From positions 578 to 64,577 of the forward strand of contig JADFXU010000005.1 in assembly GCA_015233365.1 (NCBI GenBank): 64,000 nt of DNA, in the 5' to 3' direction. Made by a program: the position numbers and the translations under genes. Of the stretch, positions 1 through 64,000 are shown one piece after another. Origin of the DNA: Nitrospirota bacterium (lineage in GTDB: Bacteria > Nitrospirota > Thermodesulfovibrionia > Thermodesulfovibrionales > Dissulfurispiraceae). Below the pieces are notes generated by a model. It was given only the letters and a program-made list of their open reading frames with translations. It had not been told where the DNA came from and did no database searches. The first letter of the stretch is position 1; each line of letters opens with the position of its first letter.

Positions 1-107
1 TGGTCAATTTTATCTCACTCGATGGAGAATCTCACTGGATGGAGGGTGTGCAACTCCTTGCGCTTTACATAATTTTAGGCATAGCATATTTCTTTTTACC
101 ATTATGA
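1..107 (+). CDS. cax: C-terminal end of a Ca2+/H+ antiporter (Cax), truncated by window edge
   Basis: Translation [34 protein letters not shown] is identical to the C-terminus of the minus-strand ORF 5520..6626; only two synonymous nucleotide differences seen. Confidence 0.85.
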
Positions 108-227
108 GTACCCTGCGGCAAAAGACCGCAGATGTCATGTTGGATTGACACTGTTTGAATACTGTGCTATTTATTAGAGGATCGCTCAATTTGGGTGCAA
201 AATGAACCGTGACATTTAAGGAGAAGG

Positions 228-2531
228 ATGGAAACGCTGTATGACACCATAGATGATTATCAGGAATATGAGTCAACTTATTATAAAAACTCAGGCAATA
301 CTGCCGTTAAAAGGTCGAAAGTATTAAACCTTGAAGACTATAAAAAAGCCGGCTTTAAAAAACCCTCTGTTTTCTTGGAGCTTCACGGCGGCCTTTCCGA
401 TGCACGGCTGAATTGTGAAATAAAACACTCCATGCGCGGAAGGCTCCGAATAAAGGTCTCCCTTTTGGCTGCATATAAGGACTTGAGTATTGCCCTTGGC
501 GACTATATCAAAAGCCAGGCAGGTGTAGTCAGGGTGGATACTAATTACTACTGCGGAAGCTTTACGATTCATTACGATACGGAGGCCGCACAGCAGGACG
601 CTATTGTTTTCTCCGTAACAAAACTAACTCTTGGAGAGGTTATAAGACTTGATAAAAAACCTGTCCAGGAAAAAACCGAAGATAAAGACATATCGCTTTC
701 GTACGTTAAGTGGGCATCGACGGCAGCCGGGTTAAGTCTACTCTTAGGCGGCATTCCGGCCGTTGGCATCATAGTTGTTTATCCCCTATTGTTTTATATA
801 AGCGTACCCGTCTATAAAAGGGCGTACCGGTGTATTACAAAAGAGCGTCGTCTGAACGTGGATTTCCTCGATGCAGCGGCTTTTACAGTCGGAGTCCTCA
901 CAGGGGACGTCGTAAATGCATCGGCGATGGTGTGGTTAATCCACCTCGGAGATTACATAAGGGACTTGACAGCCGCCAGTTCACATAAAACCATAAGAAA
1001 ACTCCTTGATTTCCAGGAAAACCACGCATGGGTCGTGAGGGGTGAGGTCGAGGTAAAAATCAGGGTAAAGGACCTCGTACCCGGCGACGTGGTATCTTTA
1101 AACGTAGGCAACCTTATCCCCATAGACGGCGAAATAATAGACGGCGAAATAATCGTCGATCAGCAGGTCCTGACAGGCGAATCGTTTCCGGTACATAAGG
1201 AAAAGGGCGATACCGTTTTAGCTTCGACGGTCATAAAAGACGGTAAGGCATACGTCAGGGTGATTAAAACCGGCGACAATACTAAAGTGGCGCAAATAGT
1301 AAAGATGGTCGAAGAAGCGCCCATTTACGAGACCAAAATCCAGAATCACGCAGAGAAATTTGCGGATAAAATCGTCATGCCTTCCCTTATCACCACAGGT
1401 TTGCTCTTTGCCACTACGTTGAATCTTTCCCACCTGGCAGCGCTCCTTACTGTTGATTTCGGTACCGGAGTCAGGGTCTCTGCGCCTACTTCCGTCCTTG
1501 CTTCGATGATCTCTGCGGCCTCACACGGCATTCTTATAAAAGGCGGCAGCTATCTCGAAAAACTCTATCATGTTGATACCATAGTATTCGATAAAACCGG
1601 GACCCTCACCACCGGAGTGATTAAGGTGGAAGACGTAATCGGCTTTAACGGGTTTTCTCTCGATGAAATAATCTCATATGCCGCTACTGCAGAGTTTCAG
1701 ATGACGCACCCTATAGCTGAGGCCGTTGTAAAATATGCCGAAAGCAACGATATCGGCCTGAAAAAAAGGGACGCCGTCCAATACTGCGTGGGACGCGGCG
1801 TGGATGCCGCAATCGATGGCAAGTGCGTGCTCGTGGGAAGTTTAAGACTGCTTGGGGAACAATCGATTCCTGTGGACGACGAGGTAATAAGCATCACGGA
1901 CAGACTTGTAGCGGAAGGCAAGGCAGCCCTTTACGTAGCTATTGACGGACGGCTTTCGGGAATTATTTCTTTCAGGGACCAGATTAGAAAAGAGGCAAAA
2001 GAGATGATAGACGACCTTCACAGGCTTGGCATAAAACAGGTGATTATGCTTACCGGTGATGTCAGGAAGGTGGCCTTGCCGGTAGCAAAGGCCCTTGGTA
2101 TAGACCAATGTATAGCCGAGGTACTTCCCGAACAAAAGGCCGAGGTCGTTATAGATCTGAAGAATAAAGGTCATATGGTGGCCTTTGTCGGTGATGGCAT
2201 AAACGACTCGGTTGCACTTTCTTATGCAGAGATAGGAATTTCCGTAAAGGGCGGAGCGGATATAACCAAGGAGACGGCAGGGGTAATCCTTCTGGACGAT
2301 AACCTCAACAAGATACCGAAGGCCTTTGAAATAAGCAAAGAGACCATTAAGCTAATCAAGGAAAATTACACGATAACCGGAGGGTTTAACATCGTTGCGT
2401 ATATGCTCGCCGCCGTAGGCTTAGTAAGCCCCGTTATGAGCACTTTAATAAGTAACGGCTCTGCCATCGTGGCATGTGTTAATGGAATGAAACCTGTCAT
2501 TAAAATGAAGATGGACGGTCGCGGAAGGTAA
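228..2531 (+). CDS. P1B-type heavy-metal-translocating P-type ATPase with N-terminal CxxC-less HMA-like domain
   Basis: LTGES, DKTGTLTTG, MTHPIAEAV (HP motif), GDGINDS; N-terminal IKHSMRGRLRIKV...VDTNYYCGSFTIHYD domain. Confidence 0.93.
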   Translation: METLYDTIDDYQEYESTYYKNSGNTAVKRSKVLNLEDYKKAGFKKPSVFLELHGGLSDARLNCEIKHSMRGRLRIKVSLLAAYKDLSIALGDYIKSQAGVVRVDTNYYCGSFTIHYDTEAAQQDAIVFSVTKLTLGEVIRLDKKPVQEKTEDKDISLSYVKWASTAAGLSLLLGGIPAVGIIVVYPLLFYISVPVYKRAYRCITKERRLNVDFLDAAAFTVGVLTGDVVNASAMVWLIHLGDYIRDLTAASSHKTIRKLLDFQENHAWVVRGEVEVKIRVKDLVPGDVVSLNVGNLIPIDGEIIDGEIIVDQQVLTGESFPVHKEKGDTVLASTVIKDGKAYVRVIKTGDNTKVAQIVKMVEEAPIYETKIQNHAEKFADKIVMPSLITTGLLFATTLNLSHLAALLTVDFGTGVRVSAPTSVLASMISAASHGILIKGGSYLEKLYHVDTIVFDKTGTLTTGVIKVEDVIGFNGFSLDEIISYAATAEFQMTHPIAEAVVKYAESNDIGLKKRDAVQYCVGRGVDAAIDGKCVLVGSLRLLGEQSIPVDDEVISITDRLVAEGKAALYVAIDGRLSGIISFRDQIRKEAKEMIDDLHRLGIKQVIMLTGDVRKVALPVAKALGIDQCIAEVLPEQKAEVVIDLKNKGHMVAFVGDGINDSVALSYAEIGISVKGGADITKETAGVILLDDNLNKIPKAFEISKETIKLIKENYTITGGFNIVAYMLAAVGLVSPVMSTLISNGSAIVACVNGMKPVIKMKMDGRGR

Positions 2532-2665
2532 AGAATGGCGGCATGCCACAGCTTGCCGGGGAAACGCTTATCGGAAAATCCGGACCAGGCACCATGTTGC
2601 TATAAATAATAACAGTGAGTATAATAACGTATTGTTTTCCGGTTAAATAAAAGGAGGAACTGATA

Positions 2666-2905
2666 ATGGAAGAATTATTGGCTGGAGTATTAGGCGGTGC
2701 AGTGGTATTGGTTGCCGGCAAATCGGATTTTTTTAGAAATGCCTTAAAAGGGCTGATGAAAATGGGTTATGCCGTGTCCGATAAAGTAACATCGTGCGGC
2801 GGTGAAACCACAGAATCCATAAAAGACCTTTTAGCCGAAAGCAAATCGGAATACGAGGCAGCAAAGGCTGCAACTGCTGAAGCAAAGATCCAGAGCAAGG
2901 CTTAA
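2666..2905 (+). CDS. Small protein with Gly-rich hydrophobic N-terminus and charged helical tail (DUF5132-like architecture)
   Basis: 79 aa, MEELLAGVLGGAVVLVAGKSDFFRNALKGLMKMGY...SIKDLLAESKSEYEAAKAA; RBS aaaggagg upstream; located between ATPase and HMA-like genes. Confidence 0.6.
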   Translation: MEELLAGVLGGAVVLVAGKSDFFRNALKGLMKMGYAVSDKVTSCGGETTESIKDLLAESKSEYEAAKAATAEAKIQSKA

Positions 2906-2925
2906 TGGAGATTATGTAGATTCAC

Positions 2926-3276
2926 ATGGCAAAGTGTGAAGTAGTACACCATATACGAGGCAGGGTAAGGCTGAGGGTGCCTTCGCTAGGGAATGAAGAC
3001 TGCTTGGAACAACTGAGCCATCTTTTATCAAATGATAAGAGAATAAGCAGTGCTTCCTTTAATAAGGCATGTTGCAGCCTTACCCTCACCTATAAGCCCG
3101 TAGATATTTCAGTAAAAGAAATAATCGATATAATCGCCTCAGGCTGTGAAAAAGCTCCAGGGCAAACACCGGTTGTAACCGATACCAATACCCGGACCAC
3201 CGAAAAACCGGCAGGGAAGGCGAAAGCTGGAATATCGAGAGGTAAAGCTCCGGCCAAAAAACGCTCTAAAGTATAG
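2926..3276 (+). CDS. HMA-like (HMA_2-type) domain protein with basic C-terminal tail
   Basis: CEVVHHIRGRVRLRVPSL...SASFNKACCSLTLTY parallels the N-terminal domain of the 228..2531 ATPase; lysine/arginine-rich tail. Confidence 0.65.
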   Translation: MAKCEVVHHIRGRVRLRVPSLGNEDCLEQLSHLLSNDKRISSASFNKACCSLTLTYKPVDISVKEIIDIIASGCEKAPGQTPVVTDTNTRTTEKPAGKAKAGISRGKAPAKKRSKV

Positions 3277-3292
3277 ATGGATAATAAATAAT

Positions 3293-3466
3293 ATGGGAAA
3301 CCGAACATTTTTAAAATGCCTTATGAAATTGTTTTATTCGGCAAAAGATGCAGTGCAGCCTTTGGCCGGTGAATCATTCGAGAAGCTTAAAGACATTGCA
3401 GCCGAAAGTAAAGCGGAATATGAGCTTGAAAAGATAAACGAAAAAAAAGCCAAGGCCAAACAGTAA
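3293..3466 (+). CDS. 57-aa small protein, paralogous in its tail to the 2666..2905 product
   Basis: Read directly: MGNRTFLKCLMKLFYSAKDAVQPLAGESFEKLKDIAAESKAEYELEKINEKKAKAKQ*; not in the supplied ORF list (below 60 aa). Confidence 0.6.
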   Translation: MGNRTFLKCLMKLFYSAKDAVQPLAGESFEKLKDIAAESKAEYELEKINEKKAKAKQ

Positions 3467-3472
3467 TAGTAT

Positions 3473-3997
3473 ATGAGCTCAAAATTGCCTGCCTTGAATG
3501 CGCTGCCGCTCTCCGGGGAAGAATTAAACGATAAGGAAGTCGGGATATTTATTCCTTTTGAAATAAAACACTCTATCCCGGGAAGACTCAGAGTGTCATC
3601 GGCAGCATTGAGGGACGAAAAGTCTCTAATTAAAGCCCTTAACGCTAAAATGAGAAACATGGAGGGCATTAAAAAAGTCTTTGCAAACTCACTGTGCGGC
3701 AGCATCACGATTCACTACGACGCCAATTCAACAGATAAAGATAAAATAGTACAAAACCTGATCACCATTAATATAAACGAAGTCGTTCTCGAAAACTTGC
3801 CGATAGTTATATCCGGCGATAAGCACATAAGTCATAATAAATTATATACGCTGCTCAGCCGCGTCCTTGCTGTGGCCGGCGTTGCCCTGTTCGTACTGCC
3901 GGGAATACCCGGCGCTCCGATTTTACTGTTGTCGGCTTATTTTTATCGAAAAGCCCGGGCAACCCATACTACAAACTCGCCGCAAATAACTGCCTAG
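3473..3997 (+). CDS. HMA-like domain protein with C-terminal hydrophobic segment
   Basis: FEIKHSIPGRLRVSSAALRD...VFANSLCGSITIHYD parallels the ATPase N-terminus; VLAVAGVALFVLPGIPGAPILLLSAYFY hydrophobic C-terminus. Confidence 0.7.
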   Translation: MSSKLPALNALPLSGEELNDKEVGIFIPFEIKHSIPGRLRVSSAALRDEKSLIKALNAKMRNMEGIKKVFANSLCGSITIHYDANSTDKDKIVQNLITININEVVLENLPIVISGDKHISHNKLYTLLSRVLAVAGVALFVLPGIPGAPILLLSAYFYRKARATHTTNSPQITA

Positions 3998-4016
3998 GGC
4001 ACCTGTTCAACTTTCT

Positions 4017-5390
4017 TTAATCTGATTTCCGGGGGCCTCTCGTGAATTTTTTATCGAAGTCTTTATTGAGGTAAAGGCTTGCAACGCATATGTCGGTCGT
4101 GTTGTTTCCGGTTCTGAATGAGTCAGGAAGGCCGAACTGCAGCCCGATATATAGAGCTGTAAAAGCAGGAGCCATGTTCGGGGGGATATTCAGGTATATG
4201 GCCAAAGGTCCGGCAAAAAGCAAGAGTTCGCCCGGTATTCCCGGGACCCCGAAGCCGATTAAGATTACGAGCGGGATGCTCATAAGCAGTTTCACGACAG
4301 ACAGTTCAATGCCTAAAAGCTGTGCAACTGCAGCAGCCATTATGAACACGCATATAGTCGTACCGTTTATGCCGAGATAGCTCCCGGCGCCAATGATAAA
4401 CCGTCTTACCTCGGTGGCTATGTACGGATAATGTTTCTTGACCAGATGCAGGTTTAAAGGTGTAGACAGGGACTCGGATGCCGTAGACCATAAAAGGGGA
4501 TAGATGCGCACCCAATATTTACTGAAGTAATGTTTAATAGAAAAGTCTTTTAAAGTATTTTTCAAAATGACAAGAAATCCGATATGCCATATAATACAGG
4601 CAAGTCCTACTAAAAGAGAAGTAACTACGTAGGCCAGAATTATCCCGACAGACGTATTTACCGGCAGTCTTCCCCAAATTAAATTTAAGTCGCCAAGCCT
4701 GGCCCCCGTTAATTCCTTCATTGAAAGATGGCCGTTAAGCTCAAGAGGAAGGGTATAGACAAATGCCCCTATGGCAAACATAAAGACAGGAACGAGGGGC
4801 AAAAACAATTCACCAAGTTTCTCTATCAGGGCATAGATTTTCCCCAGCACGCCCCCTATAATCTTATATCTTTGAAAAAGCACTACTGTTATTAAAGCCG
4901 CATATATGGCATAAAAATATGTACTATGCGTCATAGTCGTAACGATGGAAGAAAGGGTCTGCACGATCGATTTTCCAAGGCTGCCTCCGGAATTCGTATA
5001 AAAGGGCAGTTTAAATACAATAGCGGTGAAAACTATAGACCATAAACAGGCATAAAGGCGCAGCCTTATGAGCCATAGCACCGCGTAACTTGCGAAATAC
5101 CCCCTGCCGAGCTCTATTATATGAGCTATCGAAGGGGCTAATATAAAGTAAATAATAAAAGGTGCTATATATTCATAAAAATCTATAAAACCAGACATGC
5201 CGCTCGTTACCTTATAGCCGACACTGGGGAAATACCTGGCCGATACTATTCCGGAAATAAAGGAAAGTATTGACAGAAGCGGCAGATACCTTTCCAGGTT
5301 ATCCAAAATAGAACGATATATGGTTTTTGCCTGAATCTTTTCGATTGCGATGTTTGTTCCCATGCTCTCTCCTGGAATGACAATCAACAT
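4017..5390 (-). CDS. Multi-TM transporter, possible cation:dicarboxylate/amino acid symporter (SDF) family
   Basis: Hydrophobic 457 aa; C-terminal GVPGIPGELLLFAGPLAIYLNIPP...FRTGNNTTDICVA resembles SDF C-terminal motifs. Confidence 0.5.
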   Translation of the reverse strand: MLIVIPGESMGTNIAIEKIQAKTIYRSILDNLERYLPLLSILSFISGIVSARYFPSVGYKVTSGMSGFIDFYEYIAPFIIYFILAPSIAHIIELGRGYFASYAVLWLIRLRLYACLWSIVFTAIVFKLPFYTNSGGSLGKSIVQTLSSIVTTMTHSTYFYAIYAALITVVLFQRYKIIGGVLGKIYALIEKLGELFLPLVPVFMFAIGAFVYTLPLELNGHLSMKELTGARLGDLNLIWGRLPVNTSVGIILAYVVTSLLVGLACIIWHIGFLVILKNTLKDFSIKHYFSKYWVRIYPLLWSTASESLSTPLNLHLVKKHYPYIATEVRRFIIGAGSYLGINGTTICVFIMAAAVAQLLGIELSVVKLLMSIPLVILIGFGVPGIPGELLLFAGPLAIYLNIPPNMAPAFTALYIGLQFGLPDSFRTGNNTTDICVASLYLNKDFDKKFTRGPRKSD

Positions 5391-5519
5391 GCCATTATGC
5401 GGATTCCGGACTTTACCTTTTACGGGTAGTCTCAGCTTCCGTATTTCATCCTATTGTACCACACTCATAGTAGAACTGAGCGGCAGACAGCCGGGCAATG
5501 TGGCTTTTGTAGCGGGTAT

Positions 5520-6626
5520 TCATAATGGTAAAAAGAAATATGCTATGCCTAAAATTATGTAAAGAGCAAGGAGCTGCACACCCTCCATCCAGTGAGATTC
5601 TCCATCGAGTGAGATAAAATTGACCAGCAGGACTGCAGACACTATGGAGAAAATTTCAAGATGCGTAAAGGCCAGGTCGATGGGTGCAGGCCCCAGGAAG
5701 TAACTGATAAAAAGTAAAAGAGGGGCTAAAAACATGGCAACCTGGGAACTCGACCCTATGGCTATGGAAACGGACACGTCCATTTTATTTTTTAATGCCA
5801 TAAGTATTGCCGTGCTATTTTCGGCGGCATTTCCAACGATTGCCACCACTATGACCCCGACAAAGACCTCGTTCATCCCCAATGTTTTCGTAGCTACCTC
5901 TATAGATGTAACCATAATCTCACTCATAAAGCTGATCCCCACAGTGGCAAGCAGCAAAACGAACAGGGCGGTTTGGGTCTTCCACGGGACCATGTCATCG
6001 TGCCCTGCGCCTCCTTCAGCTGCCGTGCCGTAGAGGTGTTTATGGCTTTTTAAAGAAAACACCAGGCTGAGAATATATGTAACGAAAAGCACGATGGCAA
6101 TTGCGAGGCTGATTTTTAAGTCGAGGGCATGGATTTTAGCTTTATCTAAATTATGGCTGCCTCCCAATAACGCGCTGATAACCGCAGGCACGATAAGGGC
6201 GGACGTACAAAGTATCAGCATCGTGGAGTTAAGGCCGGCTGCCGTTGCATTAAACTTAAGGCTTTTTACCTTCACCCCCCCTGCAATGAAGCTCAGCCCT
6301 AAAACCAGCAGGATATTGCCTATAATAGAGCCGGTAATGGACGCCTTGACTACTTCGGGCAAGCCGTTTTTGATAGCAAATATCGCAATGATTAACTCCG
6401 CAGCATTTCCGAACGTTGCATTAAGGAATCCGCCTATACCAGGGCCAAGTTTTACCGCCAGATGCTCGGTGGCCGTTCCCATGATAGCGGCCAGCGGAAT
6501 TATTGCAACTGCAGAGGTAAAAAAAATCCATGTATCGTCAACATGCAAAAGCTCAAGGATAAAACTGACTGGTATAAACACCAAAAGCGCATCCAAATAA
6601 CCTAATTTATAATTACCTATTTTCAT
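5520..6626 (-). CDS. cax: Calcium/proton antiporter (CaCA family)
   Basis: GNAAELIIAIFAIKNGLPEVVKASITGSIIGN and the second repeat VGNAAENSTAILMALKNKMDVSVSIAIGSSSQ. Confidence 0.93.
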   Translation of the reverse strand: MKIGNYKLGYLDALLVFIPVSFILELLHVDDTWIFFTSAVAIIPLAAIMGTATEHLAVKLGPGIGGFLNATFGNAAELIIAIFAIKNGLPEVVKASITGSIIGNILLVLGLSFIAGGVKVKSLKFNATAAGLNSTMLILCTSALIVPAVISALLGGSHNLDKAKIHALDLKISLAIAIVLFVTYILSLVFSLKSHKHLYGTAAEGGAGHDDMVPWKTQTALFVLLLATVGISFMSEIMVTSIEVATKTLGMNEVFVGVIVVAIVGNAAENSTAILMALKNKMDVSVSIAIGSSSQVAMFLAPLLLFISYFLGPAPIDLAFTHLEIFSIVSAVLLVNFISLDGESHWMEGVQLLALYIILGIAYFFLPL

Positions 6627-6702
6627 CGGCCTTCCTTGCCTCCTTAATTAAGAAACATTTACCGCTTTCTGGTTCCCTATCTCTACCTTGCCTGACCTTC
6701 TC

Positions 6703-7776
6703 TCAGTCATCGAGCAGTTCGAGGCTGCGTGAGCGCCAGTCGAGCACTGCGGTACGCTGAGACATTTTTTCGGCGAGTGCGCCGAATTCGTCGCGTAACA
6801 CTCCGGCTGCGAAGTGAGAAAGAAAACGCGACTTCAATTCGGCCCGCGCCCGGTCGACACCGATCTCATCGTACGGTACGGAGGCGAGCAGCAGAAAGCC
6901 ATCGTCCGGGATGCGACCGGCTTTCATGTTGCCCTCTATAATCCCTGCAGCTTTGCGCAACGGATCAGCAAGGTCCGGGCTGTAGGGGCCAATGATCAGG
7001 GCAATATCCGGGGTATGGAGAAAGTCGAACCCACGCCCCAGGCAAATCATCCATTCACGGTGTTCGACGTCGAGCATTCGTTCATTCTGCTGCGCCTGTT
7101 CACGCACTTGCGAGATGTGCTCGAGATTGCCGTACAGCAACGGCAGGAGGTCGGCGCGCATCTGTGCCGGCATGTCGGGAAGCAGAGTGGACAGGCGCAG
7201 CTCTAGTGCAGTTGCATCAGTCGTGGAAAAACCGGCGAGATCGAGCACTGTGTTATTGCTGCCGTGGATCACCAATGCGTCGTCGTCGGTTTCGAACCCG
7301 CACACCAACGGATAAACCGTGCCGTGACCACTACCGAAGATGTGTTCGATCTGGCGGCGAATTTCGCTGGTGTGGGCAATTGCCGCCGCAGTGTCGTAAT
7401 GAAAGCCCGCACATCCGCGCAAAGGGTTTCCTTTCGACCAGTGGTAGGTAATAAGGACAAGTACACGCCGCCCGGCGCCCGTCATGCGCATGACGTAATG
7501 GGCCAGTACTTCGCCAAGGTGGGGCCAGCCCAGATCAAACATACCGCCAAGATTGCGGAAAGGCATGAGAATGCCGGTTGGAGTTTTGGTTGCGACCGGA
7601 ATGTTAATGCGGCCGTCCATACACTTCAACACCACAATCGCGGTAGGGTGTTCGGCGAGATATCGCTCTCGCGCCAGCCACGCTTCAGGACTACGAAAGG
7701 TCTCACCGTGACGGCGGGCGAGTTCAAACAGCCAGTCAATACGTTCAGCAATGGGTTTGCTATTAATATCGCTCAT
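6703..7776 (-). CDS. Carboxysome shell carbonic anhydrase (CsoSCA)-like / divergent beta-carbonic anhydrase-like protein
   Basis: KCMDGRINIP (C-x-D-x-R), FRNLGG, then YHWSKGNPLRGC (H-x9-C) zinc-ligand pattern; gene looks GC-richer than its flanks. Confidence 0.6.
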   Translation of the reverse strand: MSDINSKPIAERIDWLFELARRHGETFRSPEAWLARERYLAEHPTAIVVLKCMDGRINIPVATKTPTGILMPFRNLGGMFDLGWPHLGEVLAHYVMRMTGAGRRVLVLITYHWSKGNPLRGCAGFHYDTAAAIAHTSEIRRQIEHIFGSGHGTVYPLVCGFETDDDALVIHGSNNTVLDLAGFSTTDATALELRLSTLLPDMPAQMRADLLPLLYGNLEHISQVREQAQQNERMLDVEHREWMICLGRGFDFLHTPDIALIIGPYSPDLADPLRKAAGIIEGNMKAGRIPDDGFLLLASVPYDEIGVDRARAELKSRFLSHFAAGVLRDEFGALAEKMSQRTAVLDWRSRSLELLDD

Positions 7777-8163
7777 GGTCTCCGCTCCATCTGTATTGTT
7801 AACTGGTGTTTTGTTATCATACTGAAAGCAATATAATAATACAAGACGATGATGATTTCTTTGTGTTGTGACTGCTATTTTCGACTTGTTGCCAACGCAA
7901 AAAAAGCAGATTCCTCCACTTCCGAATCATTAGAGTCGCCAATATCAGAAATTCGGTGCTTCCCGAAAAAAACATCGATATCGGGTTCTCGATTGATGTC
8001 TCCTAACACTGCATAATTCGTGTGGCTGATTGTTTTCCAGTGTATAATTAAGATAAGTTTATATAAGTTTGAAGTTTCTCACTAATTGCCCAAAGAACTC
8101 CTTAATTTCAAGGGCAACCAAGTTAGAGCAAACCACAAGATGAGCAACTAAGGAGGGTTACCC

Positions 8164-8808
8164 ATGAAAGTTATTGCATTTAATGGTAGTCCGCGGAAGC
8201 ACTGGAACACAGCAATGCTGCTTGAAAAAGCTTTGGAAGGAGCAAAATCTCAGGGAGCAAAAACAAAACTTATTCACCTCTATGACCTCAACTACAAGGG
8301 ATGTATAAGCTGTTTTGCCTGTAAGGAAAAGGGTGGAAAGAGTTATGGAAAATGCGTAGTTACTGATGACCTTAAGCCTATTTTCAAGAAAATTGAGGGC
8401 GCCGATACTCTCATTTTCGGCTCTCCCATTTATTTGGGAAATGTTACAGGAGAGATGCGCTCATTTTTGGAACGGCTCATATTCCAGTATCTGACATATA
8501 CGGACCCGCCCGGCTCGCTTTTTAACCGGCAGATAAAAACGGGGTTCATTTATACGATGGGTGTTACTGAAGAAGTCATGAACCAGTTAGGCTACAGTCA
8601 GTTCATGGATTTGATTTCAATGTTCCTGACAAGGACATTTGGGTATTCAGAGTCGCTGTGCTGCTTTGATACTTTGCAGTTCAAGGATTACTCTAAATAT
8701 GTTGCTCCTCGATTTGACCCTGAGAGTAAGGCGAAGAGGCGTAAGGAAGTGTTTCCTCATGATTGTCATAAAGCATTTGAGATGGGACAAAGACTGGCAA
8801 AGGTATGA
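8164..8808 (+). CDS. NADPH-dependent FMN reductase / iron-sulfur flavoprotein-like flavodoxin-fold protein
   Basis: MKVIAFNGSPRKHWNTAMLLEKALEGA, CISCFACK, FGSPIYLGNVTGEMRSFLERL. Confidence 0.85.
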   Translation: MKVIAFNGSPRKHWNTAMLLEKALEGAKSQGAKTKLIHLYDLNYKGCISCFACKEKGGKSYGKCVVTDDLKPIFKKIEGADTLIFGSPIYLGNVTGEMRSFLERLIFQYLTYTDPPGSLFNRQIKTGFIYTMGVTEEVMNQLGYSQFMDLISMFLTRTFGYSESLCCFDTLQFKDYSKYVAPRFDPESKAKRRKEVFPHDCHKAFEMGQRLAKV

Positions 8809-8890
8809 GTATTCTGGTCCAACAACACAAATTTAGTTATCCCCGACTATGAATATCAAATTATATGGTCGATTTATTTGGAAAACCTCA

Positions 8891-8921
8891 AATTGACAAC
8901 TGTCAATTAAAGTGATATAAA
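8891..8921 (+). promoter_or_regulatory. Sigma70-like promoter with palindromic operator over the -35
   Basis: TTGACA (8893-8898), 17-nt spacer, TATAAA (8916-8921); aattgaca-ac-tgtcaatt palindrome at 8891-8908. Confidence 0.6.
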
Positions 8922-8973
8922 AGAATTCAGCAGGGTCTAACACTTTGACAAAAATAAGGAAGGAGAAACTATT

Positions 8974-9411
8974 ATGGCTACAAAAAAATCTATTGGTATT
9001 AGGACTCTCTTTGGTACTTTGATAATCGTTACCGGGCTACTTGGGTTCGCGCTTACCGCGGGACTCTGCGCCGAACAGCAGCCTGCGCCGACTGAGAACA
9101 AGGGTATCACTATTGCTCCGCTCTCAGCAGTGGACCTCGGTCCTGAAATCCCCGGGATGCAAGGTCGGCAGCTCCGGCTCCGGATGCTGACGATCGAGCC
9201 TGGCGGAGTCCTGGGCGTCCATAGTCACAAAAATCGGCCAGGGGCCGCATACATGCTTAAGGGGACGGTTATAGAACACCGTGGCGACGTGGCGAAGGAG
9301 TATGGCGCTGGGCAGACCTGGGCCGAGGATGGGAATGTGATCCACTGGCTTGAGAACAAGGGGACAAGTCCGGCAGTGTTAATCGTAACGGACATTTTCA
9401 AGCAACCGTAA
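8974..9411 (+). CDS. Exported cupin-domain protein
   Basis: Signal peptide; LRMLTIEPGGVLGVHSHKNRPGAAYMLKGTVIEHRGD cupin motif. Confidence 0.8.
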   Translation: MATKKSIGIRTLFGTLIIVTGLLGFALTAGLCAEQQPAPTENKGITIAPLSAVDLGPEIPGMQGRQLRLRMLTIEPGGVLGVHSHKNRPGAAYMLKGTVIEHRGDVAKEYGAGQTWAEDGNVIHWLENKGTSPAVLIVTDIFKQP

Positions 9412-9613
9412 GGACTGAGGGAGAGGGGCCCGCACCTAAGAAAAAATAGCGAGTGAGGCTCTCAAATAATAAGCCTAACTTGTCGCTTCAAACTGATCGG
9501 TAGTAGCGCCGGCGGAACTTTGCGTTACGCTTAGTTCTTTCGGCAATATTCACTGTAAATGTCTTTCGGCATCTTTTTTCCAGATGCCGCTTTCTACTGT
9601 TATGCTTTTTTGT

Positions 9614-10405
9614 CTATTGTTGAACTTTTTTTGTCGAATTCAAAGGCTGTTTATTATTACCCAATTTCAACTCTATTTGCGAGCAAAAGCCGTGGAGCAT
9701 TTTCATCTCCCAGTATGTGAGTCCCGCCCTGCCGATAAAATATTTCAAGTTATCCATTATCTGTTTTTCCAGATTTCTGTCGCCGCGGGGAATATAGTCC
9801 AGCAGAGTTATGATCTTTGCTATCCGCCCGTAAAGTGAGTCAAGTTCTCCATGGGTGACAAGGCTGCTCCTTCTGTGCCTTGATTGCGGAGGAGTGACCT
9901 GAACAGTCTGTTTACTGTACGGCACCCTTGAAAGTGCATAGGCCACGACCATTACGGCGTGTGAGAGGTTTAAGGAAGGTTGTTCATTATTGGCCGGGAT
10001 GGTCAGGAGAAGGCCGCATTCGTTGACCTCTTCGTTATACAGCCCCCTGTCCTCCCTGCCGAAAAGGAGGGCGACTTTATTTTTAGTTGCGACGTCATAC
10101 AGTCTTTGTGCCGCCTGATCCAGAGGGAGGGTCATGCCGCGCCGCTTCCCGGTCCTCCGGGCCACGGCTACGACAAGCTGTTTATCGTCAATTGCAGCGT
10201 TGAGGCAGGCATAATGCTTTGCCCCTTCCAGGACATCAAGGGCGTTATGCGCAAGCCGTTGGGCCTCATCGTTGATTTCTGCGGCCTTCACAAGGCAAAG
10301 GGCCTTGAAGCCCATGTTCTTCATCGCGCGCGCAGAGGCGCCGATATTGGCGGGCTCCCGCGGCTCGACAAGTACAAAAGACACGTTGTTTTTCCAAAGG
10401 GGCAT
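9614..10405 (-). CDS. trmJ: TrmH-family tRNA/rRNA methyltransferase, TrmJ-like
   Basis: FVLVEPREPANIGASARAMKNMGF; LLFGREDRGLYNEEV; SLNLSHAVMVVAY. Confidence 0.88.
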   Translation of the reverse strand: MPLWKNNVSFVLVEPREPANIGASARAMKNMGFKALCLVKAAEINDEAQRLAHNALDVLEGAKHYACLNAAIDDKQLVVAVARRTGKRRGMTLPLDQAAQRLYDVATKNKVALLFGREDRGLYNEEVNECGLLLTIPANNEQPSLNLSHAVMVVAYALSRVPYSKQTVQVTPPQSRHRRSSLVTHGELDSLYGRIAKIITLLDYIPRGDRNLEKQIMDNLKYFIGRAGLTYWEMKMLHGFCSQIELKLGNNKQPLNSTKKVQQ

Positions 10406-10446
10406 ATCCTGAAAATTCCGCCATTCCCGGCCTGTACCTCTGTTTC

Positions 10447-10480
10447 AAAAAAAGGGGTGAAAGTTTTAGACTCTCACCCC
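10447..10480 (-). terminator. Rho-independent terminator
   Basis: Minus strand: ggggtga-gagtctaaaactt-tcacccc followed by TTTTTTT, downstream of gene 10507..10794. Confidence 0.75.
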
Positions 10481-10506
10481 CTTATACCCTTCAATGCCGG
10501 TTACTA

Positions 10507-10794
10507 TTAATAACCGCTGCTCTTCTTCTTTGCAGGTGCAGGTGCCATCTCTTTCATGCACTTGCCATCCTTAACAGTCACCTTGTCTCCGACCTTTGCG
10601 TCTTTGCACATAGTGTCAACTTTTGTCTCTTTTCCGGCTGCATCCTTGATGGTGACGGATTTCGCATCCATCTTGGTAACAGTGCCTTTAACTTCCTTTG
10701 CAGCATCCTTCGCATCAGCCGCGAATGTAAGACCTACCATGCCCAATGTGAATACCAAAGCCACCAATAAAGCGATAATAGATTTCATCTTCAT
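10507..10794 (-). CDS. Small exported protein of unknown function
   Basis: Signal peptide, KGTVTKMDAKSVTIKDAAGKETKVDTMCKDAKVGDKVTVKDGKCMK (small beta-domain), 95 aa. Confidence 0.7.
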   Translation of the reverse strand: MKMKSIIALLVALVFTLGMVGLTFAADAKDAAKEVKGTVTKMDAKSVTIKDAAGKETKVDTMCKDAKVGDKVTVKDGKCMKEMAPAPAKKKSSGY

Positions 10795-10964
10795 GCCTCA
10801 TTCACCCCCTTCATTTATTTATTTAACAGCAAAGGCAACGAATGTGCCCGATAATTCCCCATTATACACTATTTGATTTTTTTAAAACAATATTGTCAGG
10901 AGTTTCCCGATAGTTGCGTTTTGTCGGATTATTATCTATAGTAATCAATAAAAAGGAAACTGGC

Positions 10965-13211
10965 ATGGGTGAAGGCTTTAAAGGTGCGATTGTCTCATGT
11001 GCCGTTCTCTTTGCATTATTTTTTATTTGTGTATCTGATACCTTCGCCTGCAGCGGGCCGGCGCCTGTACGCTCAATCAGTATCGACGTTCAGCGGGTAT
11101 TCCTCAACAATTCCATTACCGGCATTACCATCAGTGACGTTGTCGGCCTTCTGAGAAAAGGATTTCCCTCCGCGTCTGTCTCTCTTAACAATCCGGATGC
11201 CGGAGTGCACATCGCTGTTTCAATAAGCGGTGGAAAAAAAGGACCTGTTACGGACCGTTTCGCAAGGGGGAGAGATTACGATTATCTGCAATACCCGGAC
11301 CATGAATATCACTGGGCCTCATCCCGCAAGGCCGGTCATATAGTCCTGGCCCTTACATCACCGTCTTTTCAGGGAGTGAGCTTCGGGCTTTATGGACTGC
11401 TCCAGGAGAAGCTGGGATTTAAATTTTACCATCCCAGGAGGACCATTGTTCCTGTTCACAAACAATGGCCGCTGCCGGCTGACTTTCAATGGAATGCCTT
11501 TCCCCGCTTTGACAAGAAAGGATTTCATCTGCACTCGCTTCATCCCATCGAACTTGCCGAGCAACTGAACAATCCGGATTATCCCGATGCAGCCGGGGAC
11601 TTGAGAGAGTATATCGACTGGCTTGCCAGAAACCGGCAGAATGTACTGCAGTTCTATCTTTTGAGAGGCATAGATAGATCGCGTTGGATCACTCATGCCG
11701 GCGAACTCGCAGCGTATGCGCACAAAAGAGGCATACTGGCGGGAGTCGAATTCTCTCTTTTCATGGTCCAGCAAAAGGCCTTTCAGAGCATAAATCTATT
11801 CAGGTTAATCCCTTCCTATAAACGGCAGATAGACAGTACCCTTTCATGGATATTCCGGGTCAAATGGGATTACATCACCGTAGATTTCAGTATGGGCGAA
11901 TATATGCCCGACCTCGCTTCATTGATGCCCGAGCTTAAAGCATACCTTATCAGGCAAGCCAATGAGAGATATAAAACCAGGGTAATGGTCCCCACGCATG
12001 TTATTAACGAAGGATCCGGATGCCAGCTTGGACCTCAGGCCCCCGGCATGCGGGTTTCAGCTATTCAGAGAAACGGTTCAGGGGGTGGAGATATGAGAGC
12101 CGGCATTCTGATTCATACAGTCATGTTTTATTCACTCCAGGACGCTCACGCCCCTGTATATGGCGATGCCAATCTGCAGTGTATGCTTGCCAGGGCAATA
12201 CGGGAAAACAAATGCCGGGAGACATGGTATTGGCCCGAAGCGGCCTACTGGGTTTCCTTTGATAATTCTGTTCCGCTGCTTCTGCTTCCTTATCTGGAGG
12301 CGAGGTGGACCGATATGAAGACAATAAAGAAAGCGGGCATTGATAATCACCTCACTTTCAGTTCAGGCTGGGAATGGGGCTATTGGCTTGTTGACTGGAG
12401 CATTGCCAGGTGGTCCTGGAGCTACACAGGAAATGGTCCCTTGCATCAGGAGACTTTTTCGGGACCCCTCGGGGTATTGCATGATCTGTTCCCTGATGCC
12501 CGCATATACCGGTTATTTCAGAGGGCATTATATATTCAGAACTACTTTCTGAAGGGCAGGGGAATGATAGCTTTTCTGTCTGCTCTCGACCCTTCGGCAG
12601 AGCTCTCGTGGCCATTCAACCGCCCTTTTCAGCCGAGGCCGTTCTTTTCCAGTTCGTGGCTGCTATATCAGGCAACGGATGCAGAAGCAAAACAGATCGC
12701 AGAGTCCACGGCATCGGAACTTGAAAAATACGCCACTGATATGAATGAAGTGGTGGACGGGCTCGAACGGGAAATCCGCCTGAATTATGCCGGGGGCAAA
12801 GGGATCTCTCCGGAGCTTTCCCTGATAGCTTGCGAATTGACAAGGTCGCTCAAAGTGACCTCACTCAGGGCGCAGCACCGTGCTTTGACCATCAGGGCAC
12901 TCCTGGCGCAGAGGAAAGGACACTGGTGGCAGCCTGCGACTCATGAAGCGGAACTGCTGCTGCAGCAAGCTGCCCGGCTACGGCAGGAGGCACTTGTGGC
13001 TGTGCGCCTGCAGGAACAGATTTACCGCTATCCGGTCAGCCTTATTGCCCGGCAGCGAAAGAATTTCACCGCATACCATTTCGGTTATCTTTATCCGGCT
13101 AGCGAGCTTTTTTTCTGGCGCCGCGAGGAGGAACAGGTCCGGCACAGGCGTTTCGATGCATTTTATATGGACATTTGGGACTTCGGAAGGATTTGCGGGC
13201 TAAAAGATTAA
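10965..13211 (+). CDS. Exported glycoside-hydrolase-like protein (GH67/GH20 N-terminal-domain-like) of unknown function
   Basis: Signal peptide; GVSFGLYGLLQEKLGFKFYHPRRTIVP resembles the N-domain motif of alpha-glucuronidase/hexosaminidase-like enzymes; alternative start at 10914. Confidence 0.5.
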   Translation: MGEGFKGAIVSCAVLFALFFICVSDTFACSGPAPVRSISIDVQRVFLNNSITGITISDVVGLLRKGFPSASVSLNNPDAGVHIAVSISGGKKGPVTDRFARGRDYDYLQYPDHEYHWASSRKAGHIVLALTSPSFQGVSFGLYGLLQEKLGFKFYHPRRTIVPVHKQWPLPADFQWNAFPRFDKKGFHLHSLHPIELAEQLNNPDYPDAAGDLREYIDWLARNRQNVLQFYLLRGIDRSRWITHAGELAAYAHKRGILAGVEFSLFMVQQKAFQSINLFRLIPSYKRQIDSTLSWIFRVKWDYITVDFSMGEYMPDLASLMPELKAYLIRQANERYKTRVMVPTHVINEGSGCQLGPQAPGMRVSAIQRNGSGGGDMRAGILIHTVMFYSLQDAHAPVYGDANLQCMLARAIRENKCRETWYWPEAAYWVSFDNSVPLLLLPYLEARWTDMKTIKKAGIDNHLTFSSGWEWGYWLVDWSIARWSWSYTGNGPLHQETFSGPLGVLHDLFPDARIYRLFQRALYIQNYFLKGRGMIAFLSALDPSAELSWPFNRPFQPRPFFSSSWLLYQATDAEAKQIAESTASELEKYATDMNEVVDGLEREIRLNYAGGKGISPELSLIACELTRSLKVTSLRAQHRALTIRALLAQRKGHWWQPATHEAELLLQQAARLRQEALVAVRLQEQIYRYPVSLIARQRKNFTAYHFGYLYPASELFFWRREEEQVRHRRFDAFYMDIWDFGRICGLKD

Positions 13212-13876
13212 GTGCGATGCTGGACGGTATTGAGCAGTTCCCGGTAATCTTTTAAAACGGGGAACTCAGGGGTTACCGTATCTTTCTTTTTTGAACTGGC
13301 CCCTGTCTTGAGCAGGAGATATTTTATCCCGAAGGTTTTAGCTGTTCTAAGCACTTCGGCCGTATCGTCAATAAAGAGCGTCCGTTCCTTGTCGAATTTC
13401 AGCATTGTTTCGACCTTCTCCCAGAACTCAACCATTTCCTTGGGAAATCCCATCTCATAAGAAGTGATGCATCTGTCGAAGTATCCGCCTATCTCGGTTT
13501 TTTTCAATTTGATATCGAGGACCTTATAGTGGGCATTGGTGAGCATGAAAACTTTTTTTTTGTCTTTCTTCATCGCCTTCAGGAAATCCTCGACATGGGG
13601 ATGCACTTCGATCATGTGTTTTATCTGTTCCTTGAGCGCCGGGATATCAAGGTGAAGTTCATTCGACCAGAAATCGATGTCGGTCCAGTTCAGAGTGCCT
13701 TCATGGGATTTGTACATGGCGAACAATATATCTTTTGCCTTTCCGAAAGTGACGCCATGTTTTTCAGAGTATTTTTCAGGGACAAGGTGCTCCCAGAAAT
13801 AATCATCAAAATACTTGTCCAGAAGCGTTCCATCCATGTCCAGCAGTATGCAATCGATATGTTTCAGAGGGATCAC
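13208..13876 (-). CDS. HAD-family hydrolase, YrfG (GMP/IMP nucleotidase)-like
   Basis: ILLDMDGTLLDKYFDDYFWEHLVPEKYSEKHG; MLTNAHYKVLDIKLKKT; LFIDDTAEVLRTAKTFGI. Confidence 0.8.
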   Translation of the reverse strand: MIPLKHIDCILLDMDGTLLDKYFDDYFWEHLVPEKYSEKHGVTFGKAKDILFAMYKSHEGTLNWTDIDFWSNELHLDIPALKEQIKHMIEVHPHVEDFLKAMKKDKKKVFMLTNAHYKVLDIKLKKTEIGGYFDRCITSYEMGFPKEMVEFWEKVETMLKFDKERTLFIDDTAEVLRTAKTFGIKYLLLKTGASSKKKDTVTPEFPVLKDYRELLNTVQHRT

Positions 13877-13893
13877 TAGATTCCTATCGTTCC

Positions 13894-14085
13894 TGCAATC
13901 CAGGCAGTGGATAAGTCTCTGAAGCGAATCGCGGAGTCTTGGTAACAGTTCTCGGCGAAGTGAGCGTCAAGCAGTCGCAATGTCTGAGCCCGTAGGGCGA
14001 GTTTTGCGACTGTAGTGAACGAGCCGCTAGAACTGTCAAGACGCAGCGTCTGAGCGTAAGAGACTTATCCACTGCCTGGATTGCA
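13894..14085. repeat. 192-bp nested palindromic intergenic element
   Basis: Perfect 27-bp outer inverted repeat (13894-13920 / 14059-14085) plus nested arms gtcttg/caagac, acagttct/agaactgt, cagtcgcaa/ttgcgactg and gccc-gta-gggc. Confidence 0.85.
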
Positions 14086-14089
14086 GCTA

Positions 14090-14647
14090 TCATTCTTCGG
14101 AGCTGTACCATGAGAGGTCGATATAATCCCGGGTCCTTTTGTGGATGAGTTCAAGAATCCCCTTGAGTTCCTCGAAAATCTGATCGAACAGCTTGTCATC
14201 ATCCAGGTCATTGGCCTCGATATCATAGACGTAGGAAATCTCATATTCTTTGGAGGGCTGCTCGCTGGGGATTATTTCTTTTGCAAAGAGCACCGGTTGC
14301 GTATCGGGATACTCTTCCTCCACTTCCGCAAGCAGCGCCTCGATGTCGGTATAATCTTCCATTATCGGCAGTTTTATTTCGAATTCCAGTTCCAGCGAGG
14401 TATCGGCATCCATCGAGTTTTCATCCGTATCATCCTCGTATAGAGTCATTCCCGTCTGAAAGGCATCATACGTGAAGGATACCGTTGCAGTCAGCGCATA
14501 AGGGGGCTCCATATTGGGCAGTACGAGCGAGAACCTGCTCTCCCGGTCAAGAGTGAACTGCTCTATGAACACCTGCATATTGAATATTTCGAGGTAGCTT
14601 TTTGCAGATTCGGCGATCTTCATTTGAACTTCTTCAAAACGTGTCAT
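14090..14647 (-). CDS. Hypothetical acidic protein
   Basis: 185 aa uninterrupted, strongly acidic (DEDTDENSMDADTSLELEFE); no family recognised. Confidence 0.6.
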   Translation of the reverse strand: MTRFEEVQMKIAESAKSYLEIFNMQVFIEQFTLDRESRFSLVLPNMEPPYALTATVSFTYDAFQTGMTLYEDDTDENSMDADTSLELEFEIKLPIMEDYTDIEALLAEVEEEYPDTQPVLFAKEIIPSEQPSKEYEISYVYDIEANDLDDDKLFDQIFEELKGILELIHKRTRDYIDLSWYSSEE

Positions 14648-14670
14648 GGTGCCTCCCGGAAAGCGTTGAG

Positions 14671-14775
14671 CGTTATAGCGTTCGTCGCGTTATAGCGTTA
14701 AAGGTGTAAAACAAATTATATTATAGTTAGTGAGGGAAGTCTTTAACGCTGAACGCTACAAACGCTATAACGCTG
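14671..14775. repeat. Imperfect inverted repeat built from agcgttatagcgtt units
   Basis: agcgttatagcgttcgtcgcgttatagcgttaaag versus the reverse complement of ctttaacgctgaacgctacaaacgctataacgct. Confidence 0.65.
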
Positions 14776-14791
14776 TAGCAGCAATTATAAC

Positions 14792-15726
<935 letters not shown>

Positions 15727-15731
15727 GGGAC

Positions 15732-17129
15732 ATGGATTCTATCGGCAACTGGTTCTCGAATAATCTCGATATGGTTTTTTTTATCTATGGTCTCGCCTTT
15801 TTCGTGATGGGAATGGCGATTTTTATTCTGTCGAAAAAAGAAAGCATATTCAGGATTGCCGATATATTTGGTCTTTTGGCTGTCTTCGGGCTGGTTCACG
15901 GCGTTAATGAATGGCTGGAGATGTGGAAGATCATAAAGGGAGGCAGTTATTTACTGGAGCTGCTGCGTGTGTTGTGTCTTATAACATCATTTTCCTTCCT
16001 GTGCGAATTCGGAAGGAGACTTTTCATAATAAATACGCATGAAGGCTCTCCTGCATGGCGGAAGAAAATTGCCCGCTGCCCGGGGTGGTTTTTCCCTGTG
16101 GCTGTCGGTTTTTTCATCTTAATTTTTGTTCTTGCATTGCATGATTTCCAGGGTGCGGGAAGCATCTGGACAAGGTATCTTATAGGGTTCCCCGGCGCTT
16201 TTTTTACCGGCACCGGATTTTTTTCCTACTACCGGCGCGAGAGAGAGGTATTGAGAGAGATTAATGCAAAACGCTGCTTCCTGACGACCGGTTCCGTATT
16301 CTGTGTTTACGGAGTTTTGAGCGGTTTAGTGGTGCCACGGGGGGATTTTTTCCCTTCCAATCTGATCAACGCCGATTCTTTCCTTGCTGTGACGCATATC
16401 CCCGTACAGCTTTTGAGGGCCGTATGCGCCGTTGTTGCAGCCTTATCGGTAGGAAAGATGCTCGCCATCTTCGATTGGGAAACGAAAAGGAAAGGTGAGG
16501 AGGACAAGCTTGAAAAGCACCGCCTGCTTCTCATAGCTGCTGAGAAGCAGGTGATTGAAACGCAGTTGAGGATGCTGCAGGCCCAGATGGAACCGCATTT
16601 CCTTTTCAACACCCTGGCAAATATAATAAGCCTCACTGATATCAATCCTGGAAACGCGAAGAGGATGCTCCATCACCTCGCTGAATTGCTGCGGGTCTCG
16701 CTTAAGCGTTCCAGGGAGGAGCTATCCACTCTCGACGAGGAAGCCGACCTGCTCGGAAATTATCTGAGCATATTCCGCATACGCATGGGAGAGAGACTGA
16801 ATTTTGAGATAGACATCACTGAAGATTTGCGGTGCGTGGCGTTCCCGCCCATGCTCATACAGCCGCTGGTCGAAAACGCGGTCAGACACGGCATCGAACC
16901 CAAGGTGGAAGGCGGCAGTGTAACGGTCAAGGCCATACTGGCGGACAGCCGTCTGCGCCTGATCGTTACCGATACCGGTCTTGGCTTGCCGGTACAGCCG
17001 AACTGTGACGGTACCGGGCTTGCCAATGTAAGGGCCCGCCTCCAGGCTCTTTACGGGGACGGGGCTTGTCTTGTCCTTGAGGAGAACAATCCCTGCGGCA
17101 TAATCGCTACCATCGAGGTGCCGGTATGA
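15732..17129 (+). CDS. LytS-type membrane sensor histidine kinase (His_kinase family)
   Basis: MEPHFLFNTLANIISL...ELLRVSLKR; HATPase VENAVRHGIEPK; multi-TM N-terminus; track start 15612 lies inside bioD. Confidence 0.85.
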   Translation: MDSIGNWFSNNLDMVFFIYGLAFFVMGMAIFILSKKESIFRIADIFGLLAVFGLVHGVNEWLEMWKIIKGGSYLLELLRVLCLITSFSFLCEFGRRLFIINTHEGSPAWRKKIARCPGWFFPVAVGFFILIFVLALHDFQGAGSIWTRYLIGFPGAFFTGTGFFSYYRREREVLREINAKRCFLTTGSVFCVYGVLSGLVVPRGDFFPSNLINADSFLAVTHIPVQLLRAVCAVVAALSVGKMLAIFDWETKRKGEEDKLEKHRLLLIAAEKQVIETQLRMLQAQMEPHFLFNTLANIISLTDINPGNAKRMLHHLAELLRVSLKRSREELSTLDEEADLLGNYLSIFRIRMGERLNFEIDITEDLRCVAFPPMLIQPLVENAVRHGIEPKVEGGSVTVKAILADSRLRLIVTDTGLGLPVQPNCDGTGLANVRARLQALYGDGACLVLEENNPCGIIATIEVPV

Positions 17130-17881
17130 GCGTGCGGGCACTGATCGTAGATGACGAACCGCATCTTGTCGATTATCTTGCCGGTCGGCTTGCCGTGCTA
17201 TGGCCGGAACTGGAGATATGCGGCACTGCAATAAATGGGATCGACGGCCTTGAGAAGATCAATAAGGAAAAGCCGGACCTTGTTTTCCTGGATATAAAGA
17301 TGCCGGGATTGACAGGTCTGGACGTCGCAGGCAGGATGAGCCATCCAAGTCTTGTAGTATTCATCACCGCCTACAACAAATACGCTGTCAAGGCGTTCGA
17401 GGAGGAGGCCGTTGATTATCTGCTCAAGCCTATAAGCGACGAGCGCCTCAGTCTGACCATAGCCCGGACCAAGAAGCGTCTTGAGCAAAACGAGGGCCTG
17501 AAGAGGATGGAGGGGTTCCTGTCCAGGCTCACACTTGCAATGGCCCGCAAGGACGCCTACCTGAACTTTATTCGGGCAGCTTCAGGGCGTGCCACGCGTT
17601 TAATCCCTGTTGATGAAGTCCTTTTTTTCAGATCAACGGAAAAATATACTGCCGTATTTACAAAAGACCGGGAATTTCTGATCCGCGTCCCCATTGTCGA
17701 TCTTATTAAACAGCTCGATCCCGAAAAGTTCTGGCAGATACATCGTTCAACGGTAGTCAATGTGTCCAGGGTCGCATCCGCAGTCCGTGATGAAGCGGGC
17801 CGCCTTGTCCTCAAAGTCAGAGATTCCCAGGCATCCCTTGTGGTGAGCCGCCCTTTTGTCCATCTCTTTAAACAGATGTGA
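17126..17881 (+). CDS. LytTR-family response regulator
   Basis: ALIVDDEPHLVDYL, LVFLDIKMPG, LKPI; LytTR domain FIRAASGRATRLIPVDEVLFFRSTEKYTAVFT...FWQIHRSTVVNV. Confidence 0.9.
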   Translation: MSVRALIVDDEPHLVDYLAGRLAVLWPELEICGTAINGIDGLEKINKEKPDLVFLDIKMPGLTGLDVAGRMSHPSLVVFITAYNKYAVKAFEEEAVDYLLKPISDERLSLTIARTKKRLEQNEGLKRMEGFLSRLTLAMARKDAYLNFIRAASGRATRLIPVDEVLFFRSTEKYTAVFTKDREFLIRVPIVDLIKQLDPEKFWQIHRSTVVNVSRVASAVRDEAGRLVLKVRDSQASLVVSRPFVHLFKQM

Positions 17882-18083
17882 TTCTAATACTTCCAATAAT
17901 TTCATCGCGTCAATATGCGTTTCAAGCCATATATCAGCGTTTTGTCGCAAATAATTGAATTGTAGGATGACTTTTTGAAAAATAGAAGTATAATAGAAAT
18001 AAAAAAAACTAATGATACCTGAAAGAAAACATAATGATTCAATTTCAGAGAGAGTTGTCGGGAAACATTTTTTTATTTCCCTC

Positions 18084-18111
18084 TTGACATCCGCAATAAT
18101 CTGTTTAAAAT
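18084..18111 (+). promoter_or_regulatory. Candidate sigma70 promoter for the FGE-mtrAB-like operon
   Basis: TTGACA (18084-18089), 16-nt spacer, TAAAAT (18106-18111). Confidence 0.45.
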
Positions 18112-18171
18112 TTAAGCATATGTGTATCTATAGATAATGAAACTGAAAATACTAAGATCAGGGGGTGTAAG

Positions 18172-18999
18172 ATGGCATTAAGAATTCCGTTTGTTGTGTT
18201 GATGTTTTTCCTTGTTGTCTCTCCAGTTGTTGTCAATGCAGAAACCCCGATTACAGACCCGGTAACGGGTATGGAGCTTGTCTTCATCAAGGGCGGCTGT
18301 TATGACATGGGAGACTCAGCCGGCGATGGCGACAGCAACGAGAGGCCGGTTCATGAGGTATGTGTGAATGATTTTTACATGGGCAAGTACGACGTGACCA
18401 ACGAGCAGTTCAGAAAATTCCAACCTGAACATAATAGCGGCGGTTTTGAGGGTTTATCGCTAAATGGTGATAAACAGCCGGTTGTCTTTGTTTCATGGGA
18501 TGATGCTGTCGCCTTTGCCAAATGGCTATCACAAAAGACGGGACAGACTTACAGGCTGCCTACCGAAGCCGAGTGGGAATATGCTGCCCGCGCCGGGACA
18601 AAGACGAAATATTTCTGGGGCAATAATCCTGACGAAGCCTGTAAATATGCAAACGTCTCTGATATGAGCGCAAAGAAACGCTGGAAGACCTGGCCGGCTT
18701 TTTACTGCGATGACAAGTTCCTGGTCTCAGCTCCTGTCGGGAGCTTTCAGCCTAACCAGTTTGGATTGTACGACATGCTGGGGAATGTCTGGCAGTGGTG
18801 CGAGGACGTTTATAGCAGTTCGGCCTATACCAGGCTCCCCAAAAACAACCCCGTATTCGAGGGGTCCGGAGAGTATCACGTCGAGCGTGGGGGCGGCTGG
18901 AGCAACGGGCCTCTGGGTGTCAGGGTTTCCCATCGCGTTCCGCTTACGCCGGAATTCGGCCATCATGCACTCGGGTTCCGTCTCGTGAGGGTCAAATGA
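18172..18999 (+). CDS. Formylglycine-generating-enzyme (SUMF1)-family protein, exported
   Basis: MELVFIKGGCYDMGDSAGDGDSNERPVHEVCVNDFYMGKYDVTNEQF; RLPTEAEWEYAARAGTKTKYFWG; GLYDMLGNVWQWCED; GFRLVRV. Confidence 0.9.
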   Translation: MALRIPFVVLMFFLVVSPVVVNAETPITDPVTGMELVFIKGGCYDMGDSAGDGDSNERPVHEVCVNDFYMGKYDVTNEQFRKFQPEHNSGGFEGLSLNGDKQPVVFVSWDDAVAFAKWLSQKTGQTYRLPTEAEWEYAARAGTKTKYFWGNNPDEACKYANVSDMSAKKRWKTWPAFYCDDKFLVSAPVGSFQPNQFGLYDMLGNVWQWCEDVYSSSAYTRLPKNNPVFEGSGEYHVERGGGWSNGPLGVRVSHRVPLTPEFGHHALGFRLVRVK

Positions 19000-19958
19000 G
19001 AAAGTTATCGTGGAGGATCGGTATGCAAAAAAAATATTTGATTTTGCTGTTAATTCCTCTTGTCTTCCTGTTGGCCTCGGTCTCTAAGTCGCGCAGCAGT
19101 GAAGATGCGACAAAGGAAACAACGGAGAAGGAGGGTTTCATCGGAGCTGAAACCTGTCAGGGTTGTCATGAAACACAATACGCGACCTATGCAAAGACCA
19201 TCCATTCCAAGAAGCATGTTAAAGGGCCCGCATCGCAGGATGCCTGCGAGACCTGCCACGGTCCCGGAGCAAAGCATGTTGAGAAAGGCGGTGGTAGAGG
19301 CGTAGATATTTTTGCCTTCGACAAGAAAGCGGACCCAAGAGCCAAGACTGCAAAATGCCTCGCCTGCCATGAAGAGCAGCGGCAGCAAAAGTTCTGGAGT
19401 ATGAGCAAGCACAAGGCGGAAGATGTTTCATGTGACAATTGCCATTCTCCCCACAGAGGAGGAGATAAGCTCCTGAAAGCGGAAAAATCCGAAGTGTGTT
19501 TTCAGTGCCACAGGGATATCAAGACAATGGTGAACAAGCAGTCCCACCATCCCATCAAGGAAGGCAAAGTATCTTGCAGCGACTGCCATAATCCGCACGG
19601 CGAGTTCGGCGACAAGATGATAAAGGCCGATTCAGTCAACGAACTCTGCTATAAATGCCATGCAGACAAAAGAGGGCCTTTTATGTGGGAGCACCCGCCT
19701 GTCGAGGAGAATTGCACGACTTGCCACAATCCTCACGGGAGCAACCATAACAGGCTTCTGGTGATGAGGACGCCGCAGCTCTGCCAGCAATGCCACGACG
19801 GCGCATACCATCCGGGAACCCCGTATACGCAGTTCTCATCTCCTGCCAAGACGGCTTTCCCTGCGGCGCAGTTAGTCGGCCGCGCCTGTTTGAACTGCCA
19901 TAATGACGTCCACGGCACGAATGGTCCGTCAGCCTATGGACAAAGATTCCTTAAATAG
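18996..19958 (+). CDS. Decaheme c-type cytochrome, MtrA/DmsE family
   Basis: Ten CxxCH motifs counted by eye; GAETCQGCHETQYATYAKTIHSKKH; signal peptide (alternative start 19023). Confidence 0.9.
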   Translation: MRKLSWRIGMQKKYLILLLIPLVFLLASVSKSRSSEDATKETTEKEGFIGAETCQGCHETQYATYAKTIHSKKHVKGPASQDACETCHGPGAKHVEKGGGRGVDIFAFDKKADPRAKTAKCLACHEEQRQQKFWSMSKHKAEDVSCDNCHSPHRGGDKLLKAEKSEVCFQCHRDIKTMVNKQSHHPIKEGKVSCSDCHNPHGEFGDKMIKADSVNELCYKCHADKRGPFMWEHPPVEENCTTCHNPHGSNHNRLLVMRTPQLCQQCHDGAYHPGTPYTQFSSPAKTAFPAAQLVGRACLNCHNDVHGTNGPSAYGQRFLK

Positions 19959-19970
19959 GAGGAGACGAAA

Positions 19971-22139
19971 ATGAAAATGAAAACGAGAATAATAACTTTG
20001 GTTGCAGCATTTTCCCTCCTTCCATTTGCCAGTGCATTTTCTGCTGACGGTGACTCGGGAGGAGGTACTATTAGCGGCGACATAGGGGGGACCGGCTGGG
20101 TCTCTTCAGTAACCGGCAACAAGGCCAAATTCAGTGAATACAGGGACATGACGTCAGGGGGCGGCTTTTACAGCAACATCAGGCTGGGCTATGACAGCGA
20201 CACCAATTGGATGAAATTCAGGACGTCGGACATGGGCTACGACACGCAAAATTATCAGCTCGACGGCGGCTCTTACGGCAATGTCAAGTTCAATATGTTT
20301 TATAATGAGATTATCCACAACATTACCTTTGACGCAAAAACCCCTTATTCCAGCGCCGGGGGTAATGTGCTCACCTACACCGGGGCTGCTCCAAGTCATA
20401 ATCCGGCAACATGGAACAGTTTCGATTACTCAATCAAAAGGAAGCAGACCGGCGGCGACATCAAATTCGATATGCTGAAGCCTTTTTACATTGATTTTTC
20501 AGCAACCAATGAGAGGAGGACCGGTATATTGCCGGTCGCTGCCAACACGGGCATGACTTCTCCCGGCGCCTTTATAGAACTCCCGGCGCCTATTGCGTAT
20601 ACGACTAATAACTTTATGGGAGAGATCGGTTATGCTGCCAAGCCGGTGATAGCATCGTTAAGTGTCTTATATAGCAATTTCACCAATGATAACCATGTTC
20701 TCAATTATGAGTCCATACTTTCCACGAAAACGGACACGACAACATTACCGCCTGATAATGATTACTACAGGATCGGGTTCAAGGGTTCCCTGCAGCTTCC
20801 GCTGAACACCAGGTTCAATGTGAACCTGGCCAACGCACACTCTGAATCGACATTCGACCTGCTTCGATCATATCTTTTGAACGGGACGACACCGGTAAGT
20901 CTCACAACCAGTCCGAACAGTTTGAGTTCCTCAACATTCCATGGAAAGAAGGATATCCAGAATTACAACTTTGTGCTCACTTCCAATCCGGTGTCTTTCC
21001 TCGATGGCAAGATTTTCTACAAATATTACAACACAACAAACAAGTCGGACCAGATTACGGCAATAGACACCAACAATAGTACAACTGCATCCGCGCCGGG
21101 TTTTTTGTTCACGAACCCGCTTTTTGACTACAAAAAAAATACTTATGGCGGTGACCTCGGTTTCAGGCTTCCTGCCCGCTTTTACCTGGATATTGGGTAC
21201 TCCTACGTCTCTACTGACAGGAGCAGGGAAGACATCCCGGTAACGAATGACAACATTTACAAAGCCGAGCTCAGATGGAACGGGCTTGATTACCTGACGC
21301 CGAAAATCGGATATGAGCGGCTTCAGAGAAACGCTGCAGGGCCTACAGCGGCAGACCTCACTGACAACTTCGGAATCGACACATGGCTCCACCGGTTTGA
21401 TGCGTCGAGACAGACAAGGGATACTTACAAGGCTGCTGTCGATTTCTACCCCCTCGATAAGCTCGATATGGGCGTGGCTTACAAATACAAGAAGTCGGAT
21501 TACCCTGGCGACATTCTGGGCCTTCAGAATTCCCGCACAGACGAGCTTGATATTTACGGGGAATACGGGATCGGAAACATTGCAAAGGTAAACGGCTATT
21601 TCGATATCCAGAATACCAAGACGAATTCATCTTTCCGCCGGTTCGATACTACTAACACGGATGTTAATCCCTCCGATCCGCAAAGTGCCTCTCTCTATAA
21701 CTGGAACATGGCCATGAAAGACGATACTTACGAGTTCGGAGCAGGAGTCGACGTCTATCTGGTGCCGAAAAAACTGACCCTCAGGCTCCAGTATGACTAT
21801 GTAAATTCCGACGGTAATGACGATCTCTCCATCTTTAATTCGGCGGCGCTTGCTGCGCTGAATCCTACAGCCAACAACAGTAATATCGATATCCCCAGCT
21901 TCGATGATTACAAAAAGAGCTCCTTTACGTCAAAGTTGAGCTATGCCGTTACAAAATCCATAGCTATAGCCGCAGGATTTTCTTACGAGCAATACAGATA
22001 CAGCGATGCGAGCCTTAACAACTACAAAGACTTCTTCACCAATTCGGCTGGAACCACCGCCTACTACCTAAGCGGGGCATATGCGAACCCGTCGTACACC
22101 GCGCGCATTTTTTTCCTGAGCGCCGCATACAAGTTTTAG
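19971..22139 (+). CDS. MtrB/PioB-family outer-membrane beta-barrel
   Basis: Signal peptide, repeated amphipathic beta-strands, C-terminal FFLSAAYKF; directly downstream of decaheme cytochrome. Confidence 0.88.
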   Translation: MKMKTRIITLVAAFSLLPFASAFSADGDSGGGTISGDIGGTGWVSSVTGNKAKFSEYRDMTSGGGFYSNIRLGYDSDTNWMKFRTSDMGYDTQNYQLDGGSYGNVKFNMFYNEIIHNITFDAKTPYSSAGGNVLTYTGAAPSHNPATWNSFDYSIKRKQTGGDIKFDMLKPFYIDFSATNERRTGILPVAANTGMTSPGAFIELPAPIAYTTNNFMGEIGYAAKPVIASLSVLYSNFTNDNHVLNYESILSTKTDTTTLPPDNDYYRIGFKGSLQLPLNTRFNVNLANAHSESTFDLLRSYLLNGTTPVSLTTSPNSLSSSTFHGKKDIQNYNFVLTSNPVSFLDGKIFYKYYNTTNKSDQITAIDTNNSTTASAPGFLFTNPLFDYKKNTYGGDLGFRLPARFYLDIGYSYVSTDRSREDIPVTNDNIYKAELRWNGLDYLTPKIGYERLQRNAAGPTAADLTDNFGIDTWLHRFDASRQTRDTYKAAVDFYPLDKLDMGVAYKYKKSDYPGDILGLQNSRTDELDIYGEYGIGNIAKVNGYFDIQNTKTNSSFRRFDTTNTDVNPSDPQSASLYNWNMAMKDDTYEFGAGVDVYLVPKKLTLRLQYDYVNSDGNDDLSIFNSAALAALNPTANNSNIDIPSFDDYKKSSFTSKLSYAVTKSIAIAAGFSYEQYRYSDASLNNYKDFFTNSAGTTAYYLSGAYANPSYTARIFFLSAAYKF

Positions 22140-22155
22140 AGATAAGTTTTTTCCG

Positions 22156-22191
22156 AATCGGGGAGAGAGCGCTGCTGCTCTCTCCCCGATT
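22156..22191. terminator. Strong hairpin between convergent genes, likely terminator
   Basis: Perfect 15-bp stem aatcggggagagagc-gctgct-gctctctccccgatt between mtrB-like (+) and panD (-); no long T-tract on either side. Confidence 0.6.
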
Positions 22192-22220
22192 ATTTGTGAA
22201 GGAAGTTAAAGGCTGAGAAT

Positions 22221-22568
22221 TCAGAGAGGGTTGTTGTTGGCGTCTATTTTGACGATCGTCGGCTCGAAATTCTTAATTTCCTGTTCGGCCAGATAGCAAT
22301 AGGAGAATATTATGATTATATCGCCCACCATCCCCTTGCGCGCAGTCGGGCCGTTCAGGCAGAATTCGCGGGACCCCGGCTTGCCGGGTATGACGTAGGT
22401 TTCAAACCGCTCGCCGTTGTTCAGGTTGCTTATCATGACCTGCTCATATGGGAGCATTCCGGCGCGCTCCATGATTTCCCTGTCAATGGTAATGCTTCCC
22501 TCGTAGGCGAGGTTCGCTTCCGTGATCCTGGCCCTGTGTATCTTCGATCTTAAAAAACATCTAAGCAT
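22221..22568 (-). CDS. panD: Aspartate 1-decarboxylase
   Basis: SKIHRARITEANLAYEGSITID...NNGERFETYVIPG...NGPTARKGMVGDIIIIFSY. Confidence 0.92.
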   Translation of the reverse strand: MLRCFLRSKIHRARITEANLAYEGSITIDREIMERAGMLPYEQVMISNLNNGERFETYVIPGKPGSREFCLNGPTARKGMVGDIIIIFSYCYLAEQEIKNFEPTIVKIDANNNPL

Positions 22569-22670
22569 AATTTTAAACTCCTTAATGCATTAAAGGTTAT
22601 TGGCTATGGACTGCAGGAAAAAAAGCAGAGATGCATTCATGGCCCATGACCTATTGCCTATCGCCCTTTA

Positions 22671-22958
22671 TTATTCGATTATCTTCGGGACCCTGTAAAA
22701 GTTGTCTGCGGGGTCAGGAGCGTTTTTTAACGCCTCCTCGTTTGAAAGCGACGGCATACGCATATCATCTCTCATAACATTATTGATAGGCAGCACATGC
22801 GAGGTCGGTCCGACGCCGCCGGTGTCGAGTGTATTTAATTGTTCAACGTAACTGATAATCGTGTTCAGTTGCCCGCTATACGTTGACAGTTCCTCTTCGG
22901 AAAGAGTGAGCATCGAGAGCTTCACAATATGCTTTACTTCATCCCCGGTTATTTTCAT
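22671..22958 (-). CDS. gatC: Asp-tRNA(Asn)/Glu-tRNA(Gln) amidotransferase subunit C
   Basis: MKITGDEVKHIVKLSMLTLSEEELSTYSGQLNTIISYVEQL; VLPINNVMRDD. Confidence 0.9.
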   Translation of the reverse strand: MKITGDEVKHIVKLSMLTLSEEELSTYSGQLNTIISYVEQLNTLDTGGVGPTSHVLPINNVMRDDMRMPSLSNEEALKNAPDPADNFYRVPKIIE

Positions 22959-22967
22959 TTCGCGCTT

Positions 22968-25085
22968 TTACACCTTTTCCAGGTGCACGTGCCGCACCGA
23001 TAGCCGTTTCAGTCCGACACTCTGGAAATTAACGGTCAATTTTAAATCATCTCCTTCACCGCAGCAATCGCGTACGATGCCGACGCCCCACGCAGGATGC
23101 TTCACTTTGCTTCCCACCAGATATGCAAGGGCGGGCCTCTGCGGACAGATTTTGACCGGTCTCGGAGGCAACGAGGTGACCCTGGAAACGACGGTTTTTT
23201 CCACCCAGTGACAGCAATCCTTCGGTATATCGCTGAGGAACCGAGAAGGTTCCTGGTCCTGGATCTTCGAATACAGCTTTCTTTTCTTGACGCTGTTCAG
23301 GCAGAGAATGTCTTTGGCCCTCGTCATGCCGACATAGAAAAGCCTTCGCTCTTCATGCATTTCGGCTTCTTCATCCACGGCTTTGAAATAAGGCAGGATA
23401 CCTTCTTCAAGGCCGATTATGAATACGACGGGGAATTCCAGTCCCTTCGCGCTGTGCAGCGTCATGAGCGAAACAGCGGGCTTTACAGGGACCGAACCGT
23501 TGATTGCCGTACTCGTCAACGATGTTTTTTCGATGAAATCCTTTATGGGTATTGCATCAGCAGAGGCGATCAGTTCCATGATGTTCTGCAGGCGGTCTTC
23601 CTCGATATCTTCAATATAGCCTGTCAGCTCGACAATGTCCTTCAGCATGTCCGCGGCATTCCTGTATGGAGCAGTTGCGAGGTGGCCGATTACTTTAATA
23701 AACTCGCCCAATTTCTCCTTGACAGACGCTGCCAGCACATTTGCTTTGAGCATTGTTTGCGCAGCCGACAGGAGGCTGACAGAGTTTTTCTTTGCTTCCT
23801 GCTCTATTTTTGACAGGGTAGCCGCGCCGATATTTCTCGAAGGGCTGTTTATGATCCGCCTTAGACTCACGTTATCATCATGGTTCAACACAAGCCGCAT
23901 ATAGGAAAGGAGGTCCTTTATTTCCCGCCTGTGATAAAAGCTTATCCCGCTGAGCACCTTATAGGGGATTTCTTCCTCCCTGATGGCATCCTCGATCGAC
24001 CTCGCCTGAAGATTTACCCGGTAGAGAATCGCAAAGCTGTCATAGTCGTAGTTATTTTTCAGATAGAGGTCTTTTATGGTCCGCGCAACATATTTTGCCT
24101 CTTCGTCTTCGGTGTTCAGCCTGCAATAGATTACTTTCTCTCCCTGGCCTTTATCTGTCCACAGGCTTTTCAGTTTTCTGTTTTTGTTTTTTGCTATCAC
24201 GGAACCTGAAACATCCAGTATGTTCTGGGTTGACCGGTAATTCTGCTCGAGCCTGACGACCTGGGCATCGGGAAAATCTTTTTCGAAGTTCAGGATATTG
24301 CTTACATCGGCGCCCCTGAACTTGTATATGCTCTGGTCATCGTCTCCCACAGCGCAGATATTCCTGTGTGAAGACGCCATTAATTGCAGAAGGCAGTATT
24401 GAGCACGGTTGGTGTCCTGAAACTCGTCAACGAGGATATAAGGAAACATGCCGGTATACTTTTCGAGGATTTTCGGATTGTCCCTGAACAATTTGGCGGT
24501 AAGCATGATCAGATCATCGAAATCGAGGGCGTTGCACTTCTTCATCTCGTCCTGATACTTGAGGTATACCCTCCCGAGCTTTTCGTCGAAGCTGAATCCA
24601 TCTCCCTGGGACAAAAAGTCTTCAGGAGAGATAAGCGATGATTTAAGGATGCTTATCCTTGAAGCCACTCCTTTGTAAAGGGCCTCGTATATATTGAACT
24701 CTTTAAGGATATGACGAACAAGATTACACTGATCGTCTTCGTCGTAAATGGTAAAATCCGGTTTGTAGTCGAGTGCCTTTATCTCTTTGCGCAATATTTT
24801 ATTGCACTGTGAATGAAACGTCCCTATCCATGCATTTTTAAAGTCCTCTTCAATACATTGACAGATTCTCGATTTCATTTCATCGGCGGCCTTGTTGGTG
24901 AAAGTGACGGTAAAAATCGATGAGGGAGAAAGCTTTTTCTTTTTGATAAGATAAGCGAACTTATGAGTGACCACTCTGGTCTTTCCGCTGCCTGCTCCTG
25001 CAAGGACCAGCAGCGGACCCTTTGAATGCAGGATAGCTTCTTTTTGCTGCGGATTGAGTTCCTCTAATAAGACATCTCTTGCCAT
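22968..25085 (-). CDS. pcrA: UvrD/PcrA-type ATP-dependent DNA helicase
   Basis: LNPQQKEAILHSKGPLLVLAGAGSGKTRVVTHK; VDEFQDTN; VGDDDQSIYKFRGA; SAKGLEFPVVF; RRLFYVGMTRAK. Confidence 0.92.
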   Translation of the reverse strand: MARDVLLEELNPQQKEAILHSKGPLLVLAGAGSGKTRVVTHKFAYLIKKKKLSPSSIFTVTFTNKAADEMKSRICQCIEEDFKNAWIGTFHSQCNKILRKEIKALDYKPDFTIYDEDDQCNLVRHILKEFNIYEALYKGVASRISILKSSLISPEDFLSQGDGFSFDEKLGRVYLKYQDEMKKCNALDFDDLIMLTAKLFRDNPKILEKYTGMFPYILVDEFQDTNRAQYCLLQLMASSHRNICAVGDDDQSIYKFRGADVSNILNFEKDFPDAQVVRLEQNYRSTQNILDVSGSVIAKNKNRKLKSLWTDKGQGEKVIYCRLNTEDEEAKYVARTIKDLYLKNNYDYDSFAILYRVNLQARSIEDAIREEEIPYKVLSGISFYHRREIKDLLSYMRLVLNHDDNVSLRRIINSPSRNIGAATLSKIEQEAKKNSVSLLSAAQTMLKANVLAASVKEKLGEFIKVIGHLATAPYRNAADMLKDIVELTGYIEDIEEDRLQNIMELIASADAIPIKDFIEKTSLTSTAINGSVPVKPAVSLMTLHSAKGLEFPVVFIIGLEEGILPYFKAVDEEAEMHEERRLFYVGMTRAKDILCLNSVKKRKLYSKIQDQEPSRFLSDIPKDCCHWVEKTVVSRVTSLPPRPVKICPQRPALAYLVGSKVKHPAWGVGIVRDCCGEGDDLKLTVNFQSVGLKRLSVRHVHLEKV

Positions 25086-25215
25086 AAAAATACTCGCTTA
25101 ATTATACCACAATAGAGCACCTTGAGTGTTATTAAAATGCCGGTAATCCCGGTAATAGCGTTCATCGCGTCATCGTGTTATCGTTTTCCGCTTATGATTT
25201 CCCGCGCTATAACGC

Positions 25216-27051
25216 TTATTCAACAGTCACACTTTTTGCCAGATTTCGCGGCTGGTCTACGTCGCATCCCCTCAATACCCCGATATGATATGCGAGGAGC
25301 TGCAGCGGGACCGTCAGAAAAATCGTATTCAAAAAAGGGTTGCTTTCTTCTATGAAGATCGAGTATTTTGCAAGCCTTCCTATGATGTCGTTGTGGGCCG
25401 AGGTCACGGCTATTATGGTGCCTCCCCTGCTTTTGACTTCTTCCATATTGGAGATCACCTTTTCATAGAGCTTACCGGATGGCGCAAGCACCACAACCGG
25501 AAGGTCCTCGTCAATAAGTGCTATAGGGCCGTGCTTCATTTCTCCGGCAGCATACCCCTCGGCATGGATATAAGATATCTCTTTCAGCTTCAATGCGCCT
25601 TCAAGTGCGATCGGGTAATTGATTCCCCTTCCGAGGTAAAGGAATTCCTTTGTCTTGAAAAGCTCTTTGGCCAGAGCGCTTATGGAGGCATCGAGTTCAA
25701 GCGTATGCTCCACCTGAGCAGGCAGGTGCAGGAGGTCCCCAAGCAGCTTCGAGGCCTCAGGTTTGCCGAGTGTGCCCCTTACACTGCCCAGCGCAATTGC
25801 CAGAAGATAGAGCGCAACTACCTGTGCGGTGAATGCCTTGGTGGAAGCAACACCGATCTCGGGGCCGGAATGAGTGTAGAAGACAAAATCCGATTCACGG
25901 GAGGCGGTGCTGCCGATGACGTTGCAGATGCTCAGTACCTTGGCTCCCAGCCGTTTTACTTCCCTCGATGCCGCCAGGGTGTCCGCTGTCTCCCCGGACT
26001 GTGTGATTGCGATAAATAATGTGTTCGAGGTCATGATAGGGTTCCTGTACCGGAATTCAGAGGCGATGTCGACCTCCACCGGAATCCTGGCCAGCTCTTC
26101 GATCATGTACTTCCCAGTCATGCCGGCATGGTAAGAGGTCCCGCAAGCCACTATGAATATCTTGTCAATCCCCATGACGGCATCGGGGGTAAGACCGAAT
26201 TCATCCAATGCCACCTCGCCCTTGTCCGGAAACATCCTTCCGCGTATGCTGTCAGAAATAGCCCTGGGCTGTTCGTAAATTTCCTTGAGCATAAAGTGGC
26301 GGTATCCGCCTTTCTCGGCCATCGAGGGGCTCCATGATATAGTGGATACGGTTTTGTGCACCGGCTTGCCGTCAAAATCGGTCACTGTTACCCCGTCCTT
26401 ATGGAGCACCGCTATTTCATTGTTGTCCAGGAATATCACCTCCCTGGAATGGTTCAGGAAGGCCGGCACGTCGGAGGCCAAAAAATATTCCCCGTCACCC
26501 AACCCGATCACCAGAGGGCTTTCCTTCCTTACCGCGATAATCTTGTCGGGTTCCTTTTCATTGATCACGGCAAAGGCATAGGCCCCCTTCAGTTCCCTGA
26601 TGGCTGTCCTGACAGCTTCTTCAAAAGGGGCTGCAGCTGCATGCTTGTTAATGAGATGGCAGAGCACCTCGGTGTCCGTTTCGGACGTGAAGATAAAGCC
26701 CTGGGCCTGCAGTGCATGCTTAAGTTCCACGTAATTTTCTATTATCCCGTTATGGACGACAACTATGCCGCCGGACCGGTGGGGATGGGCATTTTCATCG
26801 GAAGGTTTGCCGTGCGTTGCCCACCGTGTGTGGCCTATGGCAAGATTGCTGGGTTTCGTGAGCGTGCAGGTTACTGCATCGAGCGCGCAGATCTTCCCTT
26901 TGCACCGCCTGACGCATATCTTGTTGTCCTCCACAAAGGCGATCCCCGCTGAATCGTATCCCCTGTATTCAAGCCGTTTAAGGCCGTCCATTACAATGGG
27001 TATGGCGTTCCTGTTTCCGATGTACCCGATTATTCCGCACATAACTTTCAA
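25216..27051 (-). CDS. glmS: Glutamine-fructose-6-phosphate aminotransferase (isomerizing)
   Basis: MCGIIGYIGNRNAIPIVMDGLKRLEYRGYDSAGIA; C-terminal NLAKSVTVE; next to glmU. Confidence 0.95.
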   Translation of the reverse strand: MKVMCGIIGYIGNRNAIPIVMDGLKRLEYRGYDSAGIAFVEDNKICVRRCKGKICALDAVTCTLTKPSNLAIGHTRWATHGKPSDENAHPHRSGGIVVVHNGIIENYVELKHALQAQGFIFTSETDTEVLCHLINKHAAAAPFEEAVRTAIRELKGAYAFAVINEKEPDKIIAVRKESPLVIGLGDGEYFLASDVPAFLNHSREVIFLDNNEIAVLHKDGVTVTDFDGKPVHKTVSTISWSPSMAEKGGYRHFMLKEIYEQPRAISDSIRGRMFPDKGEVALDEFGLTPDAVMGIDKIFIVACGTSYHAGMTGKYMIEELARIPVEVDIASEFRYRNPIMTSNTLFIAITQSGETADTLAASREVKRLGAKVLSICNVIGSTASRESDFVFYTHSGPEIGVASTKAFTAQVVALYLLAIALGSVRGTLGKPEASKLLGDLLHLPAQVEHTLELDASISALAKELFKTKEFLYLGRGINYPIALEGALKLKEISYIHAEGYAAGEMKHGPIALIDEDLPVVVLAPSGKLYEKVISNMEEVKSRGGTIIAVTSAHNDIIGRLAKYSIFIEESNPFLNTIFLTVPLQLLAYHIGVLRGCDVDQPRNLAKSVTVE

Positions 27052-27083
27052 GTAAGCAGCATGTACTACGCACTAACTTACTG

Positions 27084-28496
27084 CTATCCCTCCTTTTTCT
27101 TCTTTTCGCTTCTCACTTCCGGCTTCCTGTTCCACACTTGTCTTTTAACAGCCCACTTCTCGATATTTTTTTGCGGCGTTCTGCTGACGGCCAGGGAGAG
27201 GGGAGGGACGTCCCTGGTGATGGTTGAGCCGGCTCCCACATAAGAACCCTTCCCGATCTTTACAGGCGCGACAAGTTGCGTATCACTTCCGATAAATACA
27301 TTGTCCTCTATGAAAGTCTTGTGTTTGAATTTTCCATCATAATTACATGTGATAGTGCCTGCACCGATGTTCACTTGCTCTCCGATCTCCGCATCTCCCA
27401 GGTAACTCAAATGAGAAGCCTTGGAGCCGCTGCCGATTAAGGATTTTTTCAGTTCAACGAAGTTTCCTATTCTGGCATGAGCACCTATGACAGACCCGGG
27501 CCTGACATGAGCAAACGGCCCTACCGAAGCGCCTTCATTGATTACCGAAGATTCGATGAGTGTCGAGTCTTTGATAATTACGTTATTACCGATTTTACAG
27601 TCTATGATCCTGGAGTTCGGATATACGACGCATCCGCTGCCGATCAGGGTCTTTCCCTCTATATGCACATTCGGGTAGATGACTGTTTCAGGGCCGATAA
27701 CCGCTTCGGGATGTATAAATGCCGATGCCTTGTCGATAAAGGTGACTCCTTTTTCCATGAATCCGGCCACAACCCGGTCCCTGAGATACTGGGAGGCCCT
27801 GTAAAGATCCTGGCGCGTATTGATTCCGGTTAATTCATCTTCGTTGCCCAGGAGGAAAGCGCCGGCCCGGTATCCTTTACTGACTGCTATGCCCACTATA
27901 TCGGTCAGGTAGTATTCGCCCTGGGACTTATTAATAGTAATTTTGTTCAGAAGTTTCAGCAAAGGGGATTCGATGGCGTAAATACCGCTGTTCACTTCAC
28001 TTATCTTTTTCTGTTCCTCACTGGCGTGTTTATGCTCTATAATTGCGCCGAGCTTGTTCCCTTCTCTTATGATCCTCCCATAGGAATGTGCGCCTCCTGC
28101 AATAAAGGATATCAGAGAAAGGTCCTTCCTGTTTTTCCGGTGAAGTTTCAAAAATTCCTGAAGAGTCGACGCCTTGACAAGAGGGGTATCGCCGCTCACT
28201 ACCAGCAAGGTGCCGGTAAAGCCCCGGAGTTTTTTTACCGCAGTTTTAAGTGCATCACCGGTCCCTTCAGGTTCCCTCTGGACAGCAAAAGAAACGGGAC
28301 AGTCCCGAAGCGCATGCCGTATTCCCTCGCCGTTCATCCCGACTACAGCGATAATCTTTTCAGGTTTCAGGGCGGAGAGCGCTTCAACCACATACCGCAC
28401 CATCGGTTTCCCCGAGAGCGGATGAAGCACCTTGGGCAGGGCCGATTTCATGCGTGTGCCGAGACCTGCCGAAAGAACAACCGCTGCCAGATTCAT
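27084..28496 (-). CDS. glmU: Bifunctional UDP-GlcNAc pyrophosphorylase / GlcN-1-P acetyltransferase
   Basis: VVLSAGLGTRMKSALPKVLHPLSGKPM; hexapeptide-repeat C-terminus; NVFIGSDTQLVAPVKIG. Confidence 0.95.
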   Translation of the reverse strand: MNLAAVVLSAGLGTRMKSALPKVLHPLSGKPMVRYVVEALSALKPEKIIAVVGMNGEGIRHALRDCPVSFAVQREPEGTGDALKTAVKKLRGFTGTLLVVSGDTPLVKASTLQEFLKLHRKNRKDLSLISFIAGGAHSYGRIIREGNKLGAIIEHKHASEEQKKISEVNSGIYAIESPLLKLLNKITINKSQGEYYLTDIVGIAVSKGYRAGAFLLGNEDELTGINTRQDLYRASQYLRDRVVAGFMEKGVTFIDKASAFIHPEAVIGPETVIYPNVHIEGKTLIGSGCVVYPNSRIIDCKIGNNVIIKDSTLIESSVINEGASVGPFAHVRPGSVIGAHARIGNFVELKKSLIGSGSKASHLSYLGDAEIGEQVNIGAGTITCNYDGKFKHKTFIEDNVFIGSDTQLVAPVKIGKGSYVGAGSTITRDVPPLSLAVSRTPQKNIEKWAVKRQVWNRKPEVRSEKKKKEG

Positions 28497-29159
28497 TCAG
28501 GACATCCTCTTCAAATCCATCATACCGCTGCCCGGGATTGTTTTCAGGGCATGCCGTGATTCGGTTATTATTGACGGCGCTGCAATGCCGCCGGACAGGA
28601 TAATCCTGATCCCTTCGTCAATCGGAATATCGGTATAAGTGATGCTCCCTTCGTCAAGAAGAACTATATCGCCGAGGTAAAGGTTATTGGTAGGAATGTA
28701 TACGGCTTTCAGGCAAAGATCCCGGCCTTCAGACTGGATAGTGCATTCCTTTGTCATGAAGCCGAAGGCGTAAGCACCGGGTCTGGGGTACTCCACAATT
28801 ACAAATTGCTTGAAAGCACTGTTGTTTTCGGCTGAAAAAGCATCGACGAGCTGTTTGATGGCTGTGTAGATACTTTTAAATACCGGAATCTTCAGGAGAA
28901 TTCTCTCCGAAAAATCCAGCAGTTTTTTACCGAAAACATTTGTGGAGATTATACCGATGAGGAACACGATTCCCACGGCGGTGATGAAGCCAAGTCCGGC
29001 AATATGCCTGTCGAGGAGAACATCGAAGAACGGACTCAGGATGCCGTCGACAAACTTGAAAAGACCGGCTAGTACAAGCACTGTAAAAACTACAGGAACG
29101 GTGATTATAAGCCCTGCAAGGAACTTTCTTTTAAAGGTGATGCGAATAGATTTGTCCAT
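28497..29159 (-). CDS. DUF502-family membrane protein
   Basis: GLIITVPVVFTVLVLAGLFKFVDGIL; RILLKIPVFKSIYTAIKQLVDAF. Confidence 0.8.
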   Translation of the reverse strand: MDKSIRITFKRKFLAGLIITVPVVFTVLVLAGLFKFVDGILSPFFDVLLDRHIAGLGFITAVGIVFLIGIISTNVFGKKLLDFSERILLKIPVFKSIYTAIKQLVDAFSAENNSAFKQFVIVEYPRPGAYAFGFMTKECTIQSEGRDLCLKAVYIPTNNLYLGDIVLLDEGSITYTDIPIDEGIRIILSGGIAAPSIITESRHALKTIPGSGMMDLKRMS

Positions 29160-29191
29160 AACTTCCTTCAGCTAGTCAGCCGGCCTGCTGC

Positions 29192-29944
29192 TCACTGCAT
29201 AGTGCTAACTGTCTCGTCAGATATGTCAAAATTGCTATAGACGTTTTGTACATCATCGTTATCTTCCAGCGCATCAAGTAAACGGACCATCTGCTCGGCA
29301 GTGCCGCCTTCAAGAGGAACGTAGCTTTTCGGAAGCATGGTTATTTCCGCAACACGGACCTCAACCCCTGCTCTCACGAGGGCGTCTTTGACCGCATTCA
29401 GATTCTCGGGCAGTGTCGTGATTTCATAATTGTCTTCACCGGGGTCATTTTTCATGTCTTCGGCGCCTTCATCAAGTGCCAGAGATAAGAGGGTGTCTTC
29501 ATCAGCCCTGGATTTCTCGATGAGTATGTATCCTTTTTTCTCGAACATCCATGCGACACACCCCGCTTCGCCCAGGCTGCCGCCGTTCTTCGACAGGATG
29601 TGTCTTATCTCGGAAACTGTCCTGTTCTTGTTATCGGACAATGTTTCTATGAGGAGTGCCGCCCCACCGGGGCCATATCCTTCATAGTTGCATTCCTCAT
29701 AGGTTGTGCCGGGCAATTCCCCGGTGCCTTTCATTATCGCCTTTTTTATATTGTCGGAGGGCATGTTCGCTTCTTTTGCCTTTTCGATGGCGGTCCTCAA
29801 GCGGGGGTTACCGTCGGGGTCGCCGCCTCCCGCCCGCGCGGCAACGGAGATTTCCTTGACGATCTTTGTAAAAGCCTTGCCTCTCTTTGAATCGGTATTG
29901 GCTTTTTTATGTTTTATCTGTGACCATTTGGAATGTCCTGACAT
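29192..29944 (-). CDS. YebC/PmpR-family transcriptional/translational regulator
   Basis: [60 protein letters not shown]-track start at 29983 likely too early. Confidence 0.95.
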
Positions 29945-30109
29945 GAATCCTCCCCCAAAAGCTTCAAAAGAAGAAAAGGGCACTTAAAACCCGGTATCAA
30001 TTATAATAATCGCAGAATACGAATACTGTCAAGAAGTTGGGTGATTGGGCATGCGCAGATAGAATCTGCGCACAAATAACTTGTGCATTAAGGCGCTCAG
30101 ATTCTTAAG

Positions 30110-30895
30110 TCACATTCCGGCATCTTTCAACGCATCTTTGCACTCACATAAGCGGCAGTCCGGCACAAGAGGGAAAGTTGCCCTGAGCAGCGATTTTATC
30201 GCGTCAAGAGAATTTCTCATCGTCTCCACAACCTCGCTGGTTGTCAGTCTGGAGCCTGATATCCCGGCGGCATAATTTGTGACAACGGAAATCCCGGCAT
30301 AACAAATCTCGAGTTCCCGTGCCAAAACCGCTTCCGGCATTGCCGTCATGCCGACCACGTCCGCACCTATCGATGAAAAAAAATGTATTTCTCCCGCTGT
30401 CTCGAGTCGCGGTCCGTTGACACAGATATAAGTTCCGTTCTCCTCAACAGGTAACCCGATAGCGCCGGCAGCCTGCCTCAGGCCGCCCCTCAGCCCGGCA
30501 CAGTATGGGTGTGTAAAATCGACGTGCACAATTCTCTCTTCATCATAGAACGTCGATGCCCGGCCGCCCATTGTCATATCAATGATCTGGTCGGGAAAAA
30601 CTACGGAGCCCGGCCGAATAGCGCTGTTTATGCCGCCAACGGCGCTGACCGATATTATTCTTTCCACGCCCAGTGATTTGAATCCCCAAATATTGGCCCG
30701 GTAGTTTATCTTGTGGGGTGCGAAGCGATGCGGAATGCCGTGGCGTGCCAGGAATATTAATTCCGTGCCGTCAAGGGTGCCACGTCTGTAAATGGATGAC
30801 GGTAGACCGTAAGGGGTGGAGAGTGATATTTCTTCTCTTGTTTCAAATCCTTCAATATCGTGGAGTCCGCTCCCACCTATAAGACCGATAGTCAT
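30110..30895 (-). CDS. mtnP: S-methyl-5'-thioadenosine / methylthioinosine phosphorylase family
   Basis: IGLIGGSGLHDIEGFE; RHGIPHRFAPHKINYRANIWG; VGMTAMPEAVLARELEICYA. Substrate not resolved. Confidence 0.8.
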   Translation of the reverse strand: MTIGLIGGSGLHDIEGFETREEISLSTPYGLPSSIYRRGTLDGTELIFLARHGIPHRFAPHKINYRANIWGFKSLGVERIISVSAVGGINSAIRPGSVVFPDQIIDMTMGGRASTFYDEERIVHVDFTHPYCAGLRGGLRQAAGAIGLPVEENGTYICVNGPRLETAGEIHFFSSIGADVVGMTAMPEAVLARELEICYAGISVVTNYAAGISGSRLTTSEVVETMRNSLDAIKSLLRATFPLVPDCRLCECKDALKDAGM

Positions 30896-30910
30896 GAATT
30901 TGCCGGAGGG

Positions 30911-31096
30911 CTATCCCAGACAATCCTGACGCCATAAACAGTTGGCCTCTCCGCAATTCTCATCCGTGACGTTTCCAAAACAGTCATTGTTGCCTTCCTG
31001 CCTTTGCATTGCCCTGATGATGTCCGCTTTTTTCATGTTCTTGTCGATAGCGACGTTTCTCTGCTTTGCGATCTTCTTAATCTCCTGTAAGGTCAT
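30911..31096 (-). CDS. Small SAP/Rho_N-type helix-extended-loop-helix protein with Cys-containing tail
   Basis: MTLQEIKKIAKQRNVAIDKNMKKADIIRAMQRQEGN then NDCFGNVTDENCGEANCLWRQDCLG. Confidence 0.65.
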   Translation of the reverse strand: MTLQEIKKIAKQRNVAIDKNMKKADIIRAMQRQEGNNDCFGNVTDENCGEANCLWRQDCLG

Positions 31097-31203
31097 TGCA
31101 ACCTCCCATGAAAACCCGGTCTTTTGGTTAGTAAGTTATGCGGCCTTTCCTCAATCGCGCATTCCCCGTATAGTTAGTAATCTATCACATATCTGAAAGA
31201 CTT

Positions 31204-31836
31204 TCAATCCGAATCAGGAGATATATCGTCGTCCGCGTCGATGAACCTGTAGTTCCCTCGCAGGTATTCAGCGATCAGAGCGGCAGGATCGAGAGGCGAC
31301 CTGTACGGACTTATGTGAGAAGTGCGTTCTATAACGCGCCCGTTCTGCTCGATATATACGGGCAGATGGCAATTGTCGTCCATGCAGGCACGGGTCTTTC
31401 CCTCATTTTCCACACTATAAAAGGTGCAAGCGTCCTGTCGGTCCATCTTATTTTCTTTTACCAGTATTGCGCCCGGCTTGAGATTTATAAGACCGATCAT
31501 GTTATTCCAGTTCGTGAACTCCCCGATCCGGTAAAGATTTTCCTGACTTACTTTCGTGATCAACCGGTTATTTTTGTTGATGAAATAATAAACTGCTTCT
31601 CCATTTTTTTTCTCACCCGCGACAACGGTCCCGTTACTGTATGTTTTAATGAAATTGTCCCCTGCAACAGCAAGGCTGAACGTCACCGTTTCTGCGCCGT
31701 AGTAAGTCCCTTCCGCGTATATGTCATGGGGTACGCCTATTGACTGTTCTGCAGCGTGTGTGCTGCCGCAGAAGGCCCCGCACAGCAGGGCGATCATGAC
31801 TACTGTTGCGTTGGTGTATGCAGGCGATTTTATCAT
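31204..31836 (-). CDS. Exported hypothetical protein
   Basis: Signal peptide; DRQDACTFYSVENEGKTRACMDDNCHLPVYIE; adjacent to the phosphodiesterase gene. Confidence 0.6.
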   Translation of the reverse strand: MIKSPAYTNATVVMIALLCGAFCGSTHAAEQSIGVPHDIYAEGTYYGAETVTFSLAVAGDNFIKTYSNGTVVAGEKKNGEAVYYFINKNNRLITKVSQENLYRIGEFTNWNNMIGLINLKPGAILVKENKMDRQDACTFYSVENEGKTRACMDDNCHLPVYIEQNGRVIERTSHISPYRSPLDPAALIAEYLRGNYRFIDADDDISPDSD

Positions 31837-33851
31837 TGCCTCACCGCCTTTGCGTAGTCAAAATACGTAACAGACTTGCCGGTTGAATCGGATACGGTTG
31901 AAGTCGACAGCACGATGTGGTACCGGGATTTGCCGTTGTCGACCTTCGCGCCGGAATTCAGCACGGCAGTTGGCTGATAAAAAGTCAGGCCTGTTGCCGG
32001 ATCGGACTGGATTAGTTTGTTCGATGACACGGTGGAGACAGTCACGGTAGTATTTTTTAGCGCCTCGTACAGAACGCGGCCGTCAGTGTTCGGCAGATTC
32101 AGTCCCGTCAGCCAGGCCACGGTCGGAGCGATATCGATGTTGCCTGACGGTATATCGTCCGTAATGCCGGTACGGAAATCGGGACCCACGGCTATGAGGG
32201 TATTATTTACGTCAATAGGGCTGAATGAGCCGTGCATGCCGCGGTAGTTCATCTTGCTCATGCTTTCATACTCAATCCCTTTTACTCCCTGGATGACGGC
32301 GTTTTCGTTGAAGTTGTAGCTGACTATAATATCGGGGTTTCTTCCGGCTGTGTTCTCCAAACGCACGGTGCTCATTGCCATAGTGCCGGGTATGTTCCCG
32401 TATTTGTCATCAACGAAGATAGCCCCGAACTCTTCCCTTTCCTGCAGGAACACAACGATTTTCTTAACCAAAGAGACGTCCCGGGAGGGGATATATAGAT
32501 AGTCGCTACCGCCATTGGCGGCAATGACCACAGAGCCCGGAGGCAAAGTTCCTTGTACCTCGAAACTCCGTGTAGTGTATTTGTTGCCTGTCGCACGGGT
32601 AACGGAGCCGTCCGTATCTGTAAGGTCGGGATATACCTGTTTGCCGTCAGCCATGATGCCCGACATGACCGGGTCATAGATGTATCCGACGCCGTCGAAG
32701 ACATTTACGGTTACGCCGTTATCGGCAAGGAGCTGAGCCAGCCTGACGTTTCCTGAAACGGAATAACCGCTGACACCATTTGTACTGCCGACAGCACCGT
32801 TTGTAATCGTTCTGAGCGGGAACAGGGAGAGGTCGCCTGACACATTGTTATGGCCGTGGTCGGAGACAATGAAGATGTCGGTATTATCGTACTGACCGAG
32901 GGATTTCAGTTGGGAAATGAGTTGCCCCAGCATGGTGTCCATACCGGCAAGGGCGTCCAGGTACGCCTTTGATCCCACGCCGTATATGTGTTCAGTGGTA
33001 TCGGGGTCCCTGAACCATATGACAGATATATCAGGATTTTTTTCAGGCAGTATGTATTGCAAATAAGCGTTCATCATATATTTGTTTGCCGGCACACAGG
33101 TTGAAGTCCTCCCTGTGGCAGGATCGGAGGTCACTTTGTCAATGAGTCTTGCCGGAGAAGGCCTGCCTGTTGGGTCGCCATTGGAGGACGCCAACCGTAT
33201 TTCGGGCCACATGACCGGGGTGTTTTTGGGCAGCGCATACCCTGCTGACTGAAGTTCGCCCGCAAGGGACTTTGGGAATACCGTATTTTCATCGATTCCG
33301 TAGCCTTTCCTGTCGAGGTCAAACATGAAGGCTGCGCCTGTTTTCCCCACTATCGCCGTGGTTTTTCCGTTTTCCTGGGCCGCCTGAAGCAGCCTCTTAA
33401 CCATGAACAACTGGTTATCATAAAACGAATTCAGCGTCAGGAGAATGTTCCAGTCTTCGGTGAAGACCGGCTGATTGTAGTCAGCAGGGGTCCCGTCCGC
33501 GCGTTTGCCGGAAGGACGTGGGACATATACCGTGTTACCGTAGAACCCGACTTTATCGGGGAAGTCCCCTGTGTTGAAGGACGAAGAGTTCATCATTGTG
33601 AACGTAGGATATGTGGCATGGTTATTCTTGAAAACAACGCCGTTCCGGCTGAGATTCCACAGATTCGGAGTTGTTGAGGCGCTTATGCTGTCCGGTCTCA
33701 ACCCATCCCACACAAAGATGACCACTTTCCGGGTGCTGCCGCTTTCCCCCTTGCATTGGGCAGGCAGGAGAAAGGCTGCGCATATCATCATGGCTGCGAA
33801 AGTCATCAGTGCTCTTTTGTAAAAATGATGCATAGGTCCCAATTGTTCCAT
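31833..33851 (-). CDS. Exported alkaline phosphatase / type I phosphodiesterase superfamily protein
   Basis: VVIFVWDGLRPDSISASTTPNLWNLSRNGVVFKNNHATYPTFTMMNSSS; FIVSDHGHNN; MHGSFSPIDVNNTLIAVGP. Confidence 0.85.
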   Translation of the reverse strand: MEQLGPMHHFYKRALMTFAAMMICAAFLLPAQCKGESGSTRKVVIFVWDGLRPDSISASTTPNLWNLSRNGVVFKNNHATYPTFTMMNSSSFNTGDFPDKVGFYGNTVYVPRPSGKRADGTPADYNQPVFTEDWNILLTLNSFYDNQLFMVKRLLQAAQENGKTTAIVGKTGAAFMFDLDRKGYGIDENTVFPKSLAGELQSAGYALPKNTPVMWPEIRLASSNGDPTGRPSPARLIDKVTSDPATGRTSTCVPANKYMMNAYLQYILPEKNPDISVIWFRDPDTTEHIYGVGSKAYLDALAGMDTMLGQLISQLKSLGQYDNTDIFIVSDHGHNNVSGDLSLFPLRTITNGAVGSTNGVSGYSVSGNVRLAQLLADNGVTVNVFDGVGYIYDPVMSGIMADGKQVYPDLTDTDGSVTRATGNKYTTRSFEVQGTLPPGSVVIAANGGSDYLYIPSRDVSLVKKIVVFLQEREEFGAIFVDDKYGNIPGTMAMSTVRLENTAGRNPDIIVSYNFNENAVIQGVKGIEYESMSKMNYRGMHGSFSPIDVNNTLIAVGPDFRTGITDDIPSGNIDIAPTVAWLTGLNLPNTDGRVLYEALKNTTVTVSTVSSNKLIQSDPATGLTFYQPTAVLNSGAKVDNGKSRYHIVLSTSTVSDSTGKSVTYFDYAKAVRQ

Positions 33852-34108
33852 TATTGTTCTCCTTGTAATGATAATCGTATTTTTTCTCCGGCCTGCCGGC
33901 ATGACCGTTTCATACGTCTTTCAAGAGGGCATGAATCTATTATAAGAATGCATTGTTACAAAATGATGACACCGGGAGGAACCCGCCCCCCCTCCAGGTT
34001 TAAAGCGTGATATAATAGTGCAGCTTCCGGCTTTGCAATGATATAACCTTTCTGATAAGATTATTTCAATACTTGGCAAAAGAGGACGGACTCTCCGGCT
34101 GGTGCGCG

Positions 34109-34975
34109 ATGCTGAATATTAAGAAAATTCTTCTTCCGGTTGATTTCCCGAATCCCTCTCTGCGTGTGGTTCATCAGGCTGCTGCATTGGCCCACCATTT
34201 CCATTCTGAGATCGTGATGCTGCACGTCGTGACAGCGCTGAGCCAAACCGCCGGTGTGCCGGGAGACGGCCCCGGGCTTGCTGGTTGGGACATGCTCGCG
34301 GAGATTATTAGATGGGCCGGGAAGAACCTGGACCAGTCTCTCGGGCCGGAGCTTGCTGACCTTAACATTAAGCGCGTGTTGGCAAAAGGCCGCACGGCCT
34401 GGGCAATTGTGCAGACGGCTCAGGAGGAAAAAGCGGACCTGATCATGATGCCGTCCCATGGCCACACGTTCTCCCAGTTTCTTCTGGGCTCTGTGACAGA
34501 GAAAGTGCTACGCGGGACCGAGTGCCCGGTTTGGACAGACGCCCACGTGGAAGAATCGCCGGTGCAGGAGTTTGCGATCCGCAATGTCCTGTGCGCGGTT
34601 GATTTCACCCCCCATAATCAAAAAACTGTGTCGTGGGCCGCGCAAATAGCCGCTCAATTTGATGCCCGTCTCACGCTCGCTCACGTCACTCCCGGGGTGG
34701 AGTTGTGGGGGCCGGGTGGCAACTACGTCAATCCGAAGTTTAAAGAGGTGCTTGTCGGCGACGCTTCCAGGCATATCGCAGAGCTTCAGCAAAACATAGG
34801 CATCAAGACAGACGTTTTTATCGGTAGTGGTGACGTGCCCATGGTGCTGAGCCAGGCTGCGAAGCAGACGGAGGCCGACTTGCTGGTTACCGGGTGCCGC
34901 CCTTATGGCCTTCACCTGCGGACACACGGCTACGCAATCATTTGCGCGGTGCCGATTCCGGTTTTGAGCATGTGA
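34109..34975 (+). CDS. Tandem-domain universal stress protein
   Basis: KKILLPVDFPNPS...ADLIMMPSHGHTFSQFLLGSVTEKVLRGTECPV; second domain RNVLCAVDFTPHNQ...TEADLLVTGCR. Confidence 0.85.
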   Translation: MLNIKKILLPVDFPNPSLRVVHQAAALAHHFHSEIVMLHVVTALSQTAGVPGDGPGLAGWDMLAEIIRWAGKNLDQSLGPELADLNIKRVLAKGRTAWAIVQTAQEEKADLIMMPSHGHTFSQFLLGSVTEKVLRGTECPVWTDAHVEESPVQEFAIRNVLCAVDFTPHNQKTVSWAAQIAAQFDARLTLAHVTPGVELWGPGGNYVNPKFKEVLVGDASRHIAELQQNIGIKTDVFIGSGDVPMVLSQAAKQTEADLLVTGCRPYGLHLRTHGYAIICAVPIPVLSM

Positions 34976-35029
34976 AGGCCCTGACTCGTTGCTTGCATGG
35001 CATCCTTGCTCTTTCAGAAAGCTCCGAAC

Positions 35030-35827
35030 TCAGGACCTGAGGGCGTAGCCGCTCCCCCACTCCTTCAACTTTCCACTTATAAATTCGATGATGCGCTGAT
35101 GTTCTCCTGCGCCGTTTCCCTTGACGCTGAGCGGCTCTCCGAAAGCGAAATGCACCTTTTTGGAAGGGTCAATCCTGCCGAAGTCTTTGAGATGTTTTCC
35201 ATTTCCCCATGCATCGGTTTTAAGTGCTATGGGAATGACAGGGACACCGGCTTTTTTTGCAAGCTTGATTCCTATAGTGTTGAACGCTGCCGGATCAAAA
35301 ACAGGCGTCCTTGTAGTCTGCGGAAAAATGATAACAGACCTTCCGGTTTTAAGTCTCTCTGTACCGCCGTCCAGAACGGCCTTTAGATCTTCCCGGGGGT
35401 TTACGCGGCCGACAACAACAGGGTCTCTTGAACGCATGACGTACCTGAAAACAGGGTAATCGATCAGGCTTTTCTTTACAACGAAGGTAACATCCTTGAG
35501 CGGCTCGATTATGCCGGGCAGGACGAATGTTTCAAGGGTGCTCATATGGTTCCCTATGAATACACATGGCACGTGAAGATCGATGAAATGGTCGACCCCT
35601 GTCACTTCTATTGTGACTCCGACATGTTCCAGGGCTTTCATGATATCCTGGCTGCTCTCCGCCCATCCGCTGTCCCCATAATGACCCCGCTTTGCCCGCG
35701 AACTCGAAATCAATACTATTGCCGCCATCCGCCTGTAAAAACTGAACGAAGGTGTCAGCCTTGCAAATGAAGAAGCTGCAGACGGGTCGGTTTTATATGT
35801 CCCGTTATGAAAGGGGAGAATTTCCAT
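35030..35827 (-). CDS. PlsC-like 1-acyl-glycerol-3-phosphate acyltransferase family protein, divergent motifs
   Basis: FIGNHMSTLETFVLPG (HX4E), IIFPQTTRTPVFD, GVPVIPIALKTDAWG. Confidence 0.75.
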   Translation of the reverse strand: MEILPFHNGTYKTDPSAASSFARLTPSFSFYRRMAAIVLISSSRAKRGHYGDSGWAESSQDIMKALEHVGVTIEVTGVDHFIDLHVPCVFIGNHMSTLETFVLPGIIEPLKDVTFVVKKSLIDYPVFRYVMRSRDPVVVGRVNPREDLKAVLDGGTERLKTGRSVIIFPQTTRTPVFDPAAFNTIGIKLAKKAGVPVIPIALKTDAWGNGKHLKDFGRIDPSKKVHFAFGEPLSVKGNGAGEHQRIIEFISGKLKEWGSGYALRS

Positions 35828-35943
35828 ATATCAACCACTTTAAAAATTCCCCGGGTCTCTTGTCAATAAACCTATACAACTGCTTTCAAAATGTTCAGTG
35901 ATTGTGATAAATTACCATGTTGCAATTTGTTACGTGGAGAAAT

Positions 35944-37239
35944 ATGGGTCTGAAGAAGTCCAGGTTATTGTTTGAGAAGGCGCTGCGTTTGATGCCGGGC
36001 GGGGTAAACAGTCCTGTCAGGGCATTCAAGGCAGTCGGCGGCTGTCCTCTTTTTATCAGCAAAGCGAAAGGGTCCAGAATTTACGATGCTGATGGGAATG
36101 AATATATAGATTACGTCCTCTCATGGGGACCGCTGATTTTGGGCCATGCACATCGCGCAGTTGTGAGGGCGCTCAAAGCTGCTGTGGAAAAAGGAACGAG
36201 TTTTGGAGCTCCGACCGCACTTGAAGTGGAACTTGCGCAGATGGTGGTCAGGACATATCCTTCGATGGAGAAGGTGCGCATGGTCAATTCGGGGACCGAG
36301 GCGACTATGAGCGCCATAAGGGTTGCGAGGGGATTTACCAAGAGGGACAAGGTTGTCAAGTTTGAAGGATGCTACCATGGTCATGCCGATGGCCTGCTTG
36401 TCAAGGCCGGTTCAGGGGCCGCAACCTTCGGTATTCCGGACAGCCCGGGGGTCCCGGCATCGTATGCCCAAAAAACACTCACGCTGCCTTTCAACGATAG
36501 CGCTGCCTTTAAAAGTCTTATTGAAAAAGAGTGGAAGGATATTGCCTGCGTCATCGTTGAACCGGTAGTGGGGAACATAGGATGTGTACTGCCGAAGCCG
36601 GGCTTTCTTGAGAAGTTAAGGTCAGAGACAAAAAAATACGGGATTGTTCTTATCTTTGATGAGGTGATGACCGGTTTCAGAGTGGCCTTTGGCGGTGCGC
36701 AGGCCCATTACGGAATCAAGCCTGACATGACCTGTCTCGGCAAGGTCATCGGTGGAGGGCTGCCTGTAGGCGCTTACGGCGGAAAGAAAGAGATTATGTC
36801 GCTTGTTTCTCCGGAAGGACCGGTCTATCAGGCCGGGACACTCTCCGGCAACCCGCTGGCCATGACTGCCGGAATAGAGACGATGAAAGTCCTGGCGAAA
36901 AAGGACACGTATAAGAAGCTTGAAAAAACCATGCAGCATCTTGAAGAAGGGCTGAAAGACGCGGCCAAGAAGGCCGCCGCCAAAACGAGGTTTTACAGGG
37001 CGGGCACTATGTTTTGCACGTATTTCACTGCTTTCGACGTTATTGATTATGCATCGGCCAAGACTTCGGATACTGTAACATTCTCTCAATTTTTTAAAGG
37101 CATGTTAAAGCGCGGAATCAACCTTGCTCCTTCACAGTTCGAGGCCGGATTCATTTCCCTCGCCCATAGCAGGACCGATATCGACAAGACAGTTGATGCA
37201 GCTTATGCAACGTTAAAGGCCATAATGCGTAATGGGTGA
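35944..37239 (+). CDS. hemL: Glutamate-1-semialdehyde 2,1-aminomutase
   Basis: [26 protein letters not shown]-like [30 protein letters not shown]. Confidence 0.95.
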
Positions 37240-37280
37240 GTATTATGGATATTTATTATATAATCTATCTTGGGAGGTAA

Positions 37281-38273
37281 GTGATGTTCAATCCAGCAAA
37301 ATGGTTGGCCCGGACTACTGAAAACCTTTCTGCCCGGATCAAAATTATAATTTCAATTGTGGTTTTATTGGTCTTTGCGGGCATAGGCGCGGGATCGTAC
37401 AAGATAAACGCTTATTTTGAACACAATCCCAATGCCTGCCTGATGTGCCATGTGCACGACCAGGCGCAGAAGTCATGGACGACGAGCGTGCACCACGGCG
37501 TGACTTGCCATGAATGCCACCGGGCAACCAAGAAGGAGCAGGTCCTGCAGATCTACAAGTTTGCAGTGCTCGGGCAGAAAACTGTCTCTCCCAGGCATGG
37601 CGCAATAATCGTGGCGCGCAAGGTCTGCTCGGAGTGCCACTGGGAACGGAACAAGGACTATCCGAATGCGCCGTTGGTGAACCGTTCACAGTTTCACGCA
37701 AAACATACGTTTATTGAAAATATAGAATGCACGAAATGCCACGGCTATAAGGTCCATCAATTTCTTCCCGAGGAACGTTTTTGTCTTAATTGCCATAAGG
37801 GCCTGGAGGTCCATGGAACGGGCATGGAAAAATTCGCATGTCTTAACTGCCATACCGACCGGACCACGGACCTGAAACCTGCGAGGAAGAAATGTCTTTA
37901 TTGCCATGGAAGCAGCCAGGACAGACAGGAACTGATCGCAGCCGGCACCATCGATGTTAAATATTTTCAGCCCCCGCCGGAAGTCGTTAATAAGGCGCAC
38001 AAGATCAGCGTGCCTCAGGATGCACCGATGCAGTTTTACTGCTATGAGTGCCACAAGCCGCACTCAAAGCTGAGGCCGGATATGAATGACTGCCTGAAAT
38101 GCCATGCCAATGCCCCGAATGTGGGCAAGCATGATTTGCATATCAAAACAATGAACATGAAATGCATGGACTGCCACAAACCCCACCAGTGGAGGGTAAC
38201 TGCGGCCCAGGCAAAGAAAGATTGTGTAAAGTGCCACGAATACAGGGAACCCAAGACGTTTATCGGTTCCTGA
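37281..38273 (+). CDS. Membrane-anchored multiheme c-type cytochrome (11 CxxCH, NapC/NirT-like N-terminus)
   Basis: Eleven CxxCH motifs counted by eye; N-terminal TM IKIIISIVVLLVFAGIGAG then NACLMCH. Confidence 0.88.
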   Translation: MMFNPAKWLARTTENLSARIKIIISIVVLLVFAGIGAGSYKINAYFEHNPNACLMCHVHDQAQKSWTTSVHHGVTCHECHRATKKEQVLQIYKFAVLGQKTVSPRHGAIIVARKVCSECHWERNKDYPNAPLVNRSQFHAKHTFIENIECTKCHGYKVHQFLPEERFCLNCHKGLEVHGTGMEKFACLNCHTDRTTDLKPARKKCLYCHGSSQDRQELIAAGTIDVKYFQPPPEVVNKAHKISVPQDAPMQFYCYECHKPHSKLRPDMNDCLKCHANAPNVGKHDLHIKTMNMKCMDCHKPHQWRVTAAQAKKDCVKCHEYREPKTFIGS

Positions 38274-38281
38274 AAAGGTAG

Positions 38282-38396
38282 GGGCACTCCGGGAATCGGA
38301 TGATTTTTGGAGTGCCCGTAAACTGTTGGGAGGGGCAGACACCCCTCCCCATGAATAACCTTCTAGTTCTTTTAGGATATGCATCGTGCATATCCT
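38282..38396. promoter_or_regulatory. Three consecutive intercistronic hairpins
   Basis: gggcactcc/ggagtgccc; gggagggg/cccctccc; aggatatgca-tcg-tgcatatcct directly before the aaggag RBS. Confidence 0.65.
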
Positions 38397-38409
38397 TAAG
38401 GAGTGGCGT

Positions 38410-38880
38410 ATGAGCAATCATGTTCTGAGGCCGCTGTTCGTAGTTGCAGTTCTCGTCTTCCTTGGTCTCCTTGCGCGACACTTTATCGTGCCAAAGGATT
38501 TCGGCATTGGCCGGACCGGGTATATGTATGGCTGGCACCGGAAGAGTAATGTGGAAGATTGGAAGGCGGTCAAGGTCAAATACCGGACTGCCGAATACTG
38601 CAAGGACTGCCACAGCGACAAAATCGATCTGATTATGACATCCCCACACGCAATTATCAATTGTGAAAATTGCCATGGGCCCGCTGTTGACCATCCTGAT
38701 GACCCTCCGAAATTGCCGATAGACAGGAGCAGGGAACTCTGTCTCAGATGTCATTTCCCTCTGCCGTATCCGACAAGCGGAAGAGGAAAAATCAGGGGAA
38801 TTAATCCGGAACTGCACAATCCCGGTCAGGCATGTTCCACATGCCACAATCCTCATAAACCGGAACTTAGCATACAATAG
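38410..38880 (+). CDS. Tetraheme c-type cytochrome subunit
   Basis: CKDCH, CENCH, CLRCH, CSTCH; N-terminal TM anchor. Confidence 0.85.
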   Translation: MSNHVLRPLFVVAVLVFLGLLARHFIVPKDFGIGRTGYMYGWHRKSNVEDWKAVKVKYRTAEYCKDCHSDKIDLIMTSPHAIINCENCHGPAVDHPDDPPKLPIDRSRELCLRCHFPLPYPTSGRGKIRGINPELHNPGQACSTCHNPHKPELSIQ

Positions 38881-38891
38881 GAGGGATTGCG

Positions 38892-39677
38892 ATGATAACG
38901 AGGAGGGATTTTTTAAAATATACTTTGAAAGGAGCGGCTGGACTTGCAGTGCCTGTTGCCGCCCTTGAAATAGCGGCCCCAGGCAAACTCTTTGCAGGCA
39001 AGTACGACCCCTCAGGGGTGCGCTGGGTGTTTCTGGTCGATACCTTGAAATGTGTAGGCTGCGGTCTGTGTGTAAAAGCGTGCAAACTTGAAAACGAAAT
39101 CCCTTATGATGCGAATGTGACGAGAACATGGGTCGAGCGCTATGTCCTGACAAAAGACGGCAGGGTATCCGCCGACACTCCCAAAGGCGCGCGTGACGGT
39201 TTTCTAACGGAGAAAGTAGAGCTGGGTCAGGGGAAATACCGGGACATTAAGAAAGAAGAAATTGAGAAAGCCTTTTTTGTGCCGAAACTCTGCAACCAGT
39301 GCCAGAACCCGCCTTGTGTGCAGGTGTGTCCTGTTGGAGCTACCTATCAGACCCCTGACGGTGTTGTGCTCATCGACAGGAAGTGGTGTATCGGCTGCGG
39401 ATACTGTATAATGGCATGTCCCTACGGCGTAAGGTTTTTCCATCCCGTATACCATGTTGCCGAAAAATGCAATTTCTGTTATCACCGGATAACAAAAGGA
39501 ATGAACACAGCCTGTGTGGATGCCTGTCCGTTCGGCGCAAGAAAGATAGGCAATATGAAAGACCCTAACGACCCGGTGGCAAAAATCATCGCAAGTGAGA
39601 GGGTCGGGGTTCTGAAAGAAGAATACGGGACCAAACCGCAAGTCTATTATATAGGCCTGAGCAAGGAGGTGCGATAG
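38892..39677 (+). CDS. TAT-exported 4Fe-4S ferredoxin subunit (HybA/NrfC/DsrO/CbcT type)
   Basis: MITRRDFLKYTLKGAAG; CVGCGLCVKACK; CNQCQNPPCVQVCPVGAT; CIGCGYCIMACPYG. Confidence 0.9.
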   Translation: MITRRDFLKYTLKGAAGLAVPVAALEIAAPGKLFAGKYDPSGVRWVFLVDTLKCVGCGLCVKACKLENEIPYDANVTRTWVERYVLTKDGRVSADTPKGARDGFLTEKVELGQGKYRDIKKEEIEKAFFVPKLCNQCQNPPCVQVCPVGATYQTPDGVVLIDRKWCIGCGYCIMACPYGVRFFHPVYHVAEKCNFCYHRITKGMNTACVDACPFGARKIGNMKDPNDPVAKIIASERVGVLKEEYGTKPQVYYIGLSKEVR

Positions 39678-40927
39678 TGATGGTACATGGCGAAGCGTGG
39701 ACACTGAAAGAGCTGTTTGTCTATCCCAATGAATATATTTACTGGAGCGTTCAAATCGTTATGTATCCTTTTATGACCGGGCTTGTTGCAGGGGCCTTTG
39801 TCCTGTCATCTCTGTATCATGTTTTCGGGATAAAACAACTGAAGGACATGGCGCGGTTCTCGCTTGTGTTTTCTTTTGCCCTTCTGCTTGTCGCACCGGT
39901 CCCGCTGCAATTGCACCTGCAGCAACCTTTAAGAGGCATCAACGTCTTTATGACCCCTCATTTCACCTCGGCGATTGCGGCTTTCGGAATAGTATTCTCC
40001 ACTTATGCCGCCATAGTGGCATCAGAGTTGTGGTTTGTATACCGCAGATATTTTATAGAGACGGTCCTCTCCTTGCGGGGAAAGGCAGACAAGGGTTTTT
40101 TCGAAAAAATCAGGCAGGGTATCTTTTCTCTTTTGACGCTAGGCTCTTACGATGTCAGCGAAAAAGCCCTGAAGGCCGATGAAAAGGCTGTTAAAATCCT
40201 GGCCGGTGTTGGAATACCTGTGGCGTGTTTTCTCCACGGGTACGCGGGCTTTATCTTCGGGTCGGTCAAAGCGAATGCCCTCTGGATGACCCCTCTTATG
40301 CCGGTTATTTTCATTATGTCTGCAATCGTTTCCGGGATTGCCCTCTGCATGCTCACCTATATTGCCGTCATGGAAATAAGGAAATTCCTGGTTTCTTCCC
40401 GAAGACAGGCGTTGTCCCGCCCACAGGCGAGGGAGGAACTCAAGGGCGCTGAGATACAGGTGATAAGCATAACGGCAAAGTACCTTCTTCTTTTTCTCGT
40501 ATTCGCCATATCGCTTGAACTGCTCGATCTTGTCTTCAGGGGATATACCGCAGTTAAATCATGGGATGTTTTGAGGAGCGTAATTTACGGCAGGGATTTC
40601 TTCGATATATTCATCCTGCAATATGGAGTGGGCAACCTTGTACCGCTCATGCTCTTCCTGGTCCCGGGCCTGACCATAAAACGGGCTGTGGTCGGCACCT
40701 TACTGGTCCTTTTCGGAGTTTTTATGATGCGGTGGAATGTAGTTATCGGCGGCCAGTCCTTCTCACTTACATTTGCAGGGTATATGCATTACCACTTGCC
40801 GATTGTCCCGCATAATCTGGAAACGTTCAAAGAGGGGCTCGGCGGAGCTTTGACAGTGGCAGCTATGCCGTTTTTTCTTTTCTGGATAATGAATAAAATA
40901 TTCCCGGTCTTCGGTTATAATAAATGA
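39677..40927 (+). CDS. NrfD/PsrC-family quinone-interacting membrane subunit
   Basis: Multi-TM 416 aa, follows the FeS subunit; EYIYWSVQIVMYPFMTGLVAGAFVLSS; terminal MRWNVVIGGQSF. Confidence 0.85.
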   Translation: MMVHGEAWTLKELFVYPNEYIYWSVQIVMYPFMTGLVAGAFVLSSLYHVFGIKQLKDMARFSLVFSFALLLVAPVPLQLHLQQPLRGINVFMTPHFTSAIAAFGIVFSTYAAIVASELWFVYRRYFIETVLSLRGKADKGFFEKIRQGIFSLLTLGSYDVSEKALKADEKAVKILAGVGIPVACFLHGYAGFIFGSVKANALWMTPLMPVIFIMSAIVSGIALCMLTYIAVMEIRKFLVSSRRQALSRPQAREELKGAEIQVISITAKYLLLFLVFAISLELLDLVFRGYTAVKSWDVLRSVIYGRDFFDIFILQYGVGNLVPLMLFLVPGLTIKRAVVGTLLVLFGVFMMRWNVVIGGQSFSLTFAGYMHYHLPIVPHNLETFKEGLGGALTVAAMPFFLFWIMNKIFPVFGYNK

Positions 40928-41178
40928 CGGAAGAGAAACCCGAAAAATCGATTTTCGGCCAGCTCCTAGATGCCAGCAGCGTCGGCATACAGCTTGTCAT
41001 CTCAACATTTGTCGGGCTGGCGATTGGGTACGGGCTTGACCGTCTCTTCGGTACGTCGCCCTGGCTGACATTTATTTTTCTTATTATCGGCATAATTTCG
41101 GGCTTCAGAGAGTTGTTCAGGGTTGCAAGAAAGGTAGACAAGGGGGACAATGCAGGGAATAACAAGCCGGGTTTATAA
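40924..41178 (+). CDS. AtpZ/AtpI-like small membrane protein
   Basis: LLDASSVGIQLVISTFVGLAIGYGLDRLFGTSPWLTFIFLIIGIISGFRELFRVARK. Confidence 0.75.
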   Translation: MTEEKPEKSIFGQLLDASSVGIQLVISTFVGLAIGYGLDRLFGTSPWLTFIFLIIGIISGFRELFRVARKVDKGDNAGNNKPGL

Positions 41179-41530
41179 ACAGGCACTGATTATCCTTGGA
41201 CCGCTTTGCCTGGTTTCCCTGTTTTTTGCTGAATGGCGTTTTCCCTTCAGCATGGCTGTGGGGGGATTGGTTGGAGTCGGCAACCTGGGCGGGCTTGCCT
41301 GGAGCGTGACAGCGCTGCTCTCTGCGGGAAAGGCGCAGGCAAAGATGATATTTTTAAGTATTTTCAAACTGCTTATCATTTTCTCCATTTTGATTATACT
41401 GGCTGCCCTGAAGCTTATCAACGTATGGGGATTGCTTGGCGGTTTCACGGTTGTTGTCGTGCTTATTTTGAAGGAGGGCTTTATTGCTGCAAGGGAAGAG
41501 AGCCGGGAAAAAGCCGGAGAAGATAGTTAA
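41150..41530 (+). CDS. ATP synthase subunit I-like membrane protein
   Basis: Four-helix hydrophobic protein, directly after the AtpZ-like gene. Confidence 0.6.
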   Translation: MQGITSRVYKQALIILGPLCLVSLFFAEWRFPFSMAVGGLVGVGNLGGLAWSVTALLSAGKAQAKMIFLSIFKLLIIFSILIILAALKLINVWGLLGGFTVVVVLILKEGFIAAREESREKAGEDS

Positions 41531-41534
41531 TTAA

Positions 41535-41672
41535 ATGCGTTATTATCTGCTAATCGCCGCTGTGTTCGTTCTTCTCAGCGCCCTGAAACTGGCAAAATTT
41601 TTCGGTATGTTTGTTCTTTTGGCCCTGATCGTCATAGTAATTACTCTAAAAATACCCGGGCGCAAGGGATAA
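41535..41672 (+). CDS. 45-aa hydrophobic small protein
   Basis: Read directly: MRYYLLIAAVFVLLSALKLAKFFGMFVLLALIVIVITLKIPGRKG*; not in the ORF track. Confidence 0.4.
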   Translation: MRYYLLIAAVFVLLSALKLAKFFGMFVLLALIVIVITLKIPGRKG

Positions 41673-41682
41673 GTCTTGCTTC

Positions 41683-42246
41683 TCACCTGAATTGTCTCCG
41701 GTGCTCTCTCCTCCATTGTTCCGGGGTTTCCTTGAGCCCGCCTTTTTTCCAGATGCCGGCCCTCTCTGACCGCGCCTTTTCCACGGCGGCGGCGAGTCGG
41801 TCGGCATATTTCATGTTCGGCGGCGACGAAGAGAGCACTGCATATCCTGATTCAAGGAGTTTTTCATTGATCAGTTCGCCTTTTTTGTTCCATAGATAGG
41901 CTACAAGTCTTCCATCCCTGTCCCTCTGCTGCACATCAAATTCGATGTTGACAACCCAGCAGTTTTCACTGACTATCTTTTTCAGGTGTTTCTTTGCCAG
42001 TCTCCCCCATTGCTCCTGTTTGAGTTCCGGCGCATCAATGCCTATGAGTCTGATGCGCTCTATTTTCAGGGGGATGCCGACGAAGCTTTTCGTGCGGATG
42101 CTGATGGTATTTCCATCGATGACCTGCGTCACATGAAAAGGGACGCCCGGAGTTGCAGCAAAAGAGGAAGAGCAGGACATCGCAAGAATAATTATGGACA
42201 CAATTCTTGTATAATAATAAAACTTCATAATTGAATATTTTAACAT
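41683..42246 (-). CDS. Thermonuclease (SNase)-family exported protein
   Basis: VTQVIDGNTISIRTKSF...IERIRLIGIDAPELKQEQWGRLAKKHL...DRDGRLVAYLW. Confidence 0.88.
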   Translation of the reverse strand: MLKYSIMKFYYYTRIVSIIILAMSCSSSFAATPGVPFHVTQVIDGNTISIRTKSFVGIPLKIERIRLIGIDAPELKQEQWGRLAKKHLKKIVSENCWVVNIEFDVQQRDRDGRLVAYLWNKKGELINEKLLESGYAVLSSSPPNMKYADRLAAAVEKARSERAGIWKKGGLKETPEQWRREHRRQFR

Positions 42247-42281
42247 AAGCGATACGTTATAAAAGCGATTTTGGAGATTGT

Positions 42282-42788
42282 GTGAAAAATATTGTTCTGA
42301 CCGGTTTTATGGGTACCGGAAAGACGGCTGTGGGAAAAATACTGGCTCGAAGACTGGGGCTTGTTCTGGTCGACGTAGATGCCGAAATTGAAAGAGAGCG
42401 GAAAACAACCATAACGGAAATTTTCAGGCAATGCGGAGAGGCCGGCTTCAGGGACATTGAGTCTGCTGCAATAGAAAAGCTCTCCGCAATGAAAAACGCG
42501 GTGCTGTCAACCGGAGGTGGTGCTGTATTGAGAGCTGACAACATGGATGCTCTGAGAAAAAACGGGGTCATTATATGCCTGGCTGCATCTCCTGAGACAA
42601 TTCTCAGAAGGACAGGCGCCTGCAAAAACAGGCCGCTACTTCAGGTCGATAATCCGCTTCAGAAGATAAAAGAGTTGTATGAATTCAGAAAACCTTATTA
42701 TGAGAAAGCAGATATAATAATACACACCGATGATATGTCGCCGGCCCAGGTAGCGGAGAAAATAATAAAGGCGATGAAAAACAGGTAG
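42282..42788 (+). CDS. aroK: Shikimate kinase
   Basis: NIVLTGFMGTGKTAVGKILARRLG; GEAGFRDIESAAI; STGGGAVL; RRTGACKNRPLL; followed by aroB. Confidence 0.93.
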   Translation: MKNIVLTGFMGTGKTAVGKILARRLGLVLVDVDAEIERERKTTITEIFRQCGEAGFRDIESAAIEKLSAMKNAVLSTGGGAVLRADNMDALRKNGVIICLAASPETILRRTGACKNRPLLQVDNPLQKIKELYEFRKPYYEKADIIIHTDDMSPAQVAEKIIKAMKNR

Positions 42789-42796
42789 AGGTAGAG

Positions 42797-43885
42797 ATGG
42801 GATTAATGGAAAAGGTAACGGTAGAACTGGAAGATAGAAGCTATGATATCGTGATCGGCAGCCGCACGCTTTCTGCCATTGGCGACAGGATGGCACAGTT
42901 CGGGTTCAGCCCTACTGTTGCAGTCATAAGCAACCCGACTGTTCTCGGGCTTTACGGCGAAGATGTGGTCCGCTCGCTGAGCGATGCCGGGTTTAACTGT
43001 TTCAGCTCCCTTGTTCCTGACGGGGAGGAATATAAGGACTATTACTGGGCTTACCACATATTGACCGAACTCCTCAGGAACAGGCTCGACCGGAATTCCT
43101 GTGTTGTGGCGCTGGGCGGAGGGGTAATCGGCGATATTACGGGGTTCTGCGCATCGCTATACATGCGGGGAATTCATTTTATCCAGGTCCCCACTACTCT
43201 GCTCGCACAGGTGGACAGTTCTGTTGGCGGCAAAACCGGCGTAAATCATCCGGCAGGGAAAAACATGATCGGGACATTTTATCAGCCCAGGCTGGTGTGG
43301 ACTGATGTCGGCACTCTCGCTACGCTGCCCAGGAGTGAATTATTGTCAGGTATAGCGGAGATCATAAAGTACGGCGTAATCTGGGATGCGGATCTCTTCG
43401 ACGTCCTGGAAAAAGAACGTGAGGCTATACTCGGTCTTGACAGGTCTGTCATAAGCTATGTTATTAAACGCTCCTGTCAGATAAAGGCGGAAGTGGTCTC
43501 GAAAGACGAACGGGAGTCCGGTTTGCGGGCGGTCCTGAATTATGGGCACACCATAGGTCACGCGGTGGAGACCGAAACAGGGTATTCAAAATATCTGCAT
43601 GGCGAGGCCGTTGCTATGGGCATGTGCCTGGCGGCGCGTCTTTCCTCTGAACTGGGAATTATGGAAGGTTCTCACGCAGACAGAATAAAGTCAGTTATCG
43701 GCGCTTACGGCCTGCCTGTTGAATTGCCAAAAGATGTCAATGGTGATAAACTAGTTTCGCTTATATCGATGGACAAGAAGACAGTGGCCGGAGAAATGAG
43801 ATTCATCCTGCCGAAAGCCATAGGGAGCGTTGTAATCCACAAAGGCGTTGACGTGAAAATATTGAAAAGGATAATGGAAACTTGA
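42797..43885 (+). CDS. aroB: 3-dehydroquinate synthase
   Basis: VVALGGGVIGDITGFCASLYMRGIHFIQVPTTLLAQVDSSVGGKTGVNHPAGKNMIGTFYQP. Confidence 0.96.
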   Translation: MGLMEKVTVELEDRSYDIVIGSRTLSAIGDRMAQFGFSPTVAVISNPTVLGLYGEDVVRSLSDAGFNCFSSLVPDGEEYKDYYWAYHILTELLRNRLDRNSCVVALGGGVIGDITGFCASLYMRGIHFIQVPTTLLAQVDSSVGGKTGVNHPAGKNMIGTFYQPRLVWTDVGTLATLPRSELLSGIAEIIKYGVIWDADLFDVLEKEREAILGLDRSVISYVIKRSCQIKAEVVSKDERESGLRAVLNYGHTIGHAVETETGYSKYLHGEAVAMGMCLAARLSSELGIMEGSHADRIKSVIGAYGLPVELPKDVNGDKLVSLISMDKKTVAGEMRFILPKAIGSVVIHKGVDVKILKRIMET

Positions 43886-44592
43886 AAACCATACTTGTTA
43901 TTGATGACGAAGTAGATATCGTCGAACTCGTTTCTTATAATCTGAAGAAAGAAGGTTTTGCCGTGGATGTTGCTTATGACGGCGAGGCTGCCCTGAAAAA
44001 GGTCAGGTCCTGCCCTTATGATCTTATCGTTCTCGATCTTATGCTGCCGGGCATCCAGGGACTTGAATTATGCAGGATGATCAGGAATGATTCCTCTATT
44101 GCCGACACTCCCATTGTGATGCTGACGGCAAAAGGAGAAGAAGTGGACAAGGTGCTTGGACTCGAAATAGGGGCCGATGACTACATGATCAAACCTTTCA
44201 GTCCGAGGGAACTGGTTGCGAGGGTCAAGGCCATTTTACGGAGAGCGGAGCACCAGAAGCCGGCTCCCGTTTCCGAGGAGAATAAGACCGGACAGCTTCT
44301 GAAGATAAGGGACATAAGCATTGACAAAGAAAAATACATAGTCAGCGTGGGGAAAAAACAGCTCAAGCTGAGCGCCACCGAATTCAAACTGCTCCTTTAT
44401 CTGTGCGAGAGGCCCAATAAGATTTATAACAGGGAACACCTCCTTGATGCAGTGTGGGGTGATGACGTTTTTGTCGAACCGAGGACTGTCGATGTCCATA
44501 TCAGGAGGTTGCGGACAAAAATAGAGGATGACCCGAACAATCCCAAGTATATAAAGACGATGAGGGGAATCGGTTACTTTTTCGAAGGATAG
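43882..44592 (+). CDS. PhoB-like OmpR-family response regulator
   Basis: ILVIDDEVDIVELVSYNLKKEGF; DLIVLDLMLPG; KPFSPRELVARV; winged helix RTVDVHIRRLRTKIEDDP; TTG start overlaps aroB stop. Confidence 0.9.
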   Translation: MKTILVIDDEVDIVELVSYNLKKEGFAVDVAYDGEAALKKVRSCPYDLIVLDLMLPGIQGLELCRMIRNDSSIADTPIVMLTAKGEEVDKVLGLEIGADDYMIKPFSPRELVARVKAILRRAEHQKPAPVSEENKTGQLLKIRDISIDKEKYIVSVGKKQLKLSATEFKLLLYLCERPNKIYNREHLLDAVWGDDVFVEPRTVDVHIRRLRTKIEDDPNNPKYIKTMRGIGYFFEG

Positions 44593-44598
44593 ATCAGA

Positions 44599-45849
44599 AT
44601 GTTGATTATAATCATCCTCTCGCTGATCATTTTGTTTCTTGTTGTCTATCTGGTCCGCATGCGCCGGTCTATCAGTGCAATTTCAGGTCTTCTCAAAGAA
44701 GTTTCCTCCGGCAACATGAACGCAAGGCTTTTCACCGTCGGCTCGGGCAAGCTTGATGACATTGCCCGTGACATCATAGCGTTTACGGAGAAAACGAGCC
44801 TGAGGCTCGGCTTTGCCGAGGCCGAGATGCAGAGAATGGAGGCCATGCTCAGGGGAATGTCGGACGGCGTGCTTATAACCGATGTTCATGATATGGTCAT
44901 TCTGGCGAACCGTACTTTCAAAAAACTGCTTTCGGTAAACGAGAATATCGAAGGGAAACAGATAATGGACGTTCTGCGCAATGCACAGCTTATTGAAATT
45001 GTGCAGAGGGCGTTGGAGTCGTGGGAGATTATGTCCGAAGAGATTACGGTCAACAGGGGGGGGAAGGACATGCACCTGATCGCGACAGCGGTGCCGATCT
45101 ACACCGAAAATTCCGTGACAGGGACCGTCCTCACGCTCCATGACATCACTCGTCTGAAGCAGCTCGAAGAAGTGAGGAAGGATTTTGTGGCCAATGTATC
45201 ACATGAAATCAAGACTCCGATAACCGCTATGAAAGGCTTTGCCGAGACGCTGCTCGACGGCGCCCTTGACGACAAGGAAAATGCCGCGCGCTTTCTCACC
45301 ATGATAAAGAACCACAGCGAGCGTCTCAACAGCCTTGTGGATGACTTGCTCGCATTGTCGAGCATCGAACTGGGTGACGTCAAAATGAACAAGACCGAAG
45401 TCAACCTGGAACAGGTGATCGATAATGTTTTTCTTACGCTCAAGGACAAGGCGGACAGAAAAGAACTCTATCTCAGAAAAGCGCTGACACAAAACAGCCC
45501 GTCCATTGCAGCGGACAAGGACAAGCTTATTCAAATAGTAATTAATCTTGTCGATAACGGGATCAAATTTACCGATAAAGGCGGCGTCACCGTCGGCATC
45601 GACGAGACCGGCGGAAGGGTTGTCCTTTTTGTCCAGGATACCGGCATCGGTATCCCCCCAAGGTACCTGGGCAGGCTCGGGGAGAGATTCTACCGCGTTG
45701 ACAGCGCGCGTTCGAGAGAACTGGGGGGCACTGGTCTCGGACTCGCCATTGTTAAACATCTGGTCCAAGCTCACGGCTGGAGCCTGAGGATCGAAAGCGA
45801 TCCCGGAAAAGGCACAAGGGTCAATGTCACTATTGACCGCTACCTGTGA
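44599..45849 (+). CDS. PhoR-like sensor histidine kinase
   Basis: FVANVSHEIKTPITAMKGFAETLLDGA; QIVINLVDNGIKFT; GTGLGLAIVKHLVQAHG; PAS domain. Confidence 0.9.
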   Translation: MLIIIILSLIILFLVVYLVRMRRSISAISGLLKEVSSGNMNARLFTVGSGKLDDIARDIIAFTEKTSLRLGFAEAEMQRMEAMLRGMSDGVLITDVHDMVILANRTFKKLLSVNENIEGKQIMDVLRNAQLIEIVQRALESWEIMSEEITVNRGGKDMHLIATAVPIYTENSVTGTVLTLHDITRLKQLEEVRKDFVANVSHEIKTPITAMKGFAETLLDGALDDKENAARFLTMIKNHSERLNSLVDDLLALSSIELGDVKMNKTEVNLEQVIDNVFLTLKDKADRKELYLRKALTQNSPSIAADKDKLIQIVINLVDNGIKFTDKGGVTVGIDETGGRVVLFVQDTGIGIPPRYLGRLGERFYRVDSARSRELGGTGLGLAIVKHLVQAHGWSLRIESDPGKGTRVNVTIDRYL

Positions 45850-46020
45850 GTACCGGCGCACAAATAATTTATACATCCATCAGGTTCCACGATTTGATAC
45901 AAATATTTTCTTTTCAAACGTTCCGTTTATTGATATGATTTTTACATGGGGTAGAAAATGTCCGCCGGGTATGGTAATTGTTATGCCTCACCCTCTAAAC
46001 CGCTAAACAAAGGAGTATCG

Positions 46021-46512
46021 ATGATGAAAAGTCCTGCGTACCTGCTTGCAGTTGTTGCCCTTGCTATGTCGGTCGTCGCAATGAGTCCTGAAAGGTCCGT
46101 CCTTGCCGCGTCTCAACACACAGAGGTCTGCGTTGAGACCGGTGAGCAGGAAATCGCGTCGCTGTTCGACCGCTGGAACAGTTCACTCCAGACGGGTGAT
46201 CCCCACAAGGTAGTTGCCAACTACGCGGCCAAGTCTGTATTGCTCCCCACAGTGTCGAACAAGCCACGACTGACACCCGAAGACAAGGAGGACTACTTTC
46301 ACCACTTTTTGGAGGGCAAGCCGTTCGGGCGCATTGATTCGCGAACAATCGAAATTGATTGCAACACAGCGGTTGACGTAGGCTTATACACGTTCACATT
46401 CAGGAAAACCGGCTCCCAGGTTAAGGCGCGGTACACCTTCACTTACAAGTGGGACGGAAAGCAATGGCTGATCACCAGCCATCACTCATCCGCGATGCCG
46501 GAGAAAGAGTGA
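46021..46512 (+). CDS. Exported SgcJ/EcaC / CaMKII-association-domain-like protein
   Basis: Signal peptide; EIASLFDRWNSSLQTGDPHKVVANYAAKSVLLPTVSNKPRLTPEDKEDYFHHFL...KWDGKQWLITSHHSSAMP. Confidence 0.7.
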   Translation: MMKSPAYLLAVVALAMSVVAMSPERSVLAASQHTEVCVETGEQEIASLFDRWNSSLQTGDPHKVVANYAAKSVLLPTVSNKPRLTPEDKEDYFHHFLEGKPFGRIDSRTIEIDCNTAVDVGLYTFTFRKTGSQVKARYTFTYKWDGKQWLITSHHSSAMPEKE

Positions 46513-46582
46513 CATGTGGATCAGAGGCGTGGGCTATGCCCGCGCCTCTCAGCTCTTGGCTCTCTATTTTTCCGGCTACCGG

Positions 46583-47200
46583 CTACTGGACACCCGCTAT
46601 TATCCGCTGAATCCCCATCCGTATCATCTTCACAGCTATTGCGGCAAGCAAAAGGGACGCCAATCTGGTGATTCCGCGCGTACCGTTGACCCCGATTTTT
46701 CTTACGATGATATCGGCTTTATCAAACAGTATCCATGCCAGGATGAGGTTAAAGACAAGCGAAAAGATGACCGGAAAATAGCCATAGTTTCCCACGAGCA
46801 AGAGGCATGTAGTGAGCGTGGCCGGGCCTGCCAGCAGAGGGGTGCCCAGCGGGACTACACCCGATGCCAGGCTTGACACCGGCGCCGTGGCGCTTCTTGC
46901 TGCGCCTGCGCTCAGCATGTCCGCAATCGAAATAACCAGCAATAATATTCCTCCCGCAATCATAAAATCTTCCACCAGGATACCGAGTATGTTGAATACG
47001 GCCCGACCGAGCAGAACAAACAACAGCGTGATAAGCAACGCCGTGAGCACAGATTCCCGCACTACTCTTCTTTTCTCATGCGGCGCTATGCCTTCAGTCA
47101 AAGCAAGATAGATGGGCAGTACGCCCGGAGCGTCAATAGCTACCATAACAGGTATGACTGTCAGGAGAAAGGGACTGAACATATTCATATCCGGATTCAT
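46583..47200 (-). CDS. MarC-family integral membrane protein
   Basis: VMVAIDAPGVLPIYLALTEG...FMIAGGILLLVISIADMLS...PLGTPLLAGPATLTTCLLL. Confidence 0.85.
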   Translation of the reverse strand: MNPDMNMFSPFLLTVIPVMVAIDAPGVLPIYLALTEGIAPHEKRRVVRESVLTALLITLLFVLLGRAVFNILGILVEDFMIAGGILLLVISIADMLSAGAARSATAPVSSLASGVVPLGTPLLAGPATLTTCLLLVGNYGYFPVIFSLVFNLILAWILFDKADIIVRKIGVNGTRGITRLASLLLAAIAVKMIRMGIQRIIAGVQ

Positions 47201-47255
47201 ACCTCATTTTATTCTCTGTGAGGTAAAGATGCAAGAATGCGAATTGCCTGTGCTT

Positions 47256-47816
47256 TTATTTTCCGGTTTCGATCTGCAGGAGCATGGCTTCTTTTATTGC
47301 TTCAGCCCTCTCCCTGCTCACGAGCTTTTCAACGATGGCTATCCCGAATTCCAACGCCGTGCCCGGACCCCTGCTTGTCAGGATCTGCCCATCCGAGACA
47401 ACATTCTTATTTACATAGCGCGCCTTGCCGAGCCTGTTCTCGAATGAAGGATAAACAGTGGCCTCCTTTCCGTCAAGAATGCCGGCGTTTGCCAGAACGT
47501 ATGGTGCAGCGCATATAGCGCCTGTCAACTTTCCTTTCTTATAAAAATCCCTGATCAGGACTTTGACTCGCTCATCAGCATTGAGATTGTCGGATCCGGG
47601 CTGACCTCCGGGAAGCACAAGCATATCAAAATTGTCGGCGTGTATGGCGTCGATGGTAGTGTCAGGGATCACCTTTACCTGGTGAGCGCCTTCGATATGT
47701 CCTGCATGCAAGCCGGCAATGACGGCTGTTATATCAGCCCTCCGTAAAACATCGACAATTGACATTGCTTCCACTTCCTCAAAGCCATCTGCTAATAACA
47801 CGGCGACTCTCGGCAT
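47256..47816 (-). CDS. DJ-1/PfpI (ThiJ/YajL) family protein
   Basis: VAVLLADGFEEVEAMSIVDVLRRADI; LVLPGGQPGSDNL; TGAICAAPYVLANAGILDGKEATVYPSFE; start moved from 47870 because the extension lies in a repeat. Confidence 0.9.
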   Translation of the reverse strand: MPRVAVLLADGFEEVEAMSIVDVLRRADITAVIAGLHAGHIEGAHQVKVIPDTTIDAIHADNFDMLVLPGGQPGSDNLNADERVKVLIRDFYKKGKLTGAICAAPYVLANAGILDGKEATVYPSFENRLGKARYVNKNVVSDGQILTSRGPGTALEFGIAIVEKLVSRERAEAIKEAMLLQIETGK

Positions 47817-47829
47817 GATTTCCTCCACT

Positions 47830-47954
47830 GACGGTCTCGTAAAAAGTCCATATGCTGCGTTGCGCGGCATCCTTCGTCACTGCGGCGTACAAACAAGTAC
47901 GCCTCATTCCTCAGGATTTGCGCGCCTTGCCTATGAACTTTTTACGAAACCGTC
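47830..47954. repeat. Long imperfect inverted-repeat (REP-like) element
   Basis: gacggtctcgtaaaaagtccatatgc ... gcctatgaactttttacgaaaccgtc with inner ggcgtac-aaacaa-gtacgcc. Confidence 0.85.
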
Positions 47955-47990
47955 TATTTTTAGTTTGGAAACGCGGATCCGGTCTCTATT

Positions 47991-48743
47991 TTACGCTATT
48001 TTTGATATTGTTTTCCCGGAACACGCACCTACGGCAAAGTAAAGATAGCAAGTTGCGAACAAAAGTGATATCACCGAACTGTAAGGGAACTCTATATTCA
48101 GCAGGGAATGCAGTGTCTGAAGCACTATCGGCGGAGTGAATGCGACGGCCGAAAGGCGGACCAATGCACGGGGTAACAGCTTCAGATCGTGCATTTTCGC
48201 AAACAGCATCCCTATCGAGGCGCAGATTAAGACCTGAATAAGATAGTACAAGAAGGTGAAAAAAAGGGCAAAAGGATAGACCGCAAAAATAAAATAATCC
48301 TTGAACTGCTCTATCCATCTATTTATCAGGTCCCGGTCAATAATGAGATTCTGTATATGAGAAAGATCTACCGAGTGGATATCAGTTGCATCGTCATTTA
48401 CCAGGAGTTTCGTCTTTGTCAGGACGACAGTTGCCTTTAATTTTGCTGCAGGAACCGTCCCTTCAGAGGTGTCGATAATGGCAAAGGGCAGCTTGCTCCA
48501 TGGCGCCTTTATGACATAAGGGACCGGCTCCTTAATGGATGCGACCCCTTTGGAAATGGTTACGGTCGGGACCTGGCTCACAATTTTAGGCGCTTCTTCA
48601 GCAAGAAAATCAGAGACATTGTTATGAAGCCTTACCATGTCAGGGATAAGGCTCAGGGAAAGCAATATGACCAGGTAGGTCATGCATAAGCCGCTCCGGT
48701 TTCTTGCGACATCCCGGTACAAATCCTTCGAGAAGAATGACAT
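47991..48743 (-). CDS. DUF1189-like membrane protein
   Basis: MSFFSKDLYRDVARNRSGLCMTYLVILLSLSLIPDM...IEQFKDYFIFAVYPFALFFTFLYYLIQVLICASIGMLFAK; likely start inside ORF 47991..48824. Confidence 0.7.
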   Translation of the reverse strand: MSFFSKDLYRDVARNRSGLCMTYLVILLSLSLIPDMVRLHNNVSDFLAEEAPKIVSQVPTVTISKGVASIKEPVPYVIKAPWSKLPFAIIDTSEGTVPAAKLKATVVLTKTKLLVNDDATDIHSVDLSHIQNLIIDRDLINRWIEQFKDYFIFAVYPFALFFTFLYYLIQVLICASIGMLFAKMHDLKLLPRALVRLSAVAFTPPIVLQTLHSLLNIEFPYSSVISLLFATCYLYFAVGACSGKTISKIA

Positions 48744-48820
48744 GAATAAAGTGTGAACAATCGAATAATGCTTCGTCGTTCCGGTTTGCGTTTGATCGTC
48801 CCCCCCTCTCTTTTCCCCTC

Positions 48821-49027
48821 TCAAAAGATTTTCTTTTTGACTTTGCCCGCGTAATCGGAGGCCTGGTCCGAGAGATCCTCAGCCATATCGCGTATCTGTC
48901 GCCTTGTCTTCCTGCCGGACTGGGGAGCCATAAGAAGCGCAAGTCCGGCGCCGACCGCACCACCGATCAGAAAGGAAAAAGTTGCAACCATGCCCATGTT
49001 GTTACAGTTACTGTCTATTCTGCCCAT
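48821..49027 (-). CDS. YtxH-domain-containing protein
   Basis: FLIGGAVGAGLALLMAPQSGRKTRRQIRDMAEDLSDQASDYAGKVKKKI. Confidence 0.85.
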   Translation of the reverse strand: MGRIDSNCNNMGMVATFSFLIGGAVGAGLALLMAPQSGRKTRRQIRDMAEDLSDQASDYAGKVKKKIF

Positions 49028-49087
49028 ATCAACCTCCGTTTGTGATTTAGCGTCTGCTTAAAACTTACCATGTGAGAGCGAAGTAGT

Positions 49088-49200
49088 CAAGCAAAAGCTA
49101 AAAGCTGATATCCGAGAGCCGAGAGCTAAAGGCAGCAAATATTTAGTTCTCAGTGTTTGGGTTTTGGCTCTTAGCTCTGGACGCTTGGCTCTCAGCTTTT
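49088..49200. repeat. Inverted short-unit repeat (agctgagagcc-type)
   Basis: aaaagctgatatccgagagccgagagctaaaggc versus the reverse complement of ggctcttagctctggacgcttggctctcagctttt. Confidence 0.6.
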
Positions 49201-50634
49201 TGCCTTCAGCCTTTCGTTGTTGTTTATAAAGAGCCAGAATAGGCTCTTTATACTCTTGAGCGCCACCCCGAAATCGTGCGGGGTCCTCAATTCAAGCAGT
49301 TTTTTGAGCATAAATGAAGGCCTGCCGTAAAATTTCCTGAACCCTATCCTGCGCAGCTTTATTATTTCCTCCCTTGTCATCGTATAAGGAACGAATGCCG
49401 CACCCTGATACGTGAAGTCGGACAGTTCATCGGACAGGTAGCCGAACTTTTCGATATTATCATAAAGATATGTGCCGGGGAAGGGTGTGATGGCGTGAAA
49501 GTTTGCTATATCGGGGTCAATATCTACTGCGAAATCTATTGTCTGGAGCCCTTCCTCGAATGTTTCGCCGGGGATACCGAACATAAACGGCGTGCTTACC
49601 TTCAGCCCCACTTCCCGGGCCGCTTTTACTGCCGTGCGTATCTGAGCAAGAGTTGTCCCTTTCCTGATTGTGTTGAGGTTCTTCTGCACGCCGCTCTCAG
49701 CTCCGAAAAGGATGGCCCAGCACCCGGCATCTTTAAAAGCCTGCAGCAGCGGCTTGTCAACCTGGTTAACACAGGCAGAGGCAAACCACGTGAAATCCAA
49801 TCCCCTGGCCTTTATTTCGCGGGCGAGACGCAGTGCCCGGTTGTAATCGGCTGCAAGGGTATCGTCTATGAACTTAATTTCACGGTATCCCTCTTTAAGG
49901 CAGTGCTCAATTTCTTTGAGTACGTTTTCGACGCTGCGGCAGCGTATACCCGATTTTCTGGTTTTATCTATTTGAAAACAATAGATGCAGTTTCTGTTGC
50001 ATCCCCTGGACGTCATGAGCACTGCAACAGGCTTTCTCTTGTAAGTGGCCGGCGGCGGGATATACAGTCCGGCATCGCCCAGCAAGTCCCTTGCCGGAAA
50101 AGGAATGGCATCGAGATCGGATATTAACGGCCTGGGTTGATTTTTTATGATTCCTCCGGCAGAGTTGTAAACAACACCCCGGATGCCTTCAAGCCCATTG
50201 CCTGATTCCAGCCTCTCGATGAGTTCCAGTGTGGAATATTCTCCCTCACCGGTGATTATGGCATCCATCGAGGCCCCCGCATCTTCAAGGCATTTTTCCT
50301 GCGCGGCAATAGGATATGGACCTCCGGCACAGATGAAAACCTGTTTGCCGAGCATCATTTTAAAATCTTGCGCAGCTTTTTTGGCCTTTTCCCATCCAAA
50401 GGTAGTGGAATATAGCCCTATAAATCCGGGGTTGAATTCCCTCAGCCCGGCACATATGGCATTGTGAGTAAGGAATGCACCGTTGAAAAAGCGGACTTCA
50501 TGCCCGGCCTGACGCAAGACAGCAGCCACATAGAGCGTGCCCAACGGCTGCCAGTAGTTGATTTGGGAGCTTGCGGTTTTCGAAGAGAAGATTTCCTGGG
50601 GCACCCATGCAGGGACCACCAACGCGCACTTCAT
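49192..50634 (-). CDS. B12-binding-domain radical SAM protein
   Basis: TSRGCNRNCIYCFQ (CxxxCxxC); N-terminal cobalamin-binding-like domain; ITGEGEYSTLELIERLESG. Confidence 0.88.
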   Translation of the reverse strand: MKCALVVPAWVPQEIFSSKTASSQINYWQPLGTLYVAAVLRQAGHEVRFFNGAFLTHNAICAGLREFNPGFIGLYSTTFGWEKAKKAAQDFKMMLGKQVFICAGGPYPIAAQEKCLEDAGASMDAIITGEGEYSTLELIERLESGNGLEGIRGVVYNSAGGIIKNQPRPLISDLDAIPFPARDLLGDAGLYIPPPATYKRKPVAVLMTSRGCNRNCIYCFQIDKTRKSGIRCRSVENVLKEIEHCLKEGYREIKFIDDTLAADYNRALRLAREIKARGLDFTWFASACVNQVDKPLLQAFKDAGCWAILFGAESGVQKNLNTIRKGTTLAQIRTAVKAAREVGLKVSTPFMFGIPGETFEEGLQTIDFAVDIDPDIANFHAITPFPGTYLYDNIEKFGYLSDELSDFTYQGAAFVPYTMTREEIIKLRRIGFRKFYGRPSFMLKKLLELRTPHDFGVALKSIKSLFWLFINNNERLKAKS

Positions 50635-50677
50635 TGCTTGCCTCTTGTGTTTTTCTTCTGTGGCTTCATATCTTCAG

Positions 50678-52078
50678 TTACGCGGCCTGGACCGCACTCA
50701 TGCCGGACATGCTGGTGATCACCGCTTCGGCTGTATTGAACCCGGACTCTATAGCGTGGTCCATATTGTAATATCTGAACATGCCGACTCTTCCGGCAAT
50801 GTGAAGGTTCCTGAAGGCGCTCAGATAATCGCAAAGAAGTTTGCACTGTTCCGCATAGCCGATTTCAAATAGCGGGTATGCCTTTTTCGCACGCACAACA
50901 ACACTGCCCGACACCTCGCTTTTTTTGACAAACCCGAGCTGATCGAGCCCCCGGACCGTCATTTCTGCAAGGTGTTCATCGGAGGCATTCCAGAAGCGGT
51001 CTCCCTCGAAACTGAAGTATTCAGTCACAAGCAGGGTATTTCCGTCCGGGGCCATTTTACGGCTCCAGTTCGTGGGTTCATGAATCCTGCCGAAGGGTAT
51101 TTTCTTCTCCGGGACATAAATCCACGTCTGATCGGTGACCTGCTTCTTATGCACCATGACTGCAACAACGACAAGGTCCCGGAACATGAGTTTTGAGGCC
51201 GCTTCCCTGACGTGAGAGGGAGCCGGAGGGTCCAGCAGCCGCACCAACGTTGTGATCGGGATACTCGATATGAACGCGTCCCCCGATGCCCGACATGCGC
51301 TGGAGCCGCAACCGGCTTCGACACTTTCTATCATGCAGCCGGAATGGTTTATCCTTGTGATGGGGGATCCGGTATGCACAATGTTGTCCTGTCCTATTTC
51401 TTCCCTGAGCCTCTCGGCAATACGGCCTATGCCCAGAGCAGGGTAAGTAAACTTGTCCACAAGAGAAGGGATATCCTTTCCGCTGAATTTAAAAAAGGCG
51501 TTCTTTACCGCCCTGGCGAGTGAAAGCCCCCTGATACGCTGTGCCACCCAGTCAACACTTATCCGGCTGCAATCGATACCCCACACTTTTTCACTGTATT
51601 CTTTAAAATATATGTCGAACATGGCACGGCCGAAATTGCCCACCACCCAGTCCTCCAGGGAAAGCTGGGGCCGGACTTTAGCCAGACCACGGATTTTTTC
51701 CGCTATATAGTCTTCGACTATTCTTACCGTGGTCGGGACACCCATTCCCAATATGGCATTGGCAGGTCTTAATGGGTAATCGAAATACTTGTTGCGCAGA
51801 TAGATTGTGCTTTTTCGGGGGACGGAAATCAATTCCCCTTCCATCAGGTTGTTCAGGAAGCTGTTGATCCGCTGATTTTTTGTAAAAAAACGGTGACCGC
51901 CGAGATCGAAACGGAACCCGTTGCTCTCAATCGTTTTTGAGAGACCACCCACAGAGGCGTCATACTCAAAGAGTTCCACGTCGGTCCCTGCTTTAGCGAG
52001 GGCGTATCCTGCGGCAAGGCCGGTAAGACCACCACCCAGAATAACAGTGGTAAATTCGTTGTTATATGGCTTCAACAT
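50678..52078 (-). CDS. FAD-dependent amine oxidase / protoporphyrinogen-oxidase-like NAD(P)-binding protein
   Basis: TVILGGGLTGLAAGYALAKAGTDVELFEYDASVGGLSKTIESNGFRFDLGGHRFFTKNQRIN; C-terminal LHIAGRVGMFRYYNMDHAIESG. Confidence 0.85.
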   Translation of the reverse strand: MLKPYNNEFTTVILGGGLTGLAAGYALAKAGTDVELFEYDASVGGLSKTIESNGFRFDLGGHRFFTKNQRINSFLNNLMEGELISVPRKSTIYLRNKYFDYPLRPANAILGMGVPTTVRIVEDYIAEKIRGLAKVRPQLSLEDWVVGNFGRAMFDIYFKEYSEKVWGIDCSRISVDWVAQRIRGLSLARAVKNAFFKFSGKDIPSLVDKFTYPALGIGRIAERLREEIGQDNIVHTGSPITRINHSGCMIESVEAGCGSSACRASGDAFISSIPITTLVRLLDPPAPSHVREAASKLMFRDLVVVAVMVHKKQVTDQTWIYVPEKKIPFGRIHEPTNWSRKMAPDGNTLLVTEYFSFEGDRFWNASDEHLAEMTVRGLDQLGFVKKSEVSGSVVVRAKKAYPLFEIGYAEQCKLLCDYLSAFRNLHIAGRVGMFRYYNMDHAIESGFNTAEAVITSMSGMSAVQAA

Positions 52079-52590
52079 TCAAGAATCAGGACCTGTAAAA
52101 TATACCTTTTATCTGTATAGTGTACCTCTAATGATGAACAATTTTCCATATTTACTCTTCTGCTTTATCTCCGACAAAGGCAATTTTCAATAACCCTCAG
52201 TGACTAACTTCCTATAACTAAAAGAGGCGGCCTGTTCCAGTTGTGTTAGGGGTACACTCGCACCCTCAAACTGGCCATGCTTTAAAATAGTTCAGTTTGA
52301 TGATTAAAGCGCCCGCGGGCGTGATCATATGACTCTGCTCGAAAAGAAAAGTTGACAAAAGGAACGTTGTCAAAATAGTCAGAACTATAGTTGCATTTAG
52401 AAACATGCCGTTACTTGTTGTATCTGTTTTTATTTAACATATAAAACAAATAGTTATACTATTATGATTCCTCTTGCTAATTGTCTTATAACAGTAATAT
52501 GTTTTACTTCTATTTTGAAAACAAACAAGACAAATAGTTATACTCTGGCACAGAAAATGCTAAAATGAGAAAGCAAACAACGGGAGGAAT

Positions 52591-52968
52591 ATGCACAGAG
52601 AGATGAAGGAAGTCGTCATCGTATCAAGGGGGTCATTTGTGAGCAGCACATTTATCCGGCGATTTCCGAACTGCGATATTAATATAATCCCTCATTACCG
52701 GCTGCAGAGAAACGCATATGAAGACAAATACAATCTGATAGTGCCGTATGTCTCATCCGAAGAAATTCCTGCAATACAAGAACCGCTGAAAATGATGTGC
52801 CAAAAACTCATGCCCCCCATTGTTGCGGTCACGGACTCTTTTGTAGGAGTATCAAAGGAGCTGGCCGAATTGGGGCTATTCACTATTTTCGTCAAGCCTG
52901 TTGACGCAGAAACGATTGTCTCGCTTGCGGGAGCCTATTGCGAAAACGGAACGATAAGATATGCTTAG
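52591..52968 (+). CDS. Small receiver-like (possibly pseudo-receiver) protein
   Basis: VVIVSRGSFVSSTF...IVAVTDSFVGVSKELAELGLFTIFVKPVDAETIVSLAGAYC resembles the C-half of a REC domain; stop overlaps the next start. Confidence 0.5.
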   Translation: MHREMKEVVIVSRGSFVSSTFIRRFPNCDINIIPHYRLQRNAYEDKYNLIVPYVSSEEIPAIQEPLKMMCQKLMPPIVAVTDSFVGVSKELAELGLFTIFVKPVDAETIVSLAGAYCENGTIRYA

Positions 52969-54700
52969 AAAACGAATTAGTGAACTTATGAACGTGAGAA
53001 TTATAGAGGTGCCTATTAATTCTAAAGTATTGGTTGCGATTGAAATGATGAGAGACAATAAAACAAGTTGTATCTTGGTTCTCAAAGACAAAAAACCTCT
53101 CGGTATTTTTACGGAACGAAACATTGTTCAAAATGCAATTGCCAATCGTGACTTTATTCATCTCACCGTAGGCGAACTGATGCGTCATCCTGTTTTAACC
53201 GCTAAGTCTGATATGTATGTATTCGAGGCTTTTCATGTTCTTCTTGCAAATAATATTCGCCATCTTGTGATAGTGGATGAGCATCAGCATGTTATTGGAA
53301 CCCTAAGTCAATCGGACATAATTGAACAGATAGGCAATCAATATCTATTCGGAATGGAAAAAATATCCCAGATGGCAAGCAGTGTTATTTTGACCATGCA
53401 AAAAGAAAGAAGCGTGTTAGAAGCCCTTACAGCGATGGACGAATATTCACTCAGCGCAATACTTGTCACAGAAAAAGAAACTCCTCTTGGGATCCTAACC
53501 GAGCGCGATGCAGCCGCTATAGTCATTGGAGGCGGTGATATAGAACAAATTAAAGTTTCGGAAGTGATGAGCAGTCCCGTGAAAACTCTCGATTCAGAAG
53601 TACCGGTTTATGAAGCCGCAAGAGTAATGAAAAAAAACAACATGCGTCGGGTGGGTATTGTAGATAAGAGTGGGAAAATAATCGGCTTACTCTCACAGTC
53701 CGACATCATCAAGGGGCTTGAAATGAAATATATCGAGCTTCTGAATGATAACCTCAAGGCAAAGGAACTTGAGCTTAAAGAAGCCTCAAAGGATTTGCAC
53801 GAAAAAACTGTTTACCTTGACGGCATTTTGCATTCAGCACTGGATATGGGCATTATTGCAGTTGATATTAACTTTAATGTTGTCTACTTCAATCCAGCCG
53901 CTGAAGAGCTTCTGGGGCAGAAAGCACAGGAGGTTATCGGCTCTGATGCAAGGAAGTTCCGCATCAAAGAGGAAAAAGAGCTTTTCCGGTTCGACAGAAT
54001 ATTAAAAGAGGACCCAAAACCCTCCAGTTATGTCTTTTCATTTGAGAGGGAATTGCAAGGCGAAATACGCCTCATCGAATCAAGGGTGTGTGGAATTTGG
54101 GATCAGAACAAAACCCATGTCGGTTATGTTCTGACTTTACTGGATATTACTGAGCGGAAAAAGGCTGAAGATACTATACGTTATATGGCTTACCACGATA
54201 ATTTAACCGGGCTCGCAAATAGATCATTTTTTGATGAGCTGATTGATCGGGAGATTATTCGTGCGGGGCGTAATAGGTCTTCACTGGCAATAATGATAAT
54301 CGATTTAGATCGCTTCAAAAATGTCAACGATACACTTGGACATCATGTCGGCGATCTTCTTCTCAAAGCCGTATCAGATCGTATGTTCCGTGTATTCAGA
54401 AGGTCCGATGTTTTGGCCAGAGTCGGGGGAGATGAATTCTACGCAATACTGCCCGATATCGGTGAACGTGAAAACACAGTCATGATTGCAGAAAAAATAA
54501 TCCATGTCTTAGAATCTCCCTTTAAGTTAGAAGGAACAGACATTATGATAACAGTCAGTATCGGCATTTCTCTTTTCCAGGTTGATGGCTTGGATGCCAA
54601 AACACTTATGAGAGTTGCAGATCATGCTATGTATAAGGCTAAAGAACTAAATCGTGAAAACTTCCGGTCAAACGTCTGTTCCGGATATTGCATTCCTTGA
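52961..54700 (+). CDS. Four-CBS - PAS - GGDEF diguanylate cyclase
   Basis: Four CBS-like repeats; PAS (GIIAVDINFNVVYFNPAAEELLG); DLDRFKNVNDTLGHHVGDLLL, RVGGDEFYAIL. Confidence 0.9.
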   Translation: MLRKRISELMNVRIIEVPINSKVLVAIEMMRDNKTSCILVLKDKKPLGIFTERNIVQNAIANRDFIHLTVGELMRHPVLTAKSDMYVFEAFHVLLANNIRHLVIVDEHQHVIGTLSQSDIIEQIGNQYLFGMEKISQMASSVILTMQKERSVLEALTAMDEYSLSAILVTEKETPLGILTERDAAAIVIGGGDIEQIKVSEVMSSPVKTLDSEVPVYEAARVMKKNNMRRVGIVDKSGKIIGLLSQSDIIKGLEMKYIELLNDNLKAKELELKEASKDLHEKTVYLDGILHSALDMGIIAVDINFNVVYFNPAAEELLGQKAQEVIGSDARKFRIKEEKELFRFDRILKEDPKPSSYVFSFERELQGEIRLIESRVCGIWDQNKTHVGYVLTLLDITERKKAEDTIRYMAYHDNLTGLANRSFFDELIDREIIRAGRNRSSLAIMIIDLDRFKNVNDTLGHHVGDLLLKAVSDRMFRVFRRSDVLARVGGDEFYAILPDIGERENTVMIAEKIIHVLESPFKLEGTDIMITVSIGISLFQVDGLDAKTLMRVADHAMYKAKELNRENFRSNVCSGYCIP

Positions 54701-55070
54701 ACCATTAAGTGAGAGTTGCAGATCATGCTATGAGTGAGTGTCTGGAGTCAGACTTGATTATTGACTTTTCCCACCTAGGCTAAACAGTTTCATCCTTTTT
54801 CTTTTACAATAATTGCGGATTGTACTCTGCAGAATTCTCAGTATCATCGTTCGTGTTAATTCCTGTCAAGTCGCGCCGGAATTATCGAATGTTTCTTTAA
54901 GTCCGGGACGTGGGCGTCTTCCGGCTTGAAAAACCAGCCGTGTCGCCAGAAAAAAATCTAAGTTATTGTTTATAATAGATGGGAAATCGCAGCTTATGCG
55001 CAAACCTATAGCTGTTGTTTCTTCTTAATGCCACACGCAAAAATTAGGATAAAAAGTAGAGGAGAATAAA

Positions 55071-55367
55071 ATGCCGATTTTAAAGAACGAGATTAAGTAT
55101 ATTGACATTCCTGCCGTTACCGAGAAGTTTGCGGACTCAGTAGGTTCTATTTTCTTTGACGGACAGAGCTCTCGGATCGAACTCTGCGTCACCCGCATGG
55201 TCCCGACCACTGGGGCGGAGGCGACAGCGCAAAGATACCCGGCATGTAGGCTAGCCCTTACTCCGGCGGCAACCATCGAATTGTTCAACAACCTTCAGAA
55301 TTTGATTAACGCGATGCACCAGCAGGGCATGATCACGAAAGGCGAGCCTCCGGCCGAAGCAAAATGA
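55071..55367 (+). CDS. Hypothetical 98-aa protein
   Basis: RBS gaggag upstream; MPILKNEIKYIDIPAVTEKFADSVGSIFFDGQSSRIELCVTRMVP; no family assigned. Confidence 0.55.
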   Translation: MPILKNEIKYIDIPAVTEKFADSVGSIFFDGQSSRIELCVTRMVPTTGAEATAQRYPACRLALTPAATIELFNNLQNLINAMHQQGMITKGEPPAEAK

Positions 55368-55476
55368 CCTCCCCACCAGGCGGTAGCTCCAGTCGGCACG
55401 GGAATTCCGGGGACACATTACTTATCTTCCCTTTCCCTGTTAAGAATTAAATATTGTGTCCCCGTAATTACCTGTT

Positions 55477-57123
55477 CTACCTTGCCCCCCGGACCGCTTC
55501 ATAGAGTAGTTTCCTGTTCGACAAGGCTTTTTCATATTTCGGATCAAGCTCGATAGCCTTGTTGTAATCGGCAAGGGCCGCGTCATAGTTCTTCAGGTTG
55601 TAGTAAAGAAACCCTCTGTTGTTATACGCAGCCGCGTAATTTGGATTCAGTTCGATGGCCTTGTTGTAGTCCCTCAGTGCCTGATCGTATTTCTTTTGAT
55701 TCTTGTAGACATTCCCTGCATCCATATAAGCAGCGGCGTAATTTGGATTCAGTTCGATAGTTTTCTTGTAGTCGGCAAGGGCCGCGTCATAGTTCTTCCG
55801 GTCGTAGTAAAGATTCCCTCTGTTGATATAAGCAGCAGCGTATTTAGGATCCAGTTCGATGGCCTTGTTGAAGTCGGCAAGCGCGGCGTCGAAATTTTTC
55901 TGCTGCGTATAAACCAATCCCCTGTTAAAATAGGCCTTTTCATATTTGGGATCAAGCTCAAGGGTCTTATTGTAGTGTGCCAGCGCCTCATTGTATTTCT
56001 TTTGATTGTAGTGAATATTCCCTGCGTCCATATACGCAGCAGCGTATTTAGGATTCAGTTCGATGGCCTTGTTATAGTCAACAAGAGCGGCGTCGAAATT
56101 TTTCTGCTCTGCATAAAGGATTCCCCTGTTGACATAGGCCTTTTCATATTTGGGATCAAGCTCAAGGGCCTTACTGTAGTCTGCCAGCGCCTCATCGTAT
56201 TTCTTTTGATTGTAGTAATAAAAAACCCCTCTGTTGTTGTAAGCTATGGCGTAATTTGGATTCAGTTCGATGGCCTTGTTGAAGTCGGCAAGCGCAGTAT
56301 CATTTTTATTTTGATAGGTATAAACGAGCCCCCTGCTTGTATAAGCTGCAACATATTTTGGATTCAGTTCGATGGCCTTATTGAAATCAGTAATCGCTTT
56401 TCCGAACTTCTTGAGCTCCAGATACGTTGAACCCCTGCTGACATAAGCCCTCGCATGCCGGGGTGCAAGTGTTATCGCCTGCGTGAATATTTCCAGTGCA
56501 TCATCATACTTCTTTTCTTTCCTCAGAAATATCCCTTTGTCTATCAGGTCATTTATCTTCAATTCATCTATGGCTTTATCGTATTCCGCTTGTTTTTTAG
56601 TGTCGGTTTTAGCGAGTCCCAGTTCCTTCCTAAGGCTCTCGATCTGCTTCATCGACTCGTCCGATTTCTTTCTCAAATCCTCAAGTTCCTGGCCCTTCTC
56701 CCTGTCCCCCCGAAGATACTGTATCGATTTAGCTACTTCGTCAGGGTCGGCGATCAGTTTTGCTTTCATGTAGTAGGTCTGTCCGTCCCATCTTTCCTGT
56801 AAAATCATAGTGACAACGGTCCCGGCAGTATAGGTTACAATTTGGTCTTTACTTAACTGGAAATCCTTGACCTCGGTCTCGCTGATTAAAAAGGTCCCAA
56901 GCTCTTCAAGGAGCAGCCTCTTGACCTGCTCCAGCGCTATGGCGCGGCTCGAAAGCTTACTGTCTGCCTCACTCGCCTGATATGTATACTCTTTATCAAA
57001 GGTCACCCTCGCTGCAAAGAGACTGGCAGGGATGAAAAGCGAGGCTGCTAAAATTACGGAGAGAATCGTTACCGGGGAAATACTGTTTCTCATTCCGTCA
57101 CTCATACGAAATTTCCTCCTCAT
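55477..57123 (-). CDS. TPR-repeat protein with signal peptide
   Basis: About ten 34-aa TPRs (xAAYxNRGxxYxxxKxYDxALADYNKAIELNPKY); N-terminal domain with coiled coil. Confidence 0.92.
   Translation of the reverse strand: MRRKFRMSDGMRNSISPVTILSVILAASLFIPASLFAARVTFDKEYTYQASEADSKLSSRAIALEQVKRLLLEELGTFLISETEVKDFQLSKDQIVTYTAGTVVTMILQERWDGQTYYMKAKLIADPDEVAKSIQYLRGDREKGQELEDLRKKSDESMKQIESLRKELGLAKTDTKKQAEYDKAIDELKINDLIDKGIFLRKEKKYDDALEIFTQAITLAPRHARAYVSRGSTYLELKKFGKAITDFNKAIELNPKYVAAYTSRGLVYTYQNKNDTALADFNKAIELNPNYAIAYNNRGVFYYYNQKKYDEALADYSKALELDPKYEKAYVNRGILYAEQKNFDAALVDYNKAIELNPKYAAAYMDAGNIHYNQKKYNEALAHYNKTLELDPKYEKAYFNRGLVYTQQKNFDAALADFNKAIELDPKYAAAYINRGNLYYDRKNYDAALADYKKTIELNPNYAAAYMDAGNVYKNQKKYDQALRDYNKAIELNPNYAAAYNNRGFLYYNLKNYDAALADYNKAIELDPKYEKALSNRKLLYEAVRGAR
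55495..56525. repeat. Tandem ~102-bp coding repeat (TPR units) with a 204-bp higher-order period
   Basis: Recurring ataggccttttcatatttgggatcaagctcaaggg and ttcagttcgatggccttgttgaagtcggcaag units. Confidence 0.85.
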
Positions 57124-57142
57124 TTACGAGTACCAACCCCCA

Positions 57143-57171
57143 AACAAAAAAGCCCGGAGGATTCTCCGGGC
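57143..57171 (-). terminator. Rho-independent terminator of the YedE-like gene
   Basis: Minus strand gcccggag-aatc-ctccgggc followed by ttttttgttt. Confidence 0.8.
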
Positions 57172-57204
57172 CTTGTCTTTGTCTACAAAACAACCTGTCT
57201 GCTG

Positions 57205-58287
57205 TCAGTCCTGCATAGGTTTGATAAATTTAAAATACACCATTGTCCAGTTCCCGAGGATCATGAAAATAATCGACGTCAGGCTGCCGAGAGAAAGTGT
57301 CGATGACCCTGTAAGCCCCTGTCCTATATTGCAGCCCCCTGCAACCGAAGCACTGAATCCCATCAGCAGGGCTCCGGCTATGACAGTAAGGAGTTCGCCT
57401 ACAGAGGGCACTTTCCAGGAAAATTCCTTTAAAATTTTAGCGCTTATATATGCCCCCAAAGGAACACCTATGAGAAAGAATTCACCCCATGTGGCTTTGA
57501 ACGGCCCGATATCAAACATGGGAAAGAAGCGCGATTTTGCGTCGCCCGTCAGTATTGTGAAGAATAGCTCTCCGGTAGGAGTAGTAAAGTTCATTCCGCG
57601 CGCAAAGCCGCCGCCCCAATGTTCCGAGGCCCAAAAGGTCAGGACCCCTGCCAGGCCCAGCAGCAATCCTGTAACCGACCAATAGAACCCCTTCTGTTTT
57701 CCCATGCGAAAAGGTTTATCTTTAAGGGTCAGGGAGAATAAGAACAGTGCAAAAATGATTATGACTGTCCATTTTACGGACATGCTGTCACCGAACAACT
57801 GCCACAAAGTAGTATTGGTATTTCCGTCAATTTCAAATTTTACGCTTCTTAAGGCCACATAGAGCGGATTCAGTATACCGTAATTGGTGGCGCCGATGCC
57901 GAGGAAGAAGAATATAACGCCGATCACAGCTGCAATCTGTCCCTCGCCGCCCTTATACACAATGCCGCTTCCGCATCCGCTCGCCAGCACCATACCCATT
58001 CCGAATAAATATCCGCCGATGATGTTAGCCAGCGGATAGAAGGTCTGGCTTTTCAACTGAATCAAGCCGATATCATTGAGAAGGTTAGAACCTACGACCA
58101 TGACAGCCAGGGCAATAAGAAAGCCGCGGAACAGCGTATAATCCTGGATAAATATGGTGTCCCTGAACGCAGAGTTCATGCAAAACCTGCCGCGTTGCAG
58201 AATAAGCCCCACAAAACCCCCGCATAACAACCCCGAAAGAATAAAGCCGAGAGTTACGCTTTGTGTTACAGTTTCTTCCATTGCCAT
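57205..58287 (-). CDS. YeeE/YedE-family sulfur (thiosulfate-type) transport protein
   Basis: GGFVGLILQRGRFCMNSAFRD; GMGMVLASGCGSGIVYKGGEGQI; ASVAGGCNIGQGLTG. Confidence 0.88.
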   Translation of the reverse strand: MAMEETVTQSVTLGFILSGLLCGGFVGLILQRGRFCMNSAFRDTIFIQDYTLFRGFLIALAVMVVGSNLLNDIGLIQLKSQTFYPLANIIGGYLFGMGMVLASGCGSGIVYKGGEGQIAAVIGVIFFFLGIGATNYGILNPLYVALRSVKFEIDGNTNTTLWQLFGDSMSVKWTVIIIFALFLFSLTLKDKPFRMGKQKGFYWSVTGLLLGLAGVLTFWASEHWGGGFARGMNFTTPTGELFFTILTGDAKSRFFPMFDIGPFKATWGEFFLIGVPLGAYISAKILKEFSWKVPSVGELLTVIAGALLMGFSASVAGGCNIGQGLTGSSTLSLGSLTSIIFMILGNWTMVYFKFIKPMQD

Positions 58288-58330
58288 CTTCCTCCGAGCG
58301 CATTTTCCCCATAGTATAGAGATACGGCTT

Positions 58331-60085
58331 TTATTTTGTCAACGCGCCGGGAGCAGAAAATGGCATAATGACCTTTATGGTAGTGCCTCTGTTTTTATCA
58401 CCGGAAATCTCCACTTTCCCGTCCCAGGGATAAACTCGCTCGCGCATCCCCAGGAGGCCAAAGCATTGAGGCTTGAAAAGTTGTTCGTTTTCTATGCCTT
58501 TGCCGTTATCCATGACTTCCAATATGATATTGTCGCTGCCTTTTGTCAGTCTTGCCGTCACCGTTGTCGCCTTCGCATGTTTAAGCACGTTTGTCAGTGC
58601 TTCCTGGAAGATCCTGAAAAGTGCTATGCTCCTGTTATTGTCAAGCGCGATATCCTCAGACTCGGCTATAACCGCACATTCTATCCCAGTTCGTTTCTGA
58701 AATTCTTTCGCCTGCCATTCCAATGCAGCAACAAGGCCGAAATCATCCAGCAGCGAAGGTCTCAATTCGGCGCAGATCCGCTTGACCGACAGTATCATTG
58801 TGTCAAGTGTGTGAAGCATGGCTTCGGTCTTGTCGAAGGTCGGATCACGGTCTGTGCAATTGTCGCGAAACCAGTATAGTTCCATCTTCAAAGCGGTCAA
58901 TATCTGGCCAAGCTCGTCATGAATCTCGCGCGCAATATTTGTTCTTTCCTCTTCTCTGAAAGTCAGCAGATGAGAGGCAAGCTTGCGAAACTGCTCATGA
59001 GCTGTTTTAAGCTCTGCCGTCCTTGTTATTACGGTTTGTTCTATTTCGGCGTGTCTCCTGAAAATGCTCACCATAAGCATCAACAGCGTTCCCGTCAACA
59101 GAAAACCGCTGATCAAAACCAGCAGGTAGTTGTTCGTAGTCACCATAGCGCCTGCATGAGTCACATAAATTTTCCATGATTGACCGCCTGCATCTATGAC
59201 ACGTTCCATTATCGGCCTGTCCTGAGGCAATTTATCCCGGACAACAGACCACCCTGTTCCATTCGAATAGGCGCCAAGCAGCCGCCCGGACCTGGATTCA
59301 TCCAAGTCTGCTATCCACATTAACAGTCCTTTGCGGGCGAATCCTGCCAACGCTTTTTCGACTACGTCTCTGACTCTGAAAACACCGACAACAAAGCCGC
59401 GCAAACCTGAGGAATCCGGCACAGTGCTTCTCGAAAGAACACCGGGTTCGTAGACAGGATAAAACAGCAGAAAGCTATATGGTTCTTCGCGTTCCTCGAC
59501 GAGTTTTATTCCTTCCGTGGCCGCAAATCCTCCGATATTAATGGAGTGCCTGATTGCTTTTAATCTGGCGGGACTGGACGCCACATCAAAACCCGTAGAG
59601 GGTTCGTTACTTTTATACGGTTCGATATGATATACAGGGAAGTAGTCGTTTCTCTTTCGGGCACGCACCAGTTGCCCTTGCTCGTTCATTTCCTTTATCT
59701 CAAAGATGTGATCCCCATCCCTTTGTGCCGCTTGCTCAAATCTTTTCCTTTTGGAATCCGGAACTCGCGGAATCCATTCGACGGCCTGCATAACAGAGTT
59801 TTGAAGAAGCCTGTCAGCTACTTCATTAAATGCATACCTGTTTATATCAGGGGTTGCGGAATAAGAAGCGGCCAGTGATTTCAGTATTGCGATGTTCGAA
59901 ACAAGGGCCTGCTCAAGAGCGAAAGTTTGCTCTTCAGCAGAATCTGTCAGCTCATGCTGAGCCAATGATCGTTCGGATATATATGTTTCGTAAGTGCTGA
60001 ACGCTGTTAGCCCGACACCCGCAATTACAATGGATGCCAGCAACAGAAGTCGTTTGTTTTGAAGAAATATATTTTTAGTGTCCAT
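58331..60085 (-). CDS. CHASE-domain sensor histidine kinase (HisKA_3/NarX type)
   Basis: N-terminal CHASE-like region; FREEERTNIAREIHDELGQILTALKMELYWF; CFGLLGMRERVYPWDGKVEI. Confidence 0.88.
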   Translation of the reverse strand: MDTKNIFLQNKRLLLLASIVIAGVGLTAFSTYETYISERSLAQHELTDSAEEQTFALEQALVSNIAILKSLAASYSATPDINRYAFNEVADRLLQNSVMQAVEWIPRVPDSKRKRFEQAAQRDGDHIFEIKEMNEQGQLVRARKRNDYFPVYHIEPYKSNEPSTGFDVASSPARLKAIRHSINIGGFAATEGIKLVEEREEPYSFLLFYPVYEPGVLSRSTVPDSSGLRGFVVGVFRVRDVVEKALAGFARKGLLMWIADLDESRSGRLLGAYSNGTGWSVVRDKLPQDRPIMERVIDAGGQSWKIYVTHAGAMVTTNNYLLVLISGFLLTGTLLMLMVSIFRRHAEIEQTVITRTAELKTAHEQFRKLASHLLTFREEERTNIAREIHDELGQILTALKMELYWFRDNCTDRDPTFDKTEAMLHTLDTMILSVKRICAELRPSLLDDFGLVAALEWQAKEFQKRTGIECAVIAESEDIALDNNRSIALFRIFQEALTNVLKHAKATTVTARLTKGSDNIILEVMDNGKGIENEQLFKPQCFGLLGMRERVYPWDGKVEISGDKNRGTTIKVIMPFSAPGALTK

Positions 60086-60194
60086 AAATTACCGTACCTG
60101 TCCGGTAAGAACTGTGCGACCTGCATTAAAATAATGATAGAGCACTTCCGGCAATGATGCAAGAACGGAAAAGAGCGGGTGTCCGGTATATGAT

Positions 60195-61151
60195 TCAGGG
60201 ACGAATCCTTGTCCCTGCCCTCCCATCCATCGCATCCTCTATCAACTCCGGGCTCGTGATTATAACTTCCCTGCCGCCCGACTCAAGGAACTGTATTGCG
60301 GCCTCTATCTTCGGCCCCATGCTGCCTTCCGGGAATTGACCTTCTGAGTAGTATCTCTTAATGTCCGCCAGGCATGTATCTCCCAAGCCTTTTTGATTCT
60401 TCTTTCCGAAGTCAATGTATACCATGTCGACCTGAGTCAGGTTGATGATGCACTCAGCGCCTATTCCGGCGGCAAGGACACTTGTCGCCAGGTCTTTGTC
60501 CACTACGGCATCAACTCCCTGAAGGTCTTTGTCAGCTGTTTCCACCACAGGCACGCCTCCTCCTCCTGCTGCTATGGTAATCACGCCTTCAAGAGCCAGG
60601 CGCCTGATAACATCGTTTTCAACAATCCTGAGAGGTTTTGGTGAAGGCACTACCCGCCGGTATCCCCTTCCGCTGTCTTCGATCAGCCTCCAGCCCTTGG
60701 TCTGTTGCAGGAGAGCAGCCTCGTCCGGCGCATAGTAAGGGCCTATGGGCTTGGTGGGTCGCTCAAATGCAGGATCGTTTGCGTCAACTACTGTCTGAGT
60801 GATTACTGTGACCACGTCCCTCACATGCCGGATTTTGCGCAGATGATTGTAGAGGGTCTGCTGGATCATAAACCCGATGCCTCCTTCCGAGTCAGCGTCG
60901 CATATGTAAAGAGGCATGGGCGGCACAGTATTCCGGGCCGCTTCGTTTCTGATGACGATATTGCCGACAATTGGGCCGTTGCCGTGTGTGATGACCACCC
61001 GGTGTCCCTCTGTGAGCATCTTTGATATCTGCTTCATGCAGGCCTGGGTGTGGGCGAACTGCTCCTCGATTGTCCCTTTTTCGCCGCGTCGTATAAGGGC
61101 ATTGCCGCCGATGGAGACTATGACCAAAGAGTTTTGTCCGGGTCTATCCAT
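60195..61151 (-). CDS. arcC: Carbamate kinase
   Basis: VIVSIGGNALIRRGEKGTIEEQFAHTQACMKQI; VITHGNGPIVGNIVIRNEA; GVDAVVDKDLATSVLA. Confidence 0.93.
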   Translation of the reverse strand: MDRPGQNSLVIVSIGGNALIRRGEKGTIEEQFAHTQACMKQISKMLTEGHRVVITHGNGPIVGNIVIRNEAARNTVPPMPLYICDADSEGGIGFMIQQTLYNHLRKIRHVRDVVTVITQTVVDANDPAFERPTKPIGPYYAPDEAALLQQTKGWRLIEDSGRGYRRVVPSPKPLRIVENDVIRRLALEGVITIAAGGGGVPVVETADKDLQGVDAVVDKDLATSVLAAGIGAECIINLTQVDMVYIDFGKKNQKGLGDTCLADIKRYYSEGQFPEGSMGPKIEAAIQFLESGGREVIITSPELIEDAMDGRAGTRIRP

Positions 61152-61193
61152 TGTGTGCCTACCGTCCTCTATAAATTATTAAGCACTGATGTC

Positions 61194-61330
61194 GAGCAGC
61201 CAGGCCATAGTGCTTCAGCTAATCCTCGCAAGGCATCCAGCCTTGCTCGAAGGCGCTGCCGGCCTGTTCAGCCATCCATGGCGTCTCAGGCCGCCAACGC
61301 CCGCCTCAGCACTATGTCCAGTCTGCTCTT
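61194..61330. repeat. Structured nested inverted-repeat element upstream of arcC
   Basis: Outer arms gagcag..catagtgcttcag / ctcagcactatg..ctgctctt; inner gcaaggc-atcca-gccttgc and ggcctg..gccat-cc-atggc..caggcc. Confidence 0.7.
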
Positions 61331-61333
61331 GGA

Positions 61334-62650
61334 CTAAACTTCTGACAAAAAATCTTCTATATGTTTCCGTAGGCTCTCTCCCGTGGTTTCTTCTATCCTG
61401 TAAGTCACCCGAACAGTCTCTTTCGTGAGCCCTAGTAATCCGGTCAGGTCCACGGGGGTGGCTATGAGGACGAGATCGCACGGGGTGTCCTCGATGCTTT
61501 CCCTGAGTTCGGCGGTCTGTTCCGGTGAATAGCCCATTGCCGGAAGCAGATTACCGATATGCCCGAATTTTCGAAAGGTTTCTTTTATTGAGCCCTTTGC
61601 ATAGGGTCTTGGATCGACGACCTCACAGGCCCCGAATTTTTTTGCAGCGATGGTCCCGGCCCCGTAAGGCATTCCGCCGTGGGTGAGGGTGGGGCCGTCT
61701 TCAACCACCAGGATTTTCCTGCCTTCTATTCTTTCGGGTTTGTCCGCTGATATGACCGATGCCGTGCGGACTATCGCTGCGCCGGGATTAAGCATGCGAA
61801 TATTCTGTTCAACAGTTTTTATATCTTTCTCCCCTGCGGTGTCTGTTTTGTTGATCACGGCGATGCCGGCCCTCCTGAGATTCGTTTCTCCCGGGTGATA
61901 GGCAAGTTCATGGCCGGGACGGTGAGGGTCGAGGACAACCACTTCGAGGTCCGGCTTTATAAAGGGCAGGTCGTTGTTCCCACCATCCCACAAAACCATA
62001 TCGGCTTCCAGTTCGGCTTTTTTCAATACCTCGATGTAATCGACGCCCGCGTACACGGTGAATCCTGATCTGACATGCTGCTCGAATTCTTCCCTTTCCT
62101 CGATGGTGCACACGGTGATATCAGATGGAGTTTCGAACCTCTGGACGCGGCCATCTAGCCTGTCGCAGTATGGCATCGGGTGCCTGATAATTACCGGTTT
62201 AATCCCTTTCATTTTCAGGGTCCCCGCGATATATCCCGTTATGCCGCTCTTGCCGCATCCTGTCCTTACAGCGCATACGGAGATAACGGGTTTTTTCGAG
62301 ACGAGCATTGTGCTTTCAGTGCCGAGGAGGATAAAGTCAACGCCAAGGGCGAGGCAACGGGAGGCGGTATGCATCACATAGGTATGGGACACATCGCTGT
62401 AAGCAAATACCACCTCATCCGTCCTATGCTTTTTTACCAGGTCTTCAAGCAGGGACTCCGGATAAATGGGTATGCCCTTGGGGTATAAGTACCCGGCAAG
62501 TTCAGGAGGATAAAGTCTTTTTTCGATGAACGGTATCTGTGCGGCAGTGAAGGCCATGACCTCATATTGAGGATTGTCCCTGTAAACCGTATTGAAGTTG
62601 TGGAAATCCCTGCCCGCTGCACCCATTATGATCACGCGCCGACGTTTCAT
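61334..62650 (-). CDS. Cyclic 2,3-diphosphoglycerate synthetase-like P-loop NTPase
   Basis: RRRVIIMGAAGRDFHNFNTVYRDNPQYEVMAFTAAQIP; ISVCAVRTGCGKSGITGYIAGTLKMKG; LWDGGNNDLPF; NKTD. Confidence 0.82.
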   Translation of the reverse strand: MKRRRVIIMGAAGRDFHNFNTVYRDNPQYEVMAFTAAQIPFIEKRLYPPELAGYLYPKGIPIYPESLLEDLVKKHRTDEVVFAYSDVSHTYVMHTASRCLALGVDFILLGTESTMLVSKKPVISVCAVRTGCGKSGITGYIAGTLKMKGIKPVIIRHPMPYCDRLDGRVQRFETPSDITVCTIEEREEFEQHVRSGFTVYAGVDYIEVLKKAELEADMVLWDGGNNDLPFIKPDLEVVVLDPHRPGHELAYHPGETNLRRAGIAVINKTDTAGEKDIKTVEQNIRMLNPGAAIVRTASVISADKPERIEGRKILVVEDGPTLTHGGMPYGAGTIAAKKFGACEVVDPRPYAKGSIKETFRKFGHIGNLLPAMGYSPEQTAELRESIEDTPCDLVLIATPVDLTGLLGLTKETVRVTYRIEETTGESLRKHIEDFLSEV

Positions 62651-62671
62651 AAAGTACCCTTCATTTTATCT

Positions 62672-63952
62672 TTACCTAGTCTTACCGATGGCTTCTTCAA
62701 GAATGTCCAGCCCCCTGTTCATTTCGTCTCCGGTTATTATGAGAGGCGGGGCGAGCCTTATAATGTTTTTGTCTGCCCCGCATTCCAGCAGCAGCAGGCC
62801 TTTGTCAAGGCAGTAGGAAATAATATTCTTCAAACCCTCTGTGTCAGGCTCCTTGCCTTCCTTCACAAGTTCTATGCCGATCATTAGTCCCAGACCCCTT
62901 ACATCTCCCATTGCAGGGCGGTCCACCTGCATTGCCTTGAGCCTCTTAATTGCAGCGCCGCCTGCTCTTGCCGCGTTTTCGAGCATGCCTTCTTTCTCCA
63001 TCACACTGATAGTGGCGATGGCCGCAGCACAAGAAACGGGATTTCCTCCGAAGGTAGTGCCGTGTGCTCCAGGCGGCCATTCCAACATTATCTTTTTTTG
63101 CGAAATAACCGCGCTCAACGGCATGCCTGAGGCTATGCCCTTGGCTACGGTCATGATATCCGGAGTGATGCCGAAGTGCCCGCAGGCGAACCACTTGCCG
63201 GTCCTGCCCATACCCGACTGCACTTCGTCAAAGACAAGAAGTATCCCCCACTTGTTGCAGAGGCCCCGCAGTCTTTCCAGGAAAATTCGGGGAGGAACGA
63301 CATACCCCCCTTCTCCAAGAACAGGTTCGATGACAATGCATGCCACCTCATCGGGTGGTATCTGATGTCTGAACAATCTTTCGAGATACTCGAAGCATTC
63401 GAGGCTGCATGTTTCGGACTTCTGCCCGAACCAGCACCTGTAACAATACGGATAGGGGGAATGGTATACCGATGGAAGCATGGGATGATATCTTTTTCTG
63501 TACCGTATGCTCGATGTGGTCAGGGTCGCCGCTCCGAAGGTCCTTCCGTGGAATCCGCCGGTAAAGGCTATGATGCCCTGCCTGCCGGTATAAAACCTGG
63601 CCAGTTTAAGCGCGCCCTCAATTGCCTCTGCCCCAGAGTTGCTGAAAAAAAACATATCCAGGCCGGGGGGCATAATCTTCTTCAGCATTTGCGCCAGCTC
63701 TGCAAGACGTTTATGATAAAACATGCAGCCCGAATGTATCAGGTCCCCGGCCTGGTCCCGTATGGCCTCGACAACCGCCGGATGATTGTGGCCGGTATTC
63801 GTTGTGGCCAGGCCTGAAGTGAAATCCATATAGCGGTTTCCATCGATATCGTCCAGATAAATGCCGGATGCCTTTTTCACCGCTATATTTGCGTGGACAA
63901 CAAGGGCAGGAGTTATTGCCTCTTTCGTCAGTTTTATGATGTTTTTATCCAT
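62672..63952 (-). CDS. Class III PLP aminotransferase (acetylornithine/4-aminobutyrate-type)
   Basis: YLDDIDGNRYMDFTSGLATTNTGHNHPAVVEA; FFSNSGAEAIEGALKLARFYTGR; LVFDEVQSGMGRTGKWFAC; GTTFGGNPVSCAAAIA. Confidence 0.92.
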   Translation of the reverse strand: MDKNIIKLTKEAITPALVVHANIAVKKASGIYLDDIDGNRYMDFTSGLATTNTGHNHPAVVEAIRDQAGDLIHSGCMFYHKRLAELAQMLKKIMPPGLDMFFFSNSGAEAIEGALKLARFYTGRQGIIAFTGGFHGRTFGAATLTTSSIRYRKRYHPMLPSVYHSPYPYCYRCWFGQKSETCSLECFEYLERLFRHQIPPDEVACIVIEPVLGEGGYVVPPRIFLERLRGLCNKWGILLVFDEVQSGMGRTGKWFACGHFGITPDIMTVAKGIASGMPLSAVISQKKIMLEWPPGAHGTTFGGNPVSCAAAIATISVMEKEGMLENAARAGGAAIKRLKAMQVDRPAMGDVRGLGLMIGIELVKEGKEPDTEGLKNIISYCLDKGLLLLECGADKNIIRLAPPLIITGDEMNRGLDILEEAIGKTR

Positions 63953-64000
63953 AATTGAATTATATCAGCGATTCTGGAGGATACAAGCCCATATTGTTCA

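Follow-up and report, generated by a model that had tools for sequence, protein, structure and literature searches.

What is encoded by a P-type ATPase gene and the four small genes that follow it in a Nitrospirota genome, and which ion might the products move? The genes lie near the start of a stretch of 64,000 nucleotides, referred to here as the window. Five consecutive plus-strand open reading frames are present at 228-3997, as a sequence-only reading had proposed, and encode proteins of 767, 79, 116, 57 and 174 residues (Table 1). That reading took them for a coherent and uncharacterized metal-handling system; the gene set is real and conserved in other genomes, but "uncharacterized" is too strong a word, given that the class overlaps with PacL effluxosomes, P1B6 pumps and HMA_2 proteins. 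A scan for promoters and terminators gave counts close to those obtained with shuffles.

Table 1. Features of the pump locus and its surroundings (window positions)
Feature	Position	Strand	Support
P1B-related cation ATPase, 767 aa; 8-TM P1B layout, N-terminal HMA_2	228..2531	+	TIGR01525 E=1.3e-143; PF00122, PF00702, PF19991; model helices; tree
ATPase HMA_2 domain, residues 63-134; patch IKHSMRGRLRI; without CxxC	414..629	+	
ATPase M4 site D410-F-G-T-G-V-R416, in place of CPC metal-binding motif	1455..1475	+	alignment with 34 relatives
ATPase M6 site S742-N-G-S-A, in place of P1B6-pump HN	2451..2465	+	
Short PacL/DUF5132-like protein, 79 aa; N-terminal membrane helix with GxxG, acidic tail	2666..2905	+	
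Tail signature D-L-L-A-E-S-K, residues 54-60 of 79-aa protein; Glu aligns with PacL E71	2825..2845	+	
Standalone HMA_2 protein, 116 aa; C-terminal tail Lys/Arg-rich	2926..3276	+	PF19991 E=1.6e-6, below cut-off
Short PacL/DUF5132-like protein, 57 aa; N-terminal membrane helix missing compared with 77-78 aa relatives	3293..3466	+	DUF5132 E=0.0057, below cut-off
Tail signature D-I-A-A-E-S-K, residues 34-40 of 57-aa protein	3392..3412	+	
HMA_2 + DUF454-like membrane protein, 174 aa	3473..3997	+	PF19991 E=2.3e-14; fold model
cax1 3' end (Ca2+/H+ exchanger), first of two copies flanking the cluster	1..107	+	113-nt inverted repeat; contig-end comparison
SDF-family (dicarboxylate symporter) protein; system membership uncertain	4017..5390	-	PF00375 E=3.7e-19
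cax2, complete Ca2+/H+ exchanger	5520..6626	-	TIGR00378 E=3e-113

The HMA_2 domain and the distribution of the gene set

The N terminus of the ATPase (E=4.3e-8, 33.7 bits) and the 174-residue protein (54.0 bits) exceed the gathering score of 30 bits for HMA_2 (PF19991); the 116-residue protein falls narrowly below it (28.6 bits), and its 108-residue relative in one of the conserved contexts (L042) passes it with 35.2 bits. Pairwise scores among the three domains were unmatched in 2000 shuffles each, with a control pair, the ATPase and the 79-residue protein, scoring at chance level. None of the five cluster proteins contains CxxC, the canonical metallochaperone or metal-binding motif of HMA domains. 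The profile matches, the shuffle-tested scores and the absence of CxxC together bear out the proposal that three of the proteins share one CxxC-less domain. The two domains that were modelled, in the ATPase and the 174-residue protein, have the same ferredoxin-like beta-beta-alpha-beta-beta-alpha fold rather than unrelated ones; PDB matches include HMA domains, only at E values of about 0.01-0.05. DUF454 is weak in the 174-residue protein (16.5 bits) and above cut-off in its relatives (47.8 and 106.4 bits).

Of 58 standalone HMA_2 matches in the phylum sample, 44 lie 10 kb or less from an HMA_2-bearing ATPase, and 13 of the 19 HMA_2-bearing ATPases that are near a standalone HMA_2 protein are P2-sized. 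A single such pump was scanned; encoded on another contig (C22) of the window's own genome, it contains PEGLP and Cation_ATPase domains. Since HMA_2 is also found on a P2-type pump, its occurrence is not tied to soft-metal chemistry, and the sharing of the module with P2-type pumps suggests that it concerns location or assembly, not the choice of metal. The absence of CxxC and the tagging of P2-type pumps by the same domain make the metal-chaperone role suggested earlier unlikely.

Magnetotactic Nitrospirota (Magnetominusculus) and one Desulfobacteraceae genome have a conserved version of the cluster, which there additionally includes a Ca2+/H+ exchanger and two PilT-like ATPases; the gene set is kept in eight contexts (L042, L043, L045-L048, L051 and, by way of contig C36, the own genome). 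Of the 148 phylum genomes, the same 3 carry relatives of PilT1 and the close window-type ATPase. More broadly, accessory genes and ATPase class do co-occur: an HMA_2-bearing ATPase, standalone HMA_2 proteins and small tail-bearing ORFs are found together in Nitrospirota, Desulfobacteraceae and Cyanobacteria, and with sister pumps in Alphaproteobacteria. We also considered, and rejected, a part in the magnetosome: in family f6 a MamE-like gene is present in 20/20 genomes and the pump in 6, and in the own genome, which is 81% complete, the only MamE match is shorter and looks DegP-like.

The pump and its transport site

Profile searches and a structure model of moderate quality (mean pLDDT 70) reveal a P1B-ATPase catalytic core and an eight-helix layout (MA, MB, M1-M6) in the ATPase, which passes the cut-offs of both TIGR01525 and TIGR01512; a search of solved structures returned ordinary P-type pumps only, with Cu-exporting ATPases best. 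The CPC motif in M4, a feature of P1B1/P1B2 heavy-metal pumps, is absent, FGT standing in its place. In an alignment with 34 relatives, members of the cysteine-free subclade have D[FYI]x[TS]G[VI]R at the position of CPC and have lost HN. The HN motif in TM6, a feature of P1B6 ATPases (PMC9374683), is replaced by SN in the window and by SN, NN or SH across the subclade, and is kept in the sister clade. In a tree without FezB sequences, built with the motif columns removed, the HMA_2-bearing P1B clade is recovered at 100/98, the cysteine-free subclade at 100/99, and its sister relationship to HN-bearing P1B6 pumps at 100/96. The pump is a member, with no M4 cysteine, of the HMA_2-bearing P1B clade that holds the CtpC-like and P1B6 pumps. 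Iron-transport genes lie beside the Azospirillum and Cereibacter relatives and point to iron for the sister clade.

The two TIGR family matches are in line with an ordinary Zn/Cd/Cu resistance efflux pump served by metallochaperones, but CPC is missing, the M4 site has no cysteine, none of the domains contains CxxC and P2-type pumps carry the HMA_2 module too, and we consider that reading highly improbable; the missing CPC and CxxC ruled out a heavy-metal pump with chaperones as first choice. Because the M4 transport-site cysteines are gone, an ordinary heavy-metal substrate is doubtful.

A ferrosome-type function, in which the pump would load Fe2+ into a membrane-bound iron store and the accessory proteins would shape the organelle, is also unlikely. 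It would fit a pump with P1B6, presumably the class of FezB, as its sister clade, as well as the iron-transport genes of the Azospirillum and Cereibacter relatives and the many hosts that are iron-rich magnetotactic cells. However, the Cys and HN features of P1B6 pumps are lost, the neighbors here are Ca2+-type exchangers, not iron genes, and the cluster proteins scanned include no match to DUF4405, to which the FezC cytochrome of the ferrosome (fez) cluster is related (PMC10979944). Straight ferrosome membership was not adopted, for lack of HN and, among the proteins scanned, of a DUF4405 protein.

Small proteins, exchangers and a candidate membrane platform

The tails of the two short proteins read IKDLLAESKSEYE and LKDIAAESKAEYE, and the pairwise score of the proteins was unmatched in 2000 shuffles. 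Their proposed paralogy on the basis of a shared tail stands, with the correction that the residue after D[LI] is Leu in one and Ala in the other. The helix missing from the 57-residue protein is about 21 residues long in its relatives. The tail matches a signature of the DUF5132, DUF6110 and DUF1490 (PacL) proteins that neighbor such pumps, which is present in 16/18 neighboring small proteins compared with 0.2% of shuffles, and its Glu corresponds in the alignment to E71 of PacL2. Changing Glu 55, 59 and 71 of PacL together causes loss of the pump and weakens binding to the pump N-terminal domain, and in PacL2 either E59A or E71A alone is enough for that effect (PMC9374683, PMC13043812). The 79-residue protein combines a GxxG membrane helix with an E/A tail carrying the E71-equivalent Glu, and its gene adjoins that of the P-ATPase; of these PacL-type features (helix and tail), the 57-residue protein has the tail only. 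Neither short protein matched DUF1490 in the Pfam search or reached any Pfam cut-off, and a match of the 79-residue protein to fungal ATP synthase epsilon was dismissed as chance (E=0.16). Of the roles first proposed, regulator, scaffold or chaperone for the pump, that of scaffold is the best supported and appears largely right.

The window start and positions 5514-5626 form a 113-nt inverted repeat of 97% identity, and cax1 and cax2 are about 95-97% identical in DNA. Comparison of contig ends within the own genome places the 5' end of cax1 on contig C36, which carries the PilT-like pair beside it and runs into the same exchanger gene. The cluster has two kinds of CaCA exchanger, and an SDF-family protein (about 41-43% identity) is also near it in relatives. 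Exchanger adjacency is confined to the window subclade, with none seen at the Nitrospira, cyanobacterial or Deinococcus loci. The T2SSE cut-off of Pfam (24.9 bits) is passed by PilT1 of the own genome (27.3 bits) and PilT2 of Magnetominusculus (72.3), and missed by Magnetominusculus PilT1 (18.9 bits). Walker A is retained in the pair and the Walker B Glu is changed to Asp except in Desulfobacteraceae PilT2; the His box is gone from all PilT-like proteins compared, which lack the full feature set of a T2SSE motor. Standalone HMA_2 proteins and small PacL/DUF5132-like proteins are encoded alongside the pump; within the pump's own subclade, a Ca2+/H+ exchanger and the PilT-like ATPase pair also belong to the set.

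The exchangers raise the question of whether the pump might, with them, fill the lumen of a storage or mineral compartment for calcium or mixed divalent ions, as for intracellular carbonates. The two exchanger kinds and candidate transport-site ligands that, judged from sequence, are all oxygen would suit such a compartment; magnetotactic Nitrospirota with Ca carbonate inclusions exist, and copy numbers of Ca2+/H+ antiporter and YrbG are reported to bear on the trait (PMC12710302). Against this, calcifying strains could not be tied to cluster-bearing genomes, and only the minority of MamE-positive family f6 genomes counted above has the pump, making this reading rather unlikely.

On balance, we lean toward an effluxosome-like platform in the membrane, built by the products of the cluster around a P-type pump that would carry a hard divalent cation. 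The GxxG helix of the 79-residue protein would drive self-association, and we infer that the acidic D-x-x-A-E-x-K tails may dock on the basic HxxxGRxR face of the HMA_2 domains of pump and adaptors, which would hold many pumps in one patch. By ATP hydrolysis, the pump would then export the cation, more likely Ca2+ or Mn2+ than Zn2+, Cd2+ or Cu+, to the periplasm or to a compartment outside the cytosol, with the CaCA exchangers working beside it. The two PilT-like ATPases may bind nucleotide and form an accessory ring instead of driving a pilus in the normal way. A bolder version, that a cysteine-free P1B-derived pump for Ca2+ or Mn2+, gathered by PacL-like tails on HMA_2 adaptors and arranged by a repurposed, noncanonical PilT pair, constitutes a new ion-loading platform or compartment, spread horizontally among magnetotactic Nitrospirota and Desulfobacterota, seems to us improbable.

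Comparison with known systems

The locus joins three mostly separate literatures, on mycobacterial PacL effluxosomes, P1B6/ferrosome pumps and HMA_2/CoBaHMA proteins. Through the shared tail signature, with a Glu known from PacL2 mutation, the gathering of pumps in membranes can be tested directly across phyla, and the cysteine-free clade may inform on how a soft-metal pump site was rebuilt for another ion.

Like the mycobacterial PacL/CtpC effluxosome, which pairs DUF1490 with a P1B6-like ATPase, the window system has a P1B-clade pump with an HMA_2-like N terminus and a small adjacent protein with a GxxG membrane helix and a D-x-x-A-E-x-R/K tail, the Glu of which is needed in PacL to hold the pump (PMC9374683, PMC13043812). 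In contrast with PacL, the short proteins have neither a DUF1490 Pfam match nor a C-terminal metal-binding motif; in contrast with CtpC, the pump lacks CPC and HN; and standalone HMA_2 proteins, exchangers and the PilT-like pair are extra. P1B6 ATPases with DUF6110, a class that presumably includes ferrosome FezB, form the sister clade and likewise have an HMA_2-like N terminus, a tail-bearing small neighbor and accessory HMA_2 proteins, whereas in the window pump's group DxxCxxK has become DxGTGxR and HN has become SN/NN, and no FezC-type cytochrome is among the cluster proteins scanned.

HMA_2-tagged P2-type clusters (that on C22 and the 13 P2-sized cases in the phylum sample) share the N-terminal HMA_2 domain on the pump, a DUF5132 protein and standalone HMA_2 proteins, but they have a P2-type pump (with PEGLP in the C22 copy) in place of a P1B-related one, and no exchanger or PilT pair was seen in the C22 cluster. 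Among the papers searched, none names CoBaHMA or DUF5132. In common with HMA_2 (PF19991)/CoBaHMA proteins, the window proteins show an HMA fold, to which the models add an N-terminal strand, and a conserved basic patch in the absence of CxxC; monodomain, membrane and ATPase-fused forms occur alike. The domain itself is no different here; what is new is to find it together with both a PilT-like pair and a cysteine-free P1B pump.

A conserved cluster around a cysteine-free pump

All five ORFs described in a sequence-only reading were found at the coordinates it had assigned (table), and the domain that it had considered common to the ATPase N terminus and the 116-aa and 174-aa proteins is a Pfam match in all three (HMA_2, PF19991; in the 116-aa protein at 28.6 bits, just under the 30-bit cut-off), each lacking CxxC as claimed. 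Pairwise scores among these domains exceeded every one of 2000 shuffles, as did that of the two short proteins (79 and 57 aa), upholding their description as paralogues; the score of a control pair of unrelated proteins was not above its shuffles (2000).

Features of the cluster and of related loci
Feature	Location	Strand
cax1, partial Ca2+/H+ exchanger gene	window 1-107	
P1B ATPase (767 aa)	window 228-2531	+
79-aa short protein	window 2666-2905	+
116-aa HMA_2 protein	window 2926-3276	+
57-aa short protein	window 3293-3466	+
174-aa HMA_2 protein	window 3473-3997	+
cax2, complete copy	window 5520-6626	-
Inverted cax arms	window 1-113 / 5514-5626	
Region with interrupted cax1	own genome, C55 1-577	
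HMA_2/RpoN-box fusion	Desulfobacteraceae, L051 11079-11633	
Kinase/HMA_2 fusion	Gloeothece, L063 13950-15449	
Second HMA_2 cluster	own genome, C22 (L009 7811-16509)	
C-terminal HMA_2 of 336-aa protein	own genome, C26 18678-18848 (L010 7908-8918)	

The cluster is conserved. Among 148 genomes of the phylum, close and nearly full-length ATPase relatives (76-77%) occur in G100 and G136 only, with a relative at 41% in G127. A single scan of 85,462 species (one genome each) with two peptide patterns gave eight loci, a lower bound since the patterns are narrow: five in Nitrospirota (two in Magnetominusculus), two in Desulfobacterota and one in Nitrospira moscoviensis. The window's genome shares its order with f6, the family of the pump-bearing Magnetominusculus relatives; the named relatives are Nitrospirota. 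At loci L042, L043, L045-L048 and L051, a Ca2+/H+ exchanger gene precedes the ATPase (with one gene between in L051), and the genes downstream of it encode two PilT-like ATPases as well as small proteins and HMA_2 proteins; in L050 the contig ends inside the ATPase gene. With our own profiles, most ATPase loci of the pump clade yielded both standalone HMA_2 ORFs and small ORFs bearing the tail, L064 being one of the exceptions (no standalone HMA_2 there), and 57 kb of control window yielded none. One protein of the Desulfobacteraceae cluster combines HMA_2 with a DNA-binding domain of the sigma-54 (RpoN-box) type (E=3.8e-21), a basic linker lying between the two; in the window, the 116-aa protein may retain a remnant of such a fusion as its basic tail.

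The transport site of the pump is cysteine-free, with DFGTGVR in M4 where CPC would stand and SNGSA in M6. In a tree computed with the M4/M6 motif columns removed, and with FezB and CtpC themselves not among the sequences, all HMA_2-bearing P1B pumps form one clade (support 100/98), with the cysteine-free pumps, including those of Cyanobacteria, Deinococcus and Nitrospira, as a subclade (100/99; M4 D[FYI][GA][TS]G[VI]R, M6 SNG, NNG or SHG). HN-bearing P1B6 pumps adjoin this subclade (100/96); a single sequence in that sister group sits on a very long branch. Candidate ligands in the window's pump are D410, T413, N721, S742, N743 and S745, all oxygen donors, individual members of which may bind the ion. 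P1B6-type pumps with HMA2 proteins in Cereibacter (L076) and Azospirillum (L066) lie beside FeoA, TonB receptor, FecR or iron ABC transporter genes, and these neighbours suggest iron as the ion of the sister clade.

The HMA_2 module and its other settings

Both modelled HMA_2 domains (of the ATPase and the 174-aa protein) have a predicted strand-strand-helix-strand-strand-helix order, and the module is, in these models, an HMA fold extended by an additional strand at its N terminus; HMA domains are among its PDB matches, at E ~0.01 or weaker. Of 58 standalone HMA_2 matches in the sampled phylum genomes, 44 have an HMA_2-bearing ATPase no more than 10 kb away; 13 of 19 such ATPase ORFs are P2-sized as judged by length, domains having been scanned for the C22 one only.

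HMA_2 is matched eight times in the window's own assembly (62 contigs, 81% complete; window on C55): this cluster accounts for three of the matches, C22 for four and C26 for one. The C22 cluster encodes a 1039-aa P2-type ATPase (N-terminal HMA_2, PEGLP), three standalone HMA_2 proteins, a DUF5132 protein and a 236-aa repetitive protein, and is adjoined by two acyltransferase-like genes. The 336-aa C26 protein has no other convincing Pfam match, and no pump lies nearby in the stretch read. A Gloeothece YegS/diacylglycerol kinase near a pump carries a C-terminal HMA_2, and a lipid-related role for the domain would fit this fusion.

The PilT-like pair and the assembly gap

In the window's genome the PilT-like pair lies on C36. 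That contig extends into the 5' part of a cax gene sharing 96.5% identity with cax2, and C55 begins inside a cax copy; from these two contig ends we infer the order PilT1-PilT2-cax1-ATPase across the assembly gap. PilT1 relatives occur in exactly the window's genome, G100 and G136; as genomes are few and the genes neighbours, this co-occurrence with the ATPase reflects linkage rather than independent functional evidence. Two near-identical, oppositely oriented cax genes flank the cluster (5400 nt between arms), and recombination between them could reverse its orientation. Immediately before the window, cax1 is broken by a 115-nt piece of the ATPase gene in inverted orientation, which may be an assembly chimera.

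The PilT-like pair retains Walker A; Asp stands in for the Walker B Glu, a mild change, throughout except in Desulfobacteraceae PilT2, and both His-box histidines are absent from all PilT-like proteins compared. Judged from sequence, these proteins plausibly bind nucleotide, and it is doubtful that they run a normal pilus-motor cycle.

Relationship to PacL-type systems

Most simply, the cluster would encode an effluxosome-like platform whose pump moves a hard divalent cation; we further infer docking of the short-protein tails, a compartment and a function for the PilT-like pair in the platform.

The cluster is related to systems built on PacL, the DUF1490 scaffold of mycobacterial effluxosomes (CtpC, CtpG pumps). 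The tails of both short proteins fit the pattern D[LIVM]xA[ED]x[KR], which occurs in 16 of 18 small proteins adjoining HMA_2-bearing pumps, including DUF5132, DUF1490 and DUF6110 proteins, versus 0.2% of shuffled sequences, a count that is descriptive rather than a test because the pattern was composed after the alignment was seen. A profile of window-type short proteins only recovered the other small proteins with strength falling to a weak DUF1490 score, and a G017 protein weakly matches both DUF1490 and DUF5132. Common descent of the short proteins with PacL is likely, though not proved. The window's 57-aa protein keeps the tail signature and has lost the N-terminal membrane helix of the relatives read. 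In a Rhodococcus DUF1490 protein, the motif Glu is residue 71, and K9, G17 and G20 fit the published PacL numbering. PacL2 carrying E59A or E71A no longer conferred cadmium resistance, and CtpG was destabilised, while PacL1 tolerated single Glu changes but not a triple change (PMC9374683, PMC13043812).
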